Made by a program: the position numbers and the translations under genes | DNA from: Gracilinema caldarium DSM 7334 | Lineage (GTDB): Bacteria > Spirochaetota > Spirochaetia > Treponematales > Breznakiellaceae | Direction of reading: 5' to 3' | DNA length: 64,000 nucleotides | Assembly (NCBI RefSeq): GCF_000219725.1 | Contig: NC_015732.1 | Coordinates: 2,046,001 to 2,110,000 of the forward strand | Part shown: piece by piece, positions 1 through 64,000 of the stretch | Numbering within the stretch: the first letter of the stretch is position 1 | Layout: every line of letters begins with the position of its first letter | Notes under the pieces: generated by a model | What the model was told of the DNA's origin: nothing | The model's input: the letters and a program-made list of their open reading frames with translations, nothing else | The model's database searches: none

Positions 1-2
1 AT

Positions 3-299
3 GCAGTCAAGGCTATGGAAGCCTCTATGACACCTGAACAAATTCACCGTGCCCGCGCGGAAGCTGAGCGCGAGATACTCTCTATTCGGCTCGCTGAACT
101 TAGAGAGCGCCGGGGAATTAAGCAAACTGACGTAAGGTCCTTTAGCCAAACTGCTGTGTCTAAATTAGAACGGCGAAAGGATATGAAGCTTTCAACACTT
201 ATTGAATACCTTGAAGGGATTGGTATGGGCCTTGAACTTCGTGTATATCCAAAGGATGCAAGGGAGCCGCAAAAACCTGAGACACTTCTACGAGTTTAG
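3..299 (+). CDS. XRE/HigA-like antitoxin, 5' end probably outside window
   Basis: This is a small DNA-binding protein of the kind that serves as antitoxin and autorepressor in HigBA-type toxin-antitoxin pairs. The reading frame is open to the window edge, so the true start may lie upstream; the first ATG inside is at 15. Seen: an N-terminal helix rich in Arg/Ala/Glu, then a helix-turn-helix in which SQTAVSKLERRKDMKLSTL matches the recognition helix and following segment of short HigA-like regulators, and a C-terminal strand. In this family the toxin gene usually lies just upstream, so a HigB-like gene is expected outside the window. A lone XRE regulator is the alternative. Confidence 0.7.
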   Translation, partial: AVKAMEASMTPEQIHRARAEAEREILSIRLAELRERRGIKQTDVRSFSQTAVSKLERRKDMKLSTLIEYLEGIGMGLELRVYPKDAREPQKPETLLRV

Positions 300-402
300 G
301 TTCAAACCACCTATTATTTAGCTACCATGGCCCTTACAATCGGCGGAACAGTGAAGTTCTAGGATTGCGAAGAACTTCTGTTTAAGAGGTCTGCGTTGTT
401 TG

Positions 403-442
403 GGGGATGTTCCTTTTACTTTTACGTAAAGGGAACATCCCC
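403..442. terminator. 17-bp hairpin between the antitoxin and gltD genes
   Basis: Arms 403-419 and 426-442 pair over 17 positions with one G-T wobble and a 6-nt loop. It lies between convergent genes, downstream of gltD on the minus strand and of the antitoxin gene on the plus strand, so a bidirectional terminator is likely. Neither side has a clear T-run, so it may instead protect a 3' end. A weaker hairpin (8-bp arms 353-360 and 371-378) lies closer to the antitoxin stop. Confidence 0.5.
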
Positions 443-477
443 ATTTGCTTTCATTACAGTTGCCTAACTAAAGGTCC

Positions 478-1935
478 TTACTGCAAATTCTTAATAATTG
501 CTTCTGCGGCAGATCGGCCGTCGGAAATGGACCGGACTACGAGGCTTGCGCCAAAGCGGGAGTCCCCGGCGGCCCATACCTTGGGATTAGAAGTGTGGAA
601 GGTGCCCCGGGTACGGATATTGCCCCGTTCATCAAGTTCAAGGTTAAGATCCTTTACAAGACCTTCCTGAACGACATGGGTAAAGCCCATTGCCAACAGT
701 ACCAGGTCAGCCCCGATTTCAAAGTCAGAACCGGGGATTTCTGTCATGGTCCAGCGGCCATCCTGTTCGGTCCACTCAACCTTACAGGCTTGAATGGCTT
801 CCACCTGGCCGTTCCGGCCAATAAAGGCTTTGGTATTGACCGACCAGAGCCGTTCACAGCCTTCCAGGTGGGAGCTGGAAGTTTTCAGCACCTTTGGCCA
901 GAGCGGCCAGGGTTCATTGGGACTGCGATGCTCCGGAGGCTTCGGTAAAACTTCAATCTGGGTAACCCGGATGGCTCCCTGACGGTTAGCCGTACCGACA
1001 CAGTCGGCACCGGTATCACCGCCGCCGATAACCACCACCCGCTTACCAAAGGCGGTAATCGGTTCCACCCCATCTTCACAGGCTTCCTGTGCACAGGAAC
1101 GATTCTGCAGGGCCAGATAATCTAACGCCTGAACGATACCCTTCAGTTCTCTGCCGGGAACGGTTAGGTCCCGGGGCTCCCGGGCTCCAACGGTAAGCAG
1201 CACCAAATCAAATTCTTTTTCCAGTTCCTTAGGATCTACCATGACCGAATCGGTGCCTGCGGTTCCGAAGCCATAGCGGGCAGAGCCTATACGGGTGTTG
1301 GTCTTAAAGACAATCCCTTCGGCTTCCATAATGGCTACCCGCCGATCAATAAAATTCTTGTTGAGCTTAAAATCGGGAATACCATAGCGGAGATACCCCC
1401 CGAGCTTGCGGTCCGCTTCATAGACAGTAACCGTAAAGCCCGCACGGTTCAGGTAATAGGCCGCTGACAGCCCTGCGGGCCCGCCCCCTACAACGGCGAC
1501 CTTTTTCCCGTTCCGCTTTTTAGGCGGCCGGGGAACCACCAGCCCCAGTTCATAGGCCTTTTCGATGACCGCAAGTTCATTCTGTCGTATGGTAACCGGT
1601 TCGTCGTTGGCGCCGAGCACACAGGATGCCTCACAGGGGGCAGGACACACCCGGCCGGTAAATTCCGGGAAGGGGTTGGTGTTTTCGAGAATAGCCCAGG
1701 CTCCTGCCCAATCACCGCGGTACAGCTTATCCTGCCATTCAGGCATCACATTATGCACAGGGCATGCCCAATGACAGAAGGGCACACCGCAATCCATACA
1801 GCGGGAAGCCTGGAGCCGCCGTTCTTCATCGGGTAACTGCAGTTCCACCTCGCTGTAATCGTTTATCCGTTCTTCGACCGGCCGGTAGCCGGCAACCTTT
1901 CGTTGTATCTTAAGAAATCCCTTTGGATCACCCAT
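478..1935 (-). CDS. gltD: Glutamate synthase (NADPH) small subunit
   Basis: This is the beta subunit of bacterial glutamate synthase, which takes electrons from NAD(P)H through FAD and iron-sulfur clusters to the large subunit, where glutamine and 2-oxoglutarate become two glutamates in the cytoplasm. The 485-residue length is normal. Seen: N-terminal cysteines for two 4Fe-4S clusters beginning CMDCGVPFCHWACP (Cys46, 49, 54, 58), with a second group CPAPCEASC; an FAD-binding GGGPAG motif near residue 150; an NADPH-binding GGGDTG motif near residue 306; and a C-terminal AAGD segment typical of the flavin fold. The start codon lies one base after the gltB stop, so the two genes are cotranscribed and probably translationally coupled. 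Confidence 0.97.
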   Translation of the reverse strand: MGDPKGFLKIQRKVAGYRPVEERINDYSEVELQLPDEERRLQASRCMDCGVPFCHWACPVHNVMPEWQDKLYRGDWAGAWAILENTNPFPEFTGRVCPAPCEASCVLGANDEPVTIRQNELAVIEKAYELGLVVPRPPKKRNGKKVAVVGGGPAGLSAAYYLNRAGFTVTVYEADRKLGGYLRYGIPDFKLNKNFIDRRVAIMEAEGIVFKTNTRIGSARYGFGTAGTDSVMVDPKELEKEFDLVLLTVGAREPRDLTVPGRELKGIVQALDYLALQNRSCAQEACEDGVEPITAFGKRVVVIGGGDTGADCVGTANRQGAIRVTQIEVLPKPPEHRSPNEPWPLWPKVLKTSSSHLEGCERLWSVNTKAFIGRNGQVEAIQACKVEWTEQDGRWTMTEIPGSDFEIGADLVLLAMGFTHVVQEGLVKDLNLELDERGNIRTRGTFHTSNPKVWAAGDSRFGASLVVRSISDGRSAAEAIIKNLQ

Positions 1936-1936
1936 T

Positions 1937-4900
1937 TTATGCCCTCACTGTAATGTCTTCCTGTTCCCGGACTTCATACAGTTTCCGGTCCAGTTCCGCC
2001 AGTTTCATCTGTTGGAGTGCCCGCTTGTATTCCAGGGGCAGTACCTTGATAAAGTAGGTTCGATATTCCCGCCAGGAATCGAGGATACCCCGGGCATACT
2101 CACTGCCGGTCCAGTAGACATGTTTGCGAATCATGTCCTTTACAAAATTTTCATCCTCTTCGTTATCCAGATGAGAAAGCTCAACCATACCCTTGTTCAG
2201 GAAGAACTCGAAATCCCCATCCCGATCCATGACATAGGCGATACCACCGGACATACCGGCGGCAAAGTTCCGTCCTACCCGGCCAAGAACAACAAGTCGG
2301 CCTCCGGTCATGTATTCAGCCCCATGATCACCGGTGCCTTCTACAACTGCCACAGCTCCGGAATTGCGAACACAGAACCGTTCTCCCGCCACACCGGCTA
2401 CATAGAGCTCACCAGAGGTAGCACCATAAAGCACCGTATTTCCCACTATGATGTTCTCGTTGGTTTTAAAGGTTGAACCTGCCGGCGGTGCAACTATGAT
2501 ACGTCCCCCCGAAAGCCCCTTTCCCAGATAGTCATTGGCATCACCGCTCAGACGGAAGGTAATACCCGGAGCAAGGAAGGCGCCGAAGCTCTGGCCCGCA
2601 GAACCGGTAAAGTCCACGGTCACAAAGTTTTCCGGCAAGCCCTGGGAGCCAAAGCGTTTTGATACCTCATAGGAAAGCATGGCGCCGACGGCCCGATCGG
2701 TATTATGAATGGGGAATTCCAGAGCCGTGGGTACCTTTTTATCCAGGGCAGCAAAACAGCGTTCAATGAGTTTTTTATCGAGTACATCATCAATTTTATG
2801 GATCTGATGCTGCACACAGTACCGCGCGTCTCCGCCGGGGATATCCGCAGGACCTTCCACTTTGGTTAAAATATCTCGGAGATCTACCGTGTTTACCTTG
2901 AACTTATCCACCTTCCGCTGAACCAGCAGGTCAGTTCGGCCAACGAGCTCATCAAAGGTTCTAAAGCCCAAAGAAGCCATAACTTCCCGGGTCTCCATGG
3001 CGAGGAAACGGAAAAAGTTGATGAGATATTCACTCTTACCGGTAAACTTCTTTCGCAATTCCGGATCCTGGGTAGCCACCCCCATGGGGCAGGTGTTTTC
3101 GTGGCATTTACGCATCATCACACAGCCCATAACGATAAGGGTTGACGTACCAAAGCCGAATTCCTCTGCCCCGAGGAGGCCTGCAATAACGATGTCCCGG
3201 CCGCTCTTAAGCTGACCGTCGGTCATCAACTTGACCCGCCCCCGAAGTCCATTGAGCACCAGGGTCTGATGGGTTTCGGAAAGACCCAGTTCCCAGGGGA
3301 GCCCCGCATGGCGGATTGAGCTCTGGGGGCTTGCACCGGTACCGCCGTCATAACCTGAGATAAGAATGTTATCCGCATGAGCCTTGGCCACACCGGCGGC
3401 GATGGTCCCTACCCCGCTTTCGGATACCAGTTTAACGCTGATCCGGGCATTGGGATTGGCATTTTTAAGGTCAAAGATGAGCTCCGCCAGATCTTCGATA
3501 GAATAAATATCATGATGGGGTGGCGGGCTGATGAGGGTAACCCCCGGGGTCGAGTGCCTGGTTTTTGCAATGATGGCATCAACCTTATGGCCGGGGAGCT
3601 GGCCCCCTTCACCAGGCTTAGCACCCTGGGCAATCTTAATCTGGATTTCTTCTGCATTCGCCAAATACTCGCTAGTTACACCAAAACGGGCAGAGGCAAC
3701 CTGTTTTATTGCACTGCGGGCCCAACTTCCATCGGGACGTACCTTAAAGCGTTCAGGGTCTTCACCACCTTCACCGCTATTGGACCGGCCATGAATAGAG
3801 TTCATTGCGATCGCAATGGTTTCATGGGCTTCCTTGGATATGGAACCGAAGGACATGGCTCCGGTCGTAAAGCGCTTCATAATCGATTCAACGCTTTCTA
3901 CTTCTTCCAGCGGGATGGGTCCCTTTGGTGCACCTTTGACAGTGCCCGGTTCAGCAAAATCCATGAGTCCCCGCAAAACATGGGGACTGCGGTTCAGTTC
4001 ATCAACCTTGCTGGTAAATTCCTTAAATTTCTTATAATCCCCAGAACGTGTAGCCCACTGGAGGAGATAGATGGTCTCAGGGTTCCAGGCATGTTTTTCG
4101 CCGAACTTCCGCCAGCGGTATTGGCCGTCTCCGGCGAGTAGGTTCTCAAATACCGTGGGACTCGATCCCTGCTGGGTTTCATAGGCTGAGCGGGCTTCAC
4201 GGTACCGGGCAACTGCCTCGGCCTCAAGTTCTGCAAAGCCCACACCGCCGATTCGGCTGGTGGTACCCCGGAAACACTTTTCGATAACCTCAGAACCAAG
4301 ACCTATGGCTTCGAATATTTGAGCACCCCGATAGGACCGGAGCGTACTGGTACCCATTTTACTCATTATTTTGAGGATGGCCTTCTGGATACCCTTCAGG
4401 TAATTCTTTTCAGCGTGTTCATAGTCTCCTGCCCGCTCTGCATCGGCACTTCTACAGATTGCAGCAATTGATGCGAGGGCTCCATAGGGCACAATGAGGT
4501 CCGCCCCATAACCAAAGAGCAGGGCAAAGTGCATGACCTCCCGGGGATCGGCAGAATCTACTATAATAGAAGCTTTCATACGCAGCCCTGCCTTAATGAG
4601 CCCATGGTGCACCGCTCCCGTGGCAAGGAGAGCTGGTATTGCACAGCGGCTTGCTTCTGGGGCCAGGGCGGAACGATCAGAAAGGATGATCAGTGAATGC
4701 CCCGACTCAACAGCTTTTATCGCTTCATCGACGAGGCGATCCAGGGCGGTTTCCAGGTGTCCCTTTCCAGCAGCAGGTTGAACACTTCCTATACTGGGGA
4801 CATAGAAGGTGGCGTCTAAGGTTTTATACCTAAATGCAGGGTCATGCCAGGCTTTTATACGTTCAAAATCCGCCAGGGTCATGACAGGGTTGAGAATTTT

Positions 4901-6610
4901 AAGCCGATGGCAATGCTGTTCGGTTTCTTCAAGCAGATTCTGCTGGGGCCCCACAAAACTGGTCAGGGTCATAACGAGCTCTTCCCGGATTGAGTCGATG
5001 GGCGGGTTGGTGACCTGGGCAAAGACCTGCTTAAAGTAGTTATAGGGCCGCTGGGGCTTTTCGGAAAACACTGCGATAGGGGTATCGGTACCCATGGAGC
5101 TGGTGGGTTCCTGACCGCTCTCAGCCATAGGCAGGAGGAGGTTGTCCCGATCTTCCCGGGTATACCCAAAGGCCCGCTCCATGAAGAGAACCGTGGTTTC
5201 ATCCGCCGGCTGGATCACCGTTTTCCCGATGGCAATTTCGGGCAGTTTTTCCAGGGTAAGGACCTGCTTTTTCACCCATTCGGCATAGGTTTTTTGGGTG
5301 GCTATCTGCCTTTTCACTTCCTCATCGGGAATGATGCGGCCTTCCTCCAGGTCTACCAGGAGCAGTTTTCCCGGCTTTAGACGCCCCTTAAGGGCGACTT
5401 CTTCGGGAGCAAAATCCTGAACACCGGTCTCACTGCCCATAACGATGAGGCCTTCCTTGGTAATCGTATAGCGTGAAGGACGGAGTCCATTCCGGTCCAG
5501 GGTTCCCCCGACATAGCGGCCATCGCAAAATACAACTGAGGCAGGTCCATCCCAGGGTTCCATCATACAGGCATGGTATTCATAAAAAGCCTTGAGTTCC
5601 TGGGGGATAGGATTTTTATCATTCCAGGACTCAGGGATCAGCATCATGAGCGCATGGGGGAGACTGCGGCCAGCAACAACCAACAGTTCAAGCACATTAT
5701 CGAGGCTGGCGGAGTCACTCTTACCCGGTTCTACAATAGGGAGGATTTCCTTAAGGTCCTCACCCAGCACCGGATGAGCAAGCAGAGCTTCCCGGGCAGC
5801 CATCCAGAAGCGGTTTCCCTTGACGGTGTTGATTTCACCGTTGTGAGCAAGAATCCGGAAGGGCTGAGCCAGCGGCCAGGCCGGGAAGGTATTGGTGCTG
5901 AATCGGGAATGGACCATGGCTACCGCCGTGGTAATAGCAGGGTTTGTCAGCTCGGTAAAATAGGACCTGAGCTGGCTGGACATCAACATACCCTTATATA
6001 CAATGGTTTTACTCGAAAGAGACGGAAAATGAGTATCCTGAGCCTCGGCAAATTCAGCTGTTTCGCGGATTGCCTTTTCAAAACGTTTTCGGAAAATATA
6101 GAGCCGTAATTCCAGTTCCTCAAGGGCACTGTTTTTTTCTGGTACAAGAAATAGCTGCTTAATCACCGGCTCAGCCTTCTTTGCAATAATACCGATGACT
6201 TCAGGGTTGGTGGGTACATCCCGGGAAGCCAGAAGAGAAAGACCGGATTTTTTAGCAAGATGTTCTATTTCTTTAAGGATAGCATCCCGAAGTTTTTCAG
6301 CTTTTTTATCATGAAGGGGCCCGGGTAAAAAAAGTAATCCCGTTCCATAGGTTCCCTTTTCAGGAAGATTGGGAACAAGACTTTTATAGAAATCGTGGGG
6401 AATTTGCAGGAGGACCCCTGCACCATCACCGGTTTTATTATCAGCACTTTCGGCTCCCCGGTGTTCCATCCGCTCCAACACTTCCAAACCACGTTCGAGA
6501 ATATCGTGGGAAGTTCGGCCTTTGATATCGGCGACGAAACCGATACCACAGGCATCATGTTCATAGGCCCTGTCATAGAGGCCCGTAGATCTTTGCTGGT
6601 GATCGCCCAT
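1937..6610 (-). CDS. gltB: Glutamate synthase large subunit
   Basis: The alpha subunit hydrolyses glutamine and passes ammonia through an internal tunnel to 2-oxoglutarate at an FMN site. Seen in 1557 residues: a class II glutaminase domain with the predicted catalytic Cys21 in ACGIGF, preceded by a 20-residue leader expected to be removed; a central domain (about 480-770); an FMN/2-oxoglutarate domain (about 830-1200) with the 3Fe-4S cysteines in CVMMRKCHENTCPMG near residue 1160; and C-terminal GxGxG beta-helix repeats. The start is supported by the Shine-Dalgarno sequence GTAAGGAG just upstream. It is the first gene of gltBD; its leader holds a promoter, an inverted repeat and a terminator-like hairpin. 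Confidence 0.97.
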   Translation of the reverse strand: MGDHQQRSTGLYDRAYEHDACGIGFVADIKGRTSHDILERGLEVLERMEHRGAESADNKTGDGAGVLLQIPHDFYKSLVPNLPEKGTYGTGLLFLPGPLHDKKAEKLRDAILKEIEHLAKKSGLSLLASRDVPTNPEVIGIIAKKAEPVIKQLFLVPEKNSALEELELRLYIFRKRFEKAIRETAEFAEAQDTHFPSLSSKTIVYKGMLMSSQLRSYFTELTNPAITTAVAMVHSRFSTNTFPAWPLAQPFRILAHNGEINTVKGNRFWMAAREALLAHPVLGEDLKEILPIVEPGKSDSASLDNVLELLVVAGRSLPHALMMLIPESWNDKNPIPQELKAFYEYHACMMEPWDGPASVVFCDGRYVGGTLDRNGLRPSRYTITKEGLIVMGSETGVQDFAPEEVALKGRLKPGKLLLVDLEEGRIIPDEEVKRQIATQKTYAEWVKKQVLTLEKLPEIAIGKTVIQPADETTVLFMERAFGYTREDRDNLLLPMAESGQEPTSSMGTDTPIAVFSEKPQRPYNYFKQVFAQVTNPPIDSIREELVMTLTSFVGPQQNLLEETEQHCHRLKILNPVMTLADFERIKAWHDPAFRYKTLDATFYVPSIGSVQPAAGKGHLETALDRLVDEAIKAVESGHSLIILSDRSALAPEASRCAIPALLATGAVHHGLIKAGLRMKASIIVDSADPREVMHFALLFGYGADLIVPYGALASIAAICRSADAERAGDYEHAEKNYLKGIQKAILKIMSKMGTSTLRSYRGAQIFEAIGLGSEVIEKCFRGTTSRIGGVGFAELEAEAVARYREARSAYETQQGSSPTVFENLLAGDGQYRWRKFGEKHAWNPETIYLLQWATRSGDYKKFKEFTSKVDELNRSPHVLRGLMDFAEPGTVKGAPKGPIPLEEVESVESIMKRFTTGAMSFGSISKEAHETIAIAMNSIHGRSNSGEGGEDPERFKVRPDGSWARSAIKQVASARFGVTSEYLANAEEIQIKIAQGAKPGEGGQLPGHKVDAIIAKTRHSTPGVTLISPPPHHDIYSIEDLAELIFDLKNANPNARISVKLVSESGVGTIAAGVAKAHADNILISGYDGGTGASPQSSIRHAGLPWELGLSETHQTLVLNGLRGRVKLMTDGQLKSGRDIVIAGLLGAEEFGFGTSTLIVMGCVMMRKCHENTCPMGVATQDPELRKKFTGKSEYLINFFRFLAMETREVMASLGFRTFDELVGRTDLLVQRKVDKFKVNTVDLRDILTKVEGPADIPGGDARYCVQHQIHKIDDVLDKKLIERCFAALDKKVPTALEFPIHNTDRAVGAMLSYEVSKRFGSQGLPENFVTVDFTGSAGQSFGAFLAPGITFRLSGDANDYLGKGLSGGRIIVAPPAGSTFKTNENIIVGNTVLYGATSGELYVAGVAGERFCVRNSGAVAVVEGTGDHGAEYMTGGRLVVLGRVGRNFAAGMSGGIAYVMDRDGDFEFFLNKGMVELSHLDNEEDENFVKDMIRKHVYWTGSEYARGILDSWREYRTYFIKVLPLEYKRALQQMKLAELDRKLYEVREQEDITVRA

Positions 6611-6658
6611 TGTGGCTCCTTACAAAAGAGGAATCATCAGCGTTATACATTATTTTGC

Positions 6659-6687
6659 AAGTTTATGCAATAGCACTGCATAAACTT
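6659..6687. promoter_or_regulatory. Perfect 11-bp inverted repeat in the gltB leader
   Basis: AAGTTTATGCA at 6659-6669 is repeated in inverse at 6677-6687 with a 7-nt spacer. It lies about 10-40 nt downstream of the predicted gltB transcription start. It could be an operator for a nitrogen regulator or a leader hairpin; the symmetric AT-rich form favours an operator. Confidence 0.5.
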
Positions 6688-6702
6688 TCATATTGCTAAA
6701 AA

Positions 6703-6732
6703 ATTATACAAATAGGGTGTATAAACGGACAA
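6703..6732 (-). promoter_or_regulatory. Predicted sigma70 promoter of gltBD
   Basis: On the minus strand, TTGTCC (6727-6732) and TATAAT (6703-6708) are separated by 18 bp. The start would fall near 6697, giving a leader of roughly 87 nt. The -35 box touches the T-run of the hairpin at 6739-6771. Confidence 0.6.
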
Positions 6733-6812
6733 AAAAAACGCCGTTACCGTAAGGAGGAACCGGTAACGGCGCAACGTAAAAACTTTTGATGCCCTGCATA
6801 TGAACCTACGTC
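6731..6812 (-). ncRNA. Candidate ~82-nt small RNA or attenuated gltB leader
   Basis: A minus-strand promoter at 6819-6848 predicts a start near 6812. An intrinsic terminator follows: a perfect 11-bp stem (6739-6749 with 6761-6771) and then eight consecutive U residues. No minus-strand gene lies upstream for this terminator to serve, and gltB has its own promoter downstream. The 11-nt loop reads GTTCCTCCTTA on the RNA strand, complementary to Shine-Dalgarno sequences including that of gltB. Two readings are possible: a free small RNA, or a premature terminator in a longer gltB leader. A 31-codon open frame from an ATG near 6801 could be a leader peptide, but it is not enriched in Glu or Gln. 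Confidence 0.45.
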
Positions 6813-6818
6813 TACTAT

Positions 6819-6848
6819 AGTATACAACAAAATAGTACTAGAATTCAA
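6819..6848 (-). promoter_or_regulatory. Predicted promoter of the small-RNA candidate
   Basis: On the minus strand, TTGAAT (6843-6848) and TATACT (6819-6824) are separated by 18 bp. It is back to back with the plus-strand promoter at 6862-6890 and fires toward the terminator hairpin at 6739-6771. Confidence 0.5.
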
Positions 6849-6861
6849 GGGTAAGATGACT

Positions 6862-6890
6862 TTGACGGAATAAAAAAATCCGGTTATGCT
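6862..6890 (+). promoter_or_regulatory. Predicted promoter of the sensory cassette, leaderless
   Basis: TTGACG (6862-6867) and TATGCT (6885-6890) are spaced by 17 bp. Only CAAGTT separates the -10 box from the ATG at 6897, so the predicted start of transcription is the A of the start codon. There is no Shine-Dalgarno sequence. Confidence 0.6.
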
Positions 6891-6896
6891 CAAGTT

Positions 6897-7892
6897 ATGA
6901 AAAAGTGCTTGCCCTTTCTGATTGGTAGCCTTGCATTGATACTAATCGGTATACTTGTTTGGCAATTATCAATTTTACGGACAATACAAGATTCGCTTTC
7001 CGTAGCACCTATCCCCAATAAGTCACGAACCCCCATTTTTCATATTGTTGCACTTCTTTATGCCCCCGAAAGGGACTCTTTTTATGAGCAGGCCTTTTCA
7101 AACATGCAAAAGACAGCCATAAATAATAACTGTGTGTTACAACTATTTCAATACTCTGAATCCCAAAGCAATGAAGACATTAGAAAGCTGCTCCATCTTA
7201 TCCGAGATATCAATCCTGATGGTCTCATTATCTCATTACCTTCAATTAGCTCATTCAATCAAGAAATTACAGAAATAACGAACAAAGGTATTCCCATAGT
7301 TACTTATGAAACTGAACCCCTAACCGGTAAACACATTGCACATGTAGGGACAAACTCATTTGAATTAGGGAAACTAGCAGGAAGTACCCTACGGAATCGT
7401 TTTCCTGAACCACAAAAAGTGGGCATTATATTATCCTTTGGTGGTGGATATGGAACAACCCAAAATGCATCTTTTCTTCAGGGTTTACAGTATAGTATTA
7501 GAGATTCATCAGCATATACAATAGCTCTTGTTCGAACAGTAAAAAATCAGCATATCGGTGTAGAAACCTACATAAAAGACATAATTAAAACAGATCCACC
7601 CTTAGATATAATTATATGTACTACAGCCAGGGATACTGAAGCTATGGCACAAGCACTCATCGACCTGGACCGAGTCGGGAAACCAATGATTATCGGATTT
7701 GGCGATTCACCAACAATACGCACCCTACTTTCAGAAGGTGTTGTTGGTGCCACAGTGACTAGAAACCCAGAAATGGGGGGAAGGCTTGCAGTAGAAAGCA
7801 TTATTGCGCTTATACAAAACAGCCGCATTAATATTTTTCAGGATCCAGGAGCAACTAGTTTATATCCGGAACAGATCTGGTCAGTAAAATGA
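6897..7892 (+). CDS. Membrane-anchored periplasmic sugar-binding protein (sensor accessory)
   Basis: This is a type I periplasmic binding protein of the ribose/LacI fold. One hydrophobic segment (about residues 5-25) has no lipobox or obvious cleavage site, so the protein is probably anchored in the inner membrane facing the periplasm. The binding domain (about 40-325) contains typical strands such as GIPIVTYE and KPMIIGFGD. Its stop overlaps the kinase start by ATGA, so the two are translationally coupled. This matches known sensory modules in which a binding protein hands ligand status to a LytS/YesM-type kinase, as in the XylFII-LytS-YesN system. The sugar cannot be read from the sequence. 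Confidence 0.8.
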   Translation: MKKCLPFLIGSLALILIGILVWQLSILRTIQDSLSVAPIPNKSRTPIFHIVALLYAPERDSFYEQAFSNMQKTAINNNCVLQLFQYSESQSNEDIRKLLHLIRDINPDGLIISLPSISSFNQEITEITNKGIPIVTYETEPLTGKHIAHVGTNSFELGKLAGSTLRNRFPEPQKVGIILSFGGGYGTTQNASFLQGLQYSIRDSSAYTIALVRTVKNQHIGVETYIKDIIKTDPPLDIIICTTARDTEAMAQALIDLDRVGKPMIIGFGDSPTIRTLLSEGVVGATVTRNPEMGGRLAVESIIALIQNSRINIFQDPGATSLYPEQIWSVK

Positions 7893-9373
7893 GAATAGTC
7901 AGTACAATTCGTAAGAAAATAGTAATCACAGCCCTTGCACCAGTTCTCATTCTTGCAATGACAGCATTGTTTACCGTGTTTACAATTACTTCTGCTGTAC
8001 AAGGTGTACAAGGCCTATTTATAAAAAATTATTATATGCAGGAACTACTTACGGAGGTGAATTATATTCAAACAGCCCTTTCATCATATATGGCAACTAA
8101 AAACTCTGAGGATTTGCGTAAAGTAATTCATTATTCCCGCTCAATAACTGATAAAGCTGTTCAATTAGACAAAGAAGTCTCTGCAGATCAGGAATCTCTG
8201 TTAGAACGAAACATTGCATCACTCATTGGAGAATTTATTTCAGCAAGTAACAATGCAGTACAATCAAAACGAGGAAGAAATCTATCGGAATATACTCAGA
8301 GACTTCAACGTGTAGAAGAGTTAGCAAGTTTAATTCAAGAAAGAACCAATTTACTCATGCTCGATCGTATGAAAATTCAATTATCTGCCTTTTCGGTATT
8401 TTCTAAAAATGTAACACTTATACGAAGCTTAAGTCTCAGTATGATTCTTGTTGCTTTGTTTTTTAGTATATCTATTATTTTTTATTTTACTGACAAGATA
8501 AGTGCACCAATTATCCATTTAGGGAATGCAGCGAATCAAATTGCTTCAGGTATATATGATGAACAGGAACTAATGGTTGAAGCGGATGACGAAATTGGGG
8601 CAACGGCCCGTGCATTTAATTTGATGAAAAAATCTATCATACAATCCTTTAATGAAATTAAAAACAAAGCAGAAATTGAACGAGCACTGATGGAACAACA
8701 AATGAAAAACCTTGAAATGACTAGCCTTTTAAAAAATGCAGAGTTATCCGCTTTACAAGCGAGAATAAATCCTCATTTTTTATTTAACACCTTGAATACT
8801 GGCATCCAGCTTGCTGTTGTAGAAGATGCAGATCGAACCCGCCGGTATCTGGAACAACTTACCAAACTAATGCGGTATTCTTTCAGAGATCTGGATATTC
8901 CGGTTGCCTTAGCCGAAGAAATGGACAGCATGAGATCTTATTTATATCTTATGTCAATCCGATTTCCCGACGTATTTGATTTTTCAATGCAAATAATCAG
9001 CCCCGCAGAGCATGCAATTATTCCCAAAATGACAATTCAACCCCTTGTGGAAAATGCTATTCGTCATGGGTTAAAAGATATGACAAGTAGTGCAAGTCTC
9101 ACAATTCAGGCTTATGTTGATGAATATCAACGATTATATATTAATATTGAAGACAATGGTAACGGTATTAGTCCCAATCGCATAACAGAAATTTTCAATG
9201 CCGCCGATCATGGAACTACACTAGATAAAAATGGCGAAGGCGGCATGGGTATGGTAAATGTTATTCAACGGTTACGATTATTTTCTGGAGAATGGGATGT
9301 CATACAAATTGAACCAATTACACCTAGAGGAACTAGAATCATAATTTCTTTGCCCTACAGGGAGCATACATAA
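7889..9373 (+). CDS. Sensor histidine kinase, LytS/YesM (His_kinase PF06580) type
   Basis: This is an inner-membrane kinase that would autophosphorylate in response to the neighbouring binding protein and phosphorylate the YesN-type regulator downstream. Seen in 494 residues: a first membrane segment (about 11-35), an extracytoplasmic helical domain (about 36-180), a second membrane segment (about 181-200), a HAMP linker, a coiled-coil region, the phospho-acceptor His296 in ARINPHFLFN, the N box PLVENAIRHGL, and G-box glycines in GEGGMGMVNVIQRL. It overlaps both neighbours by a few bases. The codon use is strongly AT-rich compared with gltBD. Confidence 0.93.
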   Translation: MRIVSTIRKKIVITALAPVLILAMTALFTVFTITSAVQGVQGLFIKNYYMQELLTEVNYIQTALSSYMATKNSEDLRKVIHYSRSITDKAVQLDKEVSADQESLLERNIASLIGEFISASNNAVQSKRGRNLSEYTQRLQRVEELASLIQERTNLLMLDRMKIQLSAFSVFSKNVTLIRSLSLSMILVALFFSISIIFYFTDKISAPIIHLGNAANQIASGIYDEQELMVEADDEIGATARAFNLMKKSIIQSFNEIKNKAEIERALMEQQMKNLEMTSLLKNAELSALQARINPHFLFNTLNTGIQLAVVEDADRTRRYLEQLTKLMRYSFRDLDIPVALAEEMDSMRSYLYLMSIRFPDVFDFSMQIISPAEHAIIPKMTIQPLVENAIRHGLKDMTSSASLTIQAYVDEYQRLYINIEDNGNGISPNRITEIFNAADHGTTLDKNGEGGMGMVNVIQRLRLFSGEWDVIQIEPITPRGTRIIISLPYREHT

Positions 9374-10683
9374 TGAATGCTAAAATTTTTCTTGTTGATG
9401 ATGAACAACCAGTACTCGATGGCTTATCAGTAATTATTACTAAATTTATACCAGAACTTACCATTTGTGGAACTGCTCGTTCAGGAAAGGTTGCTATAGA
9501 AGCAATACAACAAACCCATCCAGATATTATCATTATGGATATTCGTATGCCAGGGATGAGTGGTATAGATGTGCTTAAAGAGTTAGATCGTCTTGGTTTA
9601 GAGTGTTTAACCATTTTACTCACTGCCTATGAACGGTTTGATATTGCCCAAGAAGCCTGTGGACTGGGTGTTTATAATTATCTCGTTAAACCTGTCGAAC
9701 AGGATATCTTTATTAAAATTCTTAAAAATGCACTTCTACATATTCAAAAAAGAAAAGAACGGACAAACCAGGCTGTAAATGCACTAGAACTGTTACGGCT
9801 GGCTCGTCCCATTTTAGAGGAATCTTTTTTGTTTTATTTACTTTTAGGAGATAGTTCAAAAATACAAATAACAACCTATGCTCAAATATTTGGCTGGAAT
9901 TCATCAGAAAAGATATATGGGCATTGTGCAGTAATAGCTAGTAGACAATCATTACAATATGAGGAGTGCATTGCAATTCAAACTGAAATATCAAATCATC
10001 TCAATTGTCTTTCGGGAAAATTATTTAATACTTATATAATGCTATTTATCCCAGGAAATAATACAGAGCATACCAATACTATTTTAAAATATATTACTAA
10101 TAAATTAGTTACTATGGACCTAGTATATAATATAGGTCCACCAAAACAGTTAGCAATTGCTTCTCAATCTTTATTAGAAGCATTTTTATCTTTACCGGAT
10201 TTTCAACAAAAGAATGAACATGAAGAAACTCTTACTTTGCAACTAATAAAAAAAATGATCCAAGAAATATCATTAAAAAATTATTCAGCGACTGCATTGT
10301 TTATTGGATTACAACAAATAGTTAACCAACAGACTACCTTTACTGCGTTTTCAGACCGAAGAATATTACTTGCATTACGATTTATTGAAGCAAATTATGG
10401 AAAACAAATATCACTTGAAGATACAGCACAAGCTGTTGATTTAAGCCCAGCCTATTTGTCACGTCTTTTAGTCACCGAAACAGGCAAATCATTTATTGAA
10501 CATCTTACTAAATATCGAATGGATCGGGCTTGTAAAGAATTAGCCAAAGGCCAATATTCTATAAAGGAGATTGCTGCAATTTGTGGATATCCAGACTCGA
10601 ACTATTTTAGCAGAATTTTTAAAAAGCACATTGGCCAAACACCATCAGAATTTGCAGAACAGTGTGGGAGGATATTACTATGA
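9373..10683 (+). CDS. Response regulator with AraC-type DNA-binding domain (YesN type)
   Basis: This is the cognate transcription factor of the kinase. The N-terminal receiver domain (1-120) has the acidic pair Asp9-Asp10, the phosphorylation site Asp56 in IIIMDIRMPG, a conserved Thr in LLTAYE and Lys in YLVKPVE. A poorly conserved middle region (about 125-330) is followed by an AraC double helix-turn-helix (about 335-435), including the family signature around IAAICGYPDSNYFSRIFKKH. The start overlaps the kinase stop by one base (TAATG). The likely target is the mgl operon downstream, inferred from position only. Confidence 0.92.
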   Translation: MNAKIFLVDDEQPVLDGLSVIITKFIPELTICGTARSGKVAIEAIQQTHPDIIIMDIRMPGMSGIDVLKELDRLGLECLTILLTAYERFDIAQEACGLGVYNYLVKPVEQDIFIKILKNALLHIQKRKERTNQAVNALELLRLARPILEESFLFYLLLGDSSKIQITTYAQIFGWNSSEKIYGHCAVIASRQSLQYEECIAIQTEISNHLNCLSGKLFNTYIMLFIPGNNTEHTNTILKYITNKLVTMDLVYNIGPPKQLAIASQSLLEAFLSLPDFQQKNEHEETLTLQLIKKMIQEISLKNYSATALFIGLQQIVNQQTTFTAFSDRRILLALRFIEANYGKQISLEDTAQAVDLSPAYLSRLLVTETGKSFIEHLTKYRMDRACKELAKGQYSIKEIAAICGYPDSNYFSRIFKKHIGQTPSEFAEQCGRILL

Positions 10684-11720
10684 TTGTTAAAAAGGAACAT
10701 GTATTCTTTTTGGTTACCATACTGCTTAGTTCTTCTTTATTTCTCAATTGCCAAGGATCTAAAAAACGACAAGCTACAGATAAACCCCTTATCGGTTTCC
10801 TTATGGATTCGCTTATAGAAGAACGTTGGGCTAGAGATAGAGACATTTTTATTTCATCAGTCAAAACCTATGGGGGTAATGTTATTGTCCAGATTGGCGA
10901 AGAAAACGCTAAAACGCAAGAAGCCCAATTACAATATCTTATTGATCAGGGTGTCAATTCTTTGGTTCTTATACCCAACGACCCAGATCTTTTAACAAAG
11001 GCAGTCCAGGAGGCAAAAAAACATGGAGTGCCTGTTTTGCTCTATGAACGCCTTGTTCATAATGGTGGAGCAGACCTCTATCTTGCGTATGATGCTATAA
11101 AGGTAGGTGAATTACAGGCAGCATATATTCTAAAAACGATTAAAAACGGCCCTGTGGTTATTATTAACGGTAAAAAAAACGATCCCATTGCAGCATCCAT
11201 TCATGAAGGAATTTTTACTATCCTTAATTCAGAAATTAAAAGTGGAAGAATTACAGTAGTAGAGGATTATTGGGTTACGACAGGAAATTCAGAAGAAGTA
11301 GCTGATGCCATTGCAGGTTTAATAGATAAAAATATCCATTTTAAGGCAATTCTTGCTTATAACGATTTATACGCTGAAGCTGCAATTCGAGTTTTAACAT
11401 TAAAACGTTTAGCAAAAAAAGTTGCAGTAGCTGGTGCGGATGCGGATCTTGCAGCATGTCAGAGAATCGTAGAAGGAACCCAAACCATGACTGTCTATAA
11501 ACCCATTGAAATCATTGCTGCAAAAGCAGCAGAACTAGCCGTATATATGGCACGAAACGAGCGGGTTACGGTTCACAAAGCAATTTTTGACGGTTCTTAC
11601 CGGGTACCCTACTATCAGCTCGAACCAATTGCAGTGGATGCAACTAACTTACGGCAAACAGTCATTAAAGATGGTTTTCATCTAGAGGAAGAAGTGTACC
11701 GAAATGTGGCATTAAAATAG
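10680..11720 (+). CDS. XylF-like sugar-binding lipoprotein
   Basis: This is a periplasmic substrate-binding lipoprotein closely resembling the D-xylose-binding protein XylF: EERWARDRDIF near the N-terminus, GADADLAA and GTQTMTVYKPI near the C-terminus all match that family. The signal peptide ends in LFLNC, a spirochaete-style lipobox, so lipidation is expected. I chose the ATG at 10680 because it overlaps the regulator stop as ATGA and follows GGGAGG at 10665. No xylose ABC genes follow; the adjacent transporter is MglBAC. It may be a second sensor subunit for the kinase or a binding protein feeding MglAC. Confidence 0.85.
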   Translation: MIVKKEHVFFLVTILLSSSLFLNCQGSKKRQATDKPLIGFLMDSLIEERWARDRDIFISSVKTYGGNVIVQIGEENAKTQEAQLQYLIDQGVNSLVLIPNDPDLLTKAVQEAKKHGVPVLLYERLVHNGGADLYLAYDAIKVGELQAAYILKTIKNGPVVIINGKKNDPIAASIHEGIFTILNSEIKSGRITVVEDYWVTTGNSEEVADAIAGLIDKNIHFKAILAYNDLYAEAAIRVLTLKRLAKKVAVAGADADLAACQRIVEGTQTMTVYKPIEIIAAKAAELAVYMARNERVTVHKAIFDGSYRVPYYQLEPIAVDATNLRQTVIKDGFHLEEEVYRNVALK

Positions 11721-11816
11721 TATTATTTTGCTATATTCCATCACTTTTATGCTACACTCATATCGTTTCATATTTTATTATATAAAAAATATACAGTAAA
11801 TAGAAAAAGCTTCCTG

Positions 11817-11845
11817 TTTCGATATTTATAGTATTGGTGTATTCT
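11817..11845 (+). promoter_or_regulatory. Possible mgl promoter region
   Basis: The 174 bp before mglB are AT-rich. TATTCT (11840-11845) with a poor -35 (TTTCGA, 11817-11822) at 17 bp is the best promoter I can see, and a weak -35 would suit activation by an AraC-type regulator. No convincing operator repeat was found. Confidence 0.25.
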
Positions 11846-11894
11846 GAGAAAATGGAACTTTATGGTTCCTTATATTCTTATCAGGAGGAAAGAA

Positions 11895-12890
11895 GTGAAA
11901 AAGACGCTTGCTATCGTTTCCGCCTTACTCGTCATTGGTTCTCTGGCCTTTGCTCAGACAACCAAACAACCCAAAATTGGTGTTGCCATTTACAAATTTG
12001 ATGACACCTTTATGTCCTATGTTCGCAACGCAATACAGGATAATGCCAAGGGGAAAGCTACCATTGAAATGGTAGATTCACAGAATGCCCAACCCACCCA
12101 AAACGACCAGGTAGATTCTTTCTTATCCAAAAAAATGAATGCTATTGCCATTAACCCGGTAGATCGGACTGCAGCCGCGACAATTATTAACAAAGCAAAG
12201 GCTCGCAACATTCCTGTTGTCTTCTTTAATCGGGAACCCCTTCCTGAGGATATGAAAAAATGGGATAAGGTTTACTATGTAGGAGCTAAGGCTGAACAGT
12301 CTGGTACCATGCAGGGTGAAATTGCGGTTGATTACTGGAAGAAAAATCCCAAGGCTGATAAAAATGGCGATGGAGTTATCCAGTATATTATGCTAAAGGG
12401 TGAACCTGGACACCAGGATGCAGAGCTGCGAACCCAATATTCCATTAAAGCAGTTACCGATGCTGGCATTAAGGTAGAAAAACTTGCCGAAGATACTGCA
12501 TATTGGGACCGCCCCAAGGCCGTTGAAAAGATGAAAGCCTTCTATGCCAAATTTGGTGATAAGATTGAAATGATCTTCTGCAACAATGACGATATGGCTC
12601 TGGGTGTTATCGAAGCACTCCGCCAGGAAGGATATTTTACTGGTGATAAGTACATTCCAGTTCTTGGTGTTGATGCAACCGCTCCTGCGCTTCAGGCTCT
12701 GGAACAGGGAACCCTTTTGGGTACTGTTCTTAACGATGCTAAAAATCAGGGAAAGGCTACTTTTGATCTAGCTTATGCACTGGCTATGGGTAAGAACCCT
12801 GCAACTTCCGGCTGGAAAATTGATGACGGAAAATATGTCTGGGTACCCTATCAGAAAGTAACAAAGGATAACTACAAACAATTTAAATAA
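11895..12890 (+). CDS. mglB: Galactose/glucose-binding periplasmic protein
   Basis: MglB captures galactose and glucose for the MglAC importer and in many bacteria also serves chemotaxis. Seen: a cleavable signal peptide ending in LAFAQ; then a mature domain that follows E. coli MglB along its length, including the start PKIGVAIYKFDDTFMS, the calcium-loop residues in DKNGDGVIQ, LKGEPGHQDAE, NNDDMALG and GTVLNDAKNQGKATFDLA. I chose the GTG at 11895 because it follows AGGAGG (11883-11888) and begins a normal signal peptide; the upstream in-frame ATG at 11862 would add 11 residues and leave the ribosome site inside the gene. A hairpin follows before mglA. Confidence 0.95.
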   Translation: MKKTLAIVSALLVIGSLAFAQTTKQPKIGVAIYKFDDTFMSYVRNAIQDNAKGKATIEMVDSQNAQPTQNDQVDSFLSKKMNAIAINPVDRTAAATIINKAKARNIPVVFFNREPLPEDMKKWDKVYYVGAKAEQSGTMQGEIAVDYWKKNPKADKNGDGVIQYIMLKGEPGHQDAELRTQYSIKAVTDAGIKVEKLAEDTAYWDRPKAVEKMKAFYAKFGDKIEMIFCNNDDMALGVIEALRQEGYFTGDKYIPVLGVDATAPALQALEQGTLLGTVLNDAKNQGKATFDLAYALAMGKNPATSGWKIDDGKYVWVPYQKVTKDNYKQFK

Positions 12891-12909
12891 TTCCTTTCGC
12901 TGATATGCA

Positions 12910-12935
12910 GGGCAGTATCGATCTAGATACTGCCC
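12910..12935 (+). terminator. Intercistronic hairpin between mglB and mglA
   Basis: Perfect 10-bp arms, GGGCAGTATC (12910-12919) and its complement (12926-12935), with a 6-nt loop and a T-rich stretch downstream. A partial terminator or mRNA-stabilising hairpin after a binding-protein gene is common and raises its output over the membrane components. Confidence 0.7.
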
Positions 12936-12960
12936 TTATATTAATTTTTGGAGGAAAGTT

Positions 12961-14475
12961 GTGGGGGACAATCAATACGTCCTAGAAATACGGCATATGT
13001 CAAAATCTTTTCCCGGCGTCCGTGCACTAGACGACGTATCTATTCAGATTAAACCAGGCACGGTTCATGCTTTAATGGGAGAAAATGGTGCGGGAAAATC
13101 GACCTTAATGAAATGCCTGTTTGGTATTTATGAACCCGATTCTGGTGAAATAATCTTAGAAGGGAAACCCGTACGTTTTGCTAATTCTCGACAGGCCCTT
13201 GATGCAGGTATTTCTATGATTCATCAGGAGTTGTTACCAATTCCATATCGGAGTGTTATGGAAAACCTCTGGTTGGGTCGATATCCGCAACGTTCATTGG
13301 GTCCTTTCAAATTCGTAGATCATAAAAAAATGTATCAGGACACGGTAGAGTTGTTTAAAGAGCTCAAGATGGATATTAATCCTAAGGTTTGGGTTCGGGA
13401 ACTATCCGTATCAAAGGTTCAATCCATAGAAATTGCAAAGGCTGTTTCTTATAACGCAAAGGTGATTATAATGGATGAACCTACATCATCTCTAACCGAA
13501 AATGAAGTAGAACACCTCTTTGAAATCATTCGTCGGCTTCGAAATTCAGGAGTTGCGATTATATATATTTCCCATAAAATGGAAGAAATATTGCAAATTT
13601 CAGATGATGTATCTATCATGCGTGATGGTCGTCATGTTGGAACCTACCCGGCTAAAGAATTAACCACCGATCAGATTATTAAATACATGGTTGGGCGGGA
13701 CCTGTCACACCGATTCCCGCCACGGGAAAACGTACCAGGAGAGGTTATTCTGGAAGTAAAGAACCTTACATCCGCTGAAAATCATTCTTTTAAGGATGTG
13801 AGCTTTTCCGTCCGGCGCGGTGAAATTTTCGGGATTGGCGGTTTGGTTGGCGCAAAGCGGACTGAACTGGTCGAATCCATATTTGGATTGCGCCCCATAG
13901 TTTCCGGGCAGATTCTTATTAACAGCAAAGAGGTCTCCATTACTAGTCCTTCCAGGGCAAAGGAATACAAAATGGCCTTGCTTACCGAAGAGCGCCGGGC
14001 TACCGGAATTGTACCTATGCTCTCGGTAAAAGAAAATATGCTTTTAGCGAATCTACGTCGCTACATTGGCAGGCTTGGTCTTTTAAATGAAAAACAGGGC
14101 GAAGCGGATGCTCGAGAAAAGATCAATGCGCTCCGGGTAAAAACACCGGGTACCAAAAACAGGATTCGAGACCTTTCCGGTGGTAACCAACAAAAGGTCC
14201 TATTTGCCCGCTGGCTTCTTACCGATCCAGATATTCTGCTTCTTGACGAACCTACCCGAGGTATCGATGTAGGAGCAAAATATGAAATTTATTCAATCAT
14301 TGCAGATTTAGCAAAACGAGGGAAGAGTATCATTATGATATCTTCAGAAATGCCAGAGCTTCTTGGAATGTCAGACAGAATTATGGTCATGTGTGATGGG
14401 AGAGTAACAGGCATTCTTGATGGCAAAACTGCAACCCAGGAAGAAATAATGCGCTTAGCCGCAAAATTTTTATAA
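12961..14475 (+). CDS. mglA: Galactose/glucose ABC importer ATP-binding protein
   Basis: This is a cytoplasmic double ATPase of the sugar (CUT2) ABC importer family, 504 residues, the normal length for MglA/RbsA. The first nucleotide-binding domain has Walker A GENGAGKST near residues 40-48, signature LSVSKVQ and Walker B VIIMDEPTSSL. The second has a degenerate Walker A (GLVGAKRTEL) but an intact signature LSGGNQQ and DILLLDEPTRGIDVGA, the usual asymmetry in this family. The start is GTG preceded by GGAGG. It works with MglB and MglC; mglC starts 14 bp downstream. Confidence 0.96.
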   Translation: MGDNQYVLEIRHMSKSFPGVRALDDVSIQIKPGTVHALMGENGAGKSTLMKCLFGIYEPDSGEIILEGKPVRFANSRQALDAGISMIHQELLPIPYRSVMENLWLGRYPQRSLGPFKFVDHKKMYQDTVELFKELKMDINPKVWVRELSVSKVQSIEIAKAVSYNAKVIIMDEPTSSLTENEVEHLFEIIRRLRNSGVAIIYISHKMEEILQISDDVSIMRDGRHVGTYPAKELTTDQIIKYMVGRDLSHRFPPRENVPGEVILEVKNLTSAENHSFKDVSFSVRRGEIFGIGGLVGAKRTELVESIFGLRPIVSGQILINSKEVSITSPSRAKEYKMALLTEERRATGIVPMLSVKENMLLANLRRYIGRLGLLNEKQGEADAREKINALRVKTPGTKNRIRDLSGGNQQKVLFARWLLTDPDILLLDEPTRGIDVGAKYEIYSIIADLAKRGKSIIMISSEMPELLGMSDRIMVMCDGRVTGILDGKTATQEEIMRLAAKFL

Positions 14476-14489
14476 TCGGAGAATCAGAT

Positions 14490-15533
14490 ATGAGTGCATC
14501 TAACAGCAAAAGCGACAAACCTTTTAACACCAAAATTTTTTCGTCCTTCAGTTTGCAATATGCAATTTATTTTGTGTTCCTTTTACTGGTGATCGGTATT
14601 ACCATCAAAGAACCAGCTTTTCTTTCCATAGAAAATTTCAGAAACATCCTTTCCATGTCCGCGACACGAATCATTATTGCTATGGGCGTCGGTGGAATCC
14701 TGATTACCGGCGGTACGGATCTTTCTGCCGGCCGACAGGTCGGGCTCGCGGCGGTTCTTTCAGCCAGTCTTCTGCAAGCCCTGGATTATCCCCGAAGAAT
14801 GTATGTAGATTTGCCACAACTACCGCTCTGGCTCCCTATTATACTGGCCATGGTGGTTTGTGCTCTCATCGGCCTAGTAAACGGCCTTATTGTAGCTAAG
14901 TTAAAGGTACCACCCTTTATTGCAACATTGGGTACCATGGTTGCAGTGTACGGGCTCAACTCCCTCTACTTTGACCGGCCGCCCTATGGGGCCCAACCCA
15001 TCGGCGGGCTCGACAAACGATTCACCAACCTTGGTTCTGGCTATATCGGGCTCGATGGTACCTATTCCTTGCCCTATATCGTACTGATAGCAGTCCTGGT
15101 AGCCCTCTTTGTCTGGATACTGCATAACAAGACCACCTTTGGTAAAAACATTTATGCTATTGGCGGTAACCCTGAGGCTGCAAAAGTGTCCGGTGTTAAT
15201 GTAGTCCGTAATTTGCTCATTGTGTATACACTGGCTGGTGCTCTATACGGGTTGGGTGGGGCCCTGGAAGCAGCCCGGACTGGTGGTGCCACCAATAATT
15301 ATGGTAACGGGTACGAACTCGATGCCATCGCAGCCTGCGTCGTCGGAGGTGTATCAACCTCTGGTGGTATCGGTACTGTTCCTGGTATGGTGGTTGGTGT
15401 GCTTATCTTTTCTGTTATTAACTACGGATTAACATTCATCAACATGTCACCATATTGGCAGCAGATTGTTAAGGGTGCTATCATTATTGCGGCAGTAGCA
15501 ATCGATATCCGTAAATATTTAAATAAACGTTAA
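14490..15533 (+). CDS. mglC: Galactose/glucose ABC importer permease
   Basis: This is an inner-membrane permease of the BPD_transp_2 family with about 8-10 predicted membrane segments over 347 residues. Characteristic sequence includes GGTDLSAGRQVGL near residue 72, the conserved cytoplasmic loop GKNIYAIGGNPEAAKVSGV, and GGVSTSGGIGTVPG near the C-terminus. It follows mglA by 14 bp with a GGAGAATC ribosome site and ends just before a strong intrinsic terminator, closing the operon. Confidence 0.95.
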   Translation: MSASNSKSDKPFNTKIFSSFSLQYAIYFVFLLLVIGITIKEPAFLSIENFRNILSMSATRIIIAMGVGGILITGGTDLSAGRQVGLAAVLSASLLQALDYPRRMYVDLPQLPLWLPIILAMVVCALIGLVNGLIVAKLKVPPFIATLGTMVAVYGLNSLYFDRPPYGAQPIGGLDKRFTNLGSGYIGLDGTYSLPYIVLIAVLVALFVWILHNKTTFGKNIYAIGGNPEAAKVSGVNVVRNLLIVYTLAGALYGLGGALEAARTGGATNNYGNGYELDAIAACVVGGVSTSGGIGTVPGMVVGVLIFSVINYGLTFINMSPYWQQIVKGAIIIAAVAIDIRKYLNKR

Positions 15534-15546
15534 CAATGACAACTCT

Positions 15547-15579
15547 ACAGGGTCCTTATTCCTCCGGGACCCTGTTTTT
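15547..15579 (+). terminator. Intrinsic terminator of the mgl operon
   Basis: Nine-bp arms ACAGGGTCC (15547-15555) and GGACCCTGT (15567-15575), followed by a T-run. It lies 14 bp after the mglC stop. Confidence 0.85.
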
Positions 15580-15595
15580 AAATAAAAGATAATAA

Positions 15596-15622
15596 TTGTC
15601 TTCTGTTATTCTATGATATACT
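15596..15622 (+). promoter_or_regulatory. Predicted leaderless promoter of the M20 peptidase pseudogene
   Basis: TATACT (15617-15622) lies six bases before the ATG at 15629; an upstream TTGTCT (15596-15601) is spaced 15 bp, shorter than ideal. No Shine-Dalgarno sequence is present. The same geometry recurs at six other genes in the window. Confidence 0.45.
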
Positions 15623-15628
15623 CAGTCT

Positions 15629-16858
15629 ATGAACACCACACTATTTAAAACATCAATTCACCGATTTTGTAAAGCAATCACTATCGATACCAGCTGGCCA
15701 GAGCAGGCAGACCATGACCCGCAGGAAAAAGAACGAGCAGAAAGAGCACTTAGTTCATTCCAGAATTTTTTAGTTACCGCTTTTCAGGCTTTTCATCGAG
15801 TAGCCGAGCGGACAGTTTTAAGTCCTTATAGCGTTATATACCGTTGGCCAGGAAAACAAGAAAGTCGGAAAACACATAAACCGGTACTTTTGCTTGCACA
15901 TTACGACGTCGTACCGGCCGACAGGGAATTCTGGACCACCGTCCCCTTTGGTGCAGAAATAAGGGAAGACTTTATTTACGGCCGGGGCACCCTTGGCACT
16001 AAAAACACTTTGACATGTGCTATGGAAGTGGCAGAATTTCTGGTTAGCGAGGGTTTTGCTCCGGATCGGGATATCTGGTTTGCATTCGGAGGGGATGAAG
16101 AGCGTTCCGGTGCATGCGGGGCCCAGAAAGCGGCAGCCTGGTTTGCAGAACAAAAGCTTCATTTTTCTTGGACTTTAGATGAAGGCAGTATTGTTGCCTT
16201 GGACCAGATACCCGGAGTATCAAAACCACTTACCCTCATCGGAGTGGAAGAAAAAGGCTTTTTAGATATAGAACTGATGGTACAGCAAAATCCGGGTCAT
16301 GCATTGAGACCAGCAGAGCGGCAGGCTGTGGCACTATATTGGCCGAGGCATTGGTTCGGCTTTCACACAAGCCGTTCCCCTACAGGCTCATCTCATCGGT
16401 GGAACGTTTCTTTATGGACCTTGCCCCTATAATAGAAAAAAAACAGCCAAACAAAGGCTCCAAGCCTTTGTACTTGGTCACCCTCGGCAATTAGGCCCTT
16501 TCTTTTTCACCCTAGCAGGCACGAGCCCTGCTACCCGTGCCTTTCTTAGAACAACCCTAGTGCCAATAACCCTGTCCTTGCAGACCGGGAAACAGCTGTT
16601 GAAGAAGGCCCAGGATGGCCACAACTAACCCAAGCCCTTGCATCAACCTTTCCCCAGGCAGTCCCCCTACCCTTCCTCGTAACAGCCACAACCGACTCGC
16701 GCTATTATGCGGACCTCTGCCAGGCGGTGTACCGCTTTGGGCCCATGGAACTACTGCCGGAAGAGGTGAACCGTATTCATGGTCATGATGAACGGATATC
16801 GCTCGATAATCTGTATCGGGGTATCGATTTTTATAAACAACTCATTGAACAAATATAA
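15629..16858 (+). pseudogene. M20-family peptidase, disrupted
   Basis: These are remains of a zinc-dependent M20 peptidase (carboxypeptidase/deacylase class). The first ~225 codons are intact and carry the metal ligand motif LLAHYDVVP, YGRGTLGTKN and GGDEERSG. After NPGHA near 16300 homology passes to another frame (ILAEALVRLSHKPFPYR, from about 16336), then to further frames, and returns to the original frame for a typical C-terminus (TDSRYYADLC, IHGHDERISLDNL, ending at 16858). The middle part seems shortened too: I do not see the segment normally following the dimerisation domain. At least two frameshifts plus an internal deletion are needed, so a working enzyme is unlikely. Confidence 0.85.
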
Positions 16859-17174
16859 ATATAATAGAACATACAAAGCATTATTGATGCACTGTTTCTT
16901 AAACAAAAATATCTATTTATTGCGCTACATATTTTTTACATCACCCTATTAAGCTTTATCAGAGTATAGAATGGCTCGTTCAGATAAGTATTTTTTTAGT
17001 TCCCCACGGGTTTCGTAATGCTTCATGCAAAAAAGATAGAAAAACATCCAGAGAAATCCCTAAGTTATCATGATGATAAACAGATTCGCCAGCATCTTGC
17101 AATGCAAGAAAAACCTGTGAATACGCTACACGGGAGTTCAACCCTTCATACTGGTGGTACAACCCAAATTAATG

Positions 17175-17501
17175 ATAGTGCTGCGAAAAGAAAAGCCCTT
17201 CTTTGGTTCATTTTCTGCGTACACCTTGCGATGGATATTGTCTTTATCACCGCCCGTTCCCCGGAACTTTCAGACCGGATGGCGTATTACCCGGCAGACT
17301 ACAGTACTCGCCTTTGATTTTGGGGATGGCTTTTCCAATATGCTCTTCCCCACTAACGCACTGCTCCTTATCGCCCTGTCTTTTACTGTAGTAAGCTACC
17401 CAAAATGGATTGCCTGGACATGGAAGCTTCAGCTCATAATCCTCGCGGTCACTTCAGCATTCTTAGCCCTGGCAGTGGCAATCCATTTTGGCCCCTTTTA
17501 A
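17175..17501 (+). pseudogene. C-terminal remnant of a YfcC-type membrane transporter
   Basis: About 70 codons ending at 17501 encode RQTTVLAFDFGDGFSNM, LFPTN, SYPKW and two hydrophobic segments, which resemble the C-terminus of YfcC/DcuC-like transporters (QFGDG..N...PT pattern). A preceding membrane segment (KALLWFIFCVHLAMDI) is in another frame, with a shift near 17260. The rest of the gene, usually about 450 residues, is absent. Next to the broken M20 peptidase this suggests decay of a peptide or amino-acid use operon. The stretch 16860-17170 has no other recognisable content. The remnant overlaps the end of the convergent DGC gene by four bases. Confidence 0.6.
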
Positions 17502-17899
17502 TTCTGCAAAATTTTTACAGAATCAGCGTTTACCTTTTCTGCTATTCTGGTTGAGATGTCTTCGATGAGATCCCCTGTAATGGGGGTCTTGCCCTTTTCG
17601 ACACCGAAATCGGTCATAACATAGTGATCATAGGGTATTCCGTTTTTTTCAAAAATCTTTGCACCGCAGGCCACCTTACAACCGTCCAGTACAATATTGT
17701 TAGTGGCGCTTCGTGCAGATTGTATAAACCCCGAAAGATCAGCACCCATAGCAGCCAGGCACGTGCTGGCTCCTACCTTATCCCGGTTCAGAGTCCGCAT
17801 TACCTGATCTGCCAAGAGACCCGTATTTGCAGCACCTGAACAGGCATACAATAAAGTTACTTTTTCATCTCCTCCGCAGCAACATCCAGCCATTTCCAT
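17498..17899 (-). CDS. DGC-domain (putative zinc-binding) protein
   Basis: This is a 133-residue cysteine-rich protein of the DGC family (PF08859), whose members carry a DGC motif and are predicted to bind zinc; the biochemical role is not established. Seen: N-terminal GCCCGG; YACSGAANTG; a central CLAAMGADLSGF; LDGCKVACG holding the family motif; and a conserved Asp-rich tail. The ribosome site AAGGAG precedes the start. It lies 15 bp downstream of two half-permease genes on the same strand, so a role in handling a metal or sulfur species moved by that permease is plausible but inferred. Confidence 0.8.
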   Translation of the reverse strand: MEMAGCCCGGDEKVTLLYACSGAANTGLLADQVMRTLNRDKVGASTCLAAMGADLSGFIQSARSATNNIVLDGCKVACGAKIFEKNGIPYDHYVMTDFGVEKGKTPITGDLIEDISTRIAEKVNADSVKILQN

Positions 17900-17914
17900 G
17901 TACTCCTTTGTTTG

Positions 17915-18451
17915 TTAAGCTATATTTTGCGCCTGCTCATAGAGGCGATTAATTTCTTGTTTAGGCAAGATTGTAAAAATTGACCAGGAAATAAGTACAA
18001 TACCCACCACATCGATAGCAAGCCGAGAGAGGGCAAAACGATTTCCCAGGGATGCTATTTCGAAGAGCAACATTGGAATTTTTGTTGTAGACCATGCACC
18101 TATAAAGATAAGAATGTTGGAAAAACGTGCACCCTTTTTCATAAGAACTGCAGCAAAGGGAAATGCACCATAGAGGGGCCCTGCGGCAAAAGAGCCTAAC
18201 AGAAAGGCGAGTATGGGCCCTTTCAAACCGGAGCCTTCTCCCATCAATGTAATCATCTGTTCCCGGGGAACCCACACATCTAAAAGCCCCAGCAGAATAA
18301 ATATAGGAGGAATTACCAGTAACATTGTTTTTATCTGAAGAGCAAGCGAATCAACAGCCTTATCCCTCCATACTGGAAAAAGAACCAGAAAGACAAGAAA
18401 AAACAAGGACACGAGCATAGCAGGACTATATCGTTGTAAGATCTTTTTCAT
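17915..18451 (-). CDS. Half-size permease of the ArsP_1/DUF318 family (second half)
   Basis: This is a membrane protein of 178 residues with about five hydrophobic segments. It corresponds to one half of the permease family PF03773, whose usual members are about 300-350 residues with two similar halves. Seen: GEGSGLKGPILAFLLGSFA, then AFPFAAVLMKKGA and an E..SLGNRF segment, which parallel the motifs of the upstream partner. I chose the ATG at 18451, which overlaps the partner's stop as ATGA. The substrate is unknown; members of the family move arsenicals or other metal species. Confidence 0.75.
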   Translation of the reverse strand: MKKILQRYSPAMLVSLFFLVFLVLFPVWRDKAVDSLALQIKTMLLVIPPIFILLGLLDVWVPREQMITLMGEGSGLKGPILAFLLGSFAAGPLYGAFPFAAVLMKKGARFSNILIFIGAWSTTKIPMLLFEIASLGNRFALSRLAIDVVGIVLISWSIFTILPKQEINRLYEQAQNIA

Positions 18452-18930
18452 ACACTCACCACCCAACCTACAAAATAAGCTACTATAAACGAAAACAGCC
18501 AGGCAAAAACATTACGAAATATGGCGGTTCGCTTGCCAAAATACTGTATTTCCATCGGTAAGGTTACAATCCCTACCATCATAAGACTGGAGATGAATGC
18601 AGCCATTTGGGTAGCCCCTGCACCGTTTTGTAACAGGGCAGCCGCTGCAGGAAAAGCAACAAAACCAGGGATAAGGGTAATTGCACCTACAACAGAAGCT
18701 ATGAATACACCAATAAAACCGGAACCTTTACCGAGTAATTGGGAAACTGTTTCAGTGTCCAAAACAGCCAGCACAACCGCTACAAGAAAAAGAACCGTGA
18801 TAAACTGGGGGAGTATCCCTTCAAAGGCTTTCCATGCTTTTTTAAGTGCCATCATGGTTTTTTGTTTGTTGACGAACCACGACACCAGTATGCCCGCCCC
18901 TGCAAGCATATACATAACGAGCGTATCCAC
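18448..18930 (-). CDS. Half-size permease of the ArsP_1/DUF318 family (first half)
   Basis: This is a 160-residue membrane protein paired with the gene at 17915-18451. It shows GKGSGFIGVFIASVVGA, then AFPAAAALLQNGAG and METQ-like residues MEIQYFGKRT, the same arrangement as in the partner, so the two are probably homologous halves forming a heterodimer. The start is GTG with AGGAGTGG upstream. The operon order is this gene, its partner, then the DGC protein. A frameshifted single gene is an alternative, but the neat ATGA overlap argues for a real split. Confidence 0.75.
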   Translation of the reverse strand: MDTLVMYMLAGAGILVSWFVNKQKTMMALKKAWKAFEGILPQFITVLFLVAVVLAVLDTETVSQLLGKGSGFIGVFIASVVGAITLIPGFVAFPAAAALLQNGAGATQMAAFISSLMMVGIVTLPMEIQYFGKRTAIFRNVFAWLFSFIVAYFVGWVVSV

Positions 18931-19055
18931 AAGCCACTCCTAATAATTCAATGTTTCATAATATAGCAACATTATAAAACAAGTGCAAGAGCCCCTTGCA
19001 TGCAAGAGCTTGTACGGTTAGATGTGTATTTTACACAGAAAGCCCTGCGAACAAT

Positions 19056-20327
19056 TTACAGAACCCCCTCCCAGAGGGCAGGAAATTCGGGAAGCATTTC
19101 GATTGCCCGGGGTAAGAGGCCGTTTGCCCAGGCTAGGAAGAGGCCATAGTTTGTCACGGGAATTCCCTTCGCTTCCAGGCTTTTCAGCCGGTGCTGCATG
19201 GCGGCACCGGTCATCATACAACCTGCACAGTGGATAACCAGATCTTCGGGGGTGATGTCCTCGGGGAGCTGGCGGACTGTTTGAAAATGGGCATGTGGTG
19301 TGACGAGGCGGCCGAAAAGCCGGGGAATCTTAACCGATGCAATATCATCGGCTCCGCGATGATGGGAACAGGCCTCCATAACAAAGACCCGGCCGCCTGC
19401 CTTAAAGCGGGTTAAGCTTTGCAGACCCCGGACAAGGGCCGCCAGCTCCCCCTTCTTACGGGCGAAAAGGATGGAAAAACTGGTGAGGCGCTGGTCTGGA
19501 TCGATGTCGGCGGCTACCTTGGAAAACACCTGGCTGTCGGTGATCACCAGCTTCGGCCGTTCCCGGAAGCTCCGGTACGTTTCATAGAGTTCCCGCTCTT
19601 TTACGATGGTGAGGCGGCAATCCTTATCCAGGGCATTCCGTATGGTTTCTACCTGGGGCTGGATGAGACGGCCCTTGGGAGCTGCAAGGTCAATGGGAAC
19701 CACCAGGAGCAGGTGGTCCCCTTCGGATACAAGGCCATCCAAGGGGCCGCCCTCAAAAACAGCCTGCTGGGCCAGAGCTGAAAGCGAGCGGCGCAGGTCC
19801 GCACCACCCCGCCGTGTACTATTATCCACGAGGACATGGCGGATACCCCTGGTGGAAAGGGAATTGAGCCAATCCTGCTTGTGAGTATTGATGGGTATAT
19901 CGGCGTGGGTTATGGCAAGTACCAGTGGTTTACCTCCACCATGCAGGCGATTCAGCAGGGCTTCCTCGGCGGGTTCCGGTGGACGGTTTCCCGCAGTCAC
20001 AAAGATATAGGCCGCCGCGACCGCCAGCCGGGACTCGGTTTTTTCGAGCCGCTTCCGGCCCAAATCACCCTCATCATCGATGCCGGCGGTATCCACAAAG
20101 GCGACGGGGCCCCAGCCGGGCAGTTCCATCTTCCGGCTTACCGGGTCTGTGGTAGTTCCCGGAACGGGAGATACAATAGAAACATCCTTTTCGAAGAGGG
20201 TATTTATCAAACTTGACTTTCCTGCATTCCGTAATCCCACCACCACAATCGAAGCGGATTCAGAGAGGGGGCTCTGGAGGGTCGGGGCTGTAGTTGAAAG
20301 CTGAGGACTATCTTGCATGGTTACCAT
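19056..20327 (-). CDS. hydF: [FeFe]-hydrogenase maturation GTPase/scaffold HydF
   Basis: HydF is the scaffold on which the 2Fe subcluster is completed and from which it is delivered to the hydrogenase. Seen in 423 residues: an N-terminal GTPase domain with P-loop GLRNAGKSS (31-39), a G2/G3 region with FVDTAG (78-82) and THAD at the G4 position; a central dimerisation domain; and the C-terminal 4Fe-4S site Cys320-Ser-His322 with Cys367 and Cys370 (CAGC), the expected C-x-H...C-x2-C pattern. It is the last gene of the maturation operon, 45 bp after the lyase gene. Hydrogenase structural genes are not in the window. Confidence 0.96.
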   Translation of the reverse strand: MVTMQDSPQLSTTAPTLQSPLSESASIVVVGLRNAGKSSLINTLFEKDVSIVSPVPGTTTDPVSRKMELPGWGPVAFVDTAGIDDEGDLGRKRLEKTESRLAVAAAYIFVTAGNRPPEPAEEALLNRLHGGGKPLVLAITHADIPINTHKQDWLNSLSTRGIRHVLVDNSTRRGGADLRRSLSALAQQAVFEGGPLDGLVSEGDHLLLVVPIDLAAPKGRLIQPQVETIRNALDKDCRLTIVKERELYETYRSFRERPKLVITDSQVFSKVAADIDPDQRLTSFSILFARKKGELAALVRGLQSLTRFKAGGRVFVMEACSHHRGADDIASVKIPRLFGRLVTPHAHFQTVRQLPEDITPEDLVIHCAGCMMTGAAMQHRLKSLEAKGIPVTNYGLFLAWANGLLPRAIEMLPEFPALWEGVL

Positions 20328-20372
20328 TCACTCCTTAAGTGCTTGTTTTTAGGATTCTGGATGAGCCTGGCC

Positions 20373-21818
20373 CTAGTGATCCTGCGGCGCCATGGCCTGA
20401 AGCTCCGATTGAAGTTCCGGATAGCCTGGGCATGGGGCCAGTAAAAAAGCCAGCCGTTCCATCAAAACCGAAGGGTCAAGGCCGGTAAGACGGGAAAGTT
20501 CATCAATATATTGATGAACCTGTTCCTGTGCCCCCGCCTTTGTTCCGCTGATACCACACTGCCAGTGGGCCGCCAGGCTTTTCAGCTTTTCGTAGGGCAG
20601 ATCCTTCCGGAGGAGGTTGAGCAGGGCCCGGGACTGGAGCATGTTCTCTAGACAGCGATCGGGATGCACCTGCAGGGCGGGCAGAAGATCCCGGGACAGG
20701 GCTGTAAGGGCCCGTTCAAGGTCGGTGCCTGCGTCGATAAAGGCATCGACCATAAAGGGGGTAAAGGCATTCAGCTGAAGAAAGCCCTCCTCGGTATAGT
20801 GCACAATGGAAGCTGCACGATGTTGAGCCCGAATAGCGAGTCCCATGGCATATTCAAGCAGAACCGGATTGGTTTTTACCGGCATGGCGGTGGAGCCCCA
20901 TTGCAGGGCGGGATGTTCCAGTTCCCCCACCACAGTGGATGTATAAAACATGAGGTCTCTGCAGATTTTTATCAGGTTTGTCCCCACCAGGGCAAACCCG
21001 TTGGCGACCTCCGCAAAATCATCCCGCTGTGCAACCGCATCGGTCAGGTTCTGGCTCCGCTGAAGGGGAAGGCCTGTCAGGCGGCGCAGGTGCTGTTCTG
21101 CAGAAAAAAGATAAACCGGGGAAGCGCCGTGGCCTGTACCGGTGGCGGTTCCCCCAAGCGGAATAGTCCGTATTCGTTCCTTGAGCTTGCCCAGGCGCCA
21201 GCGGTCCCGCTCGGCAGAACCGGCCCAGGCGGAAGCCACCTGGGAAAGGTCCATGGGAAGGGCATCCTGACATTCGGTGCGGCCCATGATGGTAATACCG
21301 CGCCAGGCCTGTTCCCGTGCTACCAAAGCCTCCTGCAGATCAATGACCGCCCTTTCGAGACTCTGAAGGCGCCTGAAAATGACGATAATGGCGGCGGTAC
21401 TGACCACATCGTTGGTAGATTGGGATCGGGCCCCATCATCGAGGAAATGAAACAGATCGGTCCTTCCCAGCCGCTGTCCCACTTCATCCGCCAAAACTTC
21501 GCAGATATTCATATGCAGGCTCGTTCCAGCCCCACCCTGGGCGAGGTTCAGGGGGAATCGATGATCCAGCTTGCCAGCGCGGATATCTCCCAGGACCTGA
21601 CAGACCGAATCAAAGACCGGCTCCGGCCAGGGCCTTTCCGTATCCTGCAAGGCCCGGAGAGCCGCTTCCTTAACTTCCGCCAGAGCCTGAATAAACTCTG
21701 GCGGGGTCTGGCCCTGGCCGAAATTACGGATTGCCGCCTGGGTTTGGGGGCAGTTATGCACATCGTAGTTATGTTCATCAAAATTATGTTCATTATTATT
21801 GATGGAAACCTTACTCAT
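20373..21818 (-). CDS. Aspartase/fumarase-superfamily lyase in the hydrogenase maturation operon
   Basis: This protein belongs to the superfamily that eliminates ammonia or other groups from succinyl-type substrates as a cytoplasmic tetramer. Recognisable blocks: RSQSTNDVVSTA (131-142), GRTECQDALPM (179-189, where aspartases have GRTQ.QDA), GGTATGTG, and the catalytic loop GSTAMPVKTNP (308-318), which keeps the catalytic Ser309 but has Thr instead of the second Ser. The usual N-terminal LGE..P..AYYG segment is replaced by a His/Asn-rich stretch (NNNEHNFDEHNYDVHN). The gene overlaps hydE by eight bases. Lyases of this kind recur beside hydE/hydG/hydF elsewhere; supply of ammonia for the azadithiolate bridge is an attractive inference. 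The substrate is unproven. Confidence 0.85.
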   Translation of the reverse strand: MSKVSINNNEHNFDEHNYDVHNCPQTQAAIRNFGQGQTPPEFIQALAEVKEAALRALQDTERPWPEPVFDSVCQVLGDIRAGKLDHRFPLNLAQGGAGTSLHMNICEVLADEVGQRLGRTDLFHFLDDGARSQSTNDVVSTAAIIVIFRRLQSLERAVIDLQEALVAREQAWRGITIMGRTECQDALPMDLSQVASAWAGSAERDRWRLGKLKERIRTIPLGGTATGTGHGASPVYLFSAEQHLRRLTGLPLQRSQNLTDAVAQRDDFAEVANGFALVGTNLIKICRDLMFYTSTVVGELEHPALQWGSTAMPVKTNPVLLEYAMGLAIRAQHRAASIVHYTEEGFLQLNAFTPFMVDAFIDAGTDLERALTALSRDLLPALQVHPDRCLENMLQSRALLNLLRKDLPYEKLKSLAAHWQCGISGTKAGAQEQVHQYIDELSRLTGLDPSVLMERLAFLLAPCPGYPELQSELQAMAPQDH

Positions 21819-22944
21819 CCTTCACTGCTCCTGCACGCACTGTGGTCACCACCGGCAGGGCATCGCCCCGTTCCCAGCTGAGACGAAGTCCCCGGCCCAT
21901 AACCCGAACCGAGAGACAACCCACACACTGAAAGCCCGATTCATCAATACAAATCTTACCGGGATATAACAGGTAGTGTTTTTTATGCACCACCGGGGTG
22001 ATGTTCGGCATGAGCACATTGGCCCCCGCTTCGAGCATCTGTTCCCGGCCTTCCGGGTGGATGGTCCCTGCGGCAGTAGTAGCCGGGATATGACAGGCCG
22101 GAAGCGCAAGCCTGAGCAGTGCCGTAGCCCGGACGGCCCGTTCCAGATCACCTCCGGCCGCATCCCGAAGGGGCGTTTCCGGATGGGGTATAAAGGGCCC
22201 TACCCCACCCATCTCCATTCCGAGGCGCTGGGCAAGGAGTACATTGTTGATGAGGGTCTCCCCGGTCTCGCCGGGCAGGCCTGTCATGAAACCGGAACCG
22301 AGCTGGAGCCCCGCCGCCCGGACATCCTCAAGAGCCTTAAGCCGCTGTTCCAGGCTGAGGCCGTTCCGGAGATAGCGGTGCAGTTCCGGATCGGCGGTCT
22401 CGAACCGCATCAGGTAGCGGTCAGCCCCCGCCGCCTTCAGTTCCTCATACTGGCGGCGGCTTCTGATACCGAAGCTCAAGGTAATGGCAGCCTCCGGCCC
22501 GGCGGCGGTCCGGGCGGTTTCGGCCAGGCGCAGAAGGCCATCCCCCGCAAGGGCCGGGTCTTCGCCCCCCTGCAGCACAAAGGTCATAAAGCCGGCCCGC
22601 CGCCCCGCCGCTATGGTCGCAGCCAGTTCTTCATGGCTCAGCCGGTACCGGACCGCCCTTGTGTTGCTCCGCCGGATGCCGCAATAAAGGCAGTCCATGG
22701 CACAGTGATTGGTTACTTCGATAAGGCCCCGGAGGAGGACCTTGTTGCCGTGAACCCTGTCGGCGGCTGCCCGAGCTAGGGCCTTCAGTTCTTCAAGAGG
22801 CAGCCGGGCCAGTTCCCGGATTTCGGACTCGCTTGCGGCGGATATACTGGCAATAGACGCCTGCGGGGTGCCGGGACCGCGGATAAGCTGCGCAGGATCG
22901 GCGCTTCCGTTCATCAATATGGAGCTTATAGCGGCTTTACTCAT
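21811..22944 (-). CDS. hydE: [FeFe]-hydrogenase maturase HydE (radical SAM)
   Basis: HydE is a radical-SAM enzyme acting on the Fe-CO-CN-cysteine synthon made by HydG on the path to the 2Fe subcluster. Seen in 377 residues: the cluster motif CAMDCLYC (Cys81, 85, 88), the GGEDP SAM-binding stretch, FETADPELH, and a C-terminal TIM-barrel end with TPVVHKKHYLLYPGK and a Cys pair in QCVGC. The stop overlaps the next gene by eight bases and the start overlaps the hydG stop by four, so translation is coupled. The DNA is clearly GC-rich. Confidence 0.95.
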   Translation of the reverse strand: MSKAAISSILMNGSADPAQLIRGPGTPQASIASISAASESEIRELARLPLEELKALARAAADRVHGNKVLLRGLIEVTNHCAMDCLYCGIRRSNTRAVRYRLSHEELAATIAAGRRAGFMTFVLQGGEDPALAGDGLLRLAETARTAAGPEAAITLSFGIRSRRQYEELKAAGADRYLMRFETADPELHRYLRNGLSLEQRLKALEDVRAAGLQLGSGFMTGLPGETGETLINNVLLAQRLGMEMGGVGPFIPHPETPLRDAAGGDLERAVRATALLRLALPACHIPATTAAGTIHPEGREQMLEAGANVLMPNITPVVHKKHYLLYPGKICIDESGFQCVGCLSVRVMGRGLRLSWERGDALPVVTTVRAGAVKDE

Positions 22945-24431
22945 AGATACAGGTCCCGGGCTCCCGCTTCGGTTTCCTTAAGGGCCTTTTCCAGGTACAC
23001 CTTACCCTTGGTGGTGGCCTCCTCTTTCATCCGCTCAATGAGGGCCAGGCCCTTTTCCCGGGTTGCGGGGCTTGCATAGTCGTAGAGGTATTCCGCAAAG
23101 GACACGAGCCCATTGGGGAGGCAGAACTCCTTGATAAGCCCCGGCTTTGCCAGATCCATAAAATCTGCCCCGGTCCGCCCCTTTCGGTAACAGCCGGTGC
23201 AGAAACTGGGTACATAGCCGTCATCGATAAGGTCCGATATGGTTTCTTCCAGGCCCCGCAGGTCTCCGATAGCGAACTGGGCGGGGTGCTGATGCTCTTC
23301 GGCGGAGCCCTTCTGTGCATTCTGTTCATCCTCATAGCCCCCCGGATCGGTCCGGGAACCGGCGGAGATTTGGCTCACCCCGTAGGCCAGAAGTTCCTTG
23401 CGGAATTCGGTCCGTTCCCGGGTAGAAAGGATGATCCCCACCGATGGCCGGGCGATACGGAGGATGGCCACGATTTTACGGAAGTCATCATCGGAGACCG
23501 GGTTCGGCACCACCTCAGCCCAGGGTGCCCCCGGAGCATATTCGATGCGGGGGACGCTCACCGTGTGGGGTCCCCAGCCGAAGGTTTCTTCCAGGTGCCG
23601 GGCATGTTCCAAGAGGGCCACCAGTTCATAGCGCCAGGAACCTAGCCCAAAGAGGGCGCCGAGGCCGATGTCATCACAGCCCCCTTCCATAGCCCGGTCC
23701 ATCACATAGAGCCGGTAGAGGTAGTCTGCCTTGGGCCCTGACGGATGGGCCCGCCGGTATAGCTCCGGGTCATAGGTTTCCTGAAAACAGACATAGGTGC
23801 CGATTTGAGCCTGCTTGAGCGCCCGAAAGCCTTCTACATCCAAAGGAGCTAGCTCCACATTGATGCGCCGAACCCGGGCGGTACCTACCCGTACCGCATA
23901 AACCGTTTCGATAGCCTTAAGGGTATAGTCCAGCGACTGTTTTGGAGATTCGCCGCAGATAATGAGGAGCCGTTTATGACCCTGGGAAAGAAGTATCTCT
24001 GTCTGATGGGCAATCTCATCCATGGAAAGGACAACCCGTTTCATATCCCGGTTATCCACACGGAAGCCGCAATAGACACAATTATTAACGCAGTAATTTC
24101 CTGTATACAGGGGCGCAAAAAGGACCATCCGCTTGCCGTAAATCTGCTCCTTTACCCAGCCTGCGGTTGCCAGCAGGGCTTGCATCTGGTCAGGGTCGCT
24201 GATGGCCGCCAGTTCCGCCGCTTCTTCCGCAGTAAGACCCTGCAAAGTCCGGGCCTTTGCAAGAATTGCATCGACCCGATCTGGGGTCGGCGCGGGAAGC
24301 CGGGACAGTTCAGAAAGCTTGTTATAGTCCAGAAAGGTTGATGGATGAACAGAGCTGGCTCTGTCTGCTCCTGTGTGGCTTGCCGCAGCCGCCACCGGTT
24401 CATCAAGATGGTTCAGTGTTTTCATTGGCAT
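22941..24431 (-). CDS. hydG: [FeFe]-hydrogenase maturase HydG (tyrosine lyase)
   Basis: HydG cleaves tyrosine to p-cresol and dehydroglycine and turns the latter into CO and cyanide bound to iron. Seen in 496 residues: the radical-SAM motif CVNNCVYC (Cys114, 118, 121), GESPKQSLDY, the ThiH-like barrel, and the auxiliary cluster site at the C-terminus, CTGCYRKGRTG followed by Cys in EFCLPNG, which distinguishes HydG from ThiH. The start may be ATG at 24431 or the second Met at 24425; both lie inside the end of the upstream regulator gene, a 29-bp overlap. Confidence 0.96.
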   Translation of the reverse strand: MPMKTLNHLDEPVAAAASHTGADRASSVHPSTFLDYNKLSELSRLPAPTPDRVDAILAKARTLQGLTAEEAAELAAISDPDQMQALLATAGWVKEQIYGKRMVLFAPLYTGNYCVNNCVYCGFRVDNRDMKRVVLSMDEIAHQTEILLSQGHKRLLIICGESPKQSLDYTLKAIETVYAVRVGTARVRRINVELAPLDVEGFRALKQAQIGTYVCFQETYDPELYRRAHPSGPKADYLYRLYVMDRAMEGGCDDIGLGALFGLGSWRYELVALLEHARHLEETFGWGPHTVSVPRIEYAPGAPWAEVVPNPVSDDDFRKIVAILRIARPSVGIILSTRERTEFRKELLAYGVSQISAGSRTDPGGYEDEQNAQKGSAEEHQHPAQFAIGDLRGLEETISDLIDDGYVPSFCTGCYRKGRTGADFMDLAKPGLIKEFCLPNGLVSFAEYLYDYASPATREKGLALIERMKEEATTKGKVYLEKALKETEAGARDLYL

Positions 24432-24681
24432 CCTCCCGATATCCCGTCAGAACCGACTTGACCTGAACGCCCGCCAGGCGCCCCAGGGGGCCCGTAAGGG
24501 CACCGATCTGGTCTGTCGTTCCTTCGACGACGAGGGAAATAACCTGGACACCCTTGTCCCGAAAGGGCATGCCCAGTCTTCCCTGTATGATGTGGTTGTG
24601 GGATGAGAGGATGTGATTAACCTGGTCGACCGACTCGCGGCCTTGAATAAGGATGGCTACAACGCCAATTCTCTTCTCCAT
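24403..24681 (-). CDS. TM1266-family iron-only hydrogenase system regulator
   Basis: This is a small (92-residue) protein matching the iron-only hydrogenase system regulator family typified by TM1266: RIGVVAILIQGRESVDQVNH near the start, a central HNHIIQGRLGMPF, and ISLVVEGTTDQIGALTGPLG. Such proteins have an ACT-like fold and are thought to sense a small ligand. I chose the ATG at 24681, which follows AAGGAG, rather than a longer upstream frame. It is the first gene of the maturation operon, 72 nt after the predicted transcription start, and overlaps hydG by 29 bp. Confidence 0.85.
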   Translation of the reverse strand: MEKRIGVVAILIQGRESVDQVNHILSSHNHIIQGRLGMPFRDKGVQVISLVVEGTTDQIGALTGPLGRLAGVQVKSVLTGYREDANENTEPS

Positions 24682-24759
24682 TGGAAACTCCTTTGGATCT
24701 GATATGGACAGATGAAGTACACCTTGAGGTTGGGACAATCCTCCCTCTCAGTGGCTCTT

Positions 24760-24788
24760 ATTATATCGATTATTTTTTATCGAGTCAA
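24760..24788 (-). promoter_or_regulatory. Promoter of the hydrogenase maturation operon
   Basis: On the minus strand, TTGACT (24783-24788) and TATAAT (24760-24765) are separated by 17 bp, close to consensus. The spacer contains a short inverted repeat (TCGAT at 24766-24770 and ATCGA at 24779-24783), a possible operator. The leader of about 72 nt has a clear AAGGAG before the first gene. Confidence 0.75.
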
Positions 24789-24802
24789 GGGTGAGGCAGC
24801 AC

Positions 24803-24945
24803 CGGAGCCTGGGCTGGTTATGTTACCGTTAGTGGGGGGCCCGTCTGGGGAAACTACGGGGGCCCCTGTATCCCCGTAGTTTTCCCAGACACCCCCTGTT
24901 ACCGGTTCTCACCCGCCCAGGCTCCGCCCTTTAGCGGAGGGGGGA
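24803..24945. repeat. Nested palindromic element A
   Basis: Outer arms 24803-24818 and 24911-24926 pair at 15 of 16 positions; an inner 19-bp stem pairs 24843-24861 with 24872-24890 with one wobble, flanked by G-run and C-run segments. A small hairpin (CTCCGC, 24922-24927 with GCGGAG, 24934-24939) closes the right end, followed by a G-run. The same right-hand block recurs at 26258-26313 and 26428-26485. Between A and E (24946-25053) I see nothing recognisable. Confidence 0.85.
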
Positions 24946-25053
24946 GAAGGACGGAAGCGGGAAGCTATAAGGAAATTTTGAAACAAATACGAGGGTAGCC
25001 GCAGGGAACCTGAGCGGCGGATGGGAGTAAGGGTTTACCATCGCTGAAAGTGT

Positions 25054-25174
25054 GGGAAGGGGGCTTACGAAAAAAGTAGCATGGGGTGTCTGTGGGAAAT
25101 ATGGGGGATTCAGGGGGTCCCCCATATTTCCCACAGACAGGACCCCTAGTACAATTATATGAAGCCCCCTTCCC
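25054..25174. repeat. Nested palindromic element E
   Basis: It has the same plan as element A but with different arms. Outer perfect 13-bp arms (GGGAAGGGGGCTT, 25054-25066, with 25162-25174) enclose an inner perfect 21-bp stem (25088-25108 with 25118-25138, 9-nt loop). GGGGT and ACCCC flank the inner stem. Its right arm resembles the right end of element D. It ends 19 bp before the promoter of the Rpn-type gene. Confidence 0.85.
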
Positions 25175-25192
25175 GCAAGTGGAAAATTATGA

Positions 25193-25222
25193 TTGCCTGC
25201 TTCTTACCTCTAGTGCTATCAT
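25193..25222 (+). promoter_or_regulatory. Predicted leaderless promoter of the Rpn-type nuclease gene
   Basis: TTGCCT (25193-25198) and TATCAT (25217-25222) are 18 bp apart; TATTTC separates the -10 box from the ATG at 25229. No Shine-Dalgarno sequence is present. Confidence 0.5.
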
Positions 25223-25228
25223 TATTTC

Positions 25229-26164
25229 ATGCAACAGTCCCACGACCGGGGATACCGGACCTTATTTACAAATGTTGAGCTCGTCCAGCAGTTACTCGAG
25301 TCCTTTGTCCATGAAAGTTGGGTCAAGGATATCGATTTTTCTCAGGCATCCCTGTTTGACACTTCTATCATTTCTCCGGTCTATCAAAAAACTGAATCTG
25401 ATGTTATCTGGCGTCTCCCCCTCTTTTCTGGTTCCGAAATATACCTCCTGCTCCTCCTGGAGTTCCAATCTAAGGTCGACCCCTTCATGGCCTTCAGGAT
25501 GCTACAGTACATCATACAGATCTATCACAGCTTAAGAAAGCAAAACCCTAAGCTCACGAGCTTTCCACCGGTTTTTCCTGTGGTACTCTACAACGGTGAA
25601 AAACCCTGGACTGCTCCGGTACAATTTGCAGACCTGGTCTATCCGCAGATTGGGGGGACCTATATTCCTCAGTTCCAGTATTTTAAGCTTGCGGAGAACG
25701 AATTTAAGCGGGAAGAGCTTTTGCGTCTTAAAAACCTGATAAGTGCCCTGTTTTTAATAGAAACATCGACGGTAGAAGACTATCCCTCGACAATAGAACA
25801 AATTGTGGATATATTAGAAAAGGTAAGTCCTGACTTGTATAAAGAAATAGTCCGGTGGTTATGGCACACCATAGGCCAGGAAGCGCCGCCAGAACTGGAT
25901 AAACTCCCCAGAACGAAGGAGGTACCGACGATGTTAGCGGCTGAACTGCAGAGAGAACGGGAAGCAATACGACAGAAAAGTTTACTCGAAGGACTCCAGA
26001 AAGGTAAACTTGAAGGTAAACTTGAAGGTAAGCAAGAAGGCAAACTCGAAGGAATACTTGAAAACAAGAAAGAAACCGCCCGTAAGTTAAAAGCCCGCGG
26101 TATGGCTGTACAGGATATTGCTGATATTACCGGCTTAAGTATTGAACTGATTCAGACTTTATAA
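25229..26164 (+). CDS. Rpn-family recombination-promoting nuclease / putative transposase
   Basis: This 311-residue protein belongs to the Rpn family (PF04754, formerly Transposase_31), PD-(D/E)XK nucleases that promote RecA-independent recombination. Seen: the likely active-site Asp58 in ESDVIWRL and Glu78-x-Gln80 in LLLEFQSKVDPF; the family block PPVFPVVLYNGEKPW near residues 112-126; and a C-terminal run of GKLEG-type repeats (about 252-275) predicted to be charged and helical, common in this family and prone to length change. The last ~30 residues resemble a small helix-turn-helix (GMAVQDIADITGLS). It stands alone, between palindromic elements E and B, an arrangement suggesting a functional link that needs testing. 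Confidence 0.88.
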   Translation: MQQSHDRGYRTLFTNVELVQQLLESFVHESWVKDIDFSQASLFDTSIISPVYQKTESDVIWRLPLFSGSEIYLLLLLEFQSKVDPFMAFRMLQYIIQIYHSLRKQNPKLTSFPPVFPVVLYNGEKPWTAPVQFADLVYPQIGGTYIPQFQYFKLAENEFKREELLRLKNLISALFLIETSTVEDYPSTIEQIVDILEKVSPDLYKEIVRWLWHTIGQEAPPELDKLPRTKEVPTMLAAELQREREAIRQKSLLEGLQKGKLEGKLEGKQEGKLEGILENKKETARKLKARGMAVQDIADITGLSIELIQTL

Positions 26165-26169
26165 CGGTT

Positions 26170-26313
26170 CCGGAGCCTGGGCGGGTTGTAGACAAGTTGC
26201 TGAGGGGTCCTGGCACTGCGAACATAGGGGCCCTTTAATTCCCTATGTTCTCCGCGCCACCCCCCAGCACCATTTCTCACCCGCCCAGGCTCCGGCTTTC
26301 AGCGGAGGGGGGG
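26170..26313. repeat. Nested palindromic element B
   Basis: The outer arms are a perfect 17-bp inverted repeat, CCGGAGCCTGGGCGGGT (26170-26186) with 26279-26295. The inner stem GAACATAGGG (26220-26229) pairs with 26241-26250 and is unrelated in sequence to that of element A. The right end carries the same GCGGAG plus G-run tail. It starts five bp after the Rpn-type gene stop, so it may also act as that gene's terminator. Confidence 0.85.
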
Positions 26314-26317
26314 CCTG

Positions 26318-26400
26318 GCTTCAGCATCCATGCTGACGCAGAACTCTAGCAACAGAGTTCTGCGGGAAAATAGTGGCCCGACATCCCTGTCGGGCGGGGT
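26318..26400. repeat. Three-hairpin repeat module M, copy 1
   Basis: Three adjacent hairpins: CAGCATCCATGCTG (26322-26335); 11-bp perfect arms CGCAGAACTCT (26337-26347) with 26354-26364; and GCCCGACA (26376-26383) with 26388-26395. The first and third share a CATCCxTG apex. The module recurs nearly unchanged at 27314-27400 inside element D. Confidence 0.8.
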
Positions 26401-26485
26401 CCCCTTAGTCCCCGTAGTTTCCCCAGCCACCCCCTGTTACCGTTTCTCACTCGCCCAGGCTCCGGGCTTTTTGCGGAGGGGGAGA
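26401..26485. repeat. Right half of a nested palindrome (C), left half missing
   Basis: This segment matches the right half of element A (CCCCGTAGTTT, CACCCCCTGTTACCG, CGCCCAGGCTCCG and the GCGGAG tail) but has no left half; module M lies where it should be. It ends 18 bp before the toxin gene stop. Together 26165-26502 contains only repeat DNA. Confidence 0.75.
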
Positions 26486-26502
26486 GAGATGAAAATTAGG
26501 GG

Positions 26503-26826
26503 TTAACAGCTATTTCTTTTTGCTGCGATAGAATAAACCGCATTATCTTCTCTTATGGAAATAACAATAATTCTCATAATATCCTCATTTTTAACAGTAT
26601 CAAGCTTATAAACAAATCTTAGCCCTAAACCTTTAAGCTTAATTTTAAAAAGCCCGGTTAAATTTTTATTATTTTTGTTACCTAGCGGTTTTCCATATCC
26701 ACCTTCTGTAAAAGGTTTTGGATTCTCTGAAACTTTAATTATTGCTTTTAATACAATTTTTCTTTGAGAACCATCTAATTGCTCTAGTTCTATCTTTGCC
26801 TCTGGATGATATTCGATTTTCCACAT
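26503..26826 (-). CDS. RelE/ParE-family toxin
   Basis: This is a 107-residue protein with the RelE/ParE fold: an N-terminal strand WKIEYHPEAKIELEQLDGSQR, central L.GLFKIKLKGLGLRFVYKLD and C-terminal IMRIIVISIREDNAVY. RelE members cut mRNA on the ribosome whereas ParE members poison gyrase; the sequence does not let me decide, though the basic strand around KGLGLRFVYK with the C-terminal R..VY fits RelE-like cleavage. It starts three bases after the antitoxin stop and is therefore cotranscribed with it. Confidence 0.88.
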   Translation of the reverse strand: MWKIEYHPEAKIELEQLDGSQRKIVLKAIIKVSENPKPFTEGGYGKPLGNKNNKNLTGLFKIKLKGLGLRFVYKLDTVKNEDIMRIIVISIREDNAVYSIAAKRNSC

Positions 26827-26829
26827 GGA

Positions 26830-27150
26830 TTACTCCAGATCAACATCAATTTCCTTTAGATCATCCTCAGAAATATTCATATCTTTCAAAATGTCTTCAT
26901 GGGAGATATAGTCCACTTTTTGCGATAATCTTTTATTTGCCTCAAGAAGTAATAAGGCGTCTTCATATTTTTCCATCATTTCCTGGTATTCCTTTGGGCT
27001 AATTAAAACGCATTCCGGCGCATTATTCTTTACAACTATTTTTATCCCCTTCGTTTTAACTTCTTTAAAAATTTTATTTGCCTCACCTTTATTAAACCGG
27101 CTAATAGGAACTATAGAATCTAAAAGATTCACTGCCTTAAAAACAGCCAT
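26830..27150 (-). CDS. Phd/YefM-family antitoxin
   Basis: This is a 106-residue antitoxin. The N-terminal domain has the Phd/YefM pattern IVPISRFNKGEANKIF followed by KIVVKNNAPECVLISPKEYQEMME; the C-terminal part is acidic and helical, suited to wrapping the toxin. The start is ATG at 27150 (or 27153) after a GGGGGA ribosome site. Such antitoxins repress their own promoter with the toxin. The gene is AT-rich compared with the surrounding repeats, and the pair sits within repeat-rich accessory DNA. Confidence 0.88.
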   Translation of the reverse strand: MAVFKAVNLLDSIVPISRFNKGEANKIFKEVKTKGIKIVVKNNAPECVLISPKEYQEMMEKYEDALLLLEANKRLSQKVDYISHEDILKDMNISEDDLKEIDVDLE

Positions 27151-27254
27151 CATCTCCCCCAATACGCAGGTATTATATACAATATTTTAATTTACATATT
27201 TATTGTTAATTATAACGATATATTTATTAATTTTCAACCAAAACAGTTATACCA

Positions 27255-27466
27255 GTTCCGGAGCCTGGGCGGGTTTTCTACCTTGGACTGGGGGTCCTGT
27301 CTGCAGCATCCGTGCTTCAGCATCCCTGCTGACGCAGAAATCTGGCAACAGAGTTCTGCGCGCATGTGGTAGCCCGACATCCCTGTCGGGCGGGGATCAT
27401 GGGGTCCCCAGACTGTACCAAGGCAGGACCCCCGGTAAAATTTAAAAAACTCCCTTTCCGCAATTA
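27255..27466. repeat. Chimeric palindromic element D with module M copy 2
   Basis: The left part (27258-27299) copies the left half of element B (GGAGCCTGGGCGGGT, then GGGGGTCCTG). Module M follows (27314-27400). The right part (CAGGACCCCC, 27424-27433, and CTCCCTTTCCGCAA) resembles the right half of element E. GGGGGTCCTG pairs with CAGGACCCCC across the insert. Outer arms do not match each other. The stretch 27163-27491 holds no gene. Confidence 0.75.
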
Positions 27467-27491
27467 AGACAGCCTGGCTTTTACCAATTAT

Positions 27492-28061
27492 TCACCGCAG
27501 CGTAAAGGTAAAGCCATTCAGGACGGTGCTGGTGGCCCGATTGCCTCTGAGGATCTCGGTCATGGGCAGATAGTGGCCCTGGTCTAAGAGACTGATAAAA
27601 ATACTTCCCGTATCGGGATTGATAATCCAGTACTCCCGCACACCGGAGCGCTCATAGGCCTGTTTCTTTATTGTTAAATCCTTGTAGGCGGTGGAATCGG
27701 AGAGAACCTCCACAATAAAGTCCGGTGCGCCATGGATGCCGTCGTCTTTGATTTTCTCAGAATCACAGACCACAAAGACATCGGGTTGAACCACGGTCTC
27801 CTCATTTTCAGCCGATGCATCAGGCAGATATACATCGACGGGGGATATAAAGGGCTGGCAAGGTTTCCCTTCCAGAAAATTAAAAAGTGACGCAGCAAAT
27901 TGTAAGGTCAACCGCTGATGAGGTACCCGCAGTGCAGGGCTCATATTGTAGGCCACACCACCGATGAGCTCCCAGCGTTCATCCCCGGGCCAGGCATTCC
28001 GCTGTGCAATGGTAAAGCGTTCACCCTGTTTAAGTGCGGATGTACCCTCTATTTCAGACAT
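27492..28061 (-). CDS. Uma2-family (DUF820) putative endonuclease
   Basis: This 189-residue protein is of the Uma2 family (PF05685), predicted PD-(D/E)XK nucleases of unknown role, abundant in cyanobacteria and spirochaetes. Seen: WELIGGVAYNMSPAL near the N-terminus, VQPDVFVVCD and APDFIVEVLSDST supplying the Asp and Glu of the fold, then KKQAYERSGVREYWIINPD with the catalytic-core Lys/Gln-Tyr motif. A ribosome site AAGGAGG precedes the start. It begins 11 bp after the end of the chemotaxis receptor gene and borders the palindrome cluster. Confidence 0.9.
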   Translation of the reverse strand: MSEIEGTSALKQGERFTIAQRNAWPGDERWELIGGVAYNMSPALRVPHQRLTLQFAASLFNFLEGKPCQPFISPVDVYLPDASAENEETVVQPDVFVVCDSEKIKDDGIHGAPDFIVEVLSDSTAYKDLTIKKQAYERSGVREYWIINPDTGSIFISLLDQGHYLPMTEILRGNRATSTVLNGFTFTLR

Positions 28062-28072
28062 GTAAGGCCTCC

Positions 28073-30067
28073 TTAATATTCTTCAAAATCACTATCAGAA
28101 ACCGAAATATCTCCTTTAATTACTCTGCCACTGCCATTTTCTTCATTTGAATTCAGCGGGATATCAATATTGTTACGAATCTCAGTTGATTCGAGCTTTG
28201 TAACATTTGAAAGTTTGGAGCTAACCCGTTGAGGTTGATAGGAAACCGGTAAGGCTTCTCTGCTTATATTTACTTTCGATTTATTTTCCATAACAAAGGA
28301 TGAGGGGTTCTCTTCCAGGCGCAAATAATTAATTGTTTCATGTAATCGTTGTGATTGGGTCATCAATTCTTCTGCTGTAGTTGCAAGTTGTTCACTGGCT
28401 GCAGCATTATGTTGAATTACCGTATCAAATTGTATAACCGCTTGATTAATCTGCTCAATGCCCGCACTTTGTTCTCGACTCGCTATAGAAATTTCCTGGA
28501 CCAATTCACTGGTTTTTTGAATACCGGGAACAATTTTATCAAATAACTGCCCTGCATTTTCAGCGATGCTGACGCTGCGGGATGTTAAAATTCCAATCTC
28601 CTTTGTAGCTTCTTTTGAACGATCTGCTAATTTGCCAACCTCTTTGGCAACTACAGAAAAACCTTTTCCTTGTTCACCCGCACGGGCTGCTTCAATGCTT
28701 GCATTAAGAGAAAGCATATTGGTCTGCCGGGCAATTTCTTCAATTATTCCGATTTTTTGTACAATTTCTTTCATAGCCTCAACAGTCTCTTTCACTGCCC
28801 CTGCCCCATTTTGAACATCCTTGCTTGCCTGGGTTGCGATTTTTTCTGCTACCATTGCATTTTCTGCATTTTGTTTGATATTTGCAGCAATTTCTTCGAT
28901 AGCAGAAGATATTTCTTCCGCATTCGAGGCTTGTTCAGTAGCTCCCTGAGAAAGACTTTGTGAACTCTGACCAATCTGTTGACTTCCTTGAGCAACTTGC
29001 AGTGATGCACTCTGAATTCCGATGATAATCGAACGAAGGTTTTCCACCATTTTTTTCATCGATAATCCTAGAGCATCTTCTGCTGAAGAAAGCGGTATCT
29101 CTACATAAAGATTTCCCTTCCCAAGTTGGTCAAGAATATCCGCTTTATTTTGAAGAGAATGAATCATCGTTGCAAAGGCTCGAGAAAAACGGTCCTTTTC
29201 ACTTGCAATTCGTACTTCCTGATCCATAATGCCATCGGCAATAGCTAAGGCTATTTTTTCCTTTTCTTGAATATAGTTAATCATATCAATCATTGCACGC
29301 CCTGTTGCACCAAGTTCATCTTTACGGCGGGCTATAGTTCGGAAGGTTTTTTGATCAATATCTTCTAAAGCAATATCCCCAAACGAAATATGAGAAGCGA
29401 CGGTCGTTGTATAATGAATCGGCCGACCGATATGGATGCTCATCAGAATAGTTATTCCAATGATAAAAACTAGGGTTATACAAAAGATGAAAACAAGAAA
29501 TAAAATTGCTCCCTGAAAGGTATGTACAGCCTGGTCAGCTATTTTTTGGGCATTTCCGTTTACTAGATCCTGAAGCTTATCAATTTCATTTCGCATAGCA
29601 CTAAACAGCTCTTTCGCTTTTCCAAATGCAAGATCTCGAGCCTGAAAACGCAACTTAGGATCAGCAGATGAGGCTAATTCAATTACCTTTCGAGCTTCCT
29701 TTTCCCACTGAGATCGAGCTGAAAGATAAGCCTGAAATCCTTCTTGTTCTTCAGAGGTCTTTGCAAGTTTATGATATAGTTCAGAACGGTCGAGAGATTG
29801 TTTAAAATTTTCTTCCCAGCTTGCGAGGCTCTTCTTAAACGCATCCTCTTGAGGGGATAATAACAAGAGATTTCTTTCTGCCTCAATTAATTGATAGAGG
29901 TCCCTATCAGCTTGATCCAAATTATCTATAGAAATGGTAATATTTTTAGCGTAATCATCAAAATGACCAAGCAGCGACACCATTGTAGAATAGCTTAATA
30001 CAGAGATGCCAACCATACAAAGCGCTATTACACTATAGCTTATACTTAATTTATATCCAATCTTCAT
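28073..30067 (-). CDS. Methyl-accepting chemotaxis protein
   Basis: This is a 664-residue inner-membrane receptor that would control CheA. Seen: a first membrane segment (about 8-30), a periplasmic four-helix sensor domain (about 31-185), a second membrane segment (about 186-212), HAMP-like linkers, and a long cytoplasmic signalling coiled coil whose hairpin tip reads [20 protein letters not shown]. Glutamine/glutamate-rich methylation helices flank the tip. A C-terminal tail of about 70 residues follows the signalling domain and ends in an acidic stretch. The ribosome site AAGGAGATG precedes the start. The ligand is unknown. Confidence 0.95.
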
Positions 30068-30120
30068 AGGTCATCTCCTTTTCTTTTGGTTAATACAAGT
30101 ATAAAAGAAAAAGATTTTAA

Positions 30121-30339
30121 TGCAAATAAATAGATGAACTACTCCTGGATCGCCGCAACATCCGTTCTTTGCAGAGAAAACTGGGCCTTGCGTTTCAGCA
30201 TCCCGATGACCAGCTGTTCATGGCCACGGTCCGGCAGGATGTAAAATTTTGGCCCCGCAGGGGAGATGCTCCACAACCGAACCCTGCTGGAATCGGCAGG
30301 GCTTGAACTCCCCCTGGGGTTTCAGAAAAGATAGATACT
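30121..30339. other. Intergenic stretch with a possible coding remnant
   Basis: On the minus strand an open frame ending at 30139 reads KFYILPDRGHEQLVIG and then MLKRKAQFSLQRTDVA before a stop. It has protein-like composition but no start codon with a ribosome site and no family I recognise. It may be the tail of a lost gene downstream of the antiporter, or chance. Confidence 0.25.
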
Positions 30340-32469
30340 TTATTTTATCAAAAGATCATACACTTCCTGGGCACTCTTGGCTTGCTGCAGCAGGGTTCTT
30401 GTTTTTTCATCTCCTAGCACAGCCCCCAGGCTTGCCAGAACCTGCATATGGGGAGCCTCTTCACCAGAGGGAGTAAGGATCATAGCCAGAATGTGTACCT
30501 GACTTCCATCTATGGTCTGGAAATCGATACCCCGTTTATGAATACCGATCGCCAGGGTCTGTGTATTCACACCAGCGGTTCGAGCGTGGGGCAGAGCGAT
30601 ACCATGCTCCATACCGGTGCTCATCCGTTCTTCCCGGTCAATGATATCTTTCATTAATTGATTTTTATCACTGACTTTTCCAGCCCTCTCCAACAGGTCC
30701 ACCAATTCTTCAATAACCTCATATTTGGTGTCCCCTTTAAGCTCTGTGGTAATACAATTAAGATCCAATATCTTTTTGAATGCCACATCTTTCCGGCCGG
30801 TCTGCACATGCAATTCCTGACGTAATTTTTCAGGGTCAAAGCTTTCCTTTAATTTCTCAAAATTGCTGTCCAGTTGAACCATGACTTCATGAAGCATCGA
30901 TTTAACCAGTGAAGCATCTACAGGGTCGGTTTCAATTCGAATGGTTTTATCATTGGTAACAAGGGAAAAGGAAATATCACCCTTCCGGATATGGCTAATT
31001 TCGTCCCGGATGCTCATGTGCTGAACAAAAAATCCTTCCCGTTCCAATTCCCTCAGGAAGGTTGATGAAACGAGCTCAGCCAGTTCACGGGTGGGAAGAA
31101 CAATTTCGATACTTTCAGTCTCATTCCCCTTGGCTTCCTTTTTCGTGCCCTGGCCGCCCTTGGTAAGAGCCACGTTGAGCAAAGGCGGAGCTACGATACT
31201 GGTTACCATGGTCATAAGAATACTGACACCAAAAATAGAAGGTTCAAGAACACCTGCAGCAAGCCCAATTCCAGAAATGATCAAGGCGACTTCTCCTCGA
31301 GGAACCATACCTAAACCAATGCGCAGGGCACCGCGGAAGTTGAATCCTAAAAAGAGGGCAGGTAATCCTGCACCAATAATCTTCGCGATGATTGCAAAAA
31401 GAGTATAGACACCACCGAAAACAAGCACTGGAGGGGACAGCATTTGACGGACATCTACCATCATACCCATCACAGCGAAAAAAACTGGTACAAAGAAATC
31501 GTAGAGAGGTTTAGTTTTATCCATGATGAGATAGGCAATATCGGTTTTTGAAAGACTCACTCCAACGATATATGCACCGATAATCATGGCAAGGCCCTGC
31601 ATTTCAAAAAACCCTGCTAAAATGAGAGCGAGCCCTAAGGCTAATATGGGATAGTGGGCATCACCACCAATTTTTTTGAGCCCTTCTCCAAGCTTTTTAC
31701 CAAATACCAAACCAAGAGCGGTAAAACCAAGCCATAAACCAAAGGCTTTTAATGCAATAGACCCAATTCCCCAGGCTGAAAGCCCTCCAGCCTGATGACC
31801 TGTAATTACTGCAACTACACCCATAACGATGGCCAACAGCACAATACCGATAACATCATCGAAGACCGCGGCTGCAAGAATGGTAACTCCCTCGGGAGAA
31901 TCCATTTTCTTTTTATCTGACAATATCCGTGCGGTAATACCAACACTGGTGGCTGTGCTCATAATACCAAGAAACATCGAACTGGGAGCAAAAAAAGATT
32001 GTCCCATAAACAGGGCACCTAAGCCAGCCCCAAATATATAGGAACTGATCACACCACCTAAGCCTATGAGCCCTCCAGCAACGGAGTAGTTCAGAAACAT
32101 ATCGATATCGGTCTCCAATCCAGAAGAAAAAAGGAGGATAATAGAAGCTACCGTCGCAAAGGCATAGAGTACAGGACTCACTGCAAAGCCATCATAGGCC
32201 AGGAAGAGTCCATGAGGGAAACCAGGCAGAGGCAAAGAACCCAATGCATAGGGACCAATAATAACGCCGGTAAGTAATTCACCGATTACCGAGGGCATTC
32301 CAATTTTAGCGGCCAGAGCTCCACCAGCGCGGACTGCAAAAATAACAATACCCAGTTCGAGTACCAGGGAGGTCATTTGCACCGTCAAATCCGATTCGCC
32401 GCCAGTATTTGCAAAGAGCAGTACCGAAGCCCCCACAAGCAAGAATAACATAAGAAAGAAACGTTTCAT
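30340..32469 (-). CDS. CPA2-type cation/proton antiporter fused to a PTS EIIA domain
   Basis: This is a 709-residue fusion. Residues 1-22 look like a signal or first membrane segment. About 28-435 form a CPA2 monovalent cation/H+ antiporter with roughly 12-13 membrane segments, including the conserved FDDVIGIV Asp pair in the ion-binding core. A linker domain (about 440-560) is followed by a C-terminal EIIA domain of the fructose/nitrogen type (about 565-709) with the phosphorylatable His628 in GIALPHAR. By family knowledge the EIIA domain could let phosphotransferase phosphorylation state gate ion exchange; this is inferred. The ribosome site AGAGGTTG is present. It is monocistronic. Confidence 0.9.
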   Translation of the reverse strand: MKRFFLMLFLLVGASVLLFANTGGESDLTVQMTSLVLELGIVIFAVRAGGALAAKIGMPSVIGELLTGVIIGPYALGSLPLPGFPHGLFLAYDGFAVSPVLYAFATVASIILLFSSGLETDIDMFLNYSVAGGLIGLGGVISSYIFGAGLGALFMGQSFFAPSSMFLGIMSTATSVGITARILSDKKKMDSPEGVTILAAAVFDDVIGIVLLAIVMGVVAVITGHQAGGLSAWGIGSIALKAFGLWLGFTALGLVFGKKLGEGLKKIGGDAHYPILALGLALILAGFFEMQGLAMIIGAYIVGVSLSKTDIAYLIMDKTKPLYDFFVPVFFAVMGMMVDVRQMLSPPVLVFGGVYTLFAIIAKIIGAGLPALFLGFNFRGALRIGLGMVPRGEVALIISGIGLAAGVLEPSIFGVSILMTMVTSIVAPPLLNVALTKGGQGTKKEAKGNETESIEIVLPTRELAELVSSTFLRELEREGFFVQHMSIRDEISHIRKGDISFSLVTNDKTIRIETDPVDASLVKSMLHEVMVQLDSNFEKLKESFDPEKLRQELHVQTGRKDVAFKKILDLNCITTELKGDTKYEVIEELVDLLERAGKVSDKNQLMKDIIDREERMSTGMEHGIALPHARTAGVNTQTLAIGIHKRGIDFQTIDGSQVHILAMILTPSGEEAPHMQVLASLGAVLGDEKTRTLLQQAKSAQEVYDLLIK

Positions 32470-32490
32470 TTGTTCAACCTCTGGGGAATT

Positions 32491-32519
32491 ATTCTATTAT
32501 TTTCTCTGTATTAATACAA
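32491..32519 (-). promoter_or_regulatory. Predicted promoter of the antiporter gene
   Basis: On the minus strand, TTGTAT (32514-32519) and TAGAAT (32491-32496) are 17 bp apart, giving a leader of about 15 nt. Confidence 0.5.
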
Positions 32520-32550
32520 TACCGTTAAATACCGTTTGTTTTTCATATTG

Positions 32551-32600
32551 ATGTTACATTGCTCAAAGGGGCAGCTCGCTTTTTAAAAGCCATGTAACAT
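32551..32600. promoter_or_regulatory. Spaced inverted repeat between the antiporter and ald genes
   Basis: ATGTTACAT (32551-32559) has a perfect inverse copy at 32592-32600, 32 bp away. It may be a pair of half sites for the Lrp/AsnC regulator or another factor acting on either divergent gene. The rest of 32520-32738 is AT-rich promoter DNA. Confidence 0.35.
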
Positions 32601-32648
32601 GATACAATTAATTATTCCCATATAATTTACGCTTTTCGTATTATTTTT

Positions 32649-32717
32649 TTGCTTTACTACGTTTTTAGTATATAATTACCCTTATTACGGCATCTAATAC
32701 CTACAGGTTTTAGATGC
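32649..32717 (+). promoter_or_regulatory. Predicted ald promoter and leader hairpin
   Basis: TTGCTT (32649-32654) and TATAAT (32671-32676) are 16 bp apart. In the resulting leader, 32690-32701 pairs with 32706-32717 (11 of 12 positions, 4-nt loop), ending ten bases before the GGGAGG ribosome site. This may be an Lrp-type operator or an RNA structure. Confidence 0.5.
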
Positions 32718-32738
32718 GACCCTCAGGGAGGATAGCCT

Positions 32739-33851
32739 ATGAAGATCGGTTGTGTGAAAGAAATAAAGAAACATGAATACCGGGTGGGACTTACCCCGTC
32801 CTGCGTGGCAGCCTATGCAGCTCGGGGACATGAGGTCTATATACAAAACGGAGCCGGGGAAGGAGCTGGTTTTGAGGATGCTGAATATGCCGCCGCCGGA
32901 GCCATACTCATGTCAAAACCGGAGGATATTTATGGCTTCTGTCAGATGATTGTAAAGGTCAAGGAGCCTCAGCCATCAGAATACCCCCTGCTCAGAGAAG
33001 GGCAGATTCTCTATACCTACCTGCATCTGGCGGCAGATGAGTCACAGACCAAGGCCCTGTTACACAACAGGGTAACCGCTATTGCCTATGAAACGATCCG
33101 GCTCGATGATGGCAGTCTTCCCTGTCTTGCCCCCATGAGCGAAATTGCAGGGCGGCTCAGCGTACAGGAAGGGGCCAAGTATCTGGAACGGCCCTTCGGC
33201 GGCAGGGGGATACTCCTGGGAGGTGTTCCCGGCGTTCAGCGGGGCAAGGTTGCCATTCTCGGCGGCGGGGTGGTGGGCACCAATGCGGCCAAAATCGCCC
33301 TGGGGATGGGCGCTGAGGTAACCATCCTGGATGTCCGGGCAAGCCGCCTCGCTTACCTGGATGATGTGTTTCATGGGGCGGTTTCCACCCTCTATTCTAC
33401 CGATGCAAATATCCGCAGGGTCATCTCCGAAAGTGACCTGGTGATCGGCGCAGTCCTCATACCGGGAGCCCGGGCCCCCAAACTGATTCGCCGGGAACAT
33501 CTTGGATTGATGAAAAAACGCTCCGTGATTGTCGACGTAGCGGTTGATCAGGGGGGCTGTGTTGAAACCACCAGACCTACCACCCATGATAACCCCATTT
33601 ATGAAGTAGATGGTATTATCCATTACTGCGTGGCCAATATGCCCGGTGCGGTTGCCCTTACCAGTACGCTTGCCCTGACCAGCACTACCCTGCCCTTTGG
33701 CCTAGAAATCGCCGAAAAGGGAGCGGAAGCAGCATGCCGGGAAAACCCTGCAATCCGCCGGGGACTGAACACCTACAAAGGGCACCTTACCTGTAAGGAG
33801 GTTGCTCTGGCCTTTAACATGCCCTGGACGGAAGCGGAACAGCTGTTGTAA
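32739..33851 (+). CDS. ald: Alanine dehydrogenase
   Basis: This enzyme interconverts L-alanine and pyruvate plus ammonia with NAD(H) in the cytoplasm. The 370-residue length is normal. Seen: the N-terminal VKEIKKHEYRVGLTP with the pyruvate-binding Arg15, KVKEPQPSEY with a catalytic-site Lys, YLHLAAD with the catalytic His, the NAD-binding GGGVVGTNAAKIALGMGA near residues 173-190, and DVAVDQGGCVETTRPTTH. Next, 12 bp downstream, is an Lrp/AsnC-type gene likely to regulate it in response to alanine. In a fermenter the enzyme may also dispose of reducing power by making alanine. Confidence 0.96.
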   Translation: MKIGCVKEIKKHEYRVGLTPSCVAAYAARGHEVYIQNGAGEGAGFEDAEYAAAGAILMSKPEDIYGFCQMIVKVKEPQPSEYPLLREGQILYTYLHLAADESQTKALLHNRVTAIAYETIRLDDGSLPCLAPMSEIAGRLSVQEGAKYLERPFGGRGILLGGVPGVQRGKVAILGGGVVGTNAAKIALGMGAEVTILDVRASRLAYLDDVFHGAVSTLYSTDANIRRVISESDLVIGAVLIPGARAPKLIRREHLGLMKKRSVIVDVAVDQGGCVETTRPTTHDNPIYEVDGIIHYCVANMPGAVALTSTLALTSTTLPFGLEIAEKGAEAACRENPAIRRGLNTYKGHLTCKEVALAFNMPWTEAEQLL

Positions 33852-33863
33852 GTTACTGGCATT

Positions 33864-34298
33864 ATGGAACTGGACGCAACCGATTGGAATATCATCAGCA
33901 TATTACAGGCGGGCTATGAAAACAACAACACCATAGCCCGTAAACTTGGCCTCTCGGAGGGTACCATACGAGCCCGTATTAAGCGGCTCCGGGAAGCCAA
34001 TGTTATGCAGATCCGGGCTCTTATTAACCCTGAAGTTTTGGATAATAAACAACTTGCCCTGATAGCCATGCGAGTTGCCGAGTCCCGGCTTCTGGAAACA
34101 AAAGCCGAAGAAGTGGCCCGTCTGCCCAATGTACTGTCGGTTTCCATCGCATCGGGACGTTATGACCTGATTGCGGAGGTGCTGGTGGATTCCAACCGGG
34201 GCCTGGTCCGCTTTCTGACGGAAGAACTTTCCGGTGTGGAAGGAGTCATCAGTTCTGAAAGTTTTTTAATGCTGAAAAGCTATAACAAGTTTGTCTAG
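33864..34298 (+). CDS. Lrp/AsnC-family regulator
   Basis: This is a 144-residue transcription regulator: an N-terminal helix-turn-helix (LDATDWNIISILQAGYENNN, then IARKLGLSEGTIRARIKRL) and a C-terminal ligand-binding RAM/ACT-like domain (about 65-140) with SIASGRYDLIAEVLV. Proteins of this family form octamers and respond to amino acids. It is placed immediately after ald, the standard arrangement for AldR-like activators of alanine dehydrogenase, so autoregulation and control of ald by alanine are likely. I see no strong ribosome site, suggesting coupling to ald translation. Confidence 0.93.
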   Translation: MELDATDWNIISILQAGYENNNTIARKLGLSEGTIRARIKRLREANVMQIRALINPEVLDNKQLALIAMRVAESRLLETKAEEVARLPNVLSVSIASGRYDLIAEVLVDSNRGLVRFLTEELSGVEGVISSESFLMLKSYNKFV

Positions 34299-34302
34299 CA
34301 GA

Positions 34303-34331
34303 TTGATGAATGCCCACAGGCAATTCATCAA
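34303..34331. terminator. Bidirectional hairpin between lrp-type and MFS genes
   Basis: TTGATGAATGCC (34303-34314) pairs with 34319-34331, with one bulged base and a 4-nt loop. It lies between two convergent genes. T-runs are weak. Confidence 0.5.
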
Positions 34332-34335
34332 CCTG

Positions 34336-35541
34336 TTACAGCTCTCGTTTTTCCCGCATCCGGATAAAGAGGGGTACTGCAATTCCTGAAAAGGCTAATA
34401 CTGCTCCAGTTGCAATAAAAACAGAGGCATATCCAAAACTAATTGCCAGAGCTGAACCGATAGCGGGACCCAGGGCGCCCCCTGCAGAAGCTACAGAACT
34501 GCGCAGGCCATACATGCTTCCCTGTTTTTCCCGGGGGGTTTTTACCGCAATGAGGGCATTTACCGAAGGCATATTGCCGCCGATGAAAAAACTGCTCATC
34601 AACCTGAAGAAAAGAAGCTGACCCACCGAACGAACAAAGGCTTGCGGTATAGTAAAAAGGGCCGCGCCGCCCATGCAAAACACCAAGGTTCGCCGATACC
34701 CAAAGCGGTAGCTGATTTTTCCAATCAGGACTGCTGCTATGGAAGAGCTGATAGCCCCTGCGGCGATGACAAGCCCGGTGTCCGATGCAAGCCGGCTGGA
34801 TGCGCTGGAGATGGTTTGTAAAAAGAGGGGCAAAAAGGGAGCAGTGATACTTCCTGCGATCTGGTCTGCGGCTACAATTGCTAAAAGCGTCCAGAGGGCT
34901 TTACTGTTTTTCCCTTTAAGGGATGAAAAATCGGGAATAAGGCTTTTGGTAAAAGTTTTGCGTTCCAGCGGAGGAGTAAAATCGTCGGAGGCAAAAAAGC
35001 TCACAATGAGTCCCCCCAGGAGGAGCAGCAGTGAGGTGGCAAAGAAATTCCAGCGGTGACCGAAGTTGTCAGATATTAAACCGCCAAAGAGGGGACCCAG
35101 AGAATTACCGAGAAATATAGCCATCTGCAACAGCCCTAGGGAATAGCCTCGTTCCTCTTCGGGAGATACGGAAGCTACCAGGACTGTTGCAGCACCAACG
35201 GTTCCGGTCAGCATGCCCTGGACTGTTCTGAGCACCAATAGCTGTCTGGGGTCAGTTACAAGGCCCTGGAGCAAGAGAATCACCGCGCCGCCGAACATGG
35301 CGCGCAAAAGCATGGGTTTTCGGCCATACTGATCCGCGAGACTTCCCCAGATAGGCGCCATAACCATCATGCTTACAGCAGGAAGGGATTGAAGCAGTCC
35401 CGTATACAGTTTCACCGATTGGGGGTCCGTAATTCCAAGATCGGCGAGAAAAAAGGGAATAATCGGTGTAGAGGTTCCAAAACCTGCTATAGCCAGAACC
35501 TCGCCAACCCAGACTGAGTAGAGTGTTTTTTTCCAGTTCGT
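34336..35541 (-). CDS. MFS transporter without a canonical start codon
   Basis: This is a major facilitator superfamily exporter-like protein with about 12 membrane segments. The loop motif between helices 2 and 3 is WGSLADQYGRKPML, and the second half has the matching GKISYRFGYRRTLV. The first helix (SVWVGEVLAIAGFGTST, then PIIPFF) is encoded upstream of the first available canonical start, a GTG at 35415. Between the upstream gene's stop and that helix there is no ATG, GTG or TTG. An ACG at 35539-35541, six bases after GAGG, is the best-placed start; I give the feature from there. A start at 35415 would lose the first helix. Substrate unknown; drug or sugar efflux families fit. Confidence 0.75.
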   Translation of the reverse strand, partial: TNWKKTLYSVWVGEVLAIAGFGTSTPIIPFFLADLGITDPQSVKLYTGLLQSLPAVSMMVMAPIWGSLADQYGRKPMLLRAMFGGAVILLLQGLVTDPRQLLVLRTVQGMLTGTVGAATVLVASVSPEEERGYSLGLLQMAIFLGNSLGPLFGGLISDNFGHRWNFFATSLLLLLGGLIVSFFASDDFTPPLERKTFTKSLIPDFSSLKGKNSKALWTLLAIVAADQIAGSITAPFLPLFLQTISSASSRLASDTGLVIAAGAISSSIAAVLIGKISYRFGYRRTLVFCMGGAALFTIPQAFVRSVGQLLFFRLMSSFFIGGNMPSVNALIAVKTPREKQGSMYGLRSSVASAGGALGPAIGSALAISFGYASVFIATGAVLAFSGIAVPLFIRMREKREL

Positions 35542-35553
35542 ATTAAGCCTCGA

Positions 35554-36723
35554 TTATTTTAAAATCAATGCCTGCCAGATTTGTAAGAGGGGCAGGACGA
35601 TACATACTATAATAAATACTATTTCTAGTACAAGGGTACGCCGCTCAGCCGAATCAGTTTTAACCATTTCATAGACTGAAGACAGCACATCGAGCCGCCG
35701 CTCTACGGATCGGCTCCAACCCTCAGTATTAAAAATTTCACAGAGCCGGGTATAAATCTGACCTAGGAAATAATCACCGATAATTTTAGAAGAATTTTCC
35801 AGATTCTCGAGTATAAAAAGCGCTTCGAACCGTAGGGCCTGGATACGGGCAAACTTTCGCTGAGGAGTCCTGCCCCGGAGCTTAATCCTGCCACTGGACT
35901 TTTTGTTCTTTTCTATACCATATACAGTAAGATCCCGTTCTGCCTCATCGAGCCGTACGTCCAGGAGCCGGTCCAGGGCACGAAGTTCCAGAAGCCGGTA
36001 ATTGGCATGCTCCATAATAAGAAGAATATCTTCATAATCCTGGTGATGATCAAAAATAAGACAATGATCCATATCAAAAATAGCAAGGTCATCGGGCCGG
36101 TAGGAAAAGGGCTGAGCCAATGCAGCCTGGATCTGGGACTCATGCAGTGCATCTTCGGCAATTTCACCGATGAGCAGTGATGCACATTGCTGCCTGTTAT
36201 GCTCTATGAATTGGGTTGGCGGCTCAGGGTAATCCAGAAAACAGTAGGCCAGATAATGCTCTTCCTGCAGGGTCGATCGTTCCGTCGGATCGATAATGGC
36301 ATCTCCAATAGCATCCAGGAGTCTGCCAAAAAGCCGATTTGCAAAATCTTCGAAACTATAGACATAACCCTGGCTTTTTATAAGTGGTGAATGGGAAAGG
36401 GGACCTAGCTCATCCAGGGTGAAACGCCCCTTCCCCCGCAGGAGGATCGTGACAGCCCCATCATTATAAACCTTGGCTGATGGATACACCCGACCAAGAC
36501 CTTCAGCTTCGACATCCTCAAAGGCAAACCATATGGGCTGAGGCAGAGCAAGGGATGTAGGGGTATCCTTGCGCAATGGTAAAGGACTGCCCATTTTTTT
36601 ACCCGCTAGACGGGCATACAGCACAGGACTTTCTAATTTTTTAACATCAATAGCCTTACCCACATCCTTAATGGAGAGATAAACTAGCTCAGTAAGCAGG
36701 GTCGGACCTTCAGCTTCACTCAT
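35554..36723 (-). CDS. RMND1/DUF155-like membrane-tethered protein
   Basis: I do not recognise this 389-residue protein with certainty. The architecture, a soluble alpha/beta region, a helical region with SVERRLDVLSSVYEMVK, and a single C-terminal membrane segment (LVLEIVFIIVCIVLPLLQI) resembles the RMND1/DUF155 family, which is widespread but poorly understood in bacteria. A conserved-looking DMDHCLIFDHHQDYEDIL lies mid-protein. I chose the ATG at 36723, placed six bases after a perfect TATAAT, implying a leaderless mRNA; there is no Shine-Dalgarno sequence. The downstream MFS gene is in the same frame, separated by this gene's single TAA. It diverges from sbcD. Confidence 0.7.
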   Translation of the reverse strand: MSEAEGPTLLTELVYLSIKDVGKAIDVKKLESPVLYARLAGKKMGSPLPLRKDTPTSLALPQPIWFAFEDVEAEGLGRVYPSAKVYNDGAVTILLRGKGRFTLDELGPLSHSPLIKSQGYVYSFEDFANRLFGRLLDAIGDAIIDPTERSTLQEEHYLAYCFLDYPEPPTQFIEHNRQQCASLLIGEIAEDALHESQIQAALAQPFSYRPDDLAIFDMDHCLIFDHHQDYEDILLIMEHANYRLLELRALDRLLDVRLDEAERDLTVYGIEKNKKSSGRIKLRGRTPQRKFARIQALRFEALFILENLENSSKIIGDYFLGQIYTRLCEIFNTEGWSRSVERRLDVLSSVYEMVKTDSAERRTLVLEIVFIIVCIVLPLLQIWQALILK

Positions 36724-36729
36724 AGTTTT

Positions 36730-36777
36730 ATTATAGCATAGTTGGGCCTTGACCGATACCGACCAGCCCCGTAGATT
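36730..36777. promoter_or_regulatory. Back-to-back leaderless promoters, RMND1-like gene and sbcD
   Basis: Minus strand: TATAAT (36730-36735) ends six bases before the ATG at 36723, without a clear -35. Plus strand: TTGACC (36749-36754) and TAGATT (36772-36777) are 17 bp apart, ending seven bases before the ATG at 36785. Neither gene has a Shine-Dalgarno sequence. The whole divergent intergenic region is 61 bp. Confidence 0.6.
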
Positions 36778-36784
36778 AAATGTC

Positions 36785-38047
36785 ATGAAACTGCTGCACC
36801 TGGCGGATCTGCACCTAGGCCGCCTCTTTCATGAACAATCCCTTATCGAAGACCAGCATTATGTGCTGAATCAGGTTCTCGATATCCTTGGGGCGGACCA
36901 GTATCGAGCCCTCATCCTGGCCGGGGATATCTATGACCGGTCTATCCCGTCGGTAGAGGCGGTTAGTCTTTTCGGATCCTTTCTGAATATGCTGCACAGC
37001 CGCTTCCCGGATCTGGCAGTTTGTATGATAGCGGGGAACCATGACTCGCCGGATCGGCTTGCCTTTGGGCGCGAGCTCTTTCAGTCCATGAATATCCATA
37101 TTGTCTCAGATCCGAATCTTGCCTTTAACCCAATCCTGCTCGATGATGGACAGGAACGCTGTGCGATATTCCTGCTTCCCTTTCTGTATCCGGGATCATT
37201 GGAGCGGACAAGAACTGATACGGAAGCACATCAGAAAGACGCCCCGACTGCAGAAGGCCAAGAGGCAGAACCACGGGGACTGCGTACCCAAAAGGAACTG
37301 GTTGCCGAAGCAAGTATGCGGCTCGAATCAGCGAGGCGTGCTTTGGAAAACCAGGGAATTCACCAGTCAGTTTTAGTGGCCCACCTCTTTACTCAGGGCG
37401 GCACAGAAAGTGAATCGGAGCGACTTTTTATCGGGACTGCCGAACAGGTTGATGTATCGCAGTTCGCTGGTTTTAGCTATGTAGCCCTGGGGCATCTGCA
37501 CCGCTGCCAGAAGGTAAGATCTCAAGAGAACGCTTGGTACGCAGGAAGCCCATTAGCCTACAGCTTTGGCGAAGCGGACCAGGAAAAGGTATGCCTTTCG
37601 GTGGAATTAACAGGAAATCCAGCTACAGAAAATCCAGCTACCGTACGCGTTACGCCCATACCACTACAGCCGCTGCATCCGGTTCGCCGGATTGAGGCTT
37701 CTTTTACGGAGCTCATGCAAGCACCTGTCAATACAGAACTTGCGAAGTCATATCTTGAAGTGGAACTCACCGATGAACACCTGGTAGAGAATGTCCAACG
37801 GATTCTAGAACACCGGTACCCCCTGATTCTTTCAGTCAAACAGAACAGGGGCTTCCGGACACTGCTCACGGAACGGGCTGCGATGCAGGGAGCCCTGCCG
37901 CAGGGGCTTGGCGCTGGAACTGAACGCCGCCGCAGCACCCTTGATGACTTTAAAGCCTTTGAGGAAACCCTTTATGGCTCTGTAGACCAGGGTAAACTGA
38001 ACCTCTTTACCACCCTTTTGGAGCAATGCAGACATGAGACCCTGTAA
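36785..38047 (+). CDS. sbcD: Nuclease SbcCD, subunit D
   Basis: This is the Mre11-type metal-dependent nuclease that, with SbcC, opens hairpins and trims double-strand ends. Seen in 420 residues: phosphoesterase motifs DLHLGR, LAGDIYDRS, AGNHDSP and LGHLHRCQ supplying the two-metal site, and a C-terminal capping region. I chose the ATG at 36785 (MKLLHLADLHLG) because it aligns with family N-termini; the in-frame upstream TTG would lie in the promoter. It overlaps sbcC by 14 bp. SbcCD destabilises long palindromes, which matters for the large palindromes at 24800-27470. Confidence 0.95.
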   Translation: MKLLHLADLHLGRLFHEQSLIEDQHYVLNQVLDILGADQYRALILAGDIYDRSIPSVEAVSLFGSFLNMLHSRFPDLAVCMIAGNHDSPDRLAFGRELFQSMNIHIVSDPNLAFNPILLDDGQERCAIFLLPFLYPGSLERTRTDTEAHQKDAPTAEGQEAEPRGLRTQKELVAEASMRLESARRALENQGIHQSVLVAHLFTQGGTESESERLFIGTAEQVDVSQFAGFSYVALGHLHRCQKVRSQENAWYAGSPLAYSFGEADQEKVCLSVELTGNPATENPATVRVTPIPLQPLHPVRRIEASFTELMQAPVNTELAKSYLEVELTDEHLVENVQRILEHRYPLILSVKQNRGFRTLLTERAAMQGALPQGLGAGTERRRSTLDDFKAFEETLYGSVDQGKLNLFTTLLEQCRHETL

Positions 38048-41000
38048 ACTCCGCATGTTGAACATCGGCCCCTTCGCAGGGCTGACCGAAATAGACTTTA
38101 CCCAACTGGACGATATTTTTCTTATTTCAGGAAAAACCGGTTCGGGTAAAACCACCATCTTTGATGCGATCTGCTTTGCCCTCTATGGGAAATTACCCGG
38201 AAATCGTAAAAACCTGGAGACAAAAATTCGATCAGACTTTGCAGGCCTCGATGAGGACTGCTGGGTAGAGCTTGAATTTTCCCTGGGAAACCGGATTTAC
38301 CTGGTACAACGGAGCCCCAAAATGGAACGGCTTAAAAAGCGGGGTACCGGCACCACAACGGAGGAAGAAAATGCAGTGCTGTACCGGATTACCGAATCCG
38401 GTGAGAAACAGAGTCTTTCTGCACGAAAAAGCGAGGCCGATGAAAAAATCATCCAACTGCTCGGACTTTCAGCAGAGGAATTCGCAAAGATAGTACTCCT
38501 CCCTCAGGGTGAGTTCGCTCAGTTTCTCCAGCAGAATTCCCAGGCTCGACGGGAAGTGTTGCGGAAACTGTTTCCGGTCGATGAAGCCGCAGCGATCCGT
38601 GAATTGGCAATGGATAAAAAAAAGGAAGCCGAAGTCCAACTTAAGACCGCCCGGCAAGCCCTGGAAGAAGCTTCGAGCCGCTATAACGAGGCTGCATATG
38701 AGCGGGAAACCCAGCAAATTCAGAAAACTCTCACGGAACTGGACCAAAAAGACCGCGAACTAGTGGATCGAATCAAAACATTAAGCGAACAACTCAGCAG
38801 GGCTCAACAGACAGCAGACCTGCACAAGCGGCTCGAAGCCATCGTCCAGGAAAAGCTACTTCTTGAATCAAAAAAGCCAGAAATAGACCGGATAATCAAG
38901 GCCCTCGAGCGAAACCTTCGGGCCAAACCAGCCCAGGAACTGGTATTTCAGGAACGTGAACTAGAACAACAGGGAAAACACCTCAAGGAAGAAGCGGAAC
39001 AGGCTAAAACCCAGGTCGAGACAGCCATCAATCAATATGAAGCATTAGAACGTAAAAAAACTGAGATTGAAGCGCTTACCCAGGAAGCTGCCGGTTTAAG
39101 GGAACAGAAAGGCGCTCTTACTCAGGCAACAGAAGAAGAACAACGGCTCATGCAGTTTACAAACCGGCTTGTGGGGCTCCGTTCAGAAATTACTGCGGCA
39201 GAACAAACCCTGCCGGCCCTTCGCAATGAAATTACCCAGCTCATGGTCCGACGGGATACCTGTGAACAGGCTTCAGGGGAAGAACGGGCCCTGCAGGAAC
39301 AGAAGAGCCTCAGCCTGGCTGTTATGGAACAGCTGAGAAATCTCCTGCAGGTAGCCCAAAGCTGGGGACAAAAAAAACCGGAAGTGGAAAAAGCCCGGGA
39401 AGCATTGCAAGATCTTGAAACCGAACTCAGCCGGATCGAAAGCAGACTTCCCAGCCTGGCATCTGAACTGAGCCAGAAAGAAGAACTAAAGAAACGGCGG
39501 GATCAGGAGATCATAGCCGCCCGGCTGGCCGCTACCCTGCACGAAGGGGATCCATGCCCTGTCTGTGGTTCGTCCCACCACCCCCTGCCAGCCCGCGCTC
39601 CAGCTCCCTTAGACTATCTGGATATCGAACTGGAAACCCTGAAAAGGGAACAGCAGACACTCCAGGATCGGAGAACCGAAGTCCGCACCGAACTGCGCAA
39701 CAAAGGGCTGAACATCGAAATCCAGGCTCGGGATCTTGAAGTGCTTGCAAAGCGCTACCAGGAACTGTGCACTACCCTGCAAACACTGTTGACACAGCAT
39801 CAGCATCAACCCTTTATGGTACGAAGTACCGCAAACATACAAAGCATACCGACCGTAGCTGAGGTTCAGGAAGATATACGGAACAACTCCACCATAGCCG
39901 AATCAATTGAACGAGCCCTCCAGCAGGCCCGCAAGGAAAGCATTGCTCTCCCCCAGATCAACCGATCCTTACAGGAAAAGCAACAGCAGGAGGTAAGCCT
40001 CTCAACAAAACTGGAACAGAATCGGAAACAGGAAACGGAACTGATCCACCAGATTGATGAACTGAAAGGCCGCCTGCAACAGTTCCTGGATAAGTGGAAA
40101 ACCGATACCATCGGTTTAGCCCTGAACCGCCTTACAAGCCGCCTCGAAACCATAGACAAGGACCTTGCTGCCTATGAACAACGGAAACAACAGCTGTACA
40201 TAGCACGGGCTCAGGCACTGCAACGACAGGAAGAAACTGCAAAGCGATGGCATGCCTATGAAGAGGCACTGCTTCGCAACCAACAGGCACTTGCTGCAAA
40301 GGCGGAACAGCTTTCCTTTGCAAGTCCTGAGGACCTCAAACAAGCCCTGCTTACACCGGAACAAGAAGCAGACTATACCGCCACAGAACGAGCCTGGAAC
40401 GATGCGTATATGCGGCTCCAGCACCAGGAAGAGGAGACCCGCAGGACCCTGGAACAACTGCGCCGAGAAGGAGCAACCGACAGGGCCGGAAACACGGTGG
40501 AACATCTTAAGACTCAGCTATCTGACATTGAACAGGAACGACAACAGATCGATGCAACGAGGCAGATGTTGCAAGGCAAATACCATATCCTGGAACAGGA
40601 CCGACAGCGTTACCAGGAAGCTCTGGAAAAATTCAACAGCCTTAATAAAACATGGGACGCCTATCGTGCTCTGGCGGATGACTTAAGCGGCAACAACCCC
40701 AAACGATGGCCCTTCGATTCTTGGCTCCTGAGCCTGTACCTGCAGGAAGTAACCGCCTATGCCAATCGCCGGCTTGAGCGGATGAGTGAAGGCCGCTACT
40801 CGATTATTCTGAACCCGGAAGGCGATAGCAGCCGAGCCATGGCAGGACTCGATCTGGCGGTCTTTGATGCATATACCGGCAAGACCCGCCCCTGCGCGAC
40901 CCTTTCGGGGGGTGAAACCTTTATGGCATCCATAAGCCTTGCCCTTGGACTGGCCGATTCCATCCAGTCCCGCTCTGGGGCAGTACGGCTGGATGCAGTA

Positions 41001-41195
41001 TTTATAGACGAAGGATTTGGCAGTTTAGATGAAGTGAGCCTCGATCGGGCCTTGACCATACTGGATGAAATCCGGGATCACCGTATGGTGGGGCTCATAT
41101 CCCATGTGGGAGAGATGAAAAACCGGATTCCCAGCAAGATTGAAGTACAAAAAACTAATCAGGGGTCTCAAATTTTGAATTTTTATTGTTCCTAA
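38034..41195 (+). CDS. sbcC: Nuclease SbcCD, subunit C
   Basis: This is the SMC-like Rad50-family ATPase partner of SbcD, 1053 residues. Seen: N-terminal Walker A GKTGSGKTTIFDA (about 33-45), two long coiled-coil arms rich in Glu/Gln/Leu/Arg, a zinc-hook CPVC at Cys508-Cys511 in the middle, and a C-terminal ATPase half with signature LSGGETFMASISLALGLAD and Walker B AVFIDEGFGSLDE. The start ATG lies inside the end of sbcD after GGAG. The last codons contain the promoter of the next gene. Confidence 0.96.
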   Translation: MRPCKLRMLNIGPFAGLTEIDFTQLDDIFLISGKTGSGKTTIFDAICFALYGKLPGNRKNLETKIRSDFAGLDEDCWVELEFSLGNRIYLVQRSPKMERLKKRGTGTTTEEENAVLYRITESGEKQSLSARKSEADEKIIQLLGLSAEEFAKIVLLPQGEFAQFLQQNSQARREVLRKLFPVDEAAAIRELAMDKKKEAEVQLKTARQALEEASSRYNEAAYERETQQIQKTLTELDQKDRELVDRIKTLSEQLSRAQQTADLHKRLEAIVQEKLLLESKKPEIDRIIKALERNLRAKPAQELVFQERELEQQGKHLKEEAEQAKTQVETAINQYEALERKKTEIEALTQEAAGLREQKGALTQATEEEQRLMQFTNRLVGLRSEITAAEQTLPALRNEITQLMVRRDTCEQASGEERALQEQKSLSLAVMEQLRNLLQVAQSWGQKKPEVEKAREALQDLETELSRIESRLPSLASELSQKEELKKRRDQEIIAARLAATLHEGDPCPVCGSSHHPLPARAPAPLDYLDIELETLKREQQTLQDRRTEVRTELRNKGLNIEIQARDLEVLAKRYQELCTTLQTLLTQHQHQPFMVRSTANIQSIPTVAEVQEDIRNNSTIAESIERALQQARKESIALPQINRSLQEKQQQEVSLSTKLEQNRKQETELIHQIDELKGRLQQFLDKWKTDTIGLALNRLTSRLETIDKDLAAYEQRKQQLYIARAQALQRQEETAKRWHAYEEALLRNQQALAAKAEQLSFASPEDLKQALLTPEQEADYTATERAWNDAYMRLQHQEEETRRTLEQLRREGATDRAGNTVEHLKTQLSDIEQERQQIDATRQMLQGKYHILEQDRQRYQEALEKFNSLNKTWDAYRALADDLSGNNPKRWPFDSWLLSLYLQEVTAYANRRLERMSEGRYSIILNPEGDSSRAMAGLDLAVFDAYTGKTRPCATLSGGETFMASISLALGLADSIQSRSGAVRLDAVFIDEGFGSLDEVSLDRALTILDEIRDHRMVGLISHVGEMKNRIPSKIEVQKTNQGSQILNFYCS

Positions 41196-41203
41196 CCTAT
41201 AAT
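41175..41203 (+). promoter_or_regulatory. Leaderless promoter inside the 3' end of sbcC
   Basis: TTGAAT (41175-41180) and TATAAT (41198-41203) are exactly 17 bp apart; CTTAGT separates the -10 box from the ATG at 41210. The predicted transcript starts at the start codon. Most of this promoter lies within sbcC coding sequence. Confidence 0.65.
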
Positions 41204-41209
41204 CTTAGT

Positions 41210-43900
41210 ATGCATAAAGTACACTCCCAAGGGATTATCCATGCAACCCGTACACTATTTTTAAGTACCTTTGGGCTAACTCTATTGCTCTTTATTTTAG
41301 CAATAGTAAGTACTGGACAGTTTTTCCGCCTCGAAAAGAAAGCAGCTCAACAAGCAAAGGAACGGGTTCTAACAATTCTTGAATATCAGTTTGATCAAAT
41401 TGCGTCAATAACTGCCGATTACAGCCAATGGGATGATACTTGGAATTTTATGAATGGTTCCAATCCCGAATTCTCTTCCATCAATTTTACTGATGAATCC
41501 ATACAAAATTTAGGATTCAATTTTGTAGGAATTTACACACTAAAAGGAAAACTCTATTTTTCGTTTTTTGCTGATCAAGCGCGACCATTAGCTATTCCCG
41601 ATGAGCTCCCAACCCCATTACAAAAAGATTGTCATGGATTGTTAATCATCGATGAAAGTCCTTATCTGGTAGCTATCAAGACTATTGTAAAAAGCAACCT
41701 ATCAGGGCCACCGGCAGGGTATTTTGTTTTCGGCAAAATACTTGATACAGAACTCGAGGCTGTTATTTCCAAATTATCAGGGACAAAGGTCAATTTGTAC
41801 AAGGCAGAAAATTCAGATGTGGTACCACAAATAACATTCAGTTCGACCGCTATAACTATAATAGCTTCTATACCTGTCTTGCTCTCTGATAAACCCTTAC
41901 TTGCTTCAATTACCATATCTCGAGACTTATTTTGGAATGGCTTCCGTTCATTAACTTTATTTTTTATTCTTGCCCTTTTGTTAAGTTCTGTAATATTTGT
42001 TAATTATGGATCATCACGTCGTCTTCTTGTCTTTGAAAAAAATACTGCGGCATTCCTGGAACAAGAAATTCAGGAACGAACCGAAAGTCTTCGTGCAGCT
42101 AATACAATTCTACTTAATTATAAAAAAATTCTTGATAACACCAGTGAAGGCATTCTTATTACAGATCTACACGGCCGTATTCTGGAAACAAATCCTGCCA
42201 TATATGAAATGACTGGTTTTTCTGAAGAAGAGCTTATAGGACAGTACCCTTCTTTATTTGCATCGGGCATGCACCCACCTGAATATTATAGAGCACTCTG
42301 GAATGCTATTATCGATCATGGCAAGTGGGAAGGAGAAATCTGGAATAGAAAAAAAGATGGAACCCTTTTACCTTTTTGGCTCAGCATTAATACACTTAAG
42401 AATTTAGAAGGGAAGCCTTGTAAATATGTAGCTTTTTATATTGATATTACTCAACTGAAACAGACTCAGGAAAAACTCAACAATCTAGCATTCTATGACT
42501 CACTTACAGGACTGCCAAACCGGGCCCTTTTCATGGATAGGCTCGACCAGGTATTAAGCCGAGCGCAACGGGATAAAAATCGGTTTGCATTGCTTTACAT
42601 GGATCTTGATCATTTTAAGGATGTAAACGATGGCTTTGGCCACCAGGCAGGAGATGAACTACTCATCCTTACAGCCCATCGGATAAAATCCCAGGTGCGG
42701 GAAGCCGATACAGTGTGTCGGCTTGGAGGAGATGAATTTGTCATAATTTTAGAAGAGGTACATAAAAGTATCGATACAGCTCTGGTTGCAAAAAAAATAA
42801 TCAGTGCCCTTCGGGAACCTTTTTTTATTAAAGATAGGGAAATATATATTGGATCAAGTATTGGTATTGCCCTCTATCCCTACGATGGTGCAACCATCCA
42901 AGAACTAGTAAAAAATGCCGATGCGGCCATGTATGATGCAAAGGAACAGGGCCGTGGGCAATACCGATTCGCCTCAGGAGCTTCTGGCATTTCAAGCAGA
43001 CAGCGGATCGAAGTAGAAACCACAATCAGGAAAGCAATTGATGAAAACCGGCTCGTGCTCTACTATCAACCACAGGTTTCATCGGGTAGTGCTGAAGCAG
43101 GAAAGTTCAACGGGATTATCGGAGCTGAAGCACTCATTCGAATTAAAACTGTAAATGATGAAATTATTCCTCCAAGCCAATTCATAGATGTGGCAGAGGA
43201 AACAGGGCTTATCATTCCCCTCGGGGGCTGGGCGCTTATTCAGGCATGCAAGGATGCAAAAGAGTGGAAGCAAGCAGGAAAGCCGATTCAGGTCTCAGTA
43301 AATGTATCCCAAAGGCAATTTGAACGGGGACATATCATTAAACAAACCGAAGAAGCTCTAAGGGTTAGCGATTTGGATCCACAGCTCTTAAAGCTGGAAG
43401 TAACGGAATCACTTTTTATCCGGGATGCTCAACGGGTTTCAGACATCATGAATGACCTGAAGAAGCTCGGAGTGTGCTTTGCTATAGATGATTTTGGGAC
43501 AGGCTACTCATCCCTGCGCTATCTAGATGCACTACCAATTGACAGCCTTAAAATCGATAAATCCTTTGTGGACCATCTACAGAATGATGTGCCTCCATTC
43601 TCGGCAGACCGTTTAGATAAATCGATACAGCAGAACGGCACCATCGCTCTGGCGGTAGTTTCCATGGCCCGGTCCTTTGGACTGGTCTCTGTCGCAGAAG
43701 GGGTAGAAACTATAGAACAACTCGAAGCTCTGAAACGTCGGGGTTGTGATGTCATTCAGGGCTATTTAATCAGTAAACCATTACCATCGGATTTGTTCAG
43801 AGACTTTCTGTTTCATGAATATAAGCAGTTTCAAACTGACGTCATCGAACATTCAGAAAAAGATGACGAAGAAGCAATAGAAGAACTTCAAAGTATCTGA
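41210..43900 (+). CDS. CHASE4-PAS-GGDEF-EAL cyclic-di-GMP enzyme
   Basis: This is an inner-membrane protein of 896 residues that makes and/or breaks cyclic di-GMP. Order: membrane segment (about 12-35); periplasmic CHASE4 sensor with the DYSQWDDTW signature (about 36-235); second membrane segment (about 250-272); PAS domain (about 300-420); GGDEF domain with intact GGDEF at 506-510; EAL domain with GAEALIR (EAL 640-642), DDFGTGYSSLRYL and EGVET near the end. Both catalytic motifs look intact. The longer frame from 41186 overlaps sbcC and I rejected it; the ATG at 41210 sits at the predicted transcription start. An acidic tail of about 25 residues ends the protein. Confidence 0.93.
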   Translation: MHKVHSQGIIHATRTLFLSTFGLTLLLFILAIVSTGQFFRLEKKAAQQAKERVLTILEYQFDQIASITADYSQWDDTWNFMNGSNPEFSSINFTDESIQNLGFNFVGIYTLKGKLYFSFFADQARPLAIPDELPTPLQKDCHGLLIIDESPYLVAIKTIVKSNLSGPPAGYFVFGKILDTELEAVISKLSGTKVNLYKAENSDVVPQITFSSTAITIIASIPVLLSDKPLLASITISRDLFWNGFRSLTLFFILALLLSSVIFVNYGSSRRLLVFEKNTAAFLEQEIQERTESLRAANTILLNYKKILDNTSEGILITDLHGRILETNPAIYEMTGFSEEELIGQYPSLFASGMHPPEYYRALWNAIIDHGKWEGEIWNRKKDGTLLPFWLSINTLKNLEGKPCKYVAFYIDITQLKQTQEKLNNLAFYDSLTGLPNRALFMDRLDQVLSRAQRDKNRFALLYMDLDHFKDVNDGFGHQAGDELLILTAHRIKSQVREADTVCRLGGDEFVIILEEVHKSIDTALVAKKIISALREPFFIKDREIYIGSSIGIALYPYDGATIQELVKNADAAMYDAKEQGRGQYRFASGASGISSRQRIEVETTIRKAIDENRLVLYYQPQVSSGSAEAGKFNGIIGAEALIRIKTVNDEIIPPSQFIDVAEETGLIIPLGGWALIQACKDAKEWKQAGKPIQVSVNVSQRQFERGHIIKQTEEALRVSDLDPQLLKLEVTESLFIRDAQRVSDIMNDLKKLGVCFAIDDFGTGYSSLRYLDALPIDSLKIDKSFVDHLQNDVPPFSADRLDKSIQQNGTIALAVVSMARSFGLVSVAEGVETIEQLEALKRRGCDVIQGYLISKPLPSDLFRDFLFHEYKQFQTDVIEHSEKDDEEAIEELQSI

Positions 43901-43947
43901 TAGGGTTGTAATGTACCCATCTGACTTTTTTAATCCTAATAAAACGC

Positions 43948-43976
43948 TTGTAGAGCACTGTATTTTGGAGTACCAT
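43948..43976 (+). promoter_or_regulatory. Predicted promoter of the pncA-pncB-glpQ operon
   Basis: TTGTAG (43948-43953) and TACCAT (43971-43976) are 17 bp apart, giving a start near 43983 and a 20-nt leader holding GGAGG. Confidence 0.4.
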
Positions 43977-44002
43977 AGGTTACATTCTTGTTGGAGGAGC
44001 CT

Positions 44003-44656
44003 ATGGCCATAGATTTTGCCCATGCTGCCCTGCTCATCATAGATGTCCAGAACGACTTCTGCCCGTCCTATCGGACGAAAGACGGTACGCTCTCACAACC
44101 GGGAGCCCTTGCAGTCCCTGGAGGTAATGAGATTATTCCAATCATTAATCATCTAGCCAGCAAATTCGATAAGCATCACGCACCAATCGTAGCAACTCAG
44201 GATTGGCACCCCCAAGGACATTGTTCCTTTGCATCAAGCCCTGCAACTGCAGGAGGCGAACAGGGCATGTGGCCCGATCATTGCGTGCAGGGGAGCTGGG
44301 GAGCGGAACTGCATTCTGAACTTAATCAGAATCCTATTAGATTGATGATCCGTAAGGGTTTTAGGTCCTACCTGGATTCCTATTCAGCCTTTTTTGAAAA
44401 TGACCATATCACACCCACAGGCCTCGAAGGTTACCTGAAGAACCTTGAGATCACCAGCCTCTACCTGACAGGACTGGCTACCGATTATTGTGTTAAATAC
44501 AGTGCCCTCGATGCTCGACGTATTGGCTTTACTGTTTCGGTGATATCCGAAGCAGTCCGAGGTGTGGATTATCCCGCAGATTCAATACAGCAAGCTATGA
44601 AAGAGATGAAAAACGCAGGGGTTGCTTTCATCACTTTGAATGAACTGAGTTTTTAG
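44003..44656 (+). CDS. pncA: Nicotinamidase
   Basis: This enzyme hydrolyses nicotinamide to nicotinate, the first step of the deamidating NAD salvage route, in the cytoplasm. Seen in 217 residues: catalytic Asp in LLIIDVQNDF, the metal ligands in TQDWHPQGHCSF, a GMWPDHCVQGSWGAELH block, the active-site Lys in MIRKGFRS, and the catalytic Cys in GLATDYCVKYSALDA. I chose the ATG at 44003, directly after GGAGGAG. It is followed by pncB, the next enzyme of the pathway. Confidence 0.96.
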   Translation: MAIDFAHAALLIIDVQNDFCPSYRTKDGTLSQPGALAVPGGNEIIPIINHLASKFDKHHAPIVATQDWHPQGHCSFASSPATAGGEQGMWPDHCVQGSWGAELHSELNQNPIRLMIRKGFRSYLDSYSAFFENDHITPTGLEGYLKNLEITSLYLTGLATDYCVKYSALDARRIGFTVSVISEAVRGVDYPADSIQQAMKEMKNAGVAFITLNELSF

Positions 44657-44684
44657 AATTTCCTATAAAAAAGGAGTGAGCTCC

Positions 44685-46163
44685 ATGCAGGAAACAGGCT
44701 TTTGCCCTCAATCAGCCCTTTTTACAGACTTTTACGAACTCACTATGGCCCAGGGATACTGGAAACGGGGCATGAACCACCGGGCTGTGTTTGACATGTT
44801 TTTCCGCCGCCAGCCCTTTAATGGCGGTTTTTCCGTTTTTGCAGGGCTAGAGACCTTTTTAGATAAACTAGCTTCATTTCGCTTTTCTGCCGAAGATCTG
44901 GAATACCTCGAGAGTCTTTCCTATTTTGATAAGGATTTTCTTGAATATCTGCGCCATTTTCGGTTTTCCGGCGATGTCTGGGCGATGGATGAGGGCACCA
45001 TTGTATTTCCCCAAGAACCCCTTATACGTATCGATGCAAACCTTATCGAAGCCCAAATTATCGAGGGCATGTTACTCAACACCATTAATTTTCAAAGCCT
45101 GATTGCAACAAAGACCGCCCGGGTTTACCTGGCTTCGGGCAAGGGAACTATCATGGAATTCGGCCTTCGCCGCGCCCAGGGCCCGGATGGAGCCATGTCT
45201 GCTTCCCGGGCGGCCTATATCGGCGGGGCAAGCGGCACATCCAATGTCCTTGCAGGAAAGACCTTTGGTATCCCCGTTATGGGAACCATGGCCCATTCCT
45301 GGATCATGTCCTTTCCTTCTGAAGAAGAAGCCTTTGAAGCCTATGCAGACACCTATCCAGATAGAACCGTCTTTTTAATTGATACCTATGACACCCTGGA
45401 CAGCGGTATTAAAAATGCCATAAAAGTTGGGAAAAAACTGGCTGCCCAGGGGAAAAAATTCGGCGTTCGCCTCGATTCAGGAGATATTCACTATCTATCG
45501 GTAGAGGTCCGTAAAGCCCTCGATGCGGCGGGTCTGAAACAGGCAACCATTGCGGTTTCCAACGATCTGGATGAATCAATTATTCAGACCCTGACCGCTG
45601 CCAAGGCCCCCATAGACAGCTGGGGTGTGGGTACCAATATGGTTACCGGTGGCACTGAAGCGGCTTTTACCGGAGTGTATAAACTGGCAGCCCGGGAAAT
45701 TGTCGGTGGAGAACTTCAGCCTACCATTAAATTTTCGGACAATCCTGAAAAAACAACCAATCCTGGGGTTAAACAAGTATGGCGATTATACAGCTCTGAT
45801 GGAATGGCCGATGCAGATGTGATGACTTTAGATCAGAAACTTGTCCACGATCCTGGGGCTACAACCGATATTATTAGAAAAGGCATAGAACAGGCCTTCT
45901 GGCATCCTGCGGCAGACTACCGTCATTTCCATTACACACCCCAAGGCGATATAGAGCAGTTATTAAAACCTCGTATGAAAAAGGGAAACCTAGTAACAGA
46001 CCATCCAACCCTTAAATCGATTCAACAACGGGTACGCCTTGGATTGGACCACTTTGATGGTAGTTATAAGCGGATTCTCAATCCTCACATTTATAAAGTT
46101 TCCATTTCGGAACAATTACGGAATTTAAAATTACATCTTATTCAGGAATATCTGGGAGAATAA
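44685..46163 (+). CDS. pncB: Nicotinate phosphoribosyltransferase
   Basis: This enzyme converts nicotinate and PRPP to nicotinate mononucleotide with ATP, completing salvage begun by PncA. Seen in 492 residues: ALFTDFYELTMAQGYW at the N-terminus, EFGLRRAQGPDGAMSASRAA mid-protein, the GTMAHSW motif with the phosphorylated His, GVRLDSGD and WGVGTNMVTG for ribose-phosphate binding. The long C-terminal part fits the bacterial type 2 form. I chose the ATG at 44685, eight bases after AAGGAG, over a GTG at 44676 that overlaps that ribosome site. Confidence 0.95.
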   Translation: MQETGFCPQSALFTDFYELTMAQGYWKRGMNHRAVFDMFFRRQPFNGGFSVFAGLETFLDKLASFRFSAEDLEYLESLSYFDKDFLEYLRHFRFSGDVWAMDEGTIVFPQEPLIRIDANLIEAQIIEGMLLNTINFQSLIATKTARVYLASGKGTIMEFGLRRAQGPDGAMSASRAAYIGGASGTSNVLAGKTFGIPVMGTMAHSWIMSFPSEEEAFEAYADTYPDRTVFLIDTYDTLDSGIKNAIKVGKKLAAQGKKFGVRLDSGDIHYLSVEVRKALDAAGLKQATIAVSNDLDESIIQTLTAAKAPIDSWGVGTNMVTGGTEAAFTGVYKLAAREIVGGELQPTIKFSDNPEKTTNPGVKQVWRLYSSDGMADADVMTLDQKLVHDPGATTDIIRKGIEQAFWHPAADYRHFHYTPQGDIEQLLKPRMKKGNLVTDHPTLKSIQQRVRLGLDHFDGSYKRILNPHIYKVSISEQLRNLKLHLIQEYLGE

Positions 46164-47023
46164 TGATGAAACAGCAAACTAGCTATGTTACTGAGGCCTT
46201 CCTTGAAGGAAGAACCCTCGTATATGGCCACCGGGGAAGCCGGGCCTATGCACCGATGAATACGATACCAGCCTTTGAGCTGGCGATTCAACAGGGAGCC
46301 CAGGGTATAGAACTGGATGTACAACTCTCTGCTGACCGGGAACTGGTCATCATTCATGATTTTACCGTCGATGGTACAACCGATGGGACAGGGGCCGTCA
46401 AGGACCTGCTCTTTGCGGAACTGCGGGAACTGAATGCGGCCGCCCAATTTTCCCCGATGGCGGAACCTTTGAATGGTCATATCCCCCACTACCCCTTCAC
46501 CATGATTCCCACACTGGAAGAAGTATTTTCTCTCGTTAAGGAAGGGGCGCCCCTGGATTTTATTATCAATATCGAAATAAAAGCGCCCTATTGCAGGGAA
46601 AATGGTAGGGATGAAGCAGAAAACGATAATGGAATTGAAGCCCTTGTAGCCAATTGTATCGATCGCTATGAAATGGACCGTAATGTCATTATATCTTCTT
46701 TTAATCCCCCGACATTGCAGCGGTTCAAGGCTATAAAACCGGCCATACCCGTAGGCTTCCTGGTAGAAGAAGCAAGCCCGGCTTACACAACAGGACTCAT
46801 AGCTCAATTGCTTCCGGAATCTTCTGGAACTAGAGGCCATGAAGCCTGGCATCCACGATTTTCCATGGTGACGACCGAAGCTATTGCACAAGAACGGCAG
46901 GAGGGACGGATGACCCAGGTTTGGACCGTGAACGATGCAACAGTAGCCCACCAGTTGAGAGACTGGGGAGCCATCGGCTTTATCACCGATATGCCGGATC
47001 GGATACTCGCAGCTCTGAATTAA
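46163..47023 (+). CDS. glpQ: Glycerophosphodiester phosphodiesterase
   Basis: This 286-residue enzyme releases glycerol 3-phosphate from glycerophosphodiesters. It has no signal peptide, so it is probably cytoplasmic (UgpQ-like). Seen: catalytic His23 in GHRGSRAYAP, metal ligands Glu50 and Asp52 in GIELDVQ, catalytic His65 in VIIHDFTVDG, and another Glu in INIEIKAP. The family's PENT motif reads PMNT, with Met in place of Glu. The start overlaps the pncB stop (TAATG), joining it to the salvage operon, yet its function pairs with the ugp transporter 172 bp downstream. Confidence 0.92.
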   Translation: MMKQQTSYVTEAFLEGRTLVYGHRGSRAYAPMNTIPAFELAIQQGAQGIELDVQLSADRELVIIHDFTVDGTTDGTGAVKDLLFAELRELNAAAQFSPMAEPLNGHIPHYPFTMIPTLEEVFSLVKEGAPLDFIINIEIKAPYCRENGRDEAENDNGIEALVANCIDRYEMDRNVIISSFNPPTLQRFKAIKPAIPVGFLVEEASPAYTTGLIAQLLPESSGTRGHEAWHPRFSMVTTEAIAQERQEGRMTQVWTVNDATVAHQLRDWGAIGFITDMPDRILAALN

Positions 47024-47195
47024 CAGGATACTGACCGAGCTTTAACCACTTCTTTATAAAGAAACATCAGAATGAGATAACCAAGAAAAAATGATTTTCC
47101 TTGCGAATTTTCCTAATCGGGCGTAAGCTTAATTTTGCAGATACCAGAGGGAGCTAGGGCTCTTAAAAAGATCCGTTACAATAAAGGAGTGGTGT

Positions 47196-48497
47196 ATGAA
47201 AAAGATGTACCTTGTTGCGGTACTCGCAGGGCTGGCAAGCACCCTGTTTGCCCAGACAACGATCGAGTTCTGGCATGCTATGGGTGGAAAAAACGGGGAA
47301 ATCACCGCCCAGATCTGTGACATGTTCAATAAAAGCCAGAGCGAATATGTAGTGACTCCCGTTTATAAGGGTAGCTACGCAGATACCATGAATGCGGGTA
47401 TTGCCGCGTTCCGGTCCGGGACTCCGCCAGCCATTTTACAGGTCTATGAAGTCGGAACCGCCACAATGATGAGCGCCAAAGGGGCTATAAAACCGGTCTA
47501 TCAGCTCATGAAAGAACAAAAAGAGCCCTTTGATCCAAAGGCATATATACCGACCATAACAAGCTACTATTCAACCTCTAAGGGTGAAATGCTTTCCATG
47601 CCCTTTAACTCCTCCACCGCGGTTATGTATTACAACAAGGATGCCTTCCGGAAAGCCGGGCTCGATCCTGACAAACCACCAAAGACCTGGCCTGAATTCT
47701 TTGATGTAGCCCGAAAGCTGAAAGCCGCTGGGTATGAAGCTGGGTTCAGTACAAACTGGGTAGGCTGGGTACATGTTGAAAATTTCTCTGCATGGCATAA
47801 TGTGCCCATGGGAACCAAATCGAATGGGTTTGACGGATTGGATACTCAATTGGTATTCAATAGCCCGCTTCATGTAAAGCATTTCGAAAATTTAGTTCAA
47901 ATGGCCAAAGAAGGGGTATTTAAATATGGCGGACGTGAAAACAAAGCAAACTCCCTGTTCACGTCCGGCACGGTTCCCCTCCATTTTGAATCCATCGGCG
48001 GCTATGGATCGATGAAGGCAACTTGCAAGTTTGACTTTGGTGTGGCCATGCTGCCCTACTACCCCGATGTAAAAGGAGCTCCCCAGAACTCTATTATCGG
48101 CGGTGCCAGCCTCTGGGTCATGACCCAGAAGGACCAGAAGGTGTACAAGGCCGTAGCCAAGTTCTTCAGTTTCCTTTCCAAACCTGAAACCCAGGCTTTC
48201 TGGCATCAGCAGACTGGATACCTGCCCATTACCACTGCGGCTTATGAACTTACGAAGAAGCAGGGCTATTATAATGACAATCCCGGTCCGGAAGTAGCCA
48301 TTAAACAGCTTTTGAATAAAGCCCCAACTCAAAACACCATGGGGCTTCGCTTCGGTTTTATGCCACAAATTAGAACTATTGTGGATGAACAGTTTGAAGC
48401 CATGCTGGATGGTAAAGTGTCCGCAAAGGATGGACTGGATACAATGGTTAAGCTGGGCAATGAGAAACTTCGTGAATTTGAACGGATGAATAAATAA
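47196..48497 (+). CDS. ugpB: Glycerol-3-phosphate/glycerophosphodiester-binding protein
   Basis: This is the periplasmic binding protein of the Ugp ABC importer, 433 residues with a signal peptide ending in TLFAQ. It matches UgpB throughout, especially TIEFWHAMGG at the mature N-terminus, PFNSSTAVMYYNKDAF, and WVGWVHVENFSAWHNVP then NGFDGLD around the ligand pocket. AAAGGAG precedes the ATG. It follows glpQ after 172 bp, where I see a 14-bp palindrome (47050-47063) but no clear promoter. A hairpin follows the gene. Confidence 0.93.
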   Translation: MKKMYLVAVLAGLASTLFAQTTIEFWHAMGGKNGEITAQICDMFNKSQSEYVVTPVYKGSYADTMNAGIAAFRSGTPPAILQVYEVGTATMMSAKGAIKPVYQLMKEQKEPFDPKAYIPTITSYYSTSKGEMLSMPFNSSTAVMYYNKDAFRKAGLDPDKPPKTWPEFFDVARKLKAAGYEAGFSTNWVGWVHVENFSAWHNVPMGTKSNGFDGLDTQLVFNSPLHVKHFENLVQMAKEGVFKYGGRENKANSLFTSGTVPLHFESIGGYGSMKATCKFDFGVAMLPYYPDVKGAPQNSIIGGASLWVMTQKDQKVYKAVAKFFSFLSKPETQAFWHQQTGYLPITTAAYELTKKQGYYNDNPGPEVAIKQLLNKAPTQNTMGLRFGFMPQIRTIVDEQFEAMLDGKVSAKDGLDTMVKLGNEKLREFERMNK

Positions 48498-48521
48498 AAC
48501 TTACGAGACTTTACAGAAGAG

Positions 48522-48548
48522 AGGCTGCAGGCAAAAGGCTTGCAGCCT
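48522..48548 (+). terminator. Intercistronic hairpin between ugpB and ugpA
   Basis: AGGCTGCA (48522-48529) pairs with TGCAGCCT (48541-48548), then TTT. Like the hairpin after mglB it may raise binding-protein output over the permeases. Confidence 0.6.
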
Positions 48549-48571
48549 TTCGGTGTTATTAAGGATTTACC

Positions 48572-49453
48572 ATGACCAAGCAATATGCCTTTCACAATAA
48601 GACCCTTCCCTATGTTCTTGTGTTCCCCCAAATGATCATTGTGGTCATCTTTTTTTTCTGGCCAGCCTTTATGGCCCTGTATCAGTCACTTTTTATACAG
48701 GATGCGTTCGGAATTTCTTTAGTTTTTGTGGGCCTCGAAAATTACATCAAGCTATTTCAGAATCCCCAGTACTTGGATTCTCTGGTACTCTCCTTTAAGT
48801 TTGCCATACTGGTTGCCTTTTCTGCCCTTTCCATTTCTCTATTCCTGGCAGTACAAGCAAATAAACATATTTGGGGAAAAACCTTTTATACCACCATGCT
48901 GGTGTGGCCCTATGCGGTATCCACCATGGTAGCCGGTGTTTTATGGATGTTCCTTTTTAACCCTACGGTCGGTATCGTATCGTATCAGTTAAAAAAAATG
49001 GGGATCGATTGGAACTATCTGGTGAAAAGCGGCCAGGCCCTCTTTCTGGTAACCCTGGCTTCGACCTGGAAGCAGATCTCTTATAATTTTGTCTTTTTTC
49101 TTGCAGGACTGCAAAATGTTCCCCTCTCCCTTATAGAAGCAGCCGCCATAGACGGGGGCGGCCCCTTTACCCGTTTTTGGCGGGTCATCTTTCCCCTTCT
49201 TTCACCAACCACCTTTTATTTATTAGTGATGAATTTGGTCTATGCCTTCTTTGAAACCTTCCCGATTATTCACCAGGTAACCTCCGGGGGGCCAAACCAG
49301 GCTACAAACATACTGGTCTATAAGGTATATAAGGATGGGGTCATCAATCTGGATCTGGGAAGCTCCGCCGCCCAATCGGTAATTTTAATGCTCATCGTCA
49401 TAATTCTGAGTGCCCTCCAGTTCCGCTTTGTGGAACGGAAAGTGGAATACTAG
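48572..49453 (+). CDS. ugpA: Glycerol-3-phosphate ABC importer permease (UgpA type)
   Basis: This is an inner-membrane permease of the MalF/UgpA class, 293 residues, about six membrane segments. The ATPase-contact EAA loop reads EAAAIDGGGPFTRFWRVIFP. The start follows AAGGA. It is ten bp upstream of its partner permease. No UgpC ATPase is encoded in this operon, so a shared ATPase elsewhere in the genome must energise it. Confidence 0.92.
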   Translation: MTKQYAFHNKTLPYVLVFPQMIIVVIFFFWPAFMALYQSLFIQDAFGISLVFVGLENYIKLFQNPQYLDSLVLSFKFAILVAFSALSISLFLAVQANKHIWGKTFYTTMLVWPYAVSTMVAGVLWMFLFNPTVGIVSYQLKKMGIDWNYLVKSGQALFLVTLASTWKQISYNFVFFLAGLQNVPLSLIEAAAIDGGGPFTRFWRVIFPLLSPTTFYLLVMNLVYAFFETFPIIHQVTSGGPNQATNILVYKVYKDGVINLDLGSSAAQSVILMLIVIILSALQFRFVERKVEY

Positions 49454-49462
49454 GAGACCATC

Positions 49463-50308
49463 ATGGTAGATAGATCCCTATTTCGCCGAGCCTTTCCCCA
49501 CCTTATATTAATCCTCGCCATTTTTATCATTGTATTTCCCATCTGGATCGTCTTTGCCGGATCGACCCAGCGTCTTGCAGATATTCTGGATGCCCCCATG
49601 TCTGTGTTACCCGGGGACCAGTTTGCCGTAAATTACGGAAGAGCTTTTTTTGAAGGCGCTAAAAACCTGGGGGCGAACGCGGCCACAATGGTAAAAAACT
49701 CTACAATCATGGCCCTGGGTATTTCGTTAGGTAAAATTATTATTTCCCTCATGGCAGCCTTTGCTATTGTTTATTTTGATTTTGCCCTGAAGGATTTTAT
49801 TTTCTGGACTATTTTTATCACCCTTATGCTCCCCGTAGAAGTCCGAATTATGCCAACCTATAAGGTCATTTCGGATTTGGGAATGCTGAACAGTTACTGG
49901 GGGCTCATTCTACCCATGACCGTGTCGGCCACGGCGGTGTTCCTTTTCCGGCAGTTCTTTAAATCAGTTCCCCGGGAAATTGCCGAAGCGGCAGCTATAG
50001 ACGGGGCTTCTGCAATGAACTTTTTCAGACACATTCTTGTTCCCATAACAAGAACGCCGATTGCTTCCATGTTTGTCATTCAGTTCATTTATGGATGGAA
50101 CCAATATCTGTGGCCCCTGCTTATCACAACAAAAGAAAAGTACTATACCCTGCTTATAGGTATTAACCGTATGCTGGCGGTCGGAGATGCCCAGGCAGAA
50201 TGGCAGATTATTTTGGCTACCACCATGCTGGCCTTGATACCGCCGGTTATTGTGGTGGTGGCGATGCAAAAACAATTTGTCAGCGGCATGACCGAAACCG
50301 AAAAATAG
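49463..50308 (+). CDS. ugpE: Glycerol-3-phosphate ABC importer permease (UgpE type)
   Basis: This is the second permease of the Ugp importer (MalG class), 281 residues with about six membrane segments and an EAA loop EIAEAAAIDGASAMNFFRHI. The C-terminus (VVVAMQKQFVSGMTE) is typical of UgpE. AGGAG precedes the ATG. The thpR gene follows at 19 bp and is probably cotranscribed. Confidence 0.92.
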   Translation: MVDRSLFRRAFPHLILILAIFIIVFPIWIVFAGSTQRLADILDAPMSVLPGDQFAVNYGRAFFEGAKNLGANAATMVKNSTIMALGISLGKIIISLMAAFAIVYFDFALKDFIFWTIFITLMLPVEVRIMPTYKVISDLGMLNSYWGLILPMTVSATAVFLFRQFFKSVPREIAEAAAIDGASAMNFFRHILVPITRTPIASMFVIQFIYGWNQYLWPLLITTKEKYYTLLIGINRMLAVGDAQAEWQIILATTMLALIPPVIVVVAMQKQFVSGMTETEK

Positions 50309-50326
50309 GATGTATTGAATAGGCCT

Positions 50327-50923
50327 ATGGACCTTCGATTATTTATTGCCCTGGAATTACCCGAATCATTTTTACAAGAACTGGAACAGGACCTGGCGGG
50401 CCTAAAAAAGGCCCACCAGGAGTTTCGCTGGACCAGCAGAGAAAACCAGCACCTTACCCTGGCTTTTTTAGGCACCGTGCCTGAAGCGGGGGTTCCCGAT
50501 ATACTTTCTGCCTTGGAAAAAACAATAGAACTCTGGCAAAAGGGCCAGTCCTATAGTTCAGGCATCCCGGTCAGTGCCCAGGGTATTTATACCTTCCCGC
50601 CCCGTAAGCCCGCATCGGTATTGGCTGTAGGCCTCGGTGACGGAAAGGATGGGGTGACCAGTCTCGCCGCGGCACTGGAACAGGAACTCTTAGCAATAAA
50701 AGAACAAGCCCACATCACTGAGTATGAACCATCCCGCCGGCCCTTTACTCCCCATATTACCGTAGCTCGCGCAGGCCGCAGTCCCATCCATCTTGAACCT
50801 GCGGAGCGCCAAATTCCCCTGCAGGCCCGAGGGGAAATATCCTATGTAACTCTTTTTTCATCCGTATTACAGCGGGGCGGACCTGTCTATACGGTGCAGG
50901 GACGGTTCAGCCTCCTTACATGA
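50327..50923 (+). CDS. thpR: RNA 2',3'-cyclic phosphodiesterase (LigT/ThpR)
   Basis: This is a 2H phosphoesterase of 198 residues that opens 2',3'-cyclic phosphates of RNA and can join certain tRNA halves in vitro. The two signature HxTx motifs are HLTLAFLG (near residue 42) and HITVARAG (near residue 144). RLFIALELPESF at the N-terminus is typical. I chose the ATG at 50327; an in-frame TTG at 50315 is the alternative. The physiological role is uncertain, and its place after ugpE gives no hint. Confidence 0.9.
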   Translation: MDLRLFIALELPESFLQELEQDLAGLKKAHQEFRWTSRENQHLTLAFLGTVPEAGVPDILSALEKTIELWQKGQSYSSGIPVSAQGIYTFPPRKPASVLAVGLGDGKDGVTSLAAALEQELLAIKEQAHITEYEPSRRPFTPHITVARAGRSPIHLEPAERQIPLQARGEISYVTLFSSVLQRGGPVYTVQGRFSLLT

Positions 50924-51004
50924 GGGGCCCGATTTTTCACCCTTGCCTTGCCAGAGCACCCTATTTACTGCATAATGCCCAGCATCAATACTAAGGAGTA
51001 TGAG

Positions 51005-51829
51005 ATGAAACGGATTATTTCTGTATCCCTCACCGTTCTGGCAATTGTTGCCCTGAGCCTGACTAGCTGCAGCAAGGCTACAAAGAACGATGGTTCCGGC
51101 AAGGACACATCGCTTCAGACTATCAAGTCTAGGGGCAAACTGGTCCTCGGGCTGGACGACGCCTTCCCGCCCATGGGATACCGCAATGAAAATAATGAAA
51201 TTGTCGGCTATGATATCGACCTGGCAAAAGAAGTGGCAAAACGGCTCGGTGTAGAGCTGGTGCTTCAGCCCATCGACTGGAATGCCAAGGAGCAGGAGCT
51301 TAACACCGGAAAAATTGATTGTATCTGGAACGGCTTTACCATCACCGAAGAACGGGCTAAAAACATGGCCTTTACCAAGCCCTACCTTAAAAATGCCCAG
51401 GTTTTAGTGGTTAAAAAGTCTGCACCCTACCAGACCCTGGCAGACCTGAAGGGCAAAACCATCGGACTGCAAGCCGGTTCCTCTGCGGCAGAAGCCTTGA
51501 ATAGCGCCGCCGATTTTAAAGCAAGCCTAAAAAATGTGGTTGAGTTTAAGGATAATCTGACTGCCCTCATGGACCTGGAGATCGGCGGAGTAGACGCGGT
51601 CATTATGGACCTGATTGTAGCCAACGATAACATTAAACGGGCCGGCAAGGATTATCGGGTTCTCGCTGAATCCCTGTCTGCGGAGGACTATGGGGTTGGT
51701 TTCCGCAAAAACGACCTGGCGTTGCGGGATGCAGTGCAGACAAGCCTGGAAGCCATGGCTCAGGATGGGACCCTCGCCAACATCACCACCCAGTGGTTCG
51801 GCTCCGATATTTCTGTAGTCGGTAAATAA
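51005..51829 (+). CDS. Polar amino-acid ABC transporter binding lipoprotein
   Basis: This is a solute-binding protein family 3 member, 274 residues. The signal peptide ends in SLTSCS, a lipobox, so it is a lipoprotein. Mature sequence shows GKLVLGLDDAFPPMGYRNE, IVGYDIDLAKEVAKRLG, WNGFTITEERAK and GVGFRKNDLALRDAV, typical of glutamine, arginine or cystine binders; the amino acid cannot be fixed. The ATG at 51005 follows AAGGAG; a longer frame from 50948 lacks a ribosome site. A hairpin separates it from its permease gene. Confidence 0.92.
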   Translation: MKRIISVSLTVLAIVALSLTSCSKATKNDGSGKDTSLQTIKSRGKLVLGLDDAFPPMGYRNENNEIVGYDIDLAKEVAKRLGVELVLQPIDWNAKEQELNTGKIDCIWNGFTITEERAKNMAFTKPYLKNAQVLVVKKSAPYQTLADLKGKTIGLQAGSSAAEALNSAADFKASLKNVVEFKDNLTALMDLEIGGVDAVIMDLIVANDNIKRAGKDYRVLAESLSAEDYGVGFRKNDLALRDAVQTSLEAMAQDGTLANITTQWFGSDISVVGK

Positions 51830-51845
51830 CACGAAACGCATATCC

Positions 51846-51886
51846 AAGGCTGTTTGGACAACGAGATTAAGGGGTCAAACAGCCTT
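51846..51886 (+). terminator. Hairpin between amino-acid binding protein and permease genes
   Basis: Perfect 11-bp arms AAGGCTGTTTG (51846-51856) and 51876-51886, followed by a T-rich stretch. It is the third hairpin in this window that follows an ABC binding-protein gene. Confidence 0.65.
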
Positions 51887-51912
51887 ATTTATTTTGATGA
51901 GGTGGCAGGCGG

Positions 51913-52554
51913 ATGCGGCAAATTCTTGGTCAGATGCTTTCGGGAACCATGGTTTCCCTTTCGGTATTTTTTCTTACCCTACTCTTTTCAATCCCCCTGG
52001 CTCTGCCGGTTGCCCTCGCCCGCCGCTCTAAATCGAAACTACTCCGCGCACCGGTCAGCCTCTATGTCCTAGTGATGCGGGGAACCCCGCTGATACTCCA
52101 GCTTATCTTTGTCTATTTTGCGCCCTATTATCTTTTTGGCATTTCCTATGACCGCTTTACCGCGGTCATTATCGCCTTTGCAGTAAACTATGCCGCCTAT
52201 TTTGCAGAAATTTACCGCGGTGGCATCGATGCAATCCCTAAAGGCCAGTGGGAAGCCGCCAAGGTATTGGGACTCACCAGAACACAAACACTTTTTAAAA
52301 TCATTCTGCCCCAGGTAGTCCGGCGAATTCTTCCCGCCATGGGAAATGAGGTCATCACCTTGGTAAAAGACACAGCTTTAGCCCAGACGATAGGGGTGGC
52401 AGAATTATTCCGGGTCGCCCAGAATGCATCGGCCCGCCAGTTTTCTACACTACCCATTTTCATTGCGGGAGTGTTCTATTTTGTGATGAACTGGATTGTA
52501 ACCGTTGCTTTCGAGGCCGCAGAAAAAAGGCTTGGCTATTATAAAATACAATAA
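51913..52554 (+). CDS. Polar amino-acid ABC transporter permease
   Basis: This is an inner-membrane permease of the HisM/GlnP class, 213 residues with five predicted membrane segments. The family block RGTPLILQLIFVYF and the EAA loop GGIDAIPKGQWEAAKVLGL are present, followed by ILPQVVRRILPAMGNE. It forms a homodimer in related systems. The expected ATPase gene does not follow; the next gene is on the other strand, so the ATPase must be encoded elsewhere. Confidence 0.93.
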   Translation: MRQILGQMLSGTMVSLSVFFLTLLFSIPLALPVALARRSKSKLLRAPVSLYVLVMRGTPLILQLIFVYFAPYYLFGISYDRFTAVIIAFAVNYAAYFAEIYRGGIDAIPKGQWEAAKVLGLTRTQTLFKIILPQVVRRILPAMGNEVITLVKDTALAQTIGVAELFRVAQNASARQFSTLPIFIAGVFYFVMNWIVTVAFEAAEKRLGYYKIQ

Positions 52555-52591
52555 GGGCTGTTAAGTAAGGGACCAGCATCCCTTGCTTACT

Positions 52592-53314
52592 CTATGCCAG
52601 ATAATCTTCCTTTATATTAGAAAGACTTTTCAGCATGAGCCGTTTGGCATCCACCGAACCTGCAGTGAGTACATCTAAACGGCGTTGATATTCCTTCCGT
52701 TCTCCATCATCACCATAACCGCAGCTGCAGGTAATCTGGAGCCATCCCATTTCCCGGGCAAAACCTCGGATGGTTTCTTCGCTTACCAGCACCAGGGGCC
52801 GGATAATTTCTACGGGGTATTTATCATACTTTAGCCGGGGCGGCATGGTAGCCAGTTCGCCCTTTTTTGTCATATTCATGAGCAGGGTCGCCAGGACATC
52901 ATCCAGATGATGTCCCAGAGCTATTTTGTTAAATCCATGGGCCATAGCATACCGTAAAAGTTCAGTCCGCCGTTGGGTGGAACACCAATAACAGCTCATC
53001 CGCTGGCCGGGTTTAAGGCGCTCCACAATTGGCACCTCCATGGTATAAAGCGGTATGCCCCATTCCTCGTACAGTGCGGCCAAGCGCTGGGCCGCCGCCC
53101 CTGGCATACCACCCCCCGGCACGTCACTGGCAATTCGCAATGCTTCTATTTCAAAGGCCGGGGCGTTCCACTTTTTGCGGCGGCCCAGCGCCCAGGCTAA
53201 GGTGGTAGAATCCTTGCCACCGGAAGCACCGAGTAAAATCCTGTCCCCCGCTTCCAACAGGCGGTAATCGAGGACAGCCTTGGCTATCAGTTTTTCGATA
53301 TGAGTCAGGGCCAT
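52592..53314 (-). CDS. ttcA: TtcA-family tRNA 2-thiocytidine synthetase
   Basis: This is an ATP pyrophosphatase of 240 residues that thiolates cytidine-32 of tRNA using a 4Fe-4S cluster. Seen: PP-loop SGGKDST (31-37), the cluster cysteines CYWC (108, 111) followed by STQRR, ALGHHLDDV, MPPRLKYDKYPVEIIRPL, and a further Cys in CSCGYGDD. The order and spacing match TtcA rather than TilS. The start overlaps the end of the TetR-type gene by ten bases, so the two form an operon. Confidence 0.9.
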   Translation of the reverse strand: MALTHIEKLIAKAVLDYRLLEAGDRILLGASGGKDSTTLAWALGRRKKWNAPAFEIEALRIASDVPGGGMPGAAAQRLAALYEEWGIPLYTMEVPIVERLKPGQRMSCYWCSTQRRTELLRYAMAHGFNKIALGHHLDDVLATLLMNMTKKGELATMPPRLKYDKYPVEIIRPLVLVSEETIRGFAREMGWLQITCSCGYGDDGERKEYQRRLDVLTAGSVDAKRLMLKSLSNIKEDYLA

Positions 53315-54000
53315 AAGAGAAAGCGGACCTCCTGGGCAACTTCCCGATGCAGGGCTTCCAGACTTTCTGGAGCACCATAACGAATATAAAAATGCATCTT
53401 TGAATGGAAGATATATACCATAATGTCCGCAATAAGTCGACGCTTTTCCTGAGTAAATCTCTCAAGTTTTTCTAATTCTGTAAGAAGCAACGCATAAGCG
53501 GGATGAAAAAAGTGATGCCCGTCTCGTTTAATAAAGTAACGAAAATCTATTTCTGTTGAAAGAAATGGCTCATATCGGTTAGGGTTCCTACCATTATATT
53601 CAATCATTAAGAAAGCCAAAGCTAATATTCGGTCTTCTATTGATTTATGTTTAGTTATTCTTTTTTCGAAAGGAATTACTAAATCTGCAGGAAAAGGGCT
53701 GTAAGCATGACCTGGTTCATAGGGTAACCAAAAACGAAAATTCGGGAATTGCCCAGCAAGAACAGCATTAAGATTGTCTGCGACCCATTGAGCGCATTCT
53801 TTTGCAAGCTCTTCCACCGCTTCACAAATAAGAGCATTCTGGTTTTCAAAATAGTTATAAATACTTGCATAGGAATAAGCAGCCCGCTCCCCTACTTTCT
53901 TGCTAGTTACTGCCGAAACACCTTCGGTAACAATAATGTCCTTTGCCGCATCCAGAAAATATCGCCGGATCCGTTCTTTATGAATATCCTTATAACCCAT
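53305..54000 (-). CDS. TetR-family regulator
   Basis: This is a 231-residue transcription regulator. The N-terminal helix-turn-helix spans IRRYFLDAAKDIIVTEG, AVTSKKVGERAAYSYASIY and NYFENQNALICEAV, a standard TetR DNA-binding domain; the C-terminal ligand domain is family-specific and not recognisable. I chose the ATG at 54000 because it sits six bases after a TATACT box and starts the helix-turn-helix domain at the usual distance; an upstream in-frame ATG at 54060 lies within the operator. It probably represses the divergent operon through the palindrome at 54052-54080. Confidence 0.9.
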   Translation of the reverse strand: MGYKDIHKERIRRYFLDAAKDIIVTEGVSAVTSKKVGERAAYSYASIYNYFENQNALICEAVEELAKECAQWVADNLNAVLAGQFPNFRFWLPYEPGHAYSPFPADLVIPFEKRITKHKSIEDRILALAFLMIEYNGRNPNRYEPFLSTEIDFRYFIKRDGHHFFHPAYALLLTELEKLERFTQEKRRLIADIMVYIFHSKMHFYIRYGAPESLEALHREVAQEVRFLLWP

Positions 54001-54006
54001 GAGTAT

Positions 54007-54080
54007 AGTATATATTTTGTTGACGGATTTGGCAAATGGGTTTAAAATATTTAATATCATTCAGAATATGAATGATATTA
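54007..54080. promoter_or_regulatory. Divergent promoters with a 29-bp palindromic operator
   Basis: Plus strand: TTGACG (54020-54025), 17 bp, TAAAAT (54043-54048). Minus strand: TTGCCA (54030-54035), 17 bp, TATACT (54007-54012), ending six bases before the tetR-type ATG (leaderless). A perfect inverted repeat with 11-bp arms (54052-54062 and 54070-54080, 7-nt spacer) covers the plus-strand start, as expected for an operator of the adjacent TetR protein. Confidence 0.7.
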
Positions 54081-54145
54081 GATTTCTGACCATGGGCACT
54101 CACATTGAACCTGAGGTCAGGTCAAATTTGCTAGGAGAAATGAGG

Positions 54146-55627
54146 ATGGATAAGTCCAGTGTTATTTTCGGCAATCCTATAGCGCCAGGGATTGTCCAAA
54201 AGGCAGAACGGCAGAAAACTGCCTACATCAAAAAATTCGGAGATGATACCCAAAAGGAATTTCGTTTAGTATCCCGGAAGGTTGACAGTCTTGAGCCTAT
54301 GGGAATTGAGCAATTGATGGTTCAGGATACCAGTATTACTGTAGAGGGAGACTGGAAACAAAGCAACCTTGCTTCAGATCCGAATGCCCTTGTGGTAGGA
54401 AATATCCGGATGGGTTTTGGACATTACCGAATTTCTATTGCAATTGCCAGTGCTGCTCGAGCCCTAGGTAAAAATCCATACTGGTTCGACCTGCATTCTT
54501 TTAAGGATACTACCGGAGGAAAAATTATTGCCCATCTCAATAGTCTCTACTCCCTGGGATCCCGCTTATCACAGAAATATGCACTTTTTAACAGCCTATA
54601 TTGGGAGCCTCTAAATTCAGAGGGTTTCAGGAAGCTGAGTTACAATGCGGCGGATCAAAAAATAACTGAGCTTATGGCTACTCCCTGCAAACTGCTTCCA
54701 AAACAGGTTCCTTATGTAGCAACCCATGTATGGCCCGCCCAGGCAGCGATACACAGCGGTATGGAACGGGTCGTCAACGTTATCCCCGATAACTGGCCTA
54801 TGGCTTTACACCTCTCCGAAGGAGCAATCCATTGCGTACAATCTCCCTCCGCCTGGTTTGGCTACAAAATGTTACGGGGTATGGCTGGTAAAAACATACC
54901 TCGCTTTATGGATCCTGGAAGCCTTGTCTACACTGGTCATTACATTGACCATGAGCTGGTTGCCAATCTAGAACAGGATACAGCGGAACGCTTAAAACGT
55001 CTGGCAACCTTACAGCCCCTACGGATACTCCTCTCTGTCGGCGGTGCAGGGGCACAGCGGGAACTCTATGCCAGGCTCATCCGGGCACTTCTTCCTCTCG
55101 AAAAGCGTGGTAAGGTTGCCATACTCATTAATGTGGGGGACCATCAATCGGTTTTGAGTGGTCTTCTTTCTGACATTCCCGAACTCCAAGCAGCCACGAA
55201 ATACATCAACCATTGGAGCGATACCCGGACCTTCGCAAAACAAGCCCTGCAGAATTCGATTTCGGGCATCCATCTTTTTATGCATTCCGACATTTTCCAG
55301 GCTGTTTACACCACGAACATCCTCATGCGCGCCAGTGACCTCCTCGTGACTAAGCCAAGTGAATTAGCCTTCTATCCAGTACCGAAACTACTGGTCCGAC
55401 GGGTTGGAGGACATGAAGCATGGGGCGCAATTCGGTCAGCTGAATTGGGTGACGGCACCTTTGAATGTAGTGATCCCAGAGAGGCGGAGATCATGCTCAA
55501 ATTTCTAGTCGAAGACTACGAGGGGTTACATTTGATGAATTCCTGCATCCTATCCGCCAATAAAACGGGACTCTATTCGGGAGCCTACCGGGCAGTTGAA
55601 TTAGCAGGGCAAGGAGGAACAAAATGA
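54146..55627 (+). CDS. GT-B-like glycosyltransferase-related protein, function unknown
   Basis: I do not recognise the family with certainty. The 493-residue protein has a segment NIRMGFGHYRISIAIASAARA near residue 93 resembling the G-x-GH-x3-A start of MGDG synthase/MurG-type GT-B glycosyltransferases, and a second half beginning LRILLSVGGAGAQRELYARL that looks like the nucleotide-sugar half of such folds; LLVTKPSELAFY near residue 420 recalls the E/P-rich sugar-nucleotide motif. No signal peptide or membrane segment. The ATG at 54146 is preceded by AGGAG at the right distance; a longer frame from 53999 would cover the operator. It is the first gene of a TetR-controlled operon with a sugar symporter. 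Confidence 0.6.
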   Translation: MDKSSVIFGNPIAPGIVQKAERQKTAYIKKFGDDTQKEFRLVSRKVDSLEPMGIEQLMVQDTSITVEGDWKQSNLASDPNALVVGNIRMGFGHYRISIAIASAARALGKNPYWFDLHSFKDTTGGKIIAHLNSLYSLGSRLSQKYALFNSLYWEPLNSEGFRKLSYNAADQKITELMATPCKLLPKQVPYVATHVWPAQAAIHSGMERVVNVIPDNWPMALHLSEGAIHCVQSPSAWFGYKMLRGMAGKNIPRFMDPGSLVYTGHYIDHELVANLEQDTAERLKRLATLQPLRILLSVGGAGAQRELYARLIRALLPLEKRGKVAILINVGDHQSVLSGLLSDIPELQAATKYINHWSDTRTFAKQALQNSISGIHLFMHSDIFQAVYTTNILMRASDLLVTKPSELAFYPVPKLLVRRVGGHEAWGAIRSAELGDGTFECSDPREAEIMLKFLVEDYEGLHLMNSCILSANKTGLYSGAYRAVELAGQGGTK

Positions 55628-57060
55628 GTAACAGAACTAGTACTGCACAGGTTCACACCGTGGAGTCACTCCCCTTCGGGAAAAAAATCGTCTATGCATT
55701 AGGCCAGCTTGGATGGTCATTAGCAAGCTATGGGGCGGCTAATTTTTTAAATTACTTTTATTTGCCACCTCAGGAAGGTGGAACAGCCCTGTTTCCCAAA
55801 ATGATTCATCAAGGTTATGTTGTAGGATTTCTTACCGTCATTGGGCTTATTCTCGCCTTTGGCCGTATATGGGATGCTATAACCGACCCCCTTATCGCCG
55901 TGTTTTCCGATAAGAACAAATCGAACATCGGCCGCCGACGCTTTTTTATGGCTGTTTCGGTTTTGCCCTTTGCGCTTTTTTCAATTTTGGTCTTTGTGGC
56001 ACCCTTCGGTACTGGGACTCAGGCTAACATTACAGCTAATGGCATCTGGTTGTTTGTTACGGTCACGCTTTTCTATTTCTTTATGACCATGTATGTAACT
56101 CCCTTCTTCGCCTGGATGAGTGAACTGGGTCATAACAGTAATGAACGGCTAGAACTTTCTACGATGATTTCTATTACCTGGGCATTGGGTGCCATGATTG
56201 GGGCCCAGGCTCCCGCACTGCAAGGTATGTTACAAGCCCAGGGGATGTCGCCGCTCCAGGCTTTTCAGACTGCCCAAGGAGTGTTCGCTCTGGTTTCTTT
56301 TATATTGATGATCCTACCTATCATCATTATTGATGAAAATCGCTATACCGAATCGGTGCCCTGCGATGACGGCTTCTTTACTTCCATTGGGAATGTTATT
56401 AAGGATCGGAATTTTTTTCGCTTTACCCTTTCGGACTTTGCCTATTGGATCAGCCTGTATTTTATCAACAATGGACTCATGTATTATATAACCGTCCTCC
56501 TTGGACTTCCCAAAGAAGCTTACTCAAGTCTCTTTCTAATCATGTTTTTCATCAGTTTTGCTTTCTATATCCCTGTTAACTTTATTGCAAGAATTGTAGG
56601 ACGTAAACGACTTCTCATGATTGCCTTTGGACTTTTTGGTCTGCTCTTTATCTTCTGTGCCCTCTTTGGGTATCTGCCCGTACCACCAATGATTCAGGCT
56701 CTTATTGCAGCCCTCATAGCCGCCATACCACTTGCTATTTTTGGGATTCTACCAAACGCTATGATTTCTGATATGGCAGAAGCCTATGCAATAGAGACGG
56801 GAATGTATAAAGCGGGAGTGTTCTTTGGCTTCAGAACCTTTATGTCAAAAATGGGTCAATCTATTGGTGCAGCATTACTGCCATCTATTGTTAAAATTGG
56901 GGCTGATTATTTAGGATCAGACGAAGTAGTAGGTGTAACTGGAGTACGGCTTACAACCATCTTTGCCCTTGCATTCTGCGTCATCGGTTTTATATTGCTC
57001 TTACTTTACAATGAAAAACAAGTGCAAGAAACTTTGGCAAAGCATTCACAAAGTAAGTAA
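55624..57060 (+). CDS. GPH-family sugar:cation symporter
   Basis: This is an inner-membrane carrier of the glycoside-pentoside-hexuronide:cation symporter family, 478 residues, about 12 membrane segments. Typical sequence: FGKKIVYALGQLGWSLASYG at the N-terminus, GRIWDAITDPLIAVFSDK and SNIGRRRFF after the second helix, and ISDMAEAYAIETGMYKAGVF in the last third. It overlaps the preceding GT-B-like gene by ATGA, so the two products should act together, for example taking up a glycoside that the other protein modifies. The substrate is not evident. Confidence 0.9.
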   Translation: MSNRTSTAQVHTVESLPFGKKIVYALGQLGWSLASYGAANFLNYFYLPPQEGGTALFPKMIHQGYVVGFLTVIGLILAFGRIWDAITDPLIAVFSDKNKSNIGRRRFFMAVSVLPFALFSILVFVAPFGTGTQANITANGIWLFVTVTLFYFFMTMYVTPFFAWMSELGHNSNERLELSTMISITWALGAMIGAQAPALQGMLQAQGMSPLQAFQTAQGVFALVSFILMILPIIIIDENRYTESVPCDDGFFTSIGNVIKDRNFFRFTLSDFAYWISLYFINNGLMYYITVLLGLPKEAYSSLFLIMFFISFAFYIPVNFIARIVGRKRLLMIAFGLFGLLFIFCALFGYLPVPPMIQALIAALIAAIPLAIFGILPNAMISDMAEAYAIETGMYKAGVFFGFRTFMSKMGQSIGAALLPSIVKIGADYLGSDEVVGVTGVRLTTIFALAFCVIGFILLLLYNEKQVQETLAKHSQSK

Positions 57061-57095
57061 AAAATTTTAGTTCAAGATCATGTTGGAGGTGACCG

Positions 57096-59213
57096 ATGCG
57101 GTGGTTTAAGCAGTTTAGATTGGCAGCGATGTCGAAAAGCATTCATTCTTTGTTTGACATACTTGCCTTATGCCTTTTTATTCAACCCAACCAGTTAGCC
57201 GCCGCAGATGTACCTCTTCTATCTAGCCTTAGGGCACAACAATGGTATTGGGCTGTTGATACCGTTCAGAGTCTAGTCGAAATCCATAAAAATCCTCTGC
57301 AGGAACGGCAGTTACAGTTTACCACCCTGGATGAGGCCGCCCTTTCTAACCTGGAACATCTCCTTCCTGGTAAAAAGGGCTATATCTGGATACGGGGGGA
57401 TTTTCCTGCTATCAACTTTTATTCTCCGCAATCACTGGGGCTTTTCCTTGGCCGGGTAACCATGACCGACCAGACCTGGGTAAATGGTATCTTTGTTGGC
57501 AGCACTGGGCGGAATCCACCGAATTATTTTAGCTACTGGAACGTTTCCCGAGAATATACGATTCCCCCAGAAGCAATTGAGTTTCATAAACCAATAACGA
57601 TTCTCATTCATATCTGGGTAGATGGAGAGGGATCCCTTGCCTCACGCCCCTTTATAGGATTACGGCAGGATACGGTTCTTGCCGCTCGCTGGGAAAACTT
57701 CTGGAATTCCACAGCGAACCTGATGTTTGCGTCGATTATGCTCATCATATCGATCTATCATTTTATTTTGTACTTTAGAAGAAAAAAGGATAAAGAAAAT
57801 TTTTCATTTGCCCTGCTGAATCTGCTCAGTGTTTTTTATCTCTCAAATTTTTTTATCACCGAGCTTCCCGGCATGCCTCCGCTGTGGCTCAGTTATATCA
57901 ACTTCCAGAAATTCATCAACCTGGTGCTCTTTTTCATGCTCTTTAAGCTCTGCGGCTTTGTTAGGGACTACCTGAGGGAAACGGATCCCCGCTGGGTATT
58001 TTGGGTAAGGATGTTATTATTGATTATCCCCGTCGGAATCATCCTGTTTAGTTCTAATTACAGTACCCTCCGTGAAATCCGCCTCGTAACCCAGCTCTTC
58101 CTGCTGCCGCCTTTAGCATATGTGGTGTATATACCGGTTGCTGGGCTTATCAAAAAAGACCCCGATGCGCTCCCCCTGCTCCTTGGCTTTTCACCGATGG
58201 TAGTGACCGCCCTGCTCGATATTTTCCTCCACGAAGTTATGAAACTCTATAACTTCCCCTACATCACCGGTTTTGGCTGGCAAATTGTACTCCTAAGTTT
58301 TCTTTTTCTCCTTGCAGGACGCTTTGCCCGTGCCCGTAACGAGGCAGAGGACCTGAATCTGCATCTGGAAAACAAGGTTAAGGAACGGACCGAAGAACTG
58401 TCTCAGGCCAATATGCAGCTACAACAGGTTAATTCTGCCTTGGAGGAAGCCAATTACCGGGCTCAGCGGGACCTTAAGATGGCGGAATTTGTCCAAAAAA
58501 GTTTTTATCCCGCCTTCCTGCCCACCCTCGAGGGTTGGGATGTGGCCTATGCCTTTGAACCGATGTCGGGAGTTTCAGGAGACCTCTACGACTTTTATAT
58601 TGATGGAAATAGCCTGCTGGGTGTAGGTCTTTTTGATGTATCCGGCCATGGTATTGCTTCAGGACTTGTTGCGATGCTTGCGAAATCCATTGTGTACCGC
58701 CAGTTTAAGGATGGCCGGGACATACCTCTTGGTGAAGTCATGACTAAAATTGATGAAAAACTTATCTCAGAAAAGGGGAACATTGAAAACTACCTTACGG
58801 GCATATTGCTCCGTTTCACCGATGACCGGGTAGAATATGTTAATGCGGGTCACCCTGATCTGCTATATCGTTCAGGTCGTACTGGAGTGGTTAAAGCGGT
58901 GGAATCCCGACAGGGTGAAAGCCGGGGCCGCTTTATCGGCCTCGAAGGCCTCTCCGAAGGATACCGAAGCCTCCGCTTTCCCATCCACAGTGGTGATACT
59001 TTGCTTGTTTATTCAGATTGTCTTGTTGAAGCAAAAAATGCTGCCGGTGAAGATTTTGGGAATGACCGGATCAGGGCGGCTCTCTCTCAAGCTCCTGCAA
59101 AAGCCGGAGCCGCCGCAGTACGAGATTATATTCTTGAACAGTTTAGAGCCTTCCTTACCGGCGAGCCACCCCGAGACGACCTTACTTTGTTAGTGCTGAT
59201 TAAGTCAGCTTAA
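57096..59213 (+). CDS. 7TMR-DISM sensor with SpoIIE-type PP2C phosphatase
   Basis: This 705-residue membrane protein would dephosphorylate an anti-sigma-antagonist-type partner in response to an extracytoplasmic signal. Order: a signal segment (about 20-37); a beta-rich extracytoplasmic domain (about 40-195) with GYIWIRGDFP and QTWVNGIFVGSTG, resembling sugar-binding jelly-roll domains; seven membrane segments (about 205-415); a coiled coil (about 425-470); and a SpoIIE phosphatase domain (about 480-704) with GVSGDLYDF, DVSGHG, VNAGHPDLLY and RDDLTLLV carrying the metal-binding Asp residues. GGAGGTGA precedes the start. It is 35 bp after the symporter gene and its stop overlaps the convergent mannosidase gene by nine bases. 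Confidence 0.92.
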   Translation: MRWFKQFRLAAMSKSIHSLFDILALCLFIQPNQLAAADVPLLSSLRAQQWYWAVDTVQSLVEIHKNPLQERQLQFTTLDEAALSNLEHLLPGKKGYIWIRGDFPAINFYSPQSLGLFLGRVTMTDQTWVNGIFVGSTGRNPPNYFSYWNVSREYTIPPEAIEFHKPITILIHIWVDGEGSLASRPFIGLRQDTVLAARWENFWNSTANLMFASIMLIISIYHFILYFRRKKDKENFSFALLNLLSVFYLSNFFITELPGMPPLWLSYINFQKFINLVLFFMLFKLCGFVRDYLRETDPRWVFWVRMLLLIIPVGIILFSSNYSTLREIRLVTQLFLLPPLAYVVYIPVAGLIKKDPDALPLLLGFSPMVVTALLDIFLHEVMKLYNFPYITGFGWQIVLLSFLFLLAGRFARARNEAEDLNLHLENKVKERTEELSQANMQLQQVNSALEEANYRAQRDLKMAEFVQKSFYPAFLPTLEGWDVAYAFEPMSGVSGDLYDFYIDGNSLLGVGLFDVSGHGIASGLVAMLAKSIVYRQFKDGRDIPLGEVMTKIDEKLISEKGNIENYLTGILLRFTDDRVEYVNAGHPDLLYRSGRTGVVKAVESRQGESRGRFIGLEGLSEGYRSLRFPIHSGDTLLVYSDCLVEAKNAAGEDFGNDRIRAALSQAPAKAGAAAVRDYILEQFRAFLTGEPPRDDLTLLVLIKSA

Positions 59214-62200
59214 ACTAACATATGTTAACTTAAGACGAACAGTTTTAATTTCGAATGCTCGAAATGACAGGTGCACGCTATGTTCCTCGAAATCCAAAGG
59301 AATTGGGTTTCGTTCAAGCATATTAGTTTCTACTGCCAATTCGATAGAACCAAGGCAATCTAAATTAGCAAAACAAGCACCACCTGAAGCCTCATACAAC
59401 CGTAAAATAATGTCGTTTCCATCTTCAGCCATTTTAACAGTCTCTATAATGACTTGAGGCGTATCTACTGAAAAAACTGATAGCCATTCTTTAATTTGCT
59501 TATTTTTCAAAGGGGGTGTACTCATTTTTTTTAGTCCAAAGACATTGCAGGGCTGATTAAGGTCGTATGCTGCATGAACAGTTGTTTCGACAGAGAAGGG
59601 CCCACAAAATGGAAGAATTGAATAGGTTACTTGATGTAATCCCATATCAGCTTCTCTGTCAGGGGCTTTAGGAGAACGTAGAAGAGTAAGCCGCATCACC
59701 GTACCATCGACATCATAACCATACTTACAATCGTTGAGTAAGGCTACTGATGCACCGTTTTCTTCCAGGCTAATCCACTTATGGGCACAAAATTCAAATT
59801 GGGCCCGATCTTGGGGGAGGTTATTATGGGTAGACCGGAATACATGACCGTATTGGACTTCACACCGGACTTGGGTAGTGTAGAGATTGACAGGGAATGC
59901 AACCTTTAAAAGCCTATGACTTTCATGCCAATCAATCAATGTCACAAAATCGATACGTCTATTATGGGCATAAAAATACACATCCTGGGTAAGCGTGGAT
60001 TGTCTGCCAATACGATATTTATTTCGTATCTGGATGAATAGGAAACCTATAGATATTAGTTCTGAAGCAATAAGCCTATTCTCAATTTCCTGACTTTCCA
60101 CCCAATCCGCATCGATATCCCATGCGTCCCATAGGATTGGTAGATCTTCCGCTCCCACAAATGAATTAAAAACTTTGCCGCTTTCCACAAATTCCCTCTT
60201 GGTTTGCCGGTCAACCAGATGGATAATCCCCTTTGTTTCATTGAACTCAACCTCGTAATATGGGGTTAATAGGTGTTTCCCTCGATATTGGAATGGGATG
60301 GTATTCATAACCTTTAAGGGGCATTCCTCAAGGACAAATACTATCGCTCCCATTGGTGGCATGGTGACCACAGCATGCAGTTCTATCTGGTCAAGAATAT
60401 TGCGGCTTTCTTGAATTGGAACAAGACCTTTAGCTGTACGAAGACTCTGAAATTGTCCTTTCAATATCTCAGGTAAAGGAAGAACAACATCAGTAGTCCG
60501 TTCCCATGATAAGGAATTTAGAACTAAAATCGCCGCAATCTGGTTTCCACTAACATTTTGATCATCTACTTCATGGTACTCAGCAAGAGCATACGTCATA
60601 TTAGAATTTTCTAATTTAACAAGCAAAGCCTCCGCACCCTTCCGTAGTAAAAATTCGGCTGTTTTCCGTATCCGTTCATACTCTATTTCCGCATCCTTAT
60701 AAACCCTATTAATTGATGAACCGGGAATGATATCATGGAATTGGTTGGTCAATAAGCGTTTCCAGCAATCCAACAATTCTTCCCGAGGGTAGAACAGAAG
60801 CGATTTCTGATCGATTATATATAAAAATGAATAGAGAAATTCGATTTCCCTGAGGGCAAATTCCATTTTACGATTGTTCCGTTTTGTTCGTGCCTGGGTC
60901 GTATAGGTCCCTCTATGTAATTCCAGATATAACTCGCCCCTCCATTCGGGTAGATCCCTTGCTTTTTCAAATACGGTGGCTAATGCAGAAGATACTCGAC
61001 TCCACCTGGACTTAGGTACTCCCTCAAGATCCTTTAGTCGCCGGGCAGCTTCTAAGTCCGCTCGAGTGGTACCTCCACCTCCATCCCCTTCGCCAATGGG
61101 TTTGATAACAGCTTCCTGCACTTCTTTATGTTGGATATGGTTCCATGCATCCATCAAATCGGTAGGGGTTACCTTTCCATTGTAACCATTAGCTCGACTG
61201 GTAATGTAATGGGTTTTAAGGCCTGTACCATCAAGACCACGCCAGATGAATGTATCGTAGGGGAACCGGGTCGTATCATTCCAGTTAATCTTGCTGGTTA
61301 CAAAATACTCTATTTCACAACCCTTTAAAATTTGTGGAAGCGCCGCGGAGTAGCCGAATACATCTGGAAGCCATAAGGTATCTCCCTCGTAGCCTAAAAG
61401 TTTCTGGCTCGCCTGCTTTCCCACCAGGAACTGCCGAATCAAAGATTCGCCACCGCTTAAATTGCAATCTGCCTCTACCCACATACCCCCATTGGGCTCC
61501 CATTGGCCTCGTTCAAAGGCTGCTTTTACGGATGCAAAAATATCTGGATACTCCCGTTGTATAATTTCCAGCTGAGCAGGTTGGGATTGAACAAACACAA
61601 ACTCTTCAAATTCTTCAGCAAAATGGGCCATGTTGGCAAAGGTACGGGCTACCTTTCGTTCAGTTTCCCAAATAGGCCATAACCAGGCGTGATCTATATG
61701 AGCATGGCCTACTAAAAATATTTCTGGCGATGTTCTACTGTTTTTTTCTAATAAAAGCGGTGTAATTATCTCCCGAGCTCTTTGCACCTGATCTTCTAAT
61801 TCATCGTCCCGGGCTGTAAAACGAATTTTCATTAATCCTCGGTAGAGCTCCTGAAGAATACGATTTTTCCGTAACGAATTTTCATCCAGGTTTTGGGCAA
61901 GATCAAACAGAATACGTACATCGTGGTACAGGGCATAGACGTTTTGATTCTTAGCAGTTAATGCCGCATGACGGAAAATATTAGGGTAGTCATCGATATG
62001 GGCTCCCAAAGTAAGGATCACCGATTCACCCTGGAAGGGATGTTCTCCGGGGTACTTGTGTCCCGCATAGGACTCCAGGTGTATCTCATACTGAGTTCCT
62101 TGCATTCCAGAGGGAGATAATCGAATCTCATCGTGAAAGGGATTGATGGCCCCAGTTGCTTTCCCATTAATAAACACTAGAGAATCGGCATTTGGGGTGG

Positions 62201-62453
62201 CCTGCAAAAAAATCTCTTTGCCTCGAGCCGATTCAGGCACTGTAAAAAAAGTTCTAAACCAATAGGTGGTCCATTCCTTACCGTAGGGGTAGGGAAACTG
62301 AATCGGTTTCCAGGTATCTACCACAGGGGGCTTTCGATAGACCTTTTCGGTTTCAAAAACCTCAAAAGCAGGCCGTTCTAACACTGTATACCGGAGCCCT
62401 TTTAAAAAATGTATATACTGCCGTATTCGTAAATCAACCTTTCGTAGTAGCAT
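59205..62453 (-). CDS. GH38 alpha-mannosidase
   Basis: This is a zinc-dependent alpha-mannosidase of glycoside hydrolase family 38, 1082 residues, the length of class II bacterial/vacuolar enzymes. Seen: an N-terminal beta domain (about 40-150) with YWFRTFFTVPESARG; the catalytic barrel beginning LVGHAHIDHAWLWP with zinc ligands (His252, Asp254 region); the nucleophile Asp364 in WLPDVFGYSAALPQIL; GDGGGGTT; NQFHDIIPGSSI with another zinc His; and C-terminal beta domains. No signal peptide, so it acts in the cytoplasm on imported mannosides. It is 31 bp downstream of two sugar permease genes. Its stop overlaps that of the phosphatase gene. Confidence 0.95.
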   Translation of the reverse strand: MLLRKVDLRIRQYIHFLKGLRYTVLERPAFEVFETEKVYRKPPVVDTWKPIQFPYPYGKEWTTYWFRTFFTVPESARGKEIFLQATPNADSLVFINGKATGAINPFHDEIRLSPSGMQGTQYEIHLESYAGHKYPGEHPFQGESVILTLGAHIDDYPNIFRHAALTAKNQNVYALYHDVRILFDLAQNLDENSLRKNRILQELYRGLMKIRFTARDDELEDQVQRAREIITPLLLEKNSRTSPEIFLVGHAHIDHAWLWPIWETERKVARTFANMAHFAEEFEEFVFVQSQPAQLEIIQREYPDIFASVKAAFERGQWEPNGGMWVEADCNLSGGESLIRQFLVGKQASQKLLGYEGDTLWLPDVFGYSAALPQILKGCEIEYFVTSKINWNDTTRFPYDTFIWRGLDGTGLKTHYITSRANGYNGKVTPTDLMDAWNHIQHKEVQEAVIKPIGEGDGGGGTTRADLEAARRLKDLEGVPKSRWSRVSSALATVFEKARDLPEWRGELYLELHRGTYTTQARTKRNNRKMEFALREIEFLYSFLYIIDQKSLLFYPREELLDCWKRLLTNQFHDIIPGSSINRVYKDAEIEYERIRKTAEFLLRKGAEALLVKLENSNMTYALAEYHEVDDQNVSGNQIAAILVLNSLSWERTTDVVLPLPEILKGQFQSLRTAKGLVPIQESRNILDQIELHAVVTMPPMGAIVFVLEECPLKVMNTIPFQYRGKHLLTPYYEVEFNETKGIIHLVDRQTKREFVESGKVFNSFVGAEDLPILWDAWDIDADWVESQEIENRLIASELISIGFLFIQIRNKYRIGRQSTLTQDVYFYAHNRRIDFVTLIDWHESHRLLKVAFPVNLYTTQVRCEVQYGHVFRSTHNNLPQDRAQFEFCAHKWISLEENGASVALLNDCKYGYDVDGTVMRLTLLRSPKAPDREADMGLHQVTYSILPFCGPFSVETTVHAAYDLNQPCNVFGLKKMSTPPLKNKQIKEWLSVFSVDTPQVIIETVKMAEDGNDIILRLYEASGGACFANLDCLGSIELAVETNMLERNPIPLDFEEHSVHLSFRAFEIKTVRLKLTYVSLS

Positions 62454-62484
62454 TATGTGCCGTCCTTAATCCTTAAATGTATCA

Positions 62485-63375
62485 TTACCCTTTTACAGCT
62501 CCCATGGTGATACCCTCTACAAAGAATCTTTGGAAACACAGAAAGAGTACAATCACAGGGATAACAACCATGGTAGACGCCGCCATAAGAAGACTGAAAG
62601 CGACCGTATGTTCGGCCCTAAAAAATTGTAAACCAATAGAAAGGGGATACATCGCAGGGGTCTGTAGATAAATAAGAGGTGTTAAGAAATCATTCCATGC
62701 ATTTACTGCAGTAAAAATAGCAACCACTGCTATGGCAGGTTTCATAAGAGGGATTATGACTTTAGAGAAAATTAAAAACTCATTAGCTCCGTCGATTCTT
62801 GCCGCGTCAGATATTTCCTTAGGGACACCCATTAAGAACTGACGTATCAGAAACATATAAAAAGCCTGTCCAAAAAAAGCAGGGACAATTAAGGGAAGAT
62901 ATGTATTGATCCAGCGTAATTTAGCAAAAATATCAAAAAGAGCGACCAGGGTAACCGGGAACGGAATGAACATGGTTGATATAGCTACATAAAAAAGCAC
63001 TTCTCGTCCTTTCCATTCAATCCTTGAAAAGCCATAAGCAATCAGGGAGTTAGAAATAACCGCACCGATGGTTGCTCCCGTGGTAAGGATAAGGGAATTG
63101 ATAAAATACCGTATAAAGGGAATGTATTCCAACGCATCAATATAATTTTTCCATACTAAGGTATGGGGGAAAATAGTTGGAGGAAAGGCAGTTAATTCTT
63201 GAGAGCCCTTAAGAGATGTAACTACCATCCAGTAGAGCGGAGTGATATACACCAGGCTCATGACTACTAAAATTACTCTTGGCAAAATCCTGGTAACAAA
63301 GACTTTTTTGATGGATATTCTACTTGGCCGAGATATGTTCTTTGTCCTTATTGCTGTATTATTCACCACAATCAT
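62485..63375 (-). CDS. Sugar ABC importer permease, MalG type
   Basis: This is a CUT1-family inner-membrane permease, 296 residues, six membrane segments. EAA loop: EISDAARIDGANEFLIFSKVI. The N-terminus has an extra basic cytoplasmic stretch (about 30 residues). It lies five bp after its partner permease and 31 bp before the mannosidase gene, suggesting import of a mannose-containing oligosaccharide. The binding protein and ATPase are not in the window. Confidence 0.92.
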   Translation of the reverse strand: MIVVNNTAIRTKNISRPSRISIKKVFVTRILPRVILVVMSLVYITPLYWMVVTSLKGSQELTAFPPTIFPHTLVWKNYIDALEYIPFIRYFINSLILTTGATIGAVISNSLIAYGFSRIEWKGREVLFYVAISTMFIPFPVTLVALFDIFAKLRWINTYLPLIVPAFFGQAFYMFLIRQFLMGVPKEISDAARIDGANEFLIFSKVIIPLMKPAIAVVAIFTAVNAWNDFLTPLIYLQTPAMYPLSIGLQFFRAEHTVAFSLLMAASTMVVIPVIVLFLCFQRFFVEGITMGAVKG

Positions 63376-63380
63376 TTCTC

Positions 63381-64000
63381 CTATTCGACATCATAATTAA
63401 CCCAGGCCTTTGCCCATCGAAATACCATAAGGGCGATCCCCATACTAATGATAAAAAATATCCATACCAAGGCCGAAGCGTACCCCATTTGGGTATACTG
63501 GAAAGCAGATTTATACACATAGAAGACATAGAAAAGAAGCGAGTTATCAGGACCCGCAGTATTGGATCCACTACTACCTCCACCGGTTATAATATACGCT
63601 TGGGTAAATATCTGAAGCCCGTGACTTAAACCAAGAATGATATCGTATAAAATTATGGGTGTAATCAGGGGAAGGGTAATATTAAAAAATCGTTGAAACA
63701 CATTTGCTCCATCAATTTGTGCAGAATCAAAAAGCTCAGAAGGAATAGCCCTAATACCCGCTAAAAAAATAAGCGCTGGCCCCCCTGCTCCCAGCTGAGC
63801 AAGTAATACAAGTGATAATTTATTCCATCTGGCATCTCCAATCCAATCGATTATTGGTAGACCTATTTTTTGCCCAATCAAATTAAGAAGTCCAAAACGG
63901 GGATTTGAAAAGACAACCCAAACAAACGAAAGAGCAAAGATCGGTAATATGGAAGGGATATAAAGTATAGCACGATAAATTGCAACTTCTTTAATTTTTT
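63381..64000 (-). CDS. Sugar ABC importer permease, MalF type, 5' end beyond window
   Basis: This is the partner CUT1 permease. The frame is open to the window end; before the first internal start it reads IYRAILYIPSILPIFALSF, VWVVF and NPRFGLLN, typical of the middle of MalF/UgpA permeases, so roughly the first third of the gene is missing. EAA loop: ELFDSAQIDGANVFQRFFNIT. The gene ends with KAWVNYDVE five bp before the MalG-type gene. Confidence 0.92.
   Translation of the reverse strand, partial: KIKEVAIYRAILYIPSILPIFALSFVWVVFSNPRFGLLNLIGQKIGLPIIDWIGDARWNKLSLVLLAQLGAGGPALIFLAGIRAIPSELFDSAQIDGANVFQRFFNITLPLITPIILYDIILGLSHGLQIFTQAYIITGGGSSGSNTAGPDNSLLFYVFYVYKSAFQYTQMGYASALVWIFFIISMGIALMVFRWAKAWVNYDVE

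Follow-up and report, generated by a model that had tools for sequence, protein, structure and literature searches.

A candidate small RNA with an anti-Shine-Dalgarno loop in Gracilinema caldarium, member of a conserved and apparently undescribed RNA family of Treponema-like spirochaetes

LhrC-type small RNAs (sRNAs) of Listeria occur in several copies and have C-rich loops, and MicA, RybB and VrrA, the sRNAs of the sigmaE response, use different seeds and depend for the most part on Hfq. In enterobacteria and Vibrio, these last sRNAs are presented as the repressing arm of sigmaE, an ECF response, in two reports (PMC1804206, PMC2628432). The RoxS/RsaE, FsrA and CsfG RNAs of the Firmicutes are short sRNAs, several per genome, whose C-rich regions pair with mRNAs, and those of RoxS pair with Shine-Dalgarno sequences, according to PMC8216469. 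The atoC RNA (RF01733) is listed for delta-Proteobacteria in PMC2864571. As for spirochaetes, a 2022 review counts Treponema pallidum among the bacteria with few annotated sRNAs, its sRNAs being unexamined (PMC9029176).

The candidate sRNA gene considered here lies on the minus strand, at 6848-6731, of a stretch of 64,000 nucleotides from G. caldarium DSM 7334 (the window). Together with its relatives, it resembles the C-rich sRNAs of Firmicutes in being, as judged by sequence only, a free-standing short gene with its own promoter and terminator, and in having a conserved unpaired C-rich anti-Shine-Dalgarno segment; it differs from them in the ECF-type promoter of most members and in the hosts, which are spirochaetes. 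The RoxS/RsaE, FsrA and CsfG families proper gave no Rfam match, insofar as the library includes their models, and no Rfam family reached its gathering threshold in the window or in seven relatives. Taken as a whole, the family shares with the sigmaE sRNAs an ECF-type promoter common to the sRNAs and the sigma gene, but it departs from them in that the anti-Shine-Dalgarno loop sits in the terminator, that the window copy is without the ECF promoter, and that Hfq (PF17209) was matched in none of eight genomes, with 5 of 14 controls positive and a very divergent Hfq being able to escape. The likeness to LhrC-type sRNAs consists of several copies with C-rich loops; phylum and promoter differ, and homology was compared through Rfam alone. 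The Rfam family with the lowest E-value at the window locus is atoC RNA, at 24.9 bits against a gathering threshold of 50, and it too has a CCCUCCU loop in its terminal hairpin, followed by U, within 93 positions. Identity with atoC was nevertheless rejected: over 198 genomes of the phylum, RF01733 gave seven chance-like matches, none of them above the cut-off and, by eye, none with a CCUCC-loop terminator. Full-text searches within one literature collection returned no description of this RNA family, nor is there one in the parts consulted of PMC7160235 and PMC8525777. We regard the family as new, though of a kind already known.

A sequence-only reading of the window had proposed a promoter on the minus strand and, about 82 nt from the start, a strong terminator ending in eight U, and both are present. 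The promoter, read directly at 6848-6819, consists of the -35 hexamer TTGAAT (6848-6843), identical in G003, another genome of the genus, and TTGAAA by eye in G017, a genome of another genus, and of the -10 hexamer TATACT (6824-6819), placed after an 18-nt spacer and found as TATATT in G003 and as TATACT in G017. Counting from the -10 hexamer, the RNA is predicted to start near 6813 and to span about 82-83 nt (6813-6731). Its 5' part (6812-6774) is predicted to form a hairpin, GACGUAGG...UUUUUACGUU, in the fold and in the consensus fold of three sequences. The intrinsic terminator hairpin that follows (6772-6738, 11-12 pairs by folding) has its arms at 6772-6761 and 6749-6738 and is completed by a run of eight T at 6738-6731, both read directly from the letters. 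Its loop, GUUCCUCCUUA / GTTCCTCCTTA (6760-6750), is the anti-Shine-Dalgarno segment and presumed seed; with the closing C it reads CUCCUUAC, which is complementary to GTAAGGAG upstream of gltB (6623-6616). Folding of 6815-6732 gave -28.5 kcal/mol (z -3.57), which 1 of 200 shuffles equalled. The first terminator scan missed this hairpin because its loop limit was 8; in a scan without loop limit, it is one of three strong terminators in the 64 kb. Directly upstream of the sRNA, no minus-strand ORF of at least 100 aa was found, in agreement with the earlier claim that no gene there needs the terminator, and all that this strand holds there is antisense to an operon of the plus strand encoding a sugar-binding protein, a histidine kinase, an AraC-type response regulator and two more binding proteins. 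Elsewhere in the window, at 15547-15575 on the plus strand, a second CCTCC-loop terminator (loop TATTCCTCC) follows a sugar ABC-transporter operon; it is without an ECF-type promoter and is possibly a 3'-UTR-derived RNA.

The promoter hexamers themselves are at chance level (10 promoter-like sites in 3 kb, against 7.4 +/- 2.8 in shuffles), and it is conservation that lifts the locus above chance. When a 301-nt query was compared with 39 genomes, four matched, counting the window itself and one 49-nt match (L004), a terminator-like stretch without CCTCC that was dropped as a relative. Between the window genome (G000) and G003, identity is 100% in the -35 hexamer, 78% in the spacer, 97% in the 5' part of the RNA and 100% in the terminator; outside the RNA it is 60% upstream, 39% in the gap between the RNA and the gltB promoter and 81% at the start of gltB. 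The peak of identity thus falls exactly on promoter and RNA, with 97-100% in the RNA against 39-60% in the flanks. The G017 copy agrees with that of the window in 93% of the terminator, 100% of the -10 hexamer, 69% of the 5' part and 44% of the spacer. Of the three further genomes in the genus, two (G001 and G002) gave no window-type copy with the hairpin model R2.

A near-exact hairpin pattern matched in 19 of 195 genomes, where, outside the three loci of the window clade, L025, which coincides with L041, was the sole family hairpin with its terminator; since this pattern was too poor, covariance models were needed. R1, built from the window, G003 and G017 sequences, scores the window RNA at 112.6 bits (1.0e-26), a value high by construction, and matches in 114 of the 195 genomes of the family Breznakiellaceae at E<=1. 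The best 30 R1 loci share this anatomy and differ in the letters of the stem. R2, the covariance model of the hairpin, matches in 118 of the 195 at E<=0.05, with about 10 expected by chance, and in 163 of 291 genomes of the order Treponematales. Applied to 296 genomes sampled from the phylum, it matched in 22 at E<=0.001: four belong to the family, 12 to another family within the order, and six, with weak matches (E 1e-4 to 6e-4), lie outside the order. From the better matches, 124 loci were chosen (30 + 14 + 80, from 109 genomes), to which the family contributed 100 and the remaining families of the order 24. Among these 24, no fewer than four (L157, L158, L168, L173) are doubtful and stayed in the promoter counts; two of the 124 loci gave no hairpin.

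In 25 aligned hairpins, 6 of 11 stem pairs show compensatory changes and 97.8% of cells are paired, against 24-62% in slid controls, and the loop is kept while the stem letters change, TCCTCCT being invariant in 25 of 25 rows (alignment A4). CCTCC or CTCCT lies within the loop or at its margin in 119 of the 122 hairpins from the 124 loci, although loop conservation and pairing were partly selected for by models that derive from CCTCC-loop sequences. Several relatives (L072, L094, L044 and L159, for example) carry a second CCUCC in the unpaired 5' part, which the window copy lacks, having the predicted 5' hairpin instead. Clustering of the 228 nearest genomic neighbours gave 137 groups with at most 12 members, and several contexts recur. 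L101 and L108, which lie 5 kb apart in one genome (G346:C1:3277674 and 3272424) and strongly resemble each other, represent a recent duplication, with TGTAAC in only one of them. Two sister RNAs accompany the window copy in its own genome. One, from C1:202611 onward on the plus strand, has TGTAAC...GTT and the loop TTTCCTCCTCC and is common to G002, G003 and G017. The other, at C1:1910259-1910328 on the minus strand, is 96% identical to an RNA of G003 and also occurs in G001 and G017; it carries TTCCTCCTTTC before the hairpin and, by eye, a TGTTACC...GTT promoter. The proposal of a trans-acting sRNA with a C-rich loop, one half of the sequence-only reading, is well supported by the separate promoter and terminator, the covarying stem, the near-invariant loop, the many genomic contexts of the relatives and the sister copies, and its suggested check of stem and loop conservation came out in its favour. 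These features argue that the RNA belongs to a conserved, apparently undescribed family in Treponema-like spirochaetes.

Most family members share a second feature, upstream of the RNA. TGTAAC occurs 30-115 nt before the hairpin in 88 of the 124 loci (78 of 100 from the family, 10 of 24 from the other families of the order), against 43 of 3642 windows of 85 nt from the same loci (1.2%), and GTT follows it at a spacing of 16-18 in 85 of these 88, exactly 17 in 71, with a background of 4.5%. Among terminator-like hairpins in all DNA examined, TGTWAC is found upstream of 71 of 95 CCTCC-loop terminators and of 6 of 83 others. A strict promoter pattern with GTTNTATTAG was too narrow (two of six genomes) and was abandoned. 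TGTAAC-N17-GTT resembles ECF promoters. Among 20 sigma genes, small ones chosen from eight genomes with orthology judged by eye, the motif stands right at the start of a look-alike ECF sigma gene in seven of seven genomes, against one of the 13 remaining genes (Fisher p 1e-4). The member of this ECF set in the window genome, L208 (G000:C1:732119-732322, minus strand), has Pfam sigma regions 2 and 4 and its own TGTAAC-N17-GTT, and the gene after it carries zf-HC2 (5.8e-7), a domain typical of anti-sigma factors, which would make its bearer an anti-sigma-like partner. TGTAAC-N17-GTT is therefore probably the promoter through which one ECF sigma factor regulates its own gene, and its presence before both this gene and the sRNAs would place the sRNAs in the regulon of that factor. 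The L208 regulon in Treponematales looks definable from sequence. In the window copy, the sigma-70-type TTGAAT-18-TATACT takes the place of the ECF motif, which is found in none of the three members of its clade (window, G003, G017), so that ECF control cannot be claimed for the window RNA itself. The ECF-type motif is present in all eight of the remaining gltB-linked copies, which suggests that the promoter was switched to the sigma-70 type in the window clade.

It could be argued that TGTAAC-N17-GTT is the operator of a dimeric transcription factor, which would put the sRNAs in another regulon, and some copies, reading TGTAAC-N17-GTTACA, are indeed palindromes. This is rather unlikely, given that the right half is mostly reduced to GTT, that the distance between motif and RNA suits a promoter and that the motif recurs before one and the same ECF sigma gene. 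Far less probable is the view that the window hairpin is no regulator and only serves as a strong terminator for some other transcript, with a CCTCC loop that is incidental and a promoter that is spurious. The chance level of the promoter hexamers and the other CCTCC-loop terminator of the window speak in its favour, but the 5' part and the promoter show the same degree of conservation as the hairpin, the relatives carry a bipartite promoter with defined spacing at a fixed distance range, the loop is constant while stem letters vary, and upstream there is no minus-strand gene to be terminated.

The remaining alternatives concern gltB (6610-1937, minus strand), which encodes the large subunit of glutamate synthase (Pfam GATase_2, Glu_syn_central, Glu_synthase, GXGXG) and is a neighbour, not part of the sRNA. 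It lies downstream on the same strand, within a reach of about 1.5 kb, in 11 of the 124 loci, and this neighbourhood, kept in 11 genomes of several genera, is by its distribution an old one. The other half of the sequence-only reading saw in the hairpin a conditional terminator in a long gltB leader, the regulated step being readthrough from the upstream promoter into gltB. The order promoter, terminator, gene fits such an attenuator, yet downstream of the terminator gltB has a conserved promoter to itself, TTGCAT-17-TATAAC at 6670-6642 (minus strand), recurring as TTGCATAAA...GTATAA before gltB in other genera and lying between RNA and gltB in most of the 11 linked loci; in one of them (L098, genome G009), the RNA and gltB are split by roughly 650 inserted nt that contain other reading frames, and the promoter stays with gltB. 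Furthermore, 113 of the 124 loci have no gltB within reach, the stretch from the T-run to the gltB promoter is the least conserved, and an unsystematic look revealed no alternative antiterminator. With a promoter of its own before gltB and adjacency in so few loci, a gltB-leader terminator is not supported and seems very improbable; the separateness of that promoter and the other recurring contexts indicate that the sRNA is a separate gene. Over the gltB -35 hexamer, an inverted repeat, GTTTATGCA-N7-TGCATAAAC (6685-6661, minus strand; not part of the sRNA), with its core kept in G003 and G017, is likely an operator for gltB control. Nitrogen control in trans, with the neighbouring gltB mRNA as the main target of the sRNA, would agree with the old linkage and with the 8-nt complement to the gltB ribosome-binding site in the window. 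The complement shrinks, however, to 6 nt in G003 and 7 nt in G017, the generic AAGGAG, with the loop unchanged, and gltB-specific targeting was discarded on account of these changed sites. When the loop was matched against the window genes, a check also suggested earlier, matches of at least 6 nt preceded 19 of 50 crude gene calls (shuffled loops: mean 3.7, maximum 15), and the longest, 10 nt, falls on the ribosome-binding site AAGGAGGAAC of an MFS sugar transporter gene (55624-57060, plus strand). The claimed complementarity to Shine-Dalgarno sites, that of gltB included, therefore stands, the special pairing with gltB does not, and the loop matches many genes; gltB as main target is accordingly distinctly unlikely.

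The explanation that we consider probable is that of a free-standing sRNA gene of a Treponematales family whose products would block Shine-Dalgarno sites in trans independently of Hfq, with most of the family forming one arm of an ECF stress response. The sequence itself displays architecture, conservation, covariation and promoter association; transcription, ECF control, pairing and targets we infer. The window locus would be transcribed into an sRNA of about 83 nt, with start, length and termination as predicted, and its terminator loop would present the anti-Shine-Dalgarno letters of the ribosome, CCUCCUU. This loop would pair, without Hfq, with the Shine-Dalgarno regions of mRNAs, in many relatives also through the second CCUCC of the unstructured 5' part, and such pairing would block the start of translation. 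Most members would be transcribed from TGTAAC-N17-GTT, which would make the family largely the noncoding arm of an ECF stress response, and the window copy would have retained the RNA under a sigma-70-type promoter. It is conceivable, although we hold this only tentatively and with some doubt, that the order possesses as a whole an Hfq-independent ECF arm of one to three short RNAs per genome, each bearing the anti-Shine-Dalgarno sequence once or twice, which would broadly damp translation start under stress, presumably of the envelope, as decoys of the 16S tail and not through a few seed targets, one Gracilinema copy having been recruited to sigma-70 control.

If the proposed explanation is true, a conserved RNA family and a named candidate sigma factor would together define a testable regulon in spirochaetes without recognisable Hfq. 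The logic of a stress sigma factor with repressing sRNAs would then be joined to a C-rich anti-Shine-Dalgarno seed that is not of the enterobacterial type. The sRNA family also gives markers for the annotation of many spirochaete genomes.

Follow-up and report, generated by a model that had tools for sequence, protein, structure and literature searches.

Within the chromosome of Gracilinema caldarium (the host), a gene for an Rpn-type nuclease is bracketed by nested palindromes, which raises the question of what these palindromes are and whether Rpn spreads them. An earlier note on this locus had proposed that the palindromes are mobilized or copied by the nuclease. It also suggested counting copies in the genome and in relatives, and stated that copies in genomes lacking rpn would refute the proposal. 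We analyzed a window of 64,000 nucleotides (bases 2,046,001-2,110,000 of the complete 3,239,340-bp chromosome) and used covariance-model and pattern searches to follow the palindromes in the rest of the host genome and in other genomes. The features of the locus are collected in Table 1.

Table 1. Palindromic elements and neighboring genes at the rpn locus, in window coordinates.
Feature	Position	Strand	Outer arms	Inner arms	Core	Description
Element A	24802-24926	-	CCGGAGCCTGGGC.., 24802-24818 / 24911-24926 (paired: 24803-24818/24911-24926)	24843-24861/24872-24890	24835-24895	Nested palindrome
Element E	25051-25177	+	about 25051-25066/25162-25177	25087-25108/25118-25139	25083-25146	Nested palindrome
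rpn gene	25229-26164	+				PF04754 Transposase_31 / TIGR01784; neighbor, outside the element
Element B	26170-26295	-	26170-26186 / 26279-26295	about 26212-26229/26241-26258	26204-26263	Nested palindrome
Copy D	about 26316-26466	-				Damaged A-type copy
Two-gene unit between D and X	26503-27162	-				Phd/YefM-type antitoxin (gene at 26830-27162) and partner
Copy X	about 27256-27463	+				Chimeric, damaged copy

The nested palindromes A, E, and B follow one plan, as the earlier note had described: they fold strongly, they have a collar in common (GGGGTG...CAGGACCCC, in which a GGA forms an asymmetric bulge), and their self-complementary inner stems differ. The folding z-scores are -6.0 for A, -10.7 for E, and -5.7 for B, and no shuffled sequence folded equally well. 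Recomputing the coordinates of the arms confirmed that the outer arms of A (16 bp with one mismatch) and of B (17 bp, perfect) are nearly identical in sequence, and that their inner stems are unlike each other and each self-complementary. The inner arms are 19 bp and 95% paired in A, and 22 bp and perfectly paired in E. The outer arm of element E (GTGGGAAGGGGGCTT.. / ..AAGCCCCCTTCCCGCA) is of another type, unlike that of A and B. A and E form an outward-facing pair (-,+), and B does begin 5 bp past the stop codon of rpn.

Two additional members of the family at this locus, D and X, are damaged and were absent from the earlier note. In copy D, a string of three small hairpins stands in place of one arm of the inner stem, and one outer arm is gone. 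Copy X combines an A-type left outer arm, a string of small hairpins, and an E-type right half (..CAGGACCCCC..CTCCCTTTCCGCA). The antitoxin gene between D and X belongs to PF02604, and its partner encodes a protein of 107 amino acids that has no Pfam match and is RelE-like by eye. A gene for a putative restriction endonuclease of the Uma2 family (PF05685; 27492-28061, minus strand) adjoins the element cluster. On the hydG side of the locus, three genomes of the same genus align with the host until about 24,791-24,796 and then diverge, so the island A-E-rpn-B is absent from them; the other side differs as well.

We built a covariance model from the cores of the elements in the host genome. In the core alignment, the inner stem is surrounded by a collar (GGGGTGNC ... 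GNCAGGACCCC) whose 3' side contains an unpaired GGA, and this conserved asymmetric bulge gives the element a polarity. The unit is a nested hairpin of 120-220 bp: the outer arms are specific to each species, the collar is conserved and carries a bulge of 3 nt, the inner stem measures 12-22 bp, and there is an apical module. Within the host genome, the model matches 15 full cores, along with partial copies, and little else, which excludes chance. These copies fall into six clusters, at 308-310, 611 (half copies), 982, 1198-1220, 2070-2073 (the window), and 2685-2688 kb. Five of the six adjoin toxin-antitoxin, rpn, or polymorphic-toxin-like genes. For example, PIN-domain toxin-antitoxin pairs are found at 308, 309, and 612 kb and a HicA pair at 2687 kb, besides the Phd-type pair in the window. 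The copy at 982 kb is solitary, its outer arm is of a third kind, and it lies between an alcohol-dehydrogenase-like gene and gltX (by our reading of the ORFs). A transposase-like gene that is split over two ORFs (8089-9551 of locus L032) is about 2 kb from the cluster at 308-310 kb.

At 1.198-1.220 Mb there are six copies, with 86-100% identity in both the left and the right flank. Their inner parts fall into two groups, with 98-100% identity within groups and 35-45% between them. Both inner arms change together, and this clean swap is the main difference among the six copies. Thus, the plan of constant outer parts and an exchangeable inner part recurs at an independent locus.

The surrounding region (1193000-1225000; loci L089, L035, and L090) is an array of repeated large polymorphic-toxin-like cassettes whose C-termini differ. 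The cassettes are truncated at their 5' ends at varied points, one nested palindrome lies ahead of each unit, and the part in common stops at GTGCTCCCCCT, ahead of the truncated gene.

Beyond the host, we searched 60 sampled genomes of its family. Covariance-model matches were present in 21 of the 60 (including the host), with at least 41 in Breznakiella homolactica RmG30 (NZ_CP067089.2; the complete genome of a cultivated bacterium), 18 in each of G042 and G059, and 11 in G032. Among 149 genomes sampled across the phylum, the only matches were in the host and in one genome from another family of the same order. Among the 127 distinct copies, all 17 neighboring pairs (those within 600 bp) face outward (-,+), with gaps of 176-424 bp, and units are often found in such pairs between genes. 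Rfam 15 contains nothing near the gathering score for the element, and our literature searches did not find a description of such a repeat family. Overall, the palindromes are a previously unnamed, dispersed family of non-coding DNA repeats of one spirochaete family (Breznakiella and termite-gut Treponema). The earlier note's comparison to REP elements, as a repeat family with constant outer arms and exchangeable self-complementary inner stems, holds up and applies to other genera as well.

We also scanned about 85,000 species for the pattern GGGGTGTC-N35-65-GACAGGACCCC. Treponema and Spirochaetaceae records made up most of the matches listed, and palindromic cores were, among these listed matches, found nearly only there. 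The listed matches in Streptomyces, Arthrobacter, and other groups have no palindrome and look like chance, and we rejected viral carriage, as the one match listed on a viral contig is non-palindromic. An unexpected carrier among the matches listed is a MAG of a gammaproteobacterium, with several copies that form palindromes. These copies (MAG_CA28; L267 4872-4950 and 5894-5972, L206, and L238), far from the spirochaetes, have the same core (GGGGTGTCAGGGTAGG...CCTACCCTGACAGGACCCC) and the same bulge. They are dispersed, with a nearly constant stem and a separate small hairpin ahead. They do not appear to be parts of an autonomous element: the 1 kb between two of the copies contains an ordinary gene and no transposase. 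There is also a second class of unit, which has a long 5' extension (GTGGGGGTAGCG..AAGCCCC..GGCTGGAGCGAGGGGGAGC) and GTGCTCCCCC on the 3' side. Its extension is recognizably common to Breznakiella (L156, L158, and L159) and the host genome (L035 5190-5370 and 6380-6540).

The inner stems of the Breznakiella copies vary greatly while remaining paired. In 18 gapless cores, 99.1% of cells are paired, there are 113 double changes (versus 31.8 in shuffles), and 17 pairs have compensatory changes. The covariation is 0.572, versus 0.151 when shuffled and 0.06-0.13 when slid (that is, the slid controls fail). Complementarity of the inner arms is 0.97 within a copy versus 0.56 between copies, and all 21 of 21 stems are distinct. 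The outer arm has an identity of 0.80 and a pairing of 0.88, and the identity of the inner stem is 0.48. If copies are picked by their outer arms alone, which keeps pairing out of the choice of copies, then inner pairing is 0.91 and identity is 0.45. The variability is mild in G059 (0.82 for inner stems and 0.89 for outer arms), and strong variability is absent from two other genomes (MAGs), in which 3-4 stems are common to 9-10 copies. Hypervariable stems are clear in Breznakiella and are not general across genomes. Across 69 distinct elements, the mismatches among 1260 stem positions were 24 G-T, 19 A-C, and 24 other. G-T is as rare as A-C (binomial p 0.54), with no wobble bias on either strand. 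We rejected the inner stems as guides to targets: among the host matches listed at E up to 1, none outside of the elements involved the inner stems of A, E, or B.

The copies are dispersed, their pairs have one orientation, their distribution is family-restricted, their stems covary, and inner hairpins are exchanged as blocks. We infer that the inner hairpin of this family is probably rewritten or exchanged at the DNA level and that the family spreads via the collar and the outer arms. The inner hairpin would be kept self-complementary by template switching or by hairpin-templated repair, in which one inner arm would be copied from its partner. Inner hairpins would be exchanged when copies recombine through their constant collars, and the outer arms and the collar would be the part that is recognized by a spreading factor. 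The Rpn, toxin-antitoxin, and polymorphic-toxin-like genes are neighbors in the variable islands of the host, and not components. Template switching has been described as a process that creates and repairs perfect stems and as a route to simultaneous compensatory changes (PMC8794818). The likeness lies in perfect stems that arise or are mended when one arm is used as the template for the other, but those mutations were reported in RNA genes, whereas we propose such templating as the main driver in dispersed repeats. Templated rewriting is favored because the most diverged part of the element is also the best paired; templated rewriting predicts this pattern, and drift under selection for the fold does not.

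The elements might instead be MITEs or REPIN-like units that are mobilized by a conventional transposase (DDE or HUH) whose gene lies elsewhere, with stem changes due to drift. We consider this possible but rather unlikely. The copies are dispersed and intergenic, their outer arms are inverted, and they form inverted pairs, all as expected of such units, but drift fails to explain why the more diverged part is better paired. No target-site duplications were seen at the ends of the Breznakiella elements (one idea is that the GGA bulge is itself a target-site duplication, at a GGGGACCCC palindrome), and neither a transposase nor any other gene family recurs beside the copies in other genomes. 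RAYT/Y1 transposases were rejected as the mobilizer: matches to PF01797 (Y1_Tnp) are absent from the complete host genome and from ten other element-bearing genomes, and Y1 transposases are uncorrelated with the elements across genomes. The earlier note had hoped to define the ends of the element from orthologous sites with and without it, but no empty site with exact ends was found among the fetched loci. Transposition of the elements is a candidate process.

It is unlikely, in our judgment, that the covariation reflects a selected RNA fold, as in a structured RNA or an RNA regulatory element (a processing site, an attenuator, or a terminator). The earlier note had read the covariation as structural selection. 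The pairing is indeed conserved, and an RNA would fit the strong covariation and the polarity given by a conserved, asymmetric bulge, but this is not the sole reading, since the equal rarity of G-T and A-C mismatches and the swaps of whole stems fit templated rewriting of DNA. Specifically, RNA selection predicts that G-U would be tolerated on the transcribed strand, but wobble is not tolerated on either strand; this and the swaps of both arms therefore point to templated DNA rewriting or exchange. (The low G-T count could also be caused by hairpins that are intolerant of any mismatch.) The absence of a match near the gathering score in Rfam, and the inner stem being both the most diverged and the best-paired part, argue against an RNA as well. 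The gene context, which rests on crude ORF calls, is mixed. Among 56 sites, 17 are between divergent genes and 11 are between convergent genes, which does not fit an RNA; there is no convergent bias, so we rejected the terminator reading. Sites in tandem with genes are in the same orientation in 19 cases versus the opposite orientation in 9, as might be expected of an RNA. Several Breznakiella units (3' flanks of L141-L160) stop a few bases before a TTGAC..TATAAT-like promoter.

A more elaborate form of DNA-level rewriting, which we regard as doubtful, is dedicated diversification. Upon or after copying, the inner hairpin would be resynthesized as a new perfect, purine-biased stem within the fixed collar, so that each copy would have its own hairpin. 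If true, this would be a diversity-generating hairpin element.

As for Rpn, its role as a general mobilizer is refuted, and we consider an Rpn-mobilized palindrome family very improbable. The host has five intact rpn genes (PF04754), of which two are flanked by elements and a third is about 225 bp from one. However, flanking on both sides is limited to the gene in the window and a paralogue of 84% identity at 2,686,197, so the bracketing that the earlier note pointed out holds here and for one paralogue, and not for the other three of the five. E and rpn align as one homologous block between these two sites and were co-duplicated. Around the rpn genes at 2443 and 2449 kb, palindromes of this kind are absent. 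Rpn proteins have been described as toxin-antitoxin/anti-phage systems (PMC10327210), and such a role fits with the toxin-antitoxin genes among the other neighbors of the elements. The main support for the absence of a link is an rpn profile search across the 60 genomes of the family. The number of elements does not track rpn (Spearman 0.17, p 0.20), and four genomes have elements without any rpn match, which refutes the proposal as a general rule. B. homolactica, despite having the most matches to the element, has only two sub-threshold rpn fragments, and G019 has 23 rpn matches and zero elements. Searches with two rpn queries found no rpn in the fetched loci of other genomes.

Integron-like attC sites that bracket toxin-antitoxin cassettes can be dismissed as most improbable: attC sites likewise conserve structure more than sequence, and five of the six host clusters are beside toxin-antitoxin, rpn, or polymorphic-toxin-like genes, but the outer arms (GGAGCCTGGGCGGGT, GGAAGGGGGCTT, GGGCCTGCGCCCAGGG, and others), read by eye, have no GTTRRRY/RYYYAAC boxes, both orientations occur, and no recurrent gene family is found beside the copies in other genomes.

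Among known repeats, the BOX elements of Streptococcus pneumoniae are modular hairpin repeats, and they resemble this family in having outer modules and exchangeable middle modules. Their sequences are different, the collar with a bulge is absent, and we know of no rewriting of their inner stems in each copy. The family works like REPIN/BIME repeats, does not belong to the RAYT-type REPs, and is not tied to Rpn. As with REPINs and BIMEs that are associated with RAYT (PMC3116915, PMC2817692, PMC3733652), the elements are dispersed, intergenic, non-coding palindromes with tens of copies per genome, and they form inverted pairs with a spacer (PMC3116915), which here are (-,+) in 17 of 17 cases. 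However, REP/REPIN units are 20-40 bp, versus nested hairpins of 120-220 bp here. REPs have an unpaired GTAG/CGTC foot (PMC3733652), and we saw none when we inspected the flank listings. RAYT-mobilized REPs have a Y1_Tnp gene, which the complete host genome lacks. Furthermore, the elements have no bias towards convergent or unidirectional sites, their inner stem exceeds the outer arm in both divergence and pairing, and G-T is not in excess. Palindromic repeats in Volvox organelles and repetitive hairpin elements in mitochondria (PMC2670323, PMC2800124) are similar in that palindromes are inserted within palindromes and nested hairpins spread in non-coding DNA, but those are organelle repeats, whereas the family described here is bacterial, has a polarity, and keeps both its collar and the orientation of its pairs fixed. 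The putative rewriting or exchange of the inner hairpin at the DNA level would be the family's most unusual trait.

Compensatory change is usually read as proof of a selected RNA fold. A repeat family with many copies provides a natural test of the alternative, in which one arm of a hairpin serves as the template for the other during DNA replication or repair, and this alternative is testable in Breznakiella homolactica, which has many copies in one complete genome. The palindromes add a repeat family to this group of spirochaetes, and palindromes beside an rpn gene need not involve rpn.
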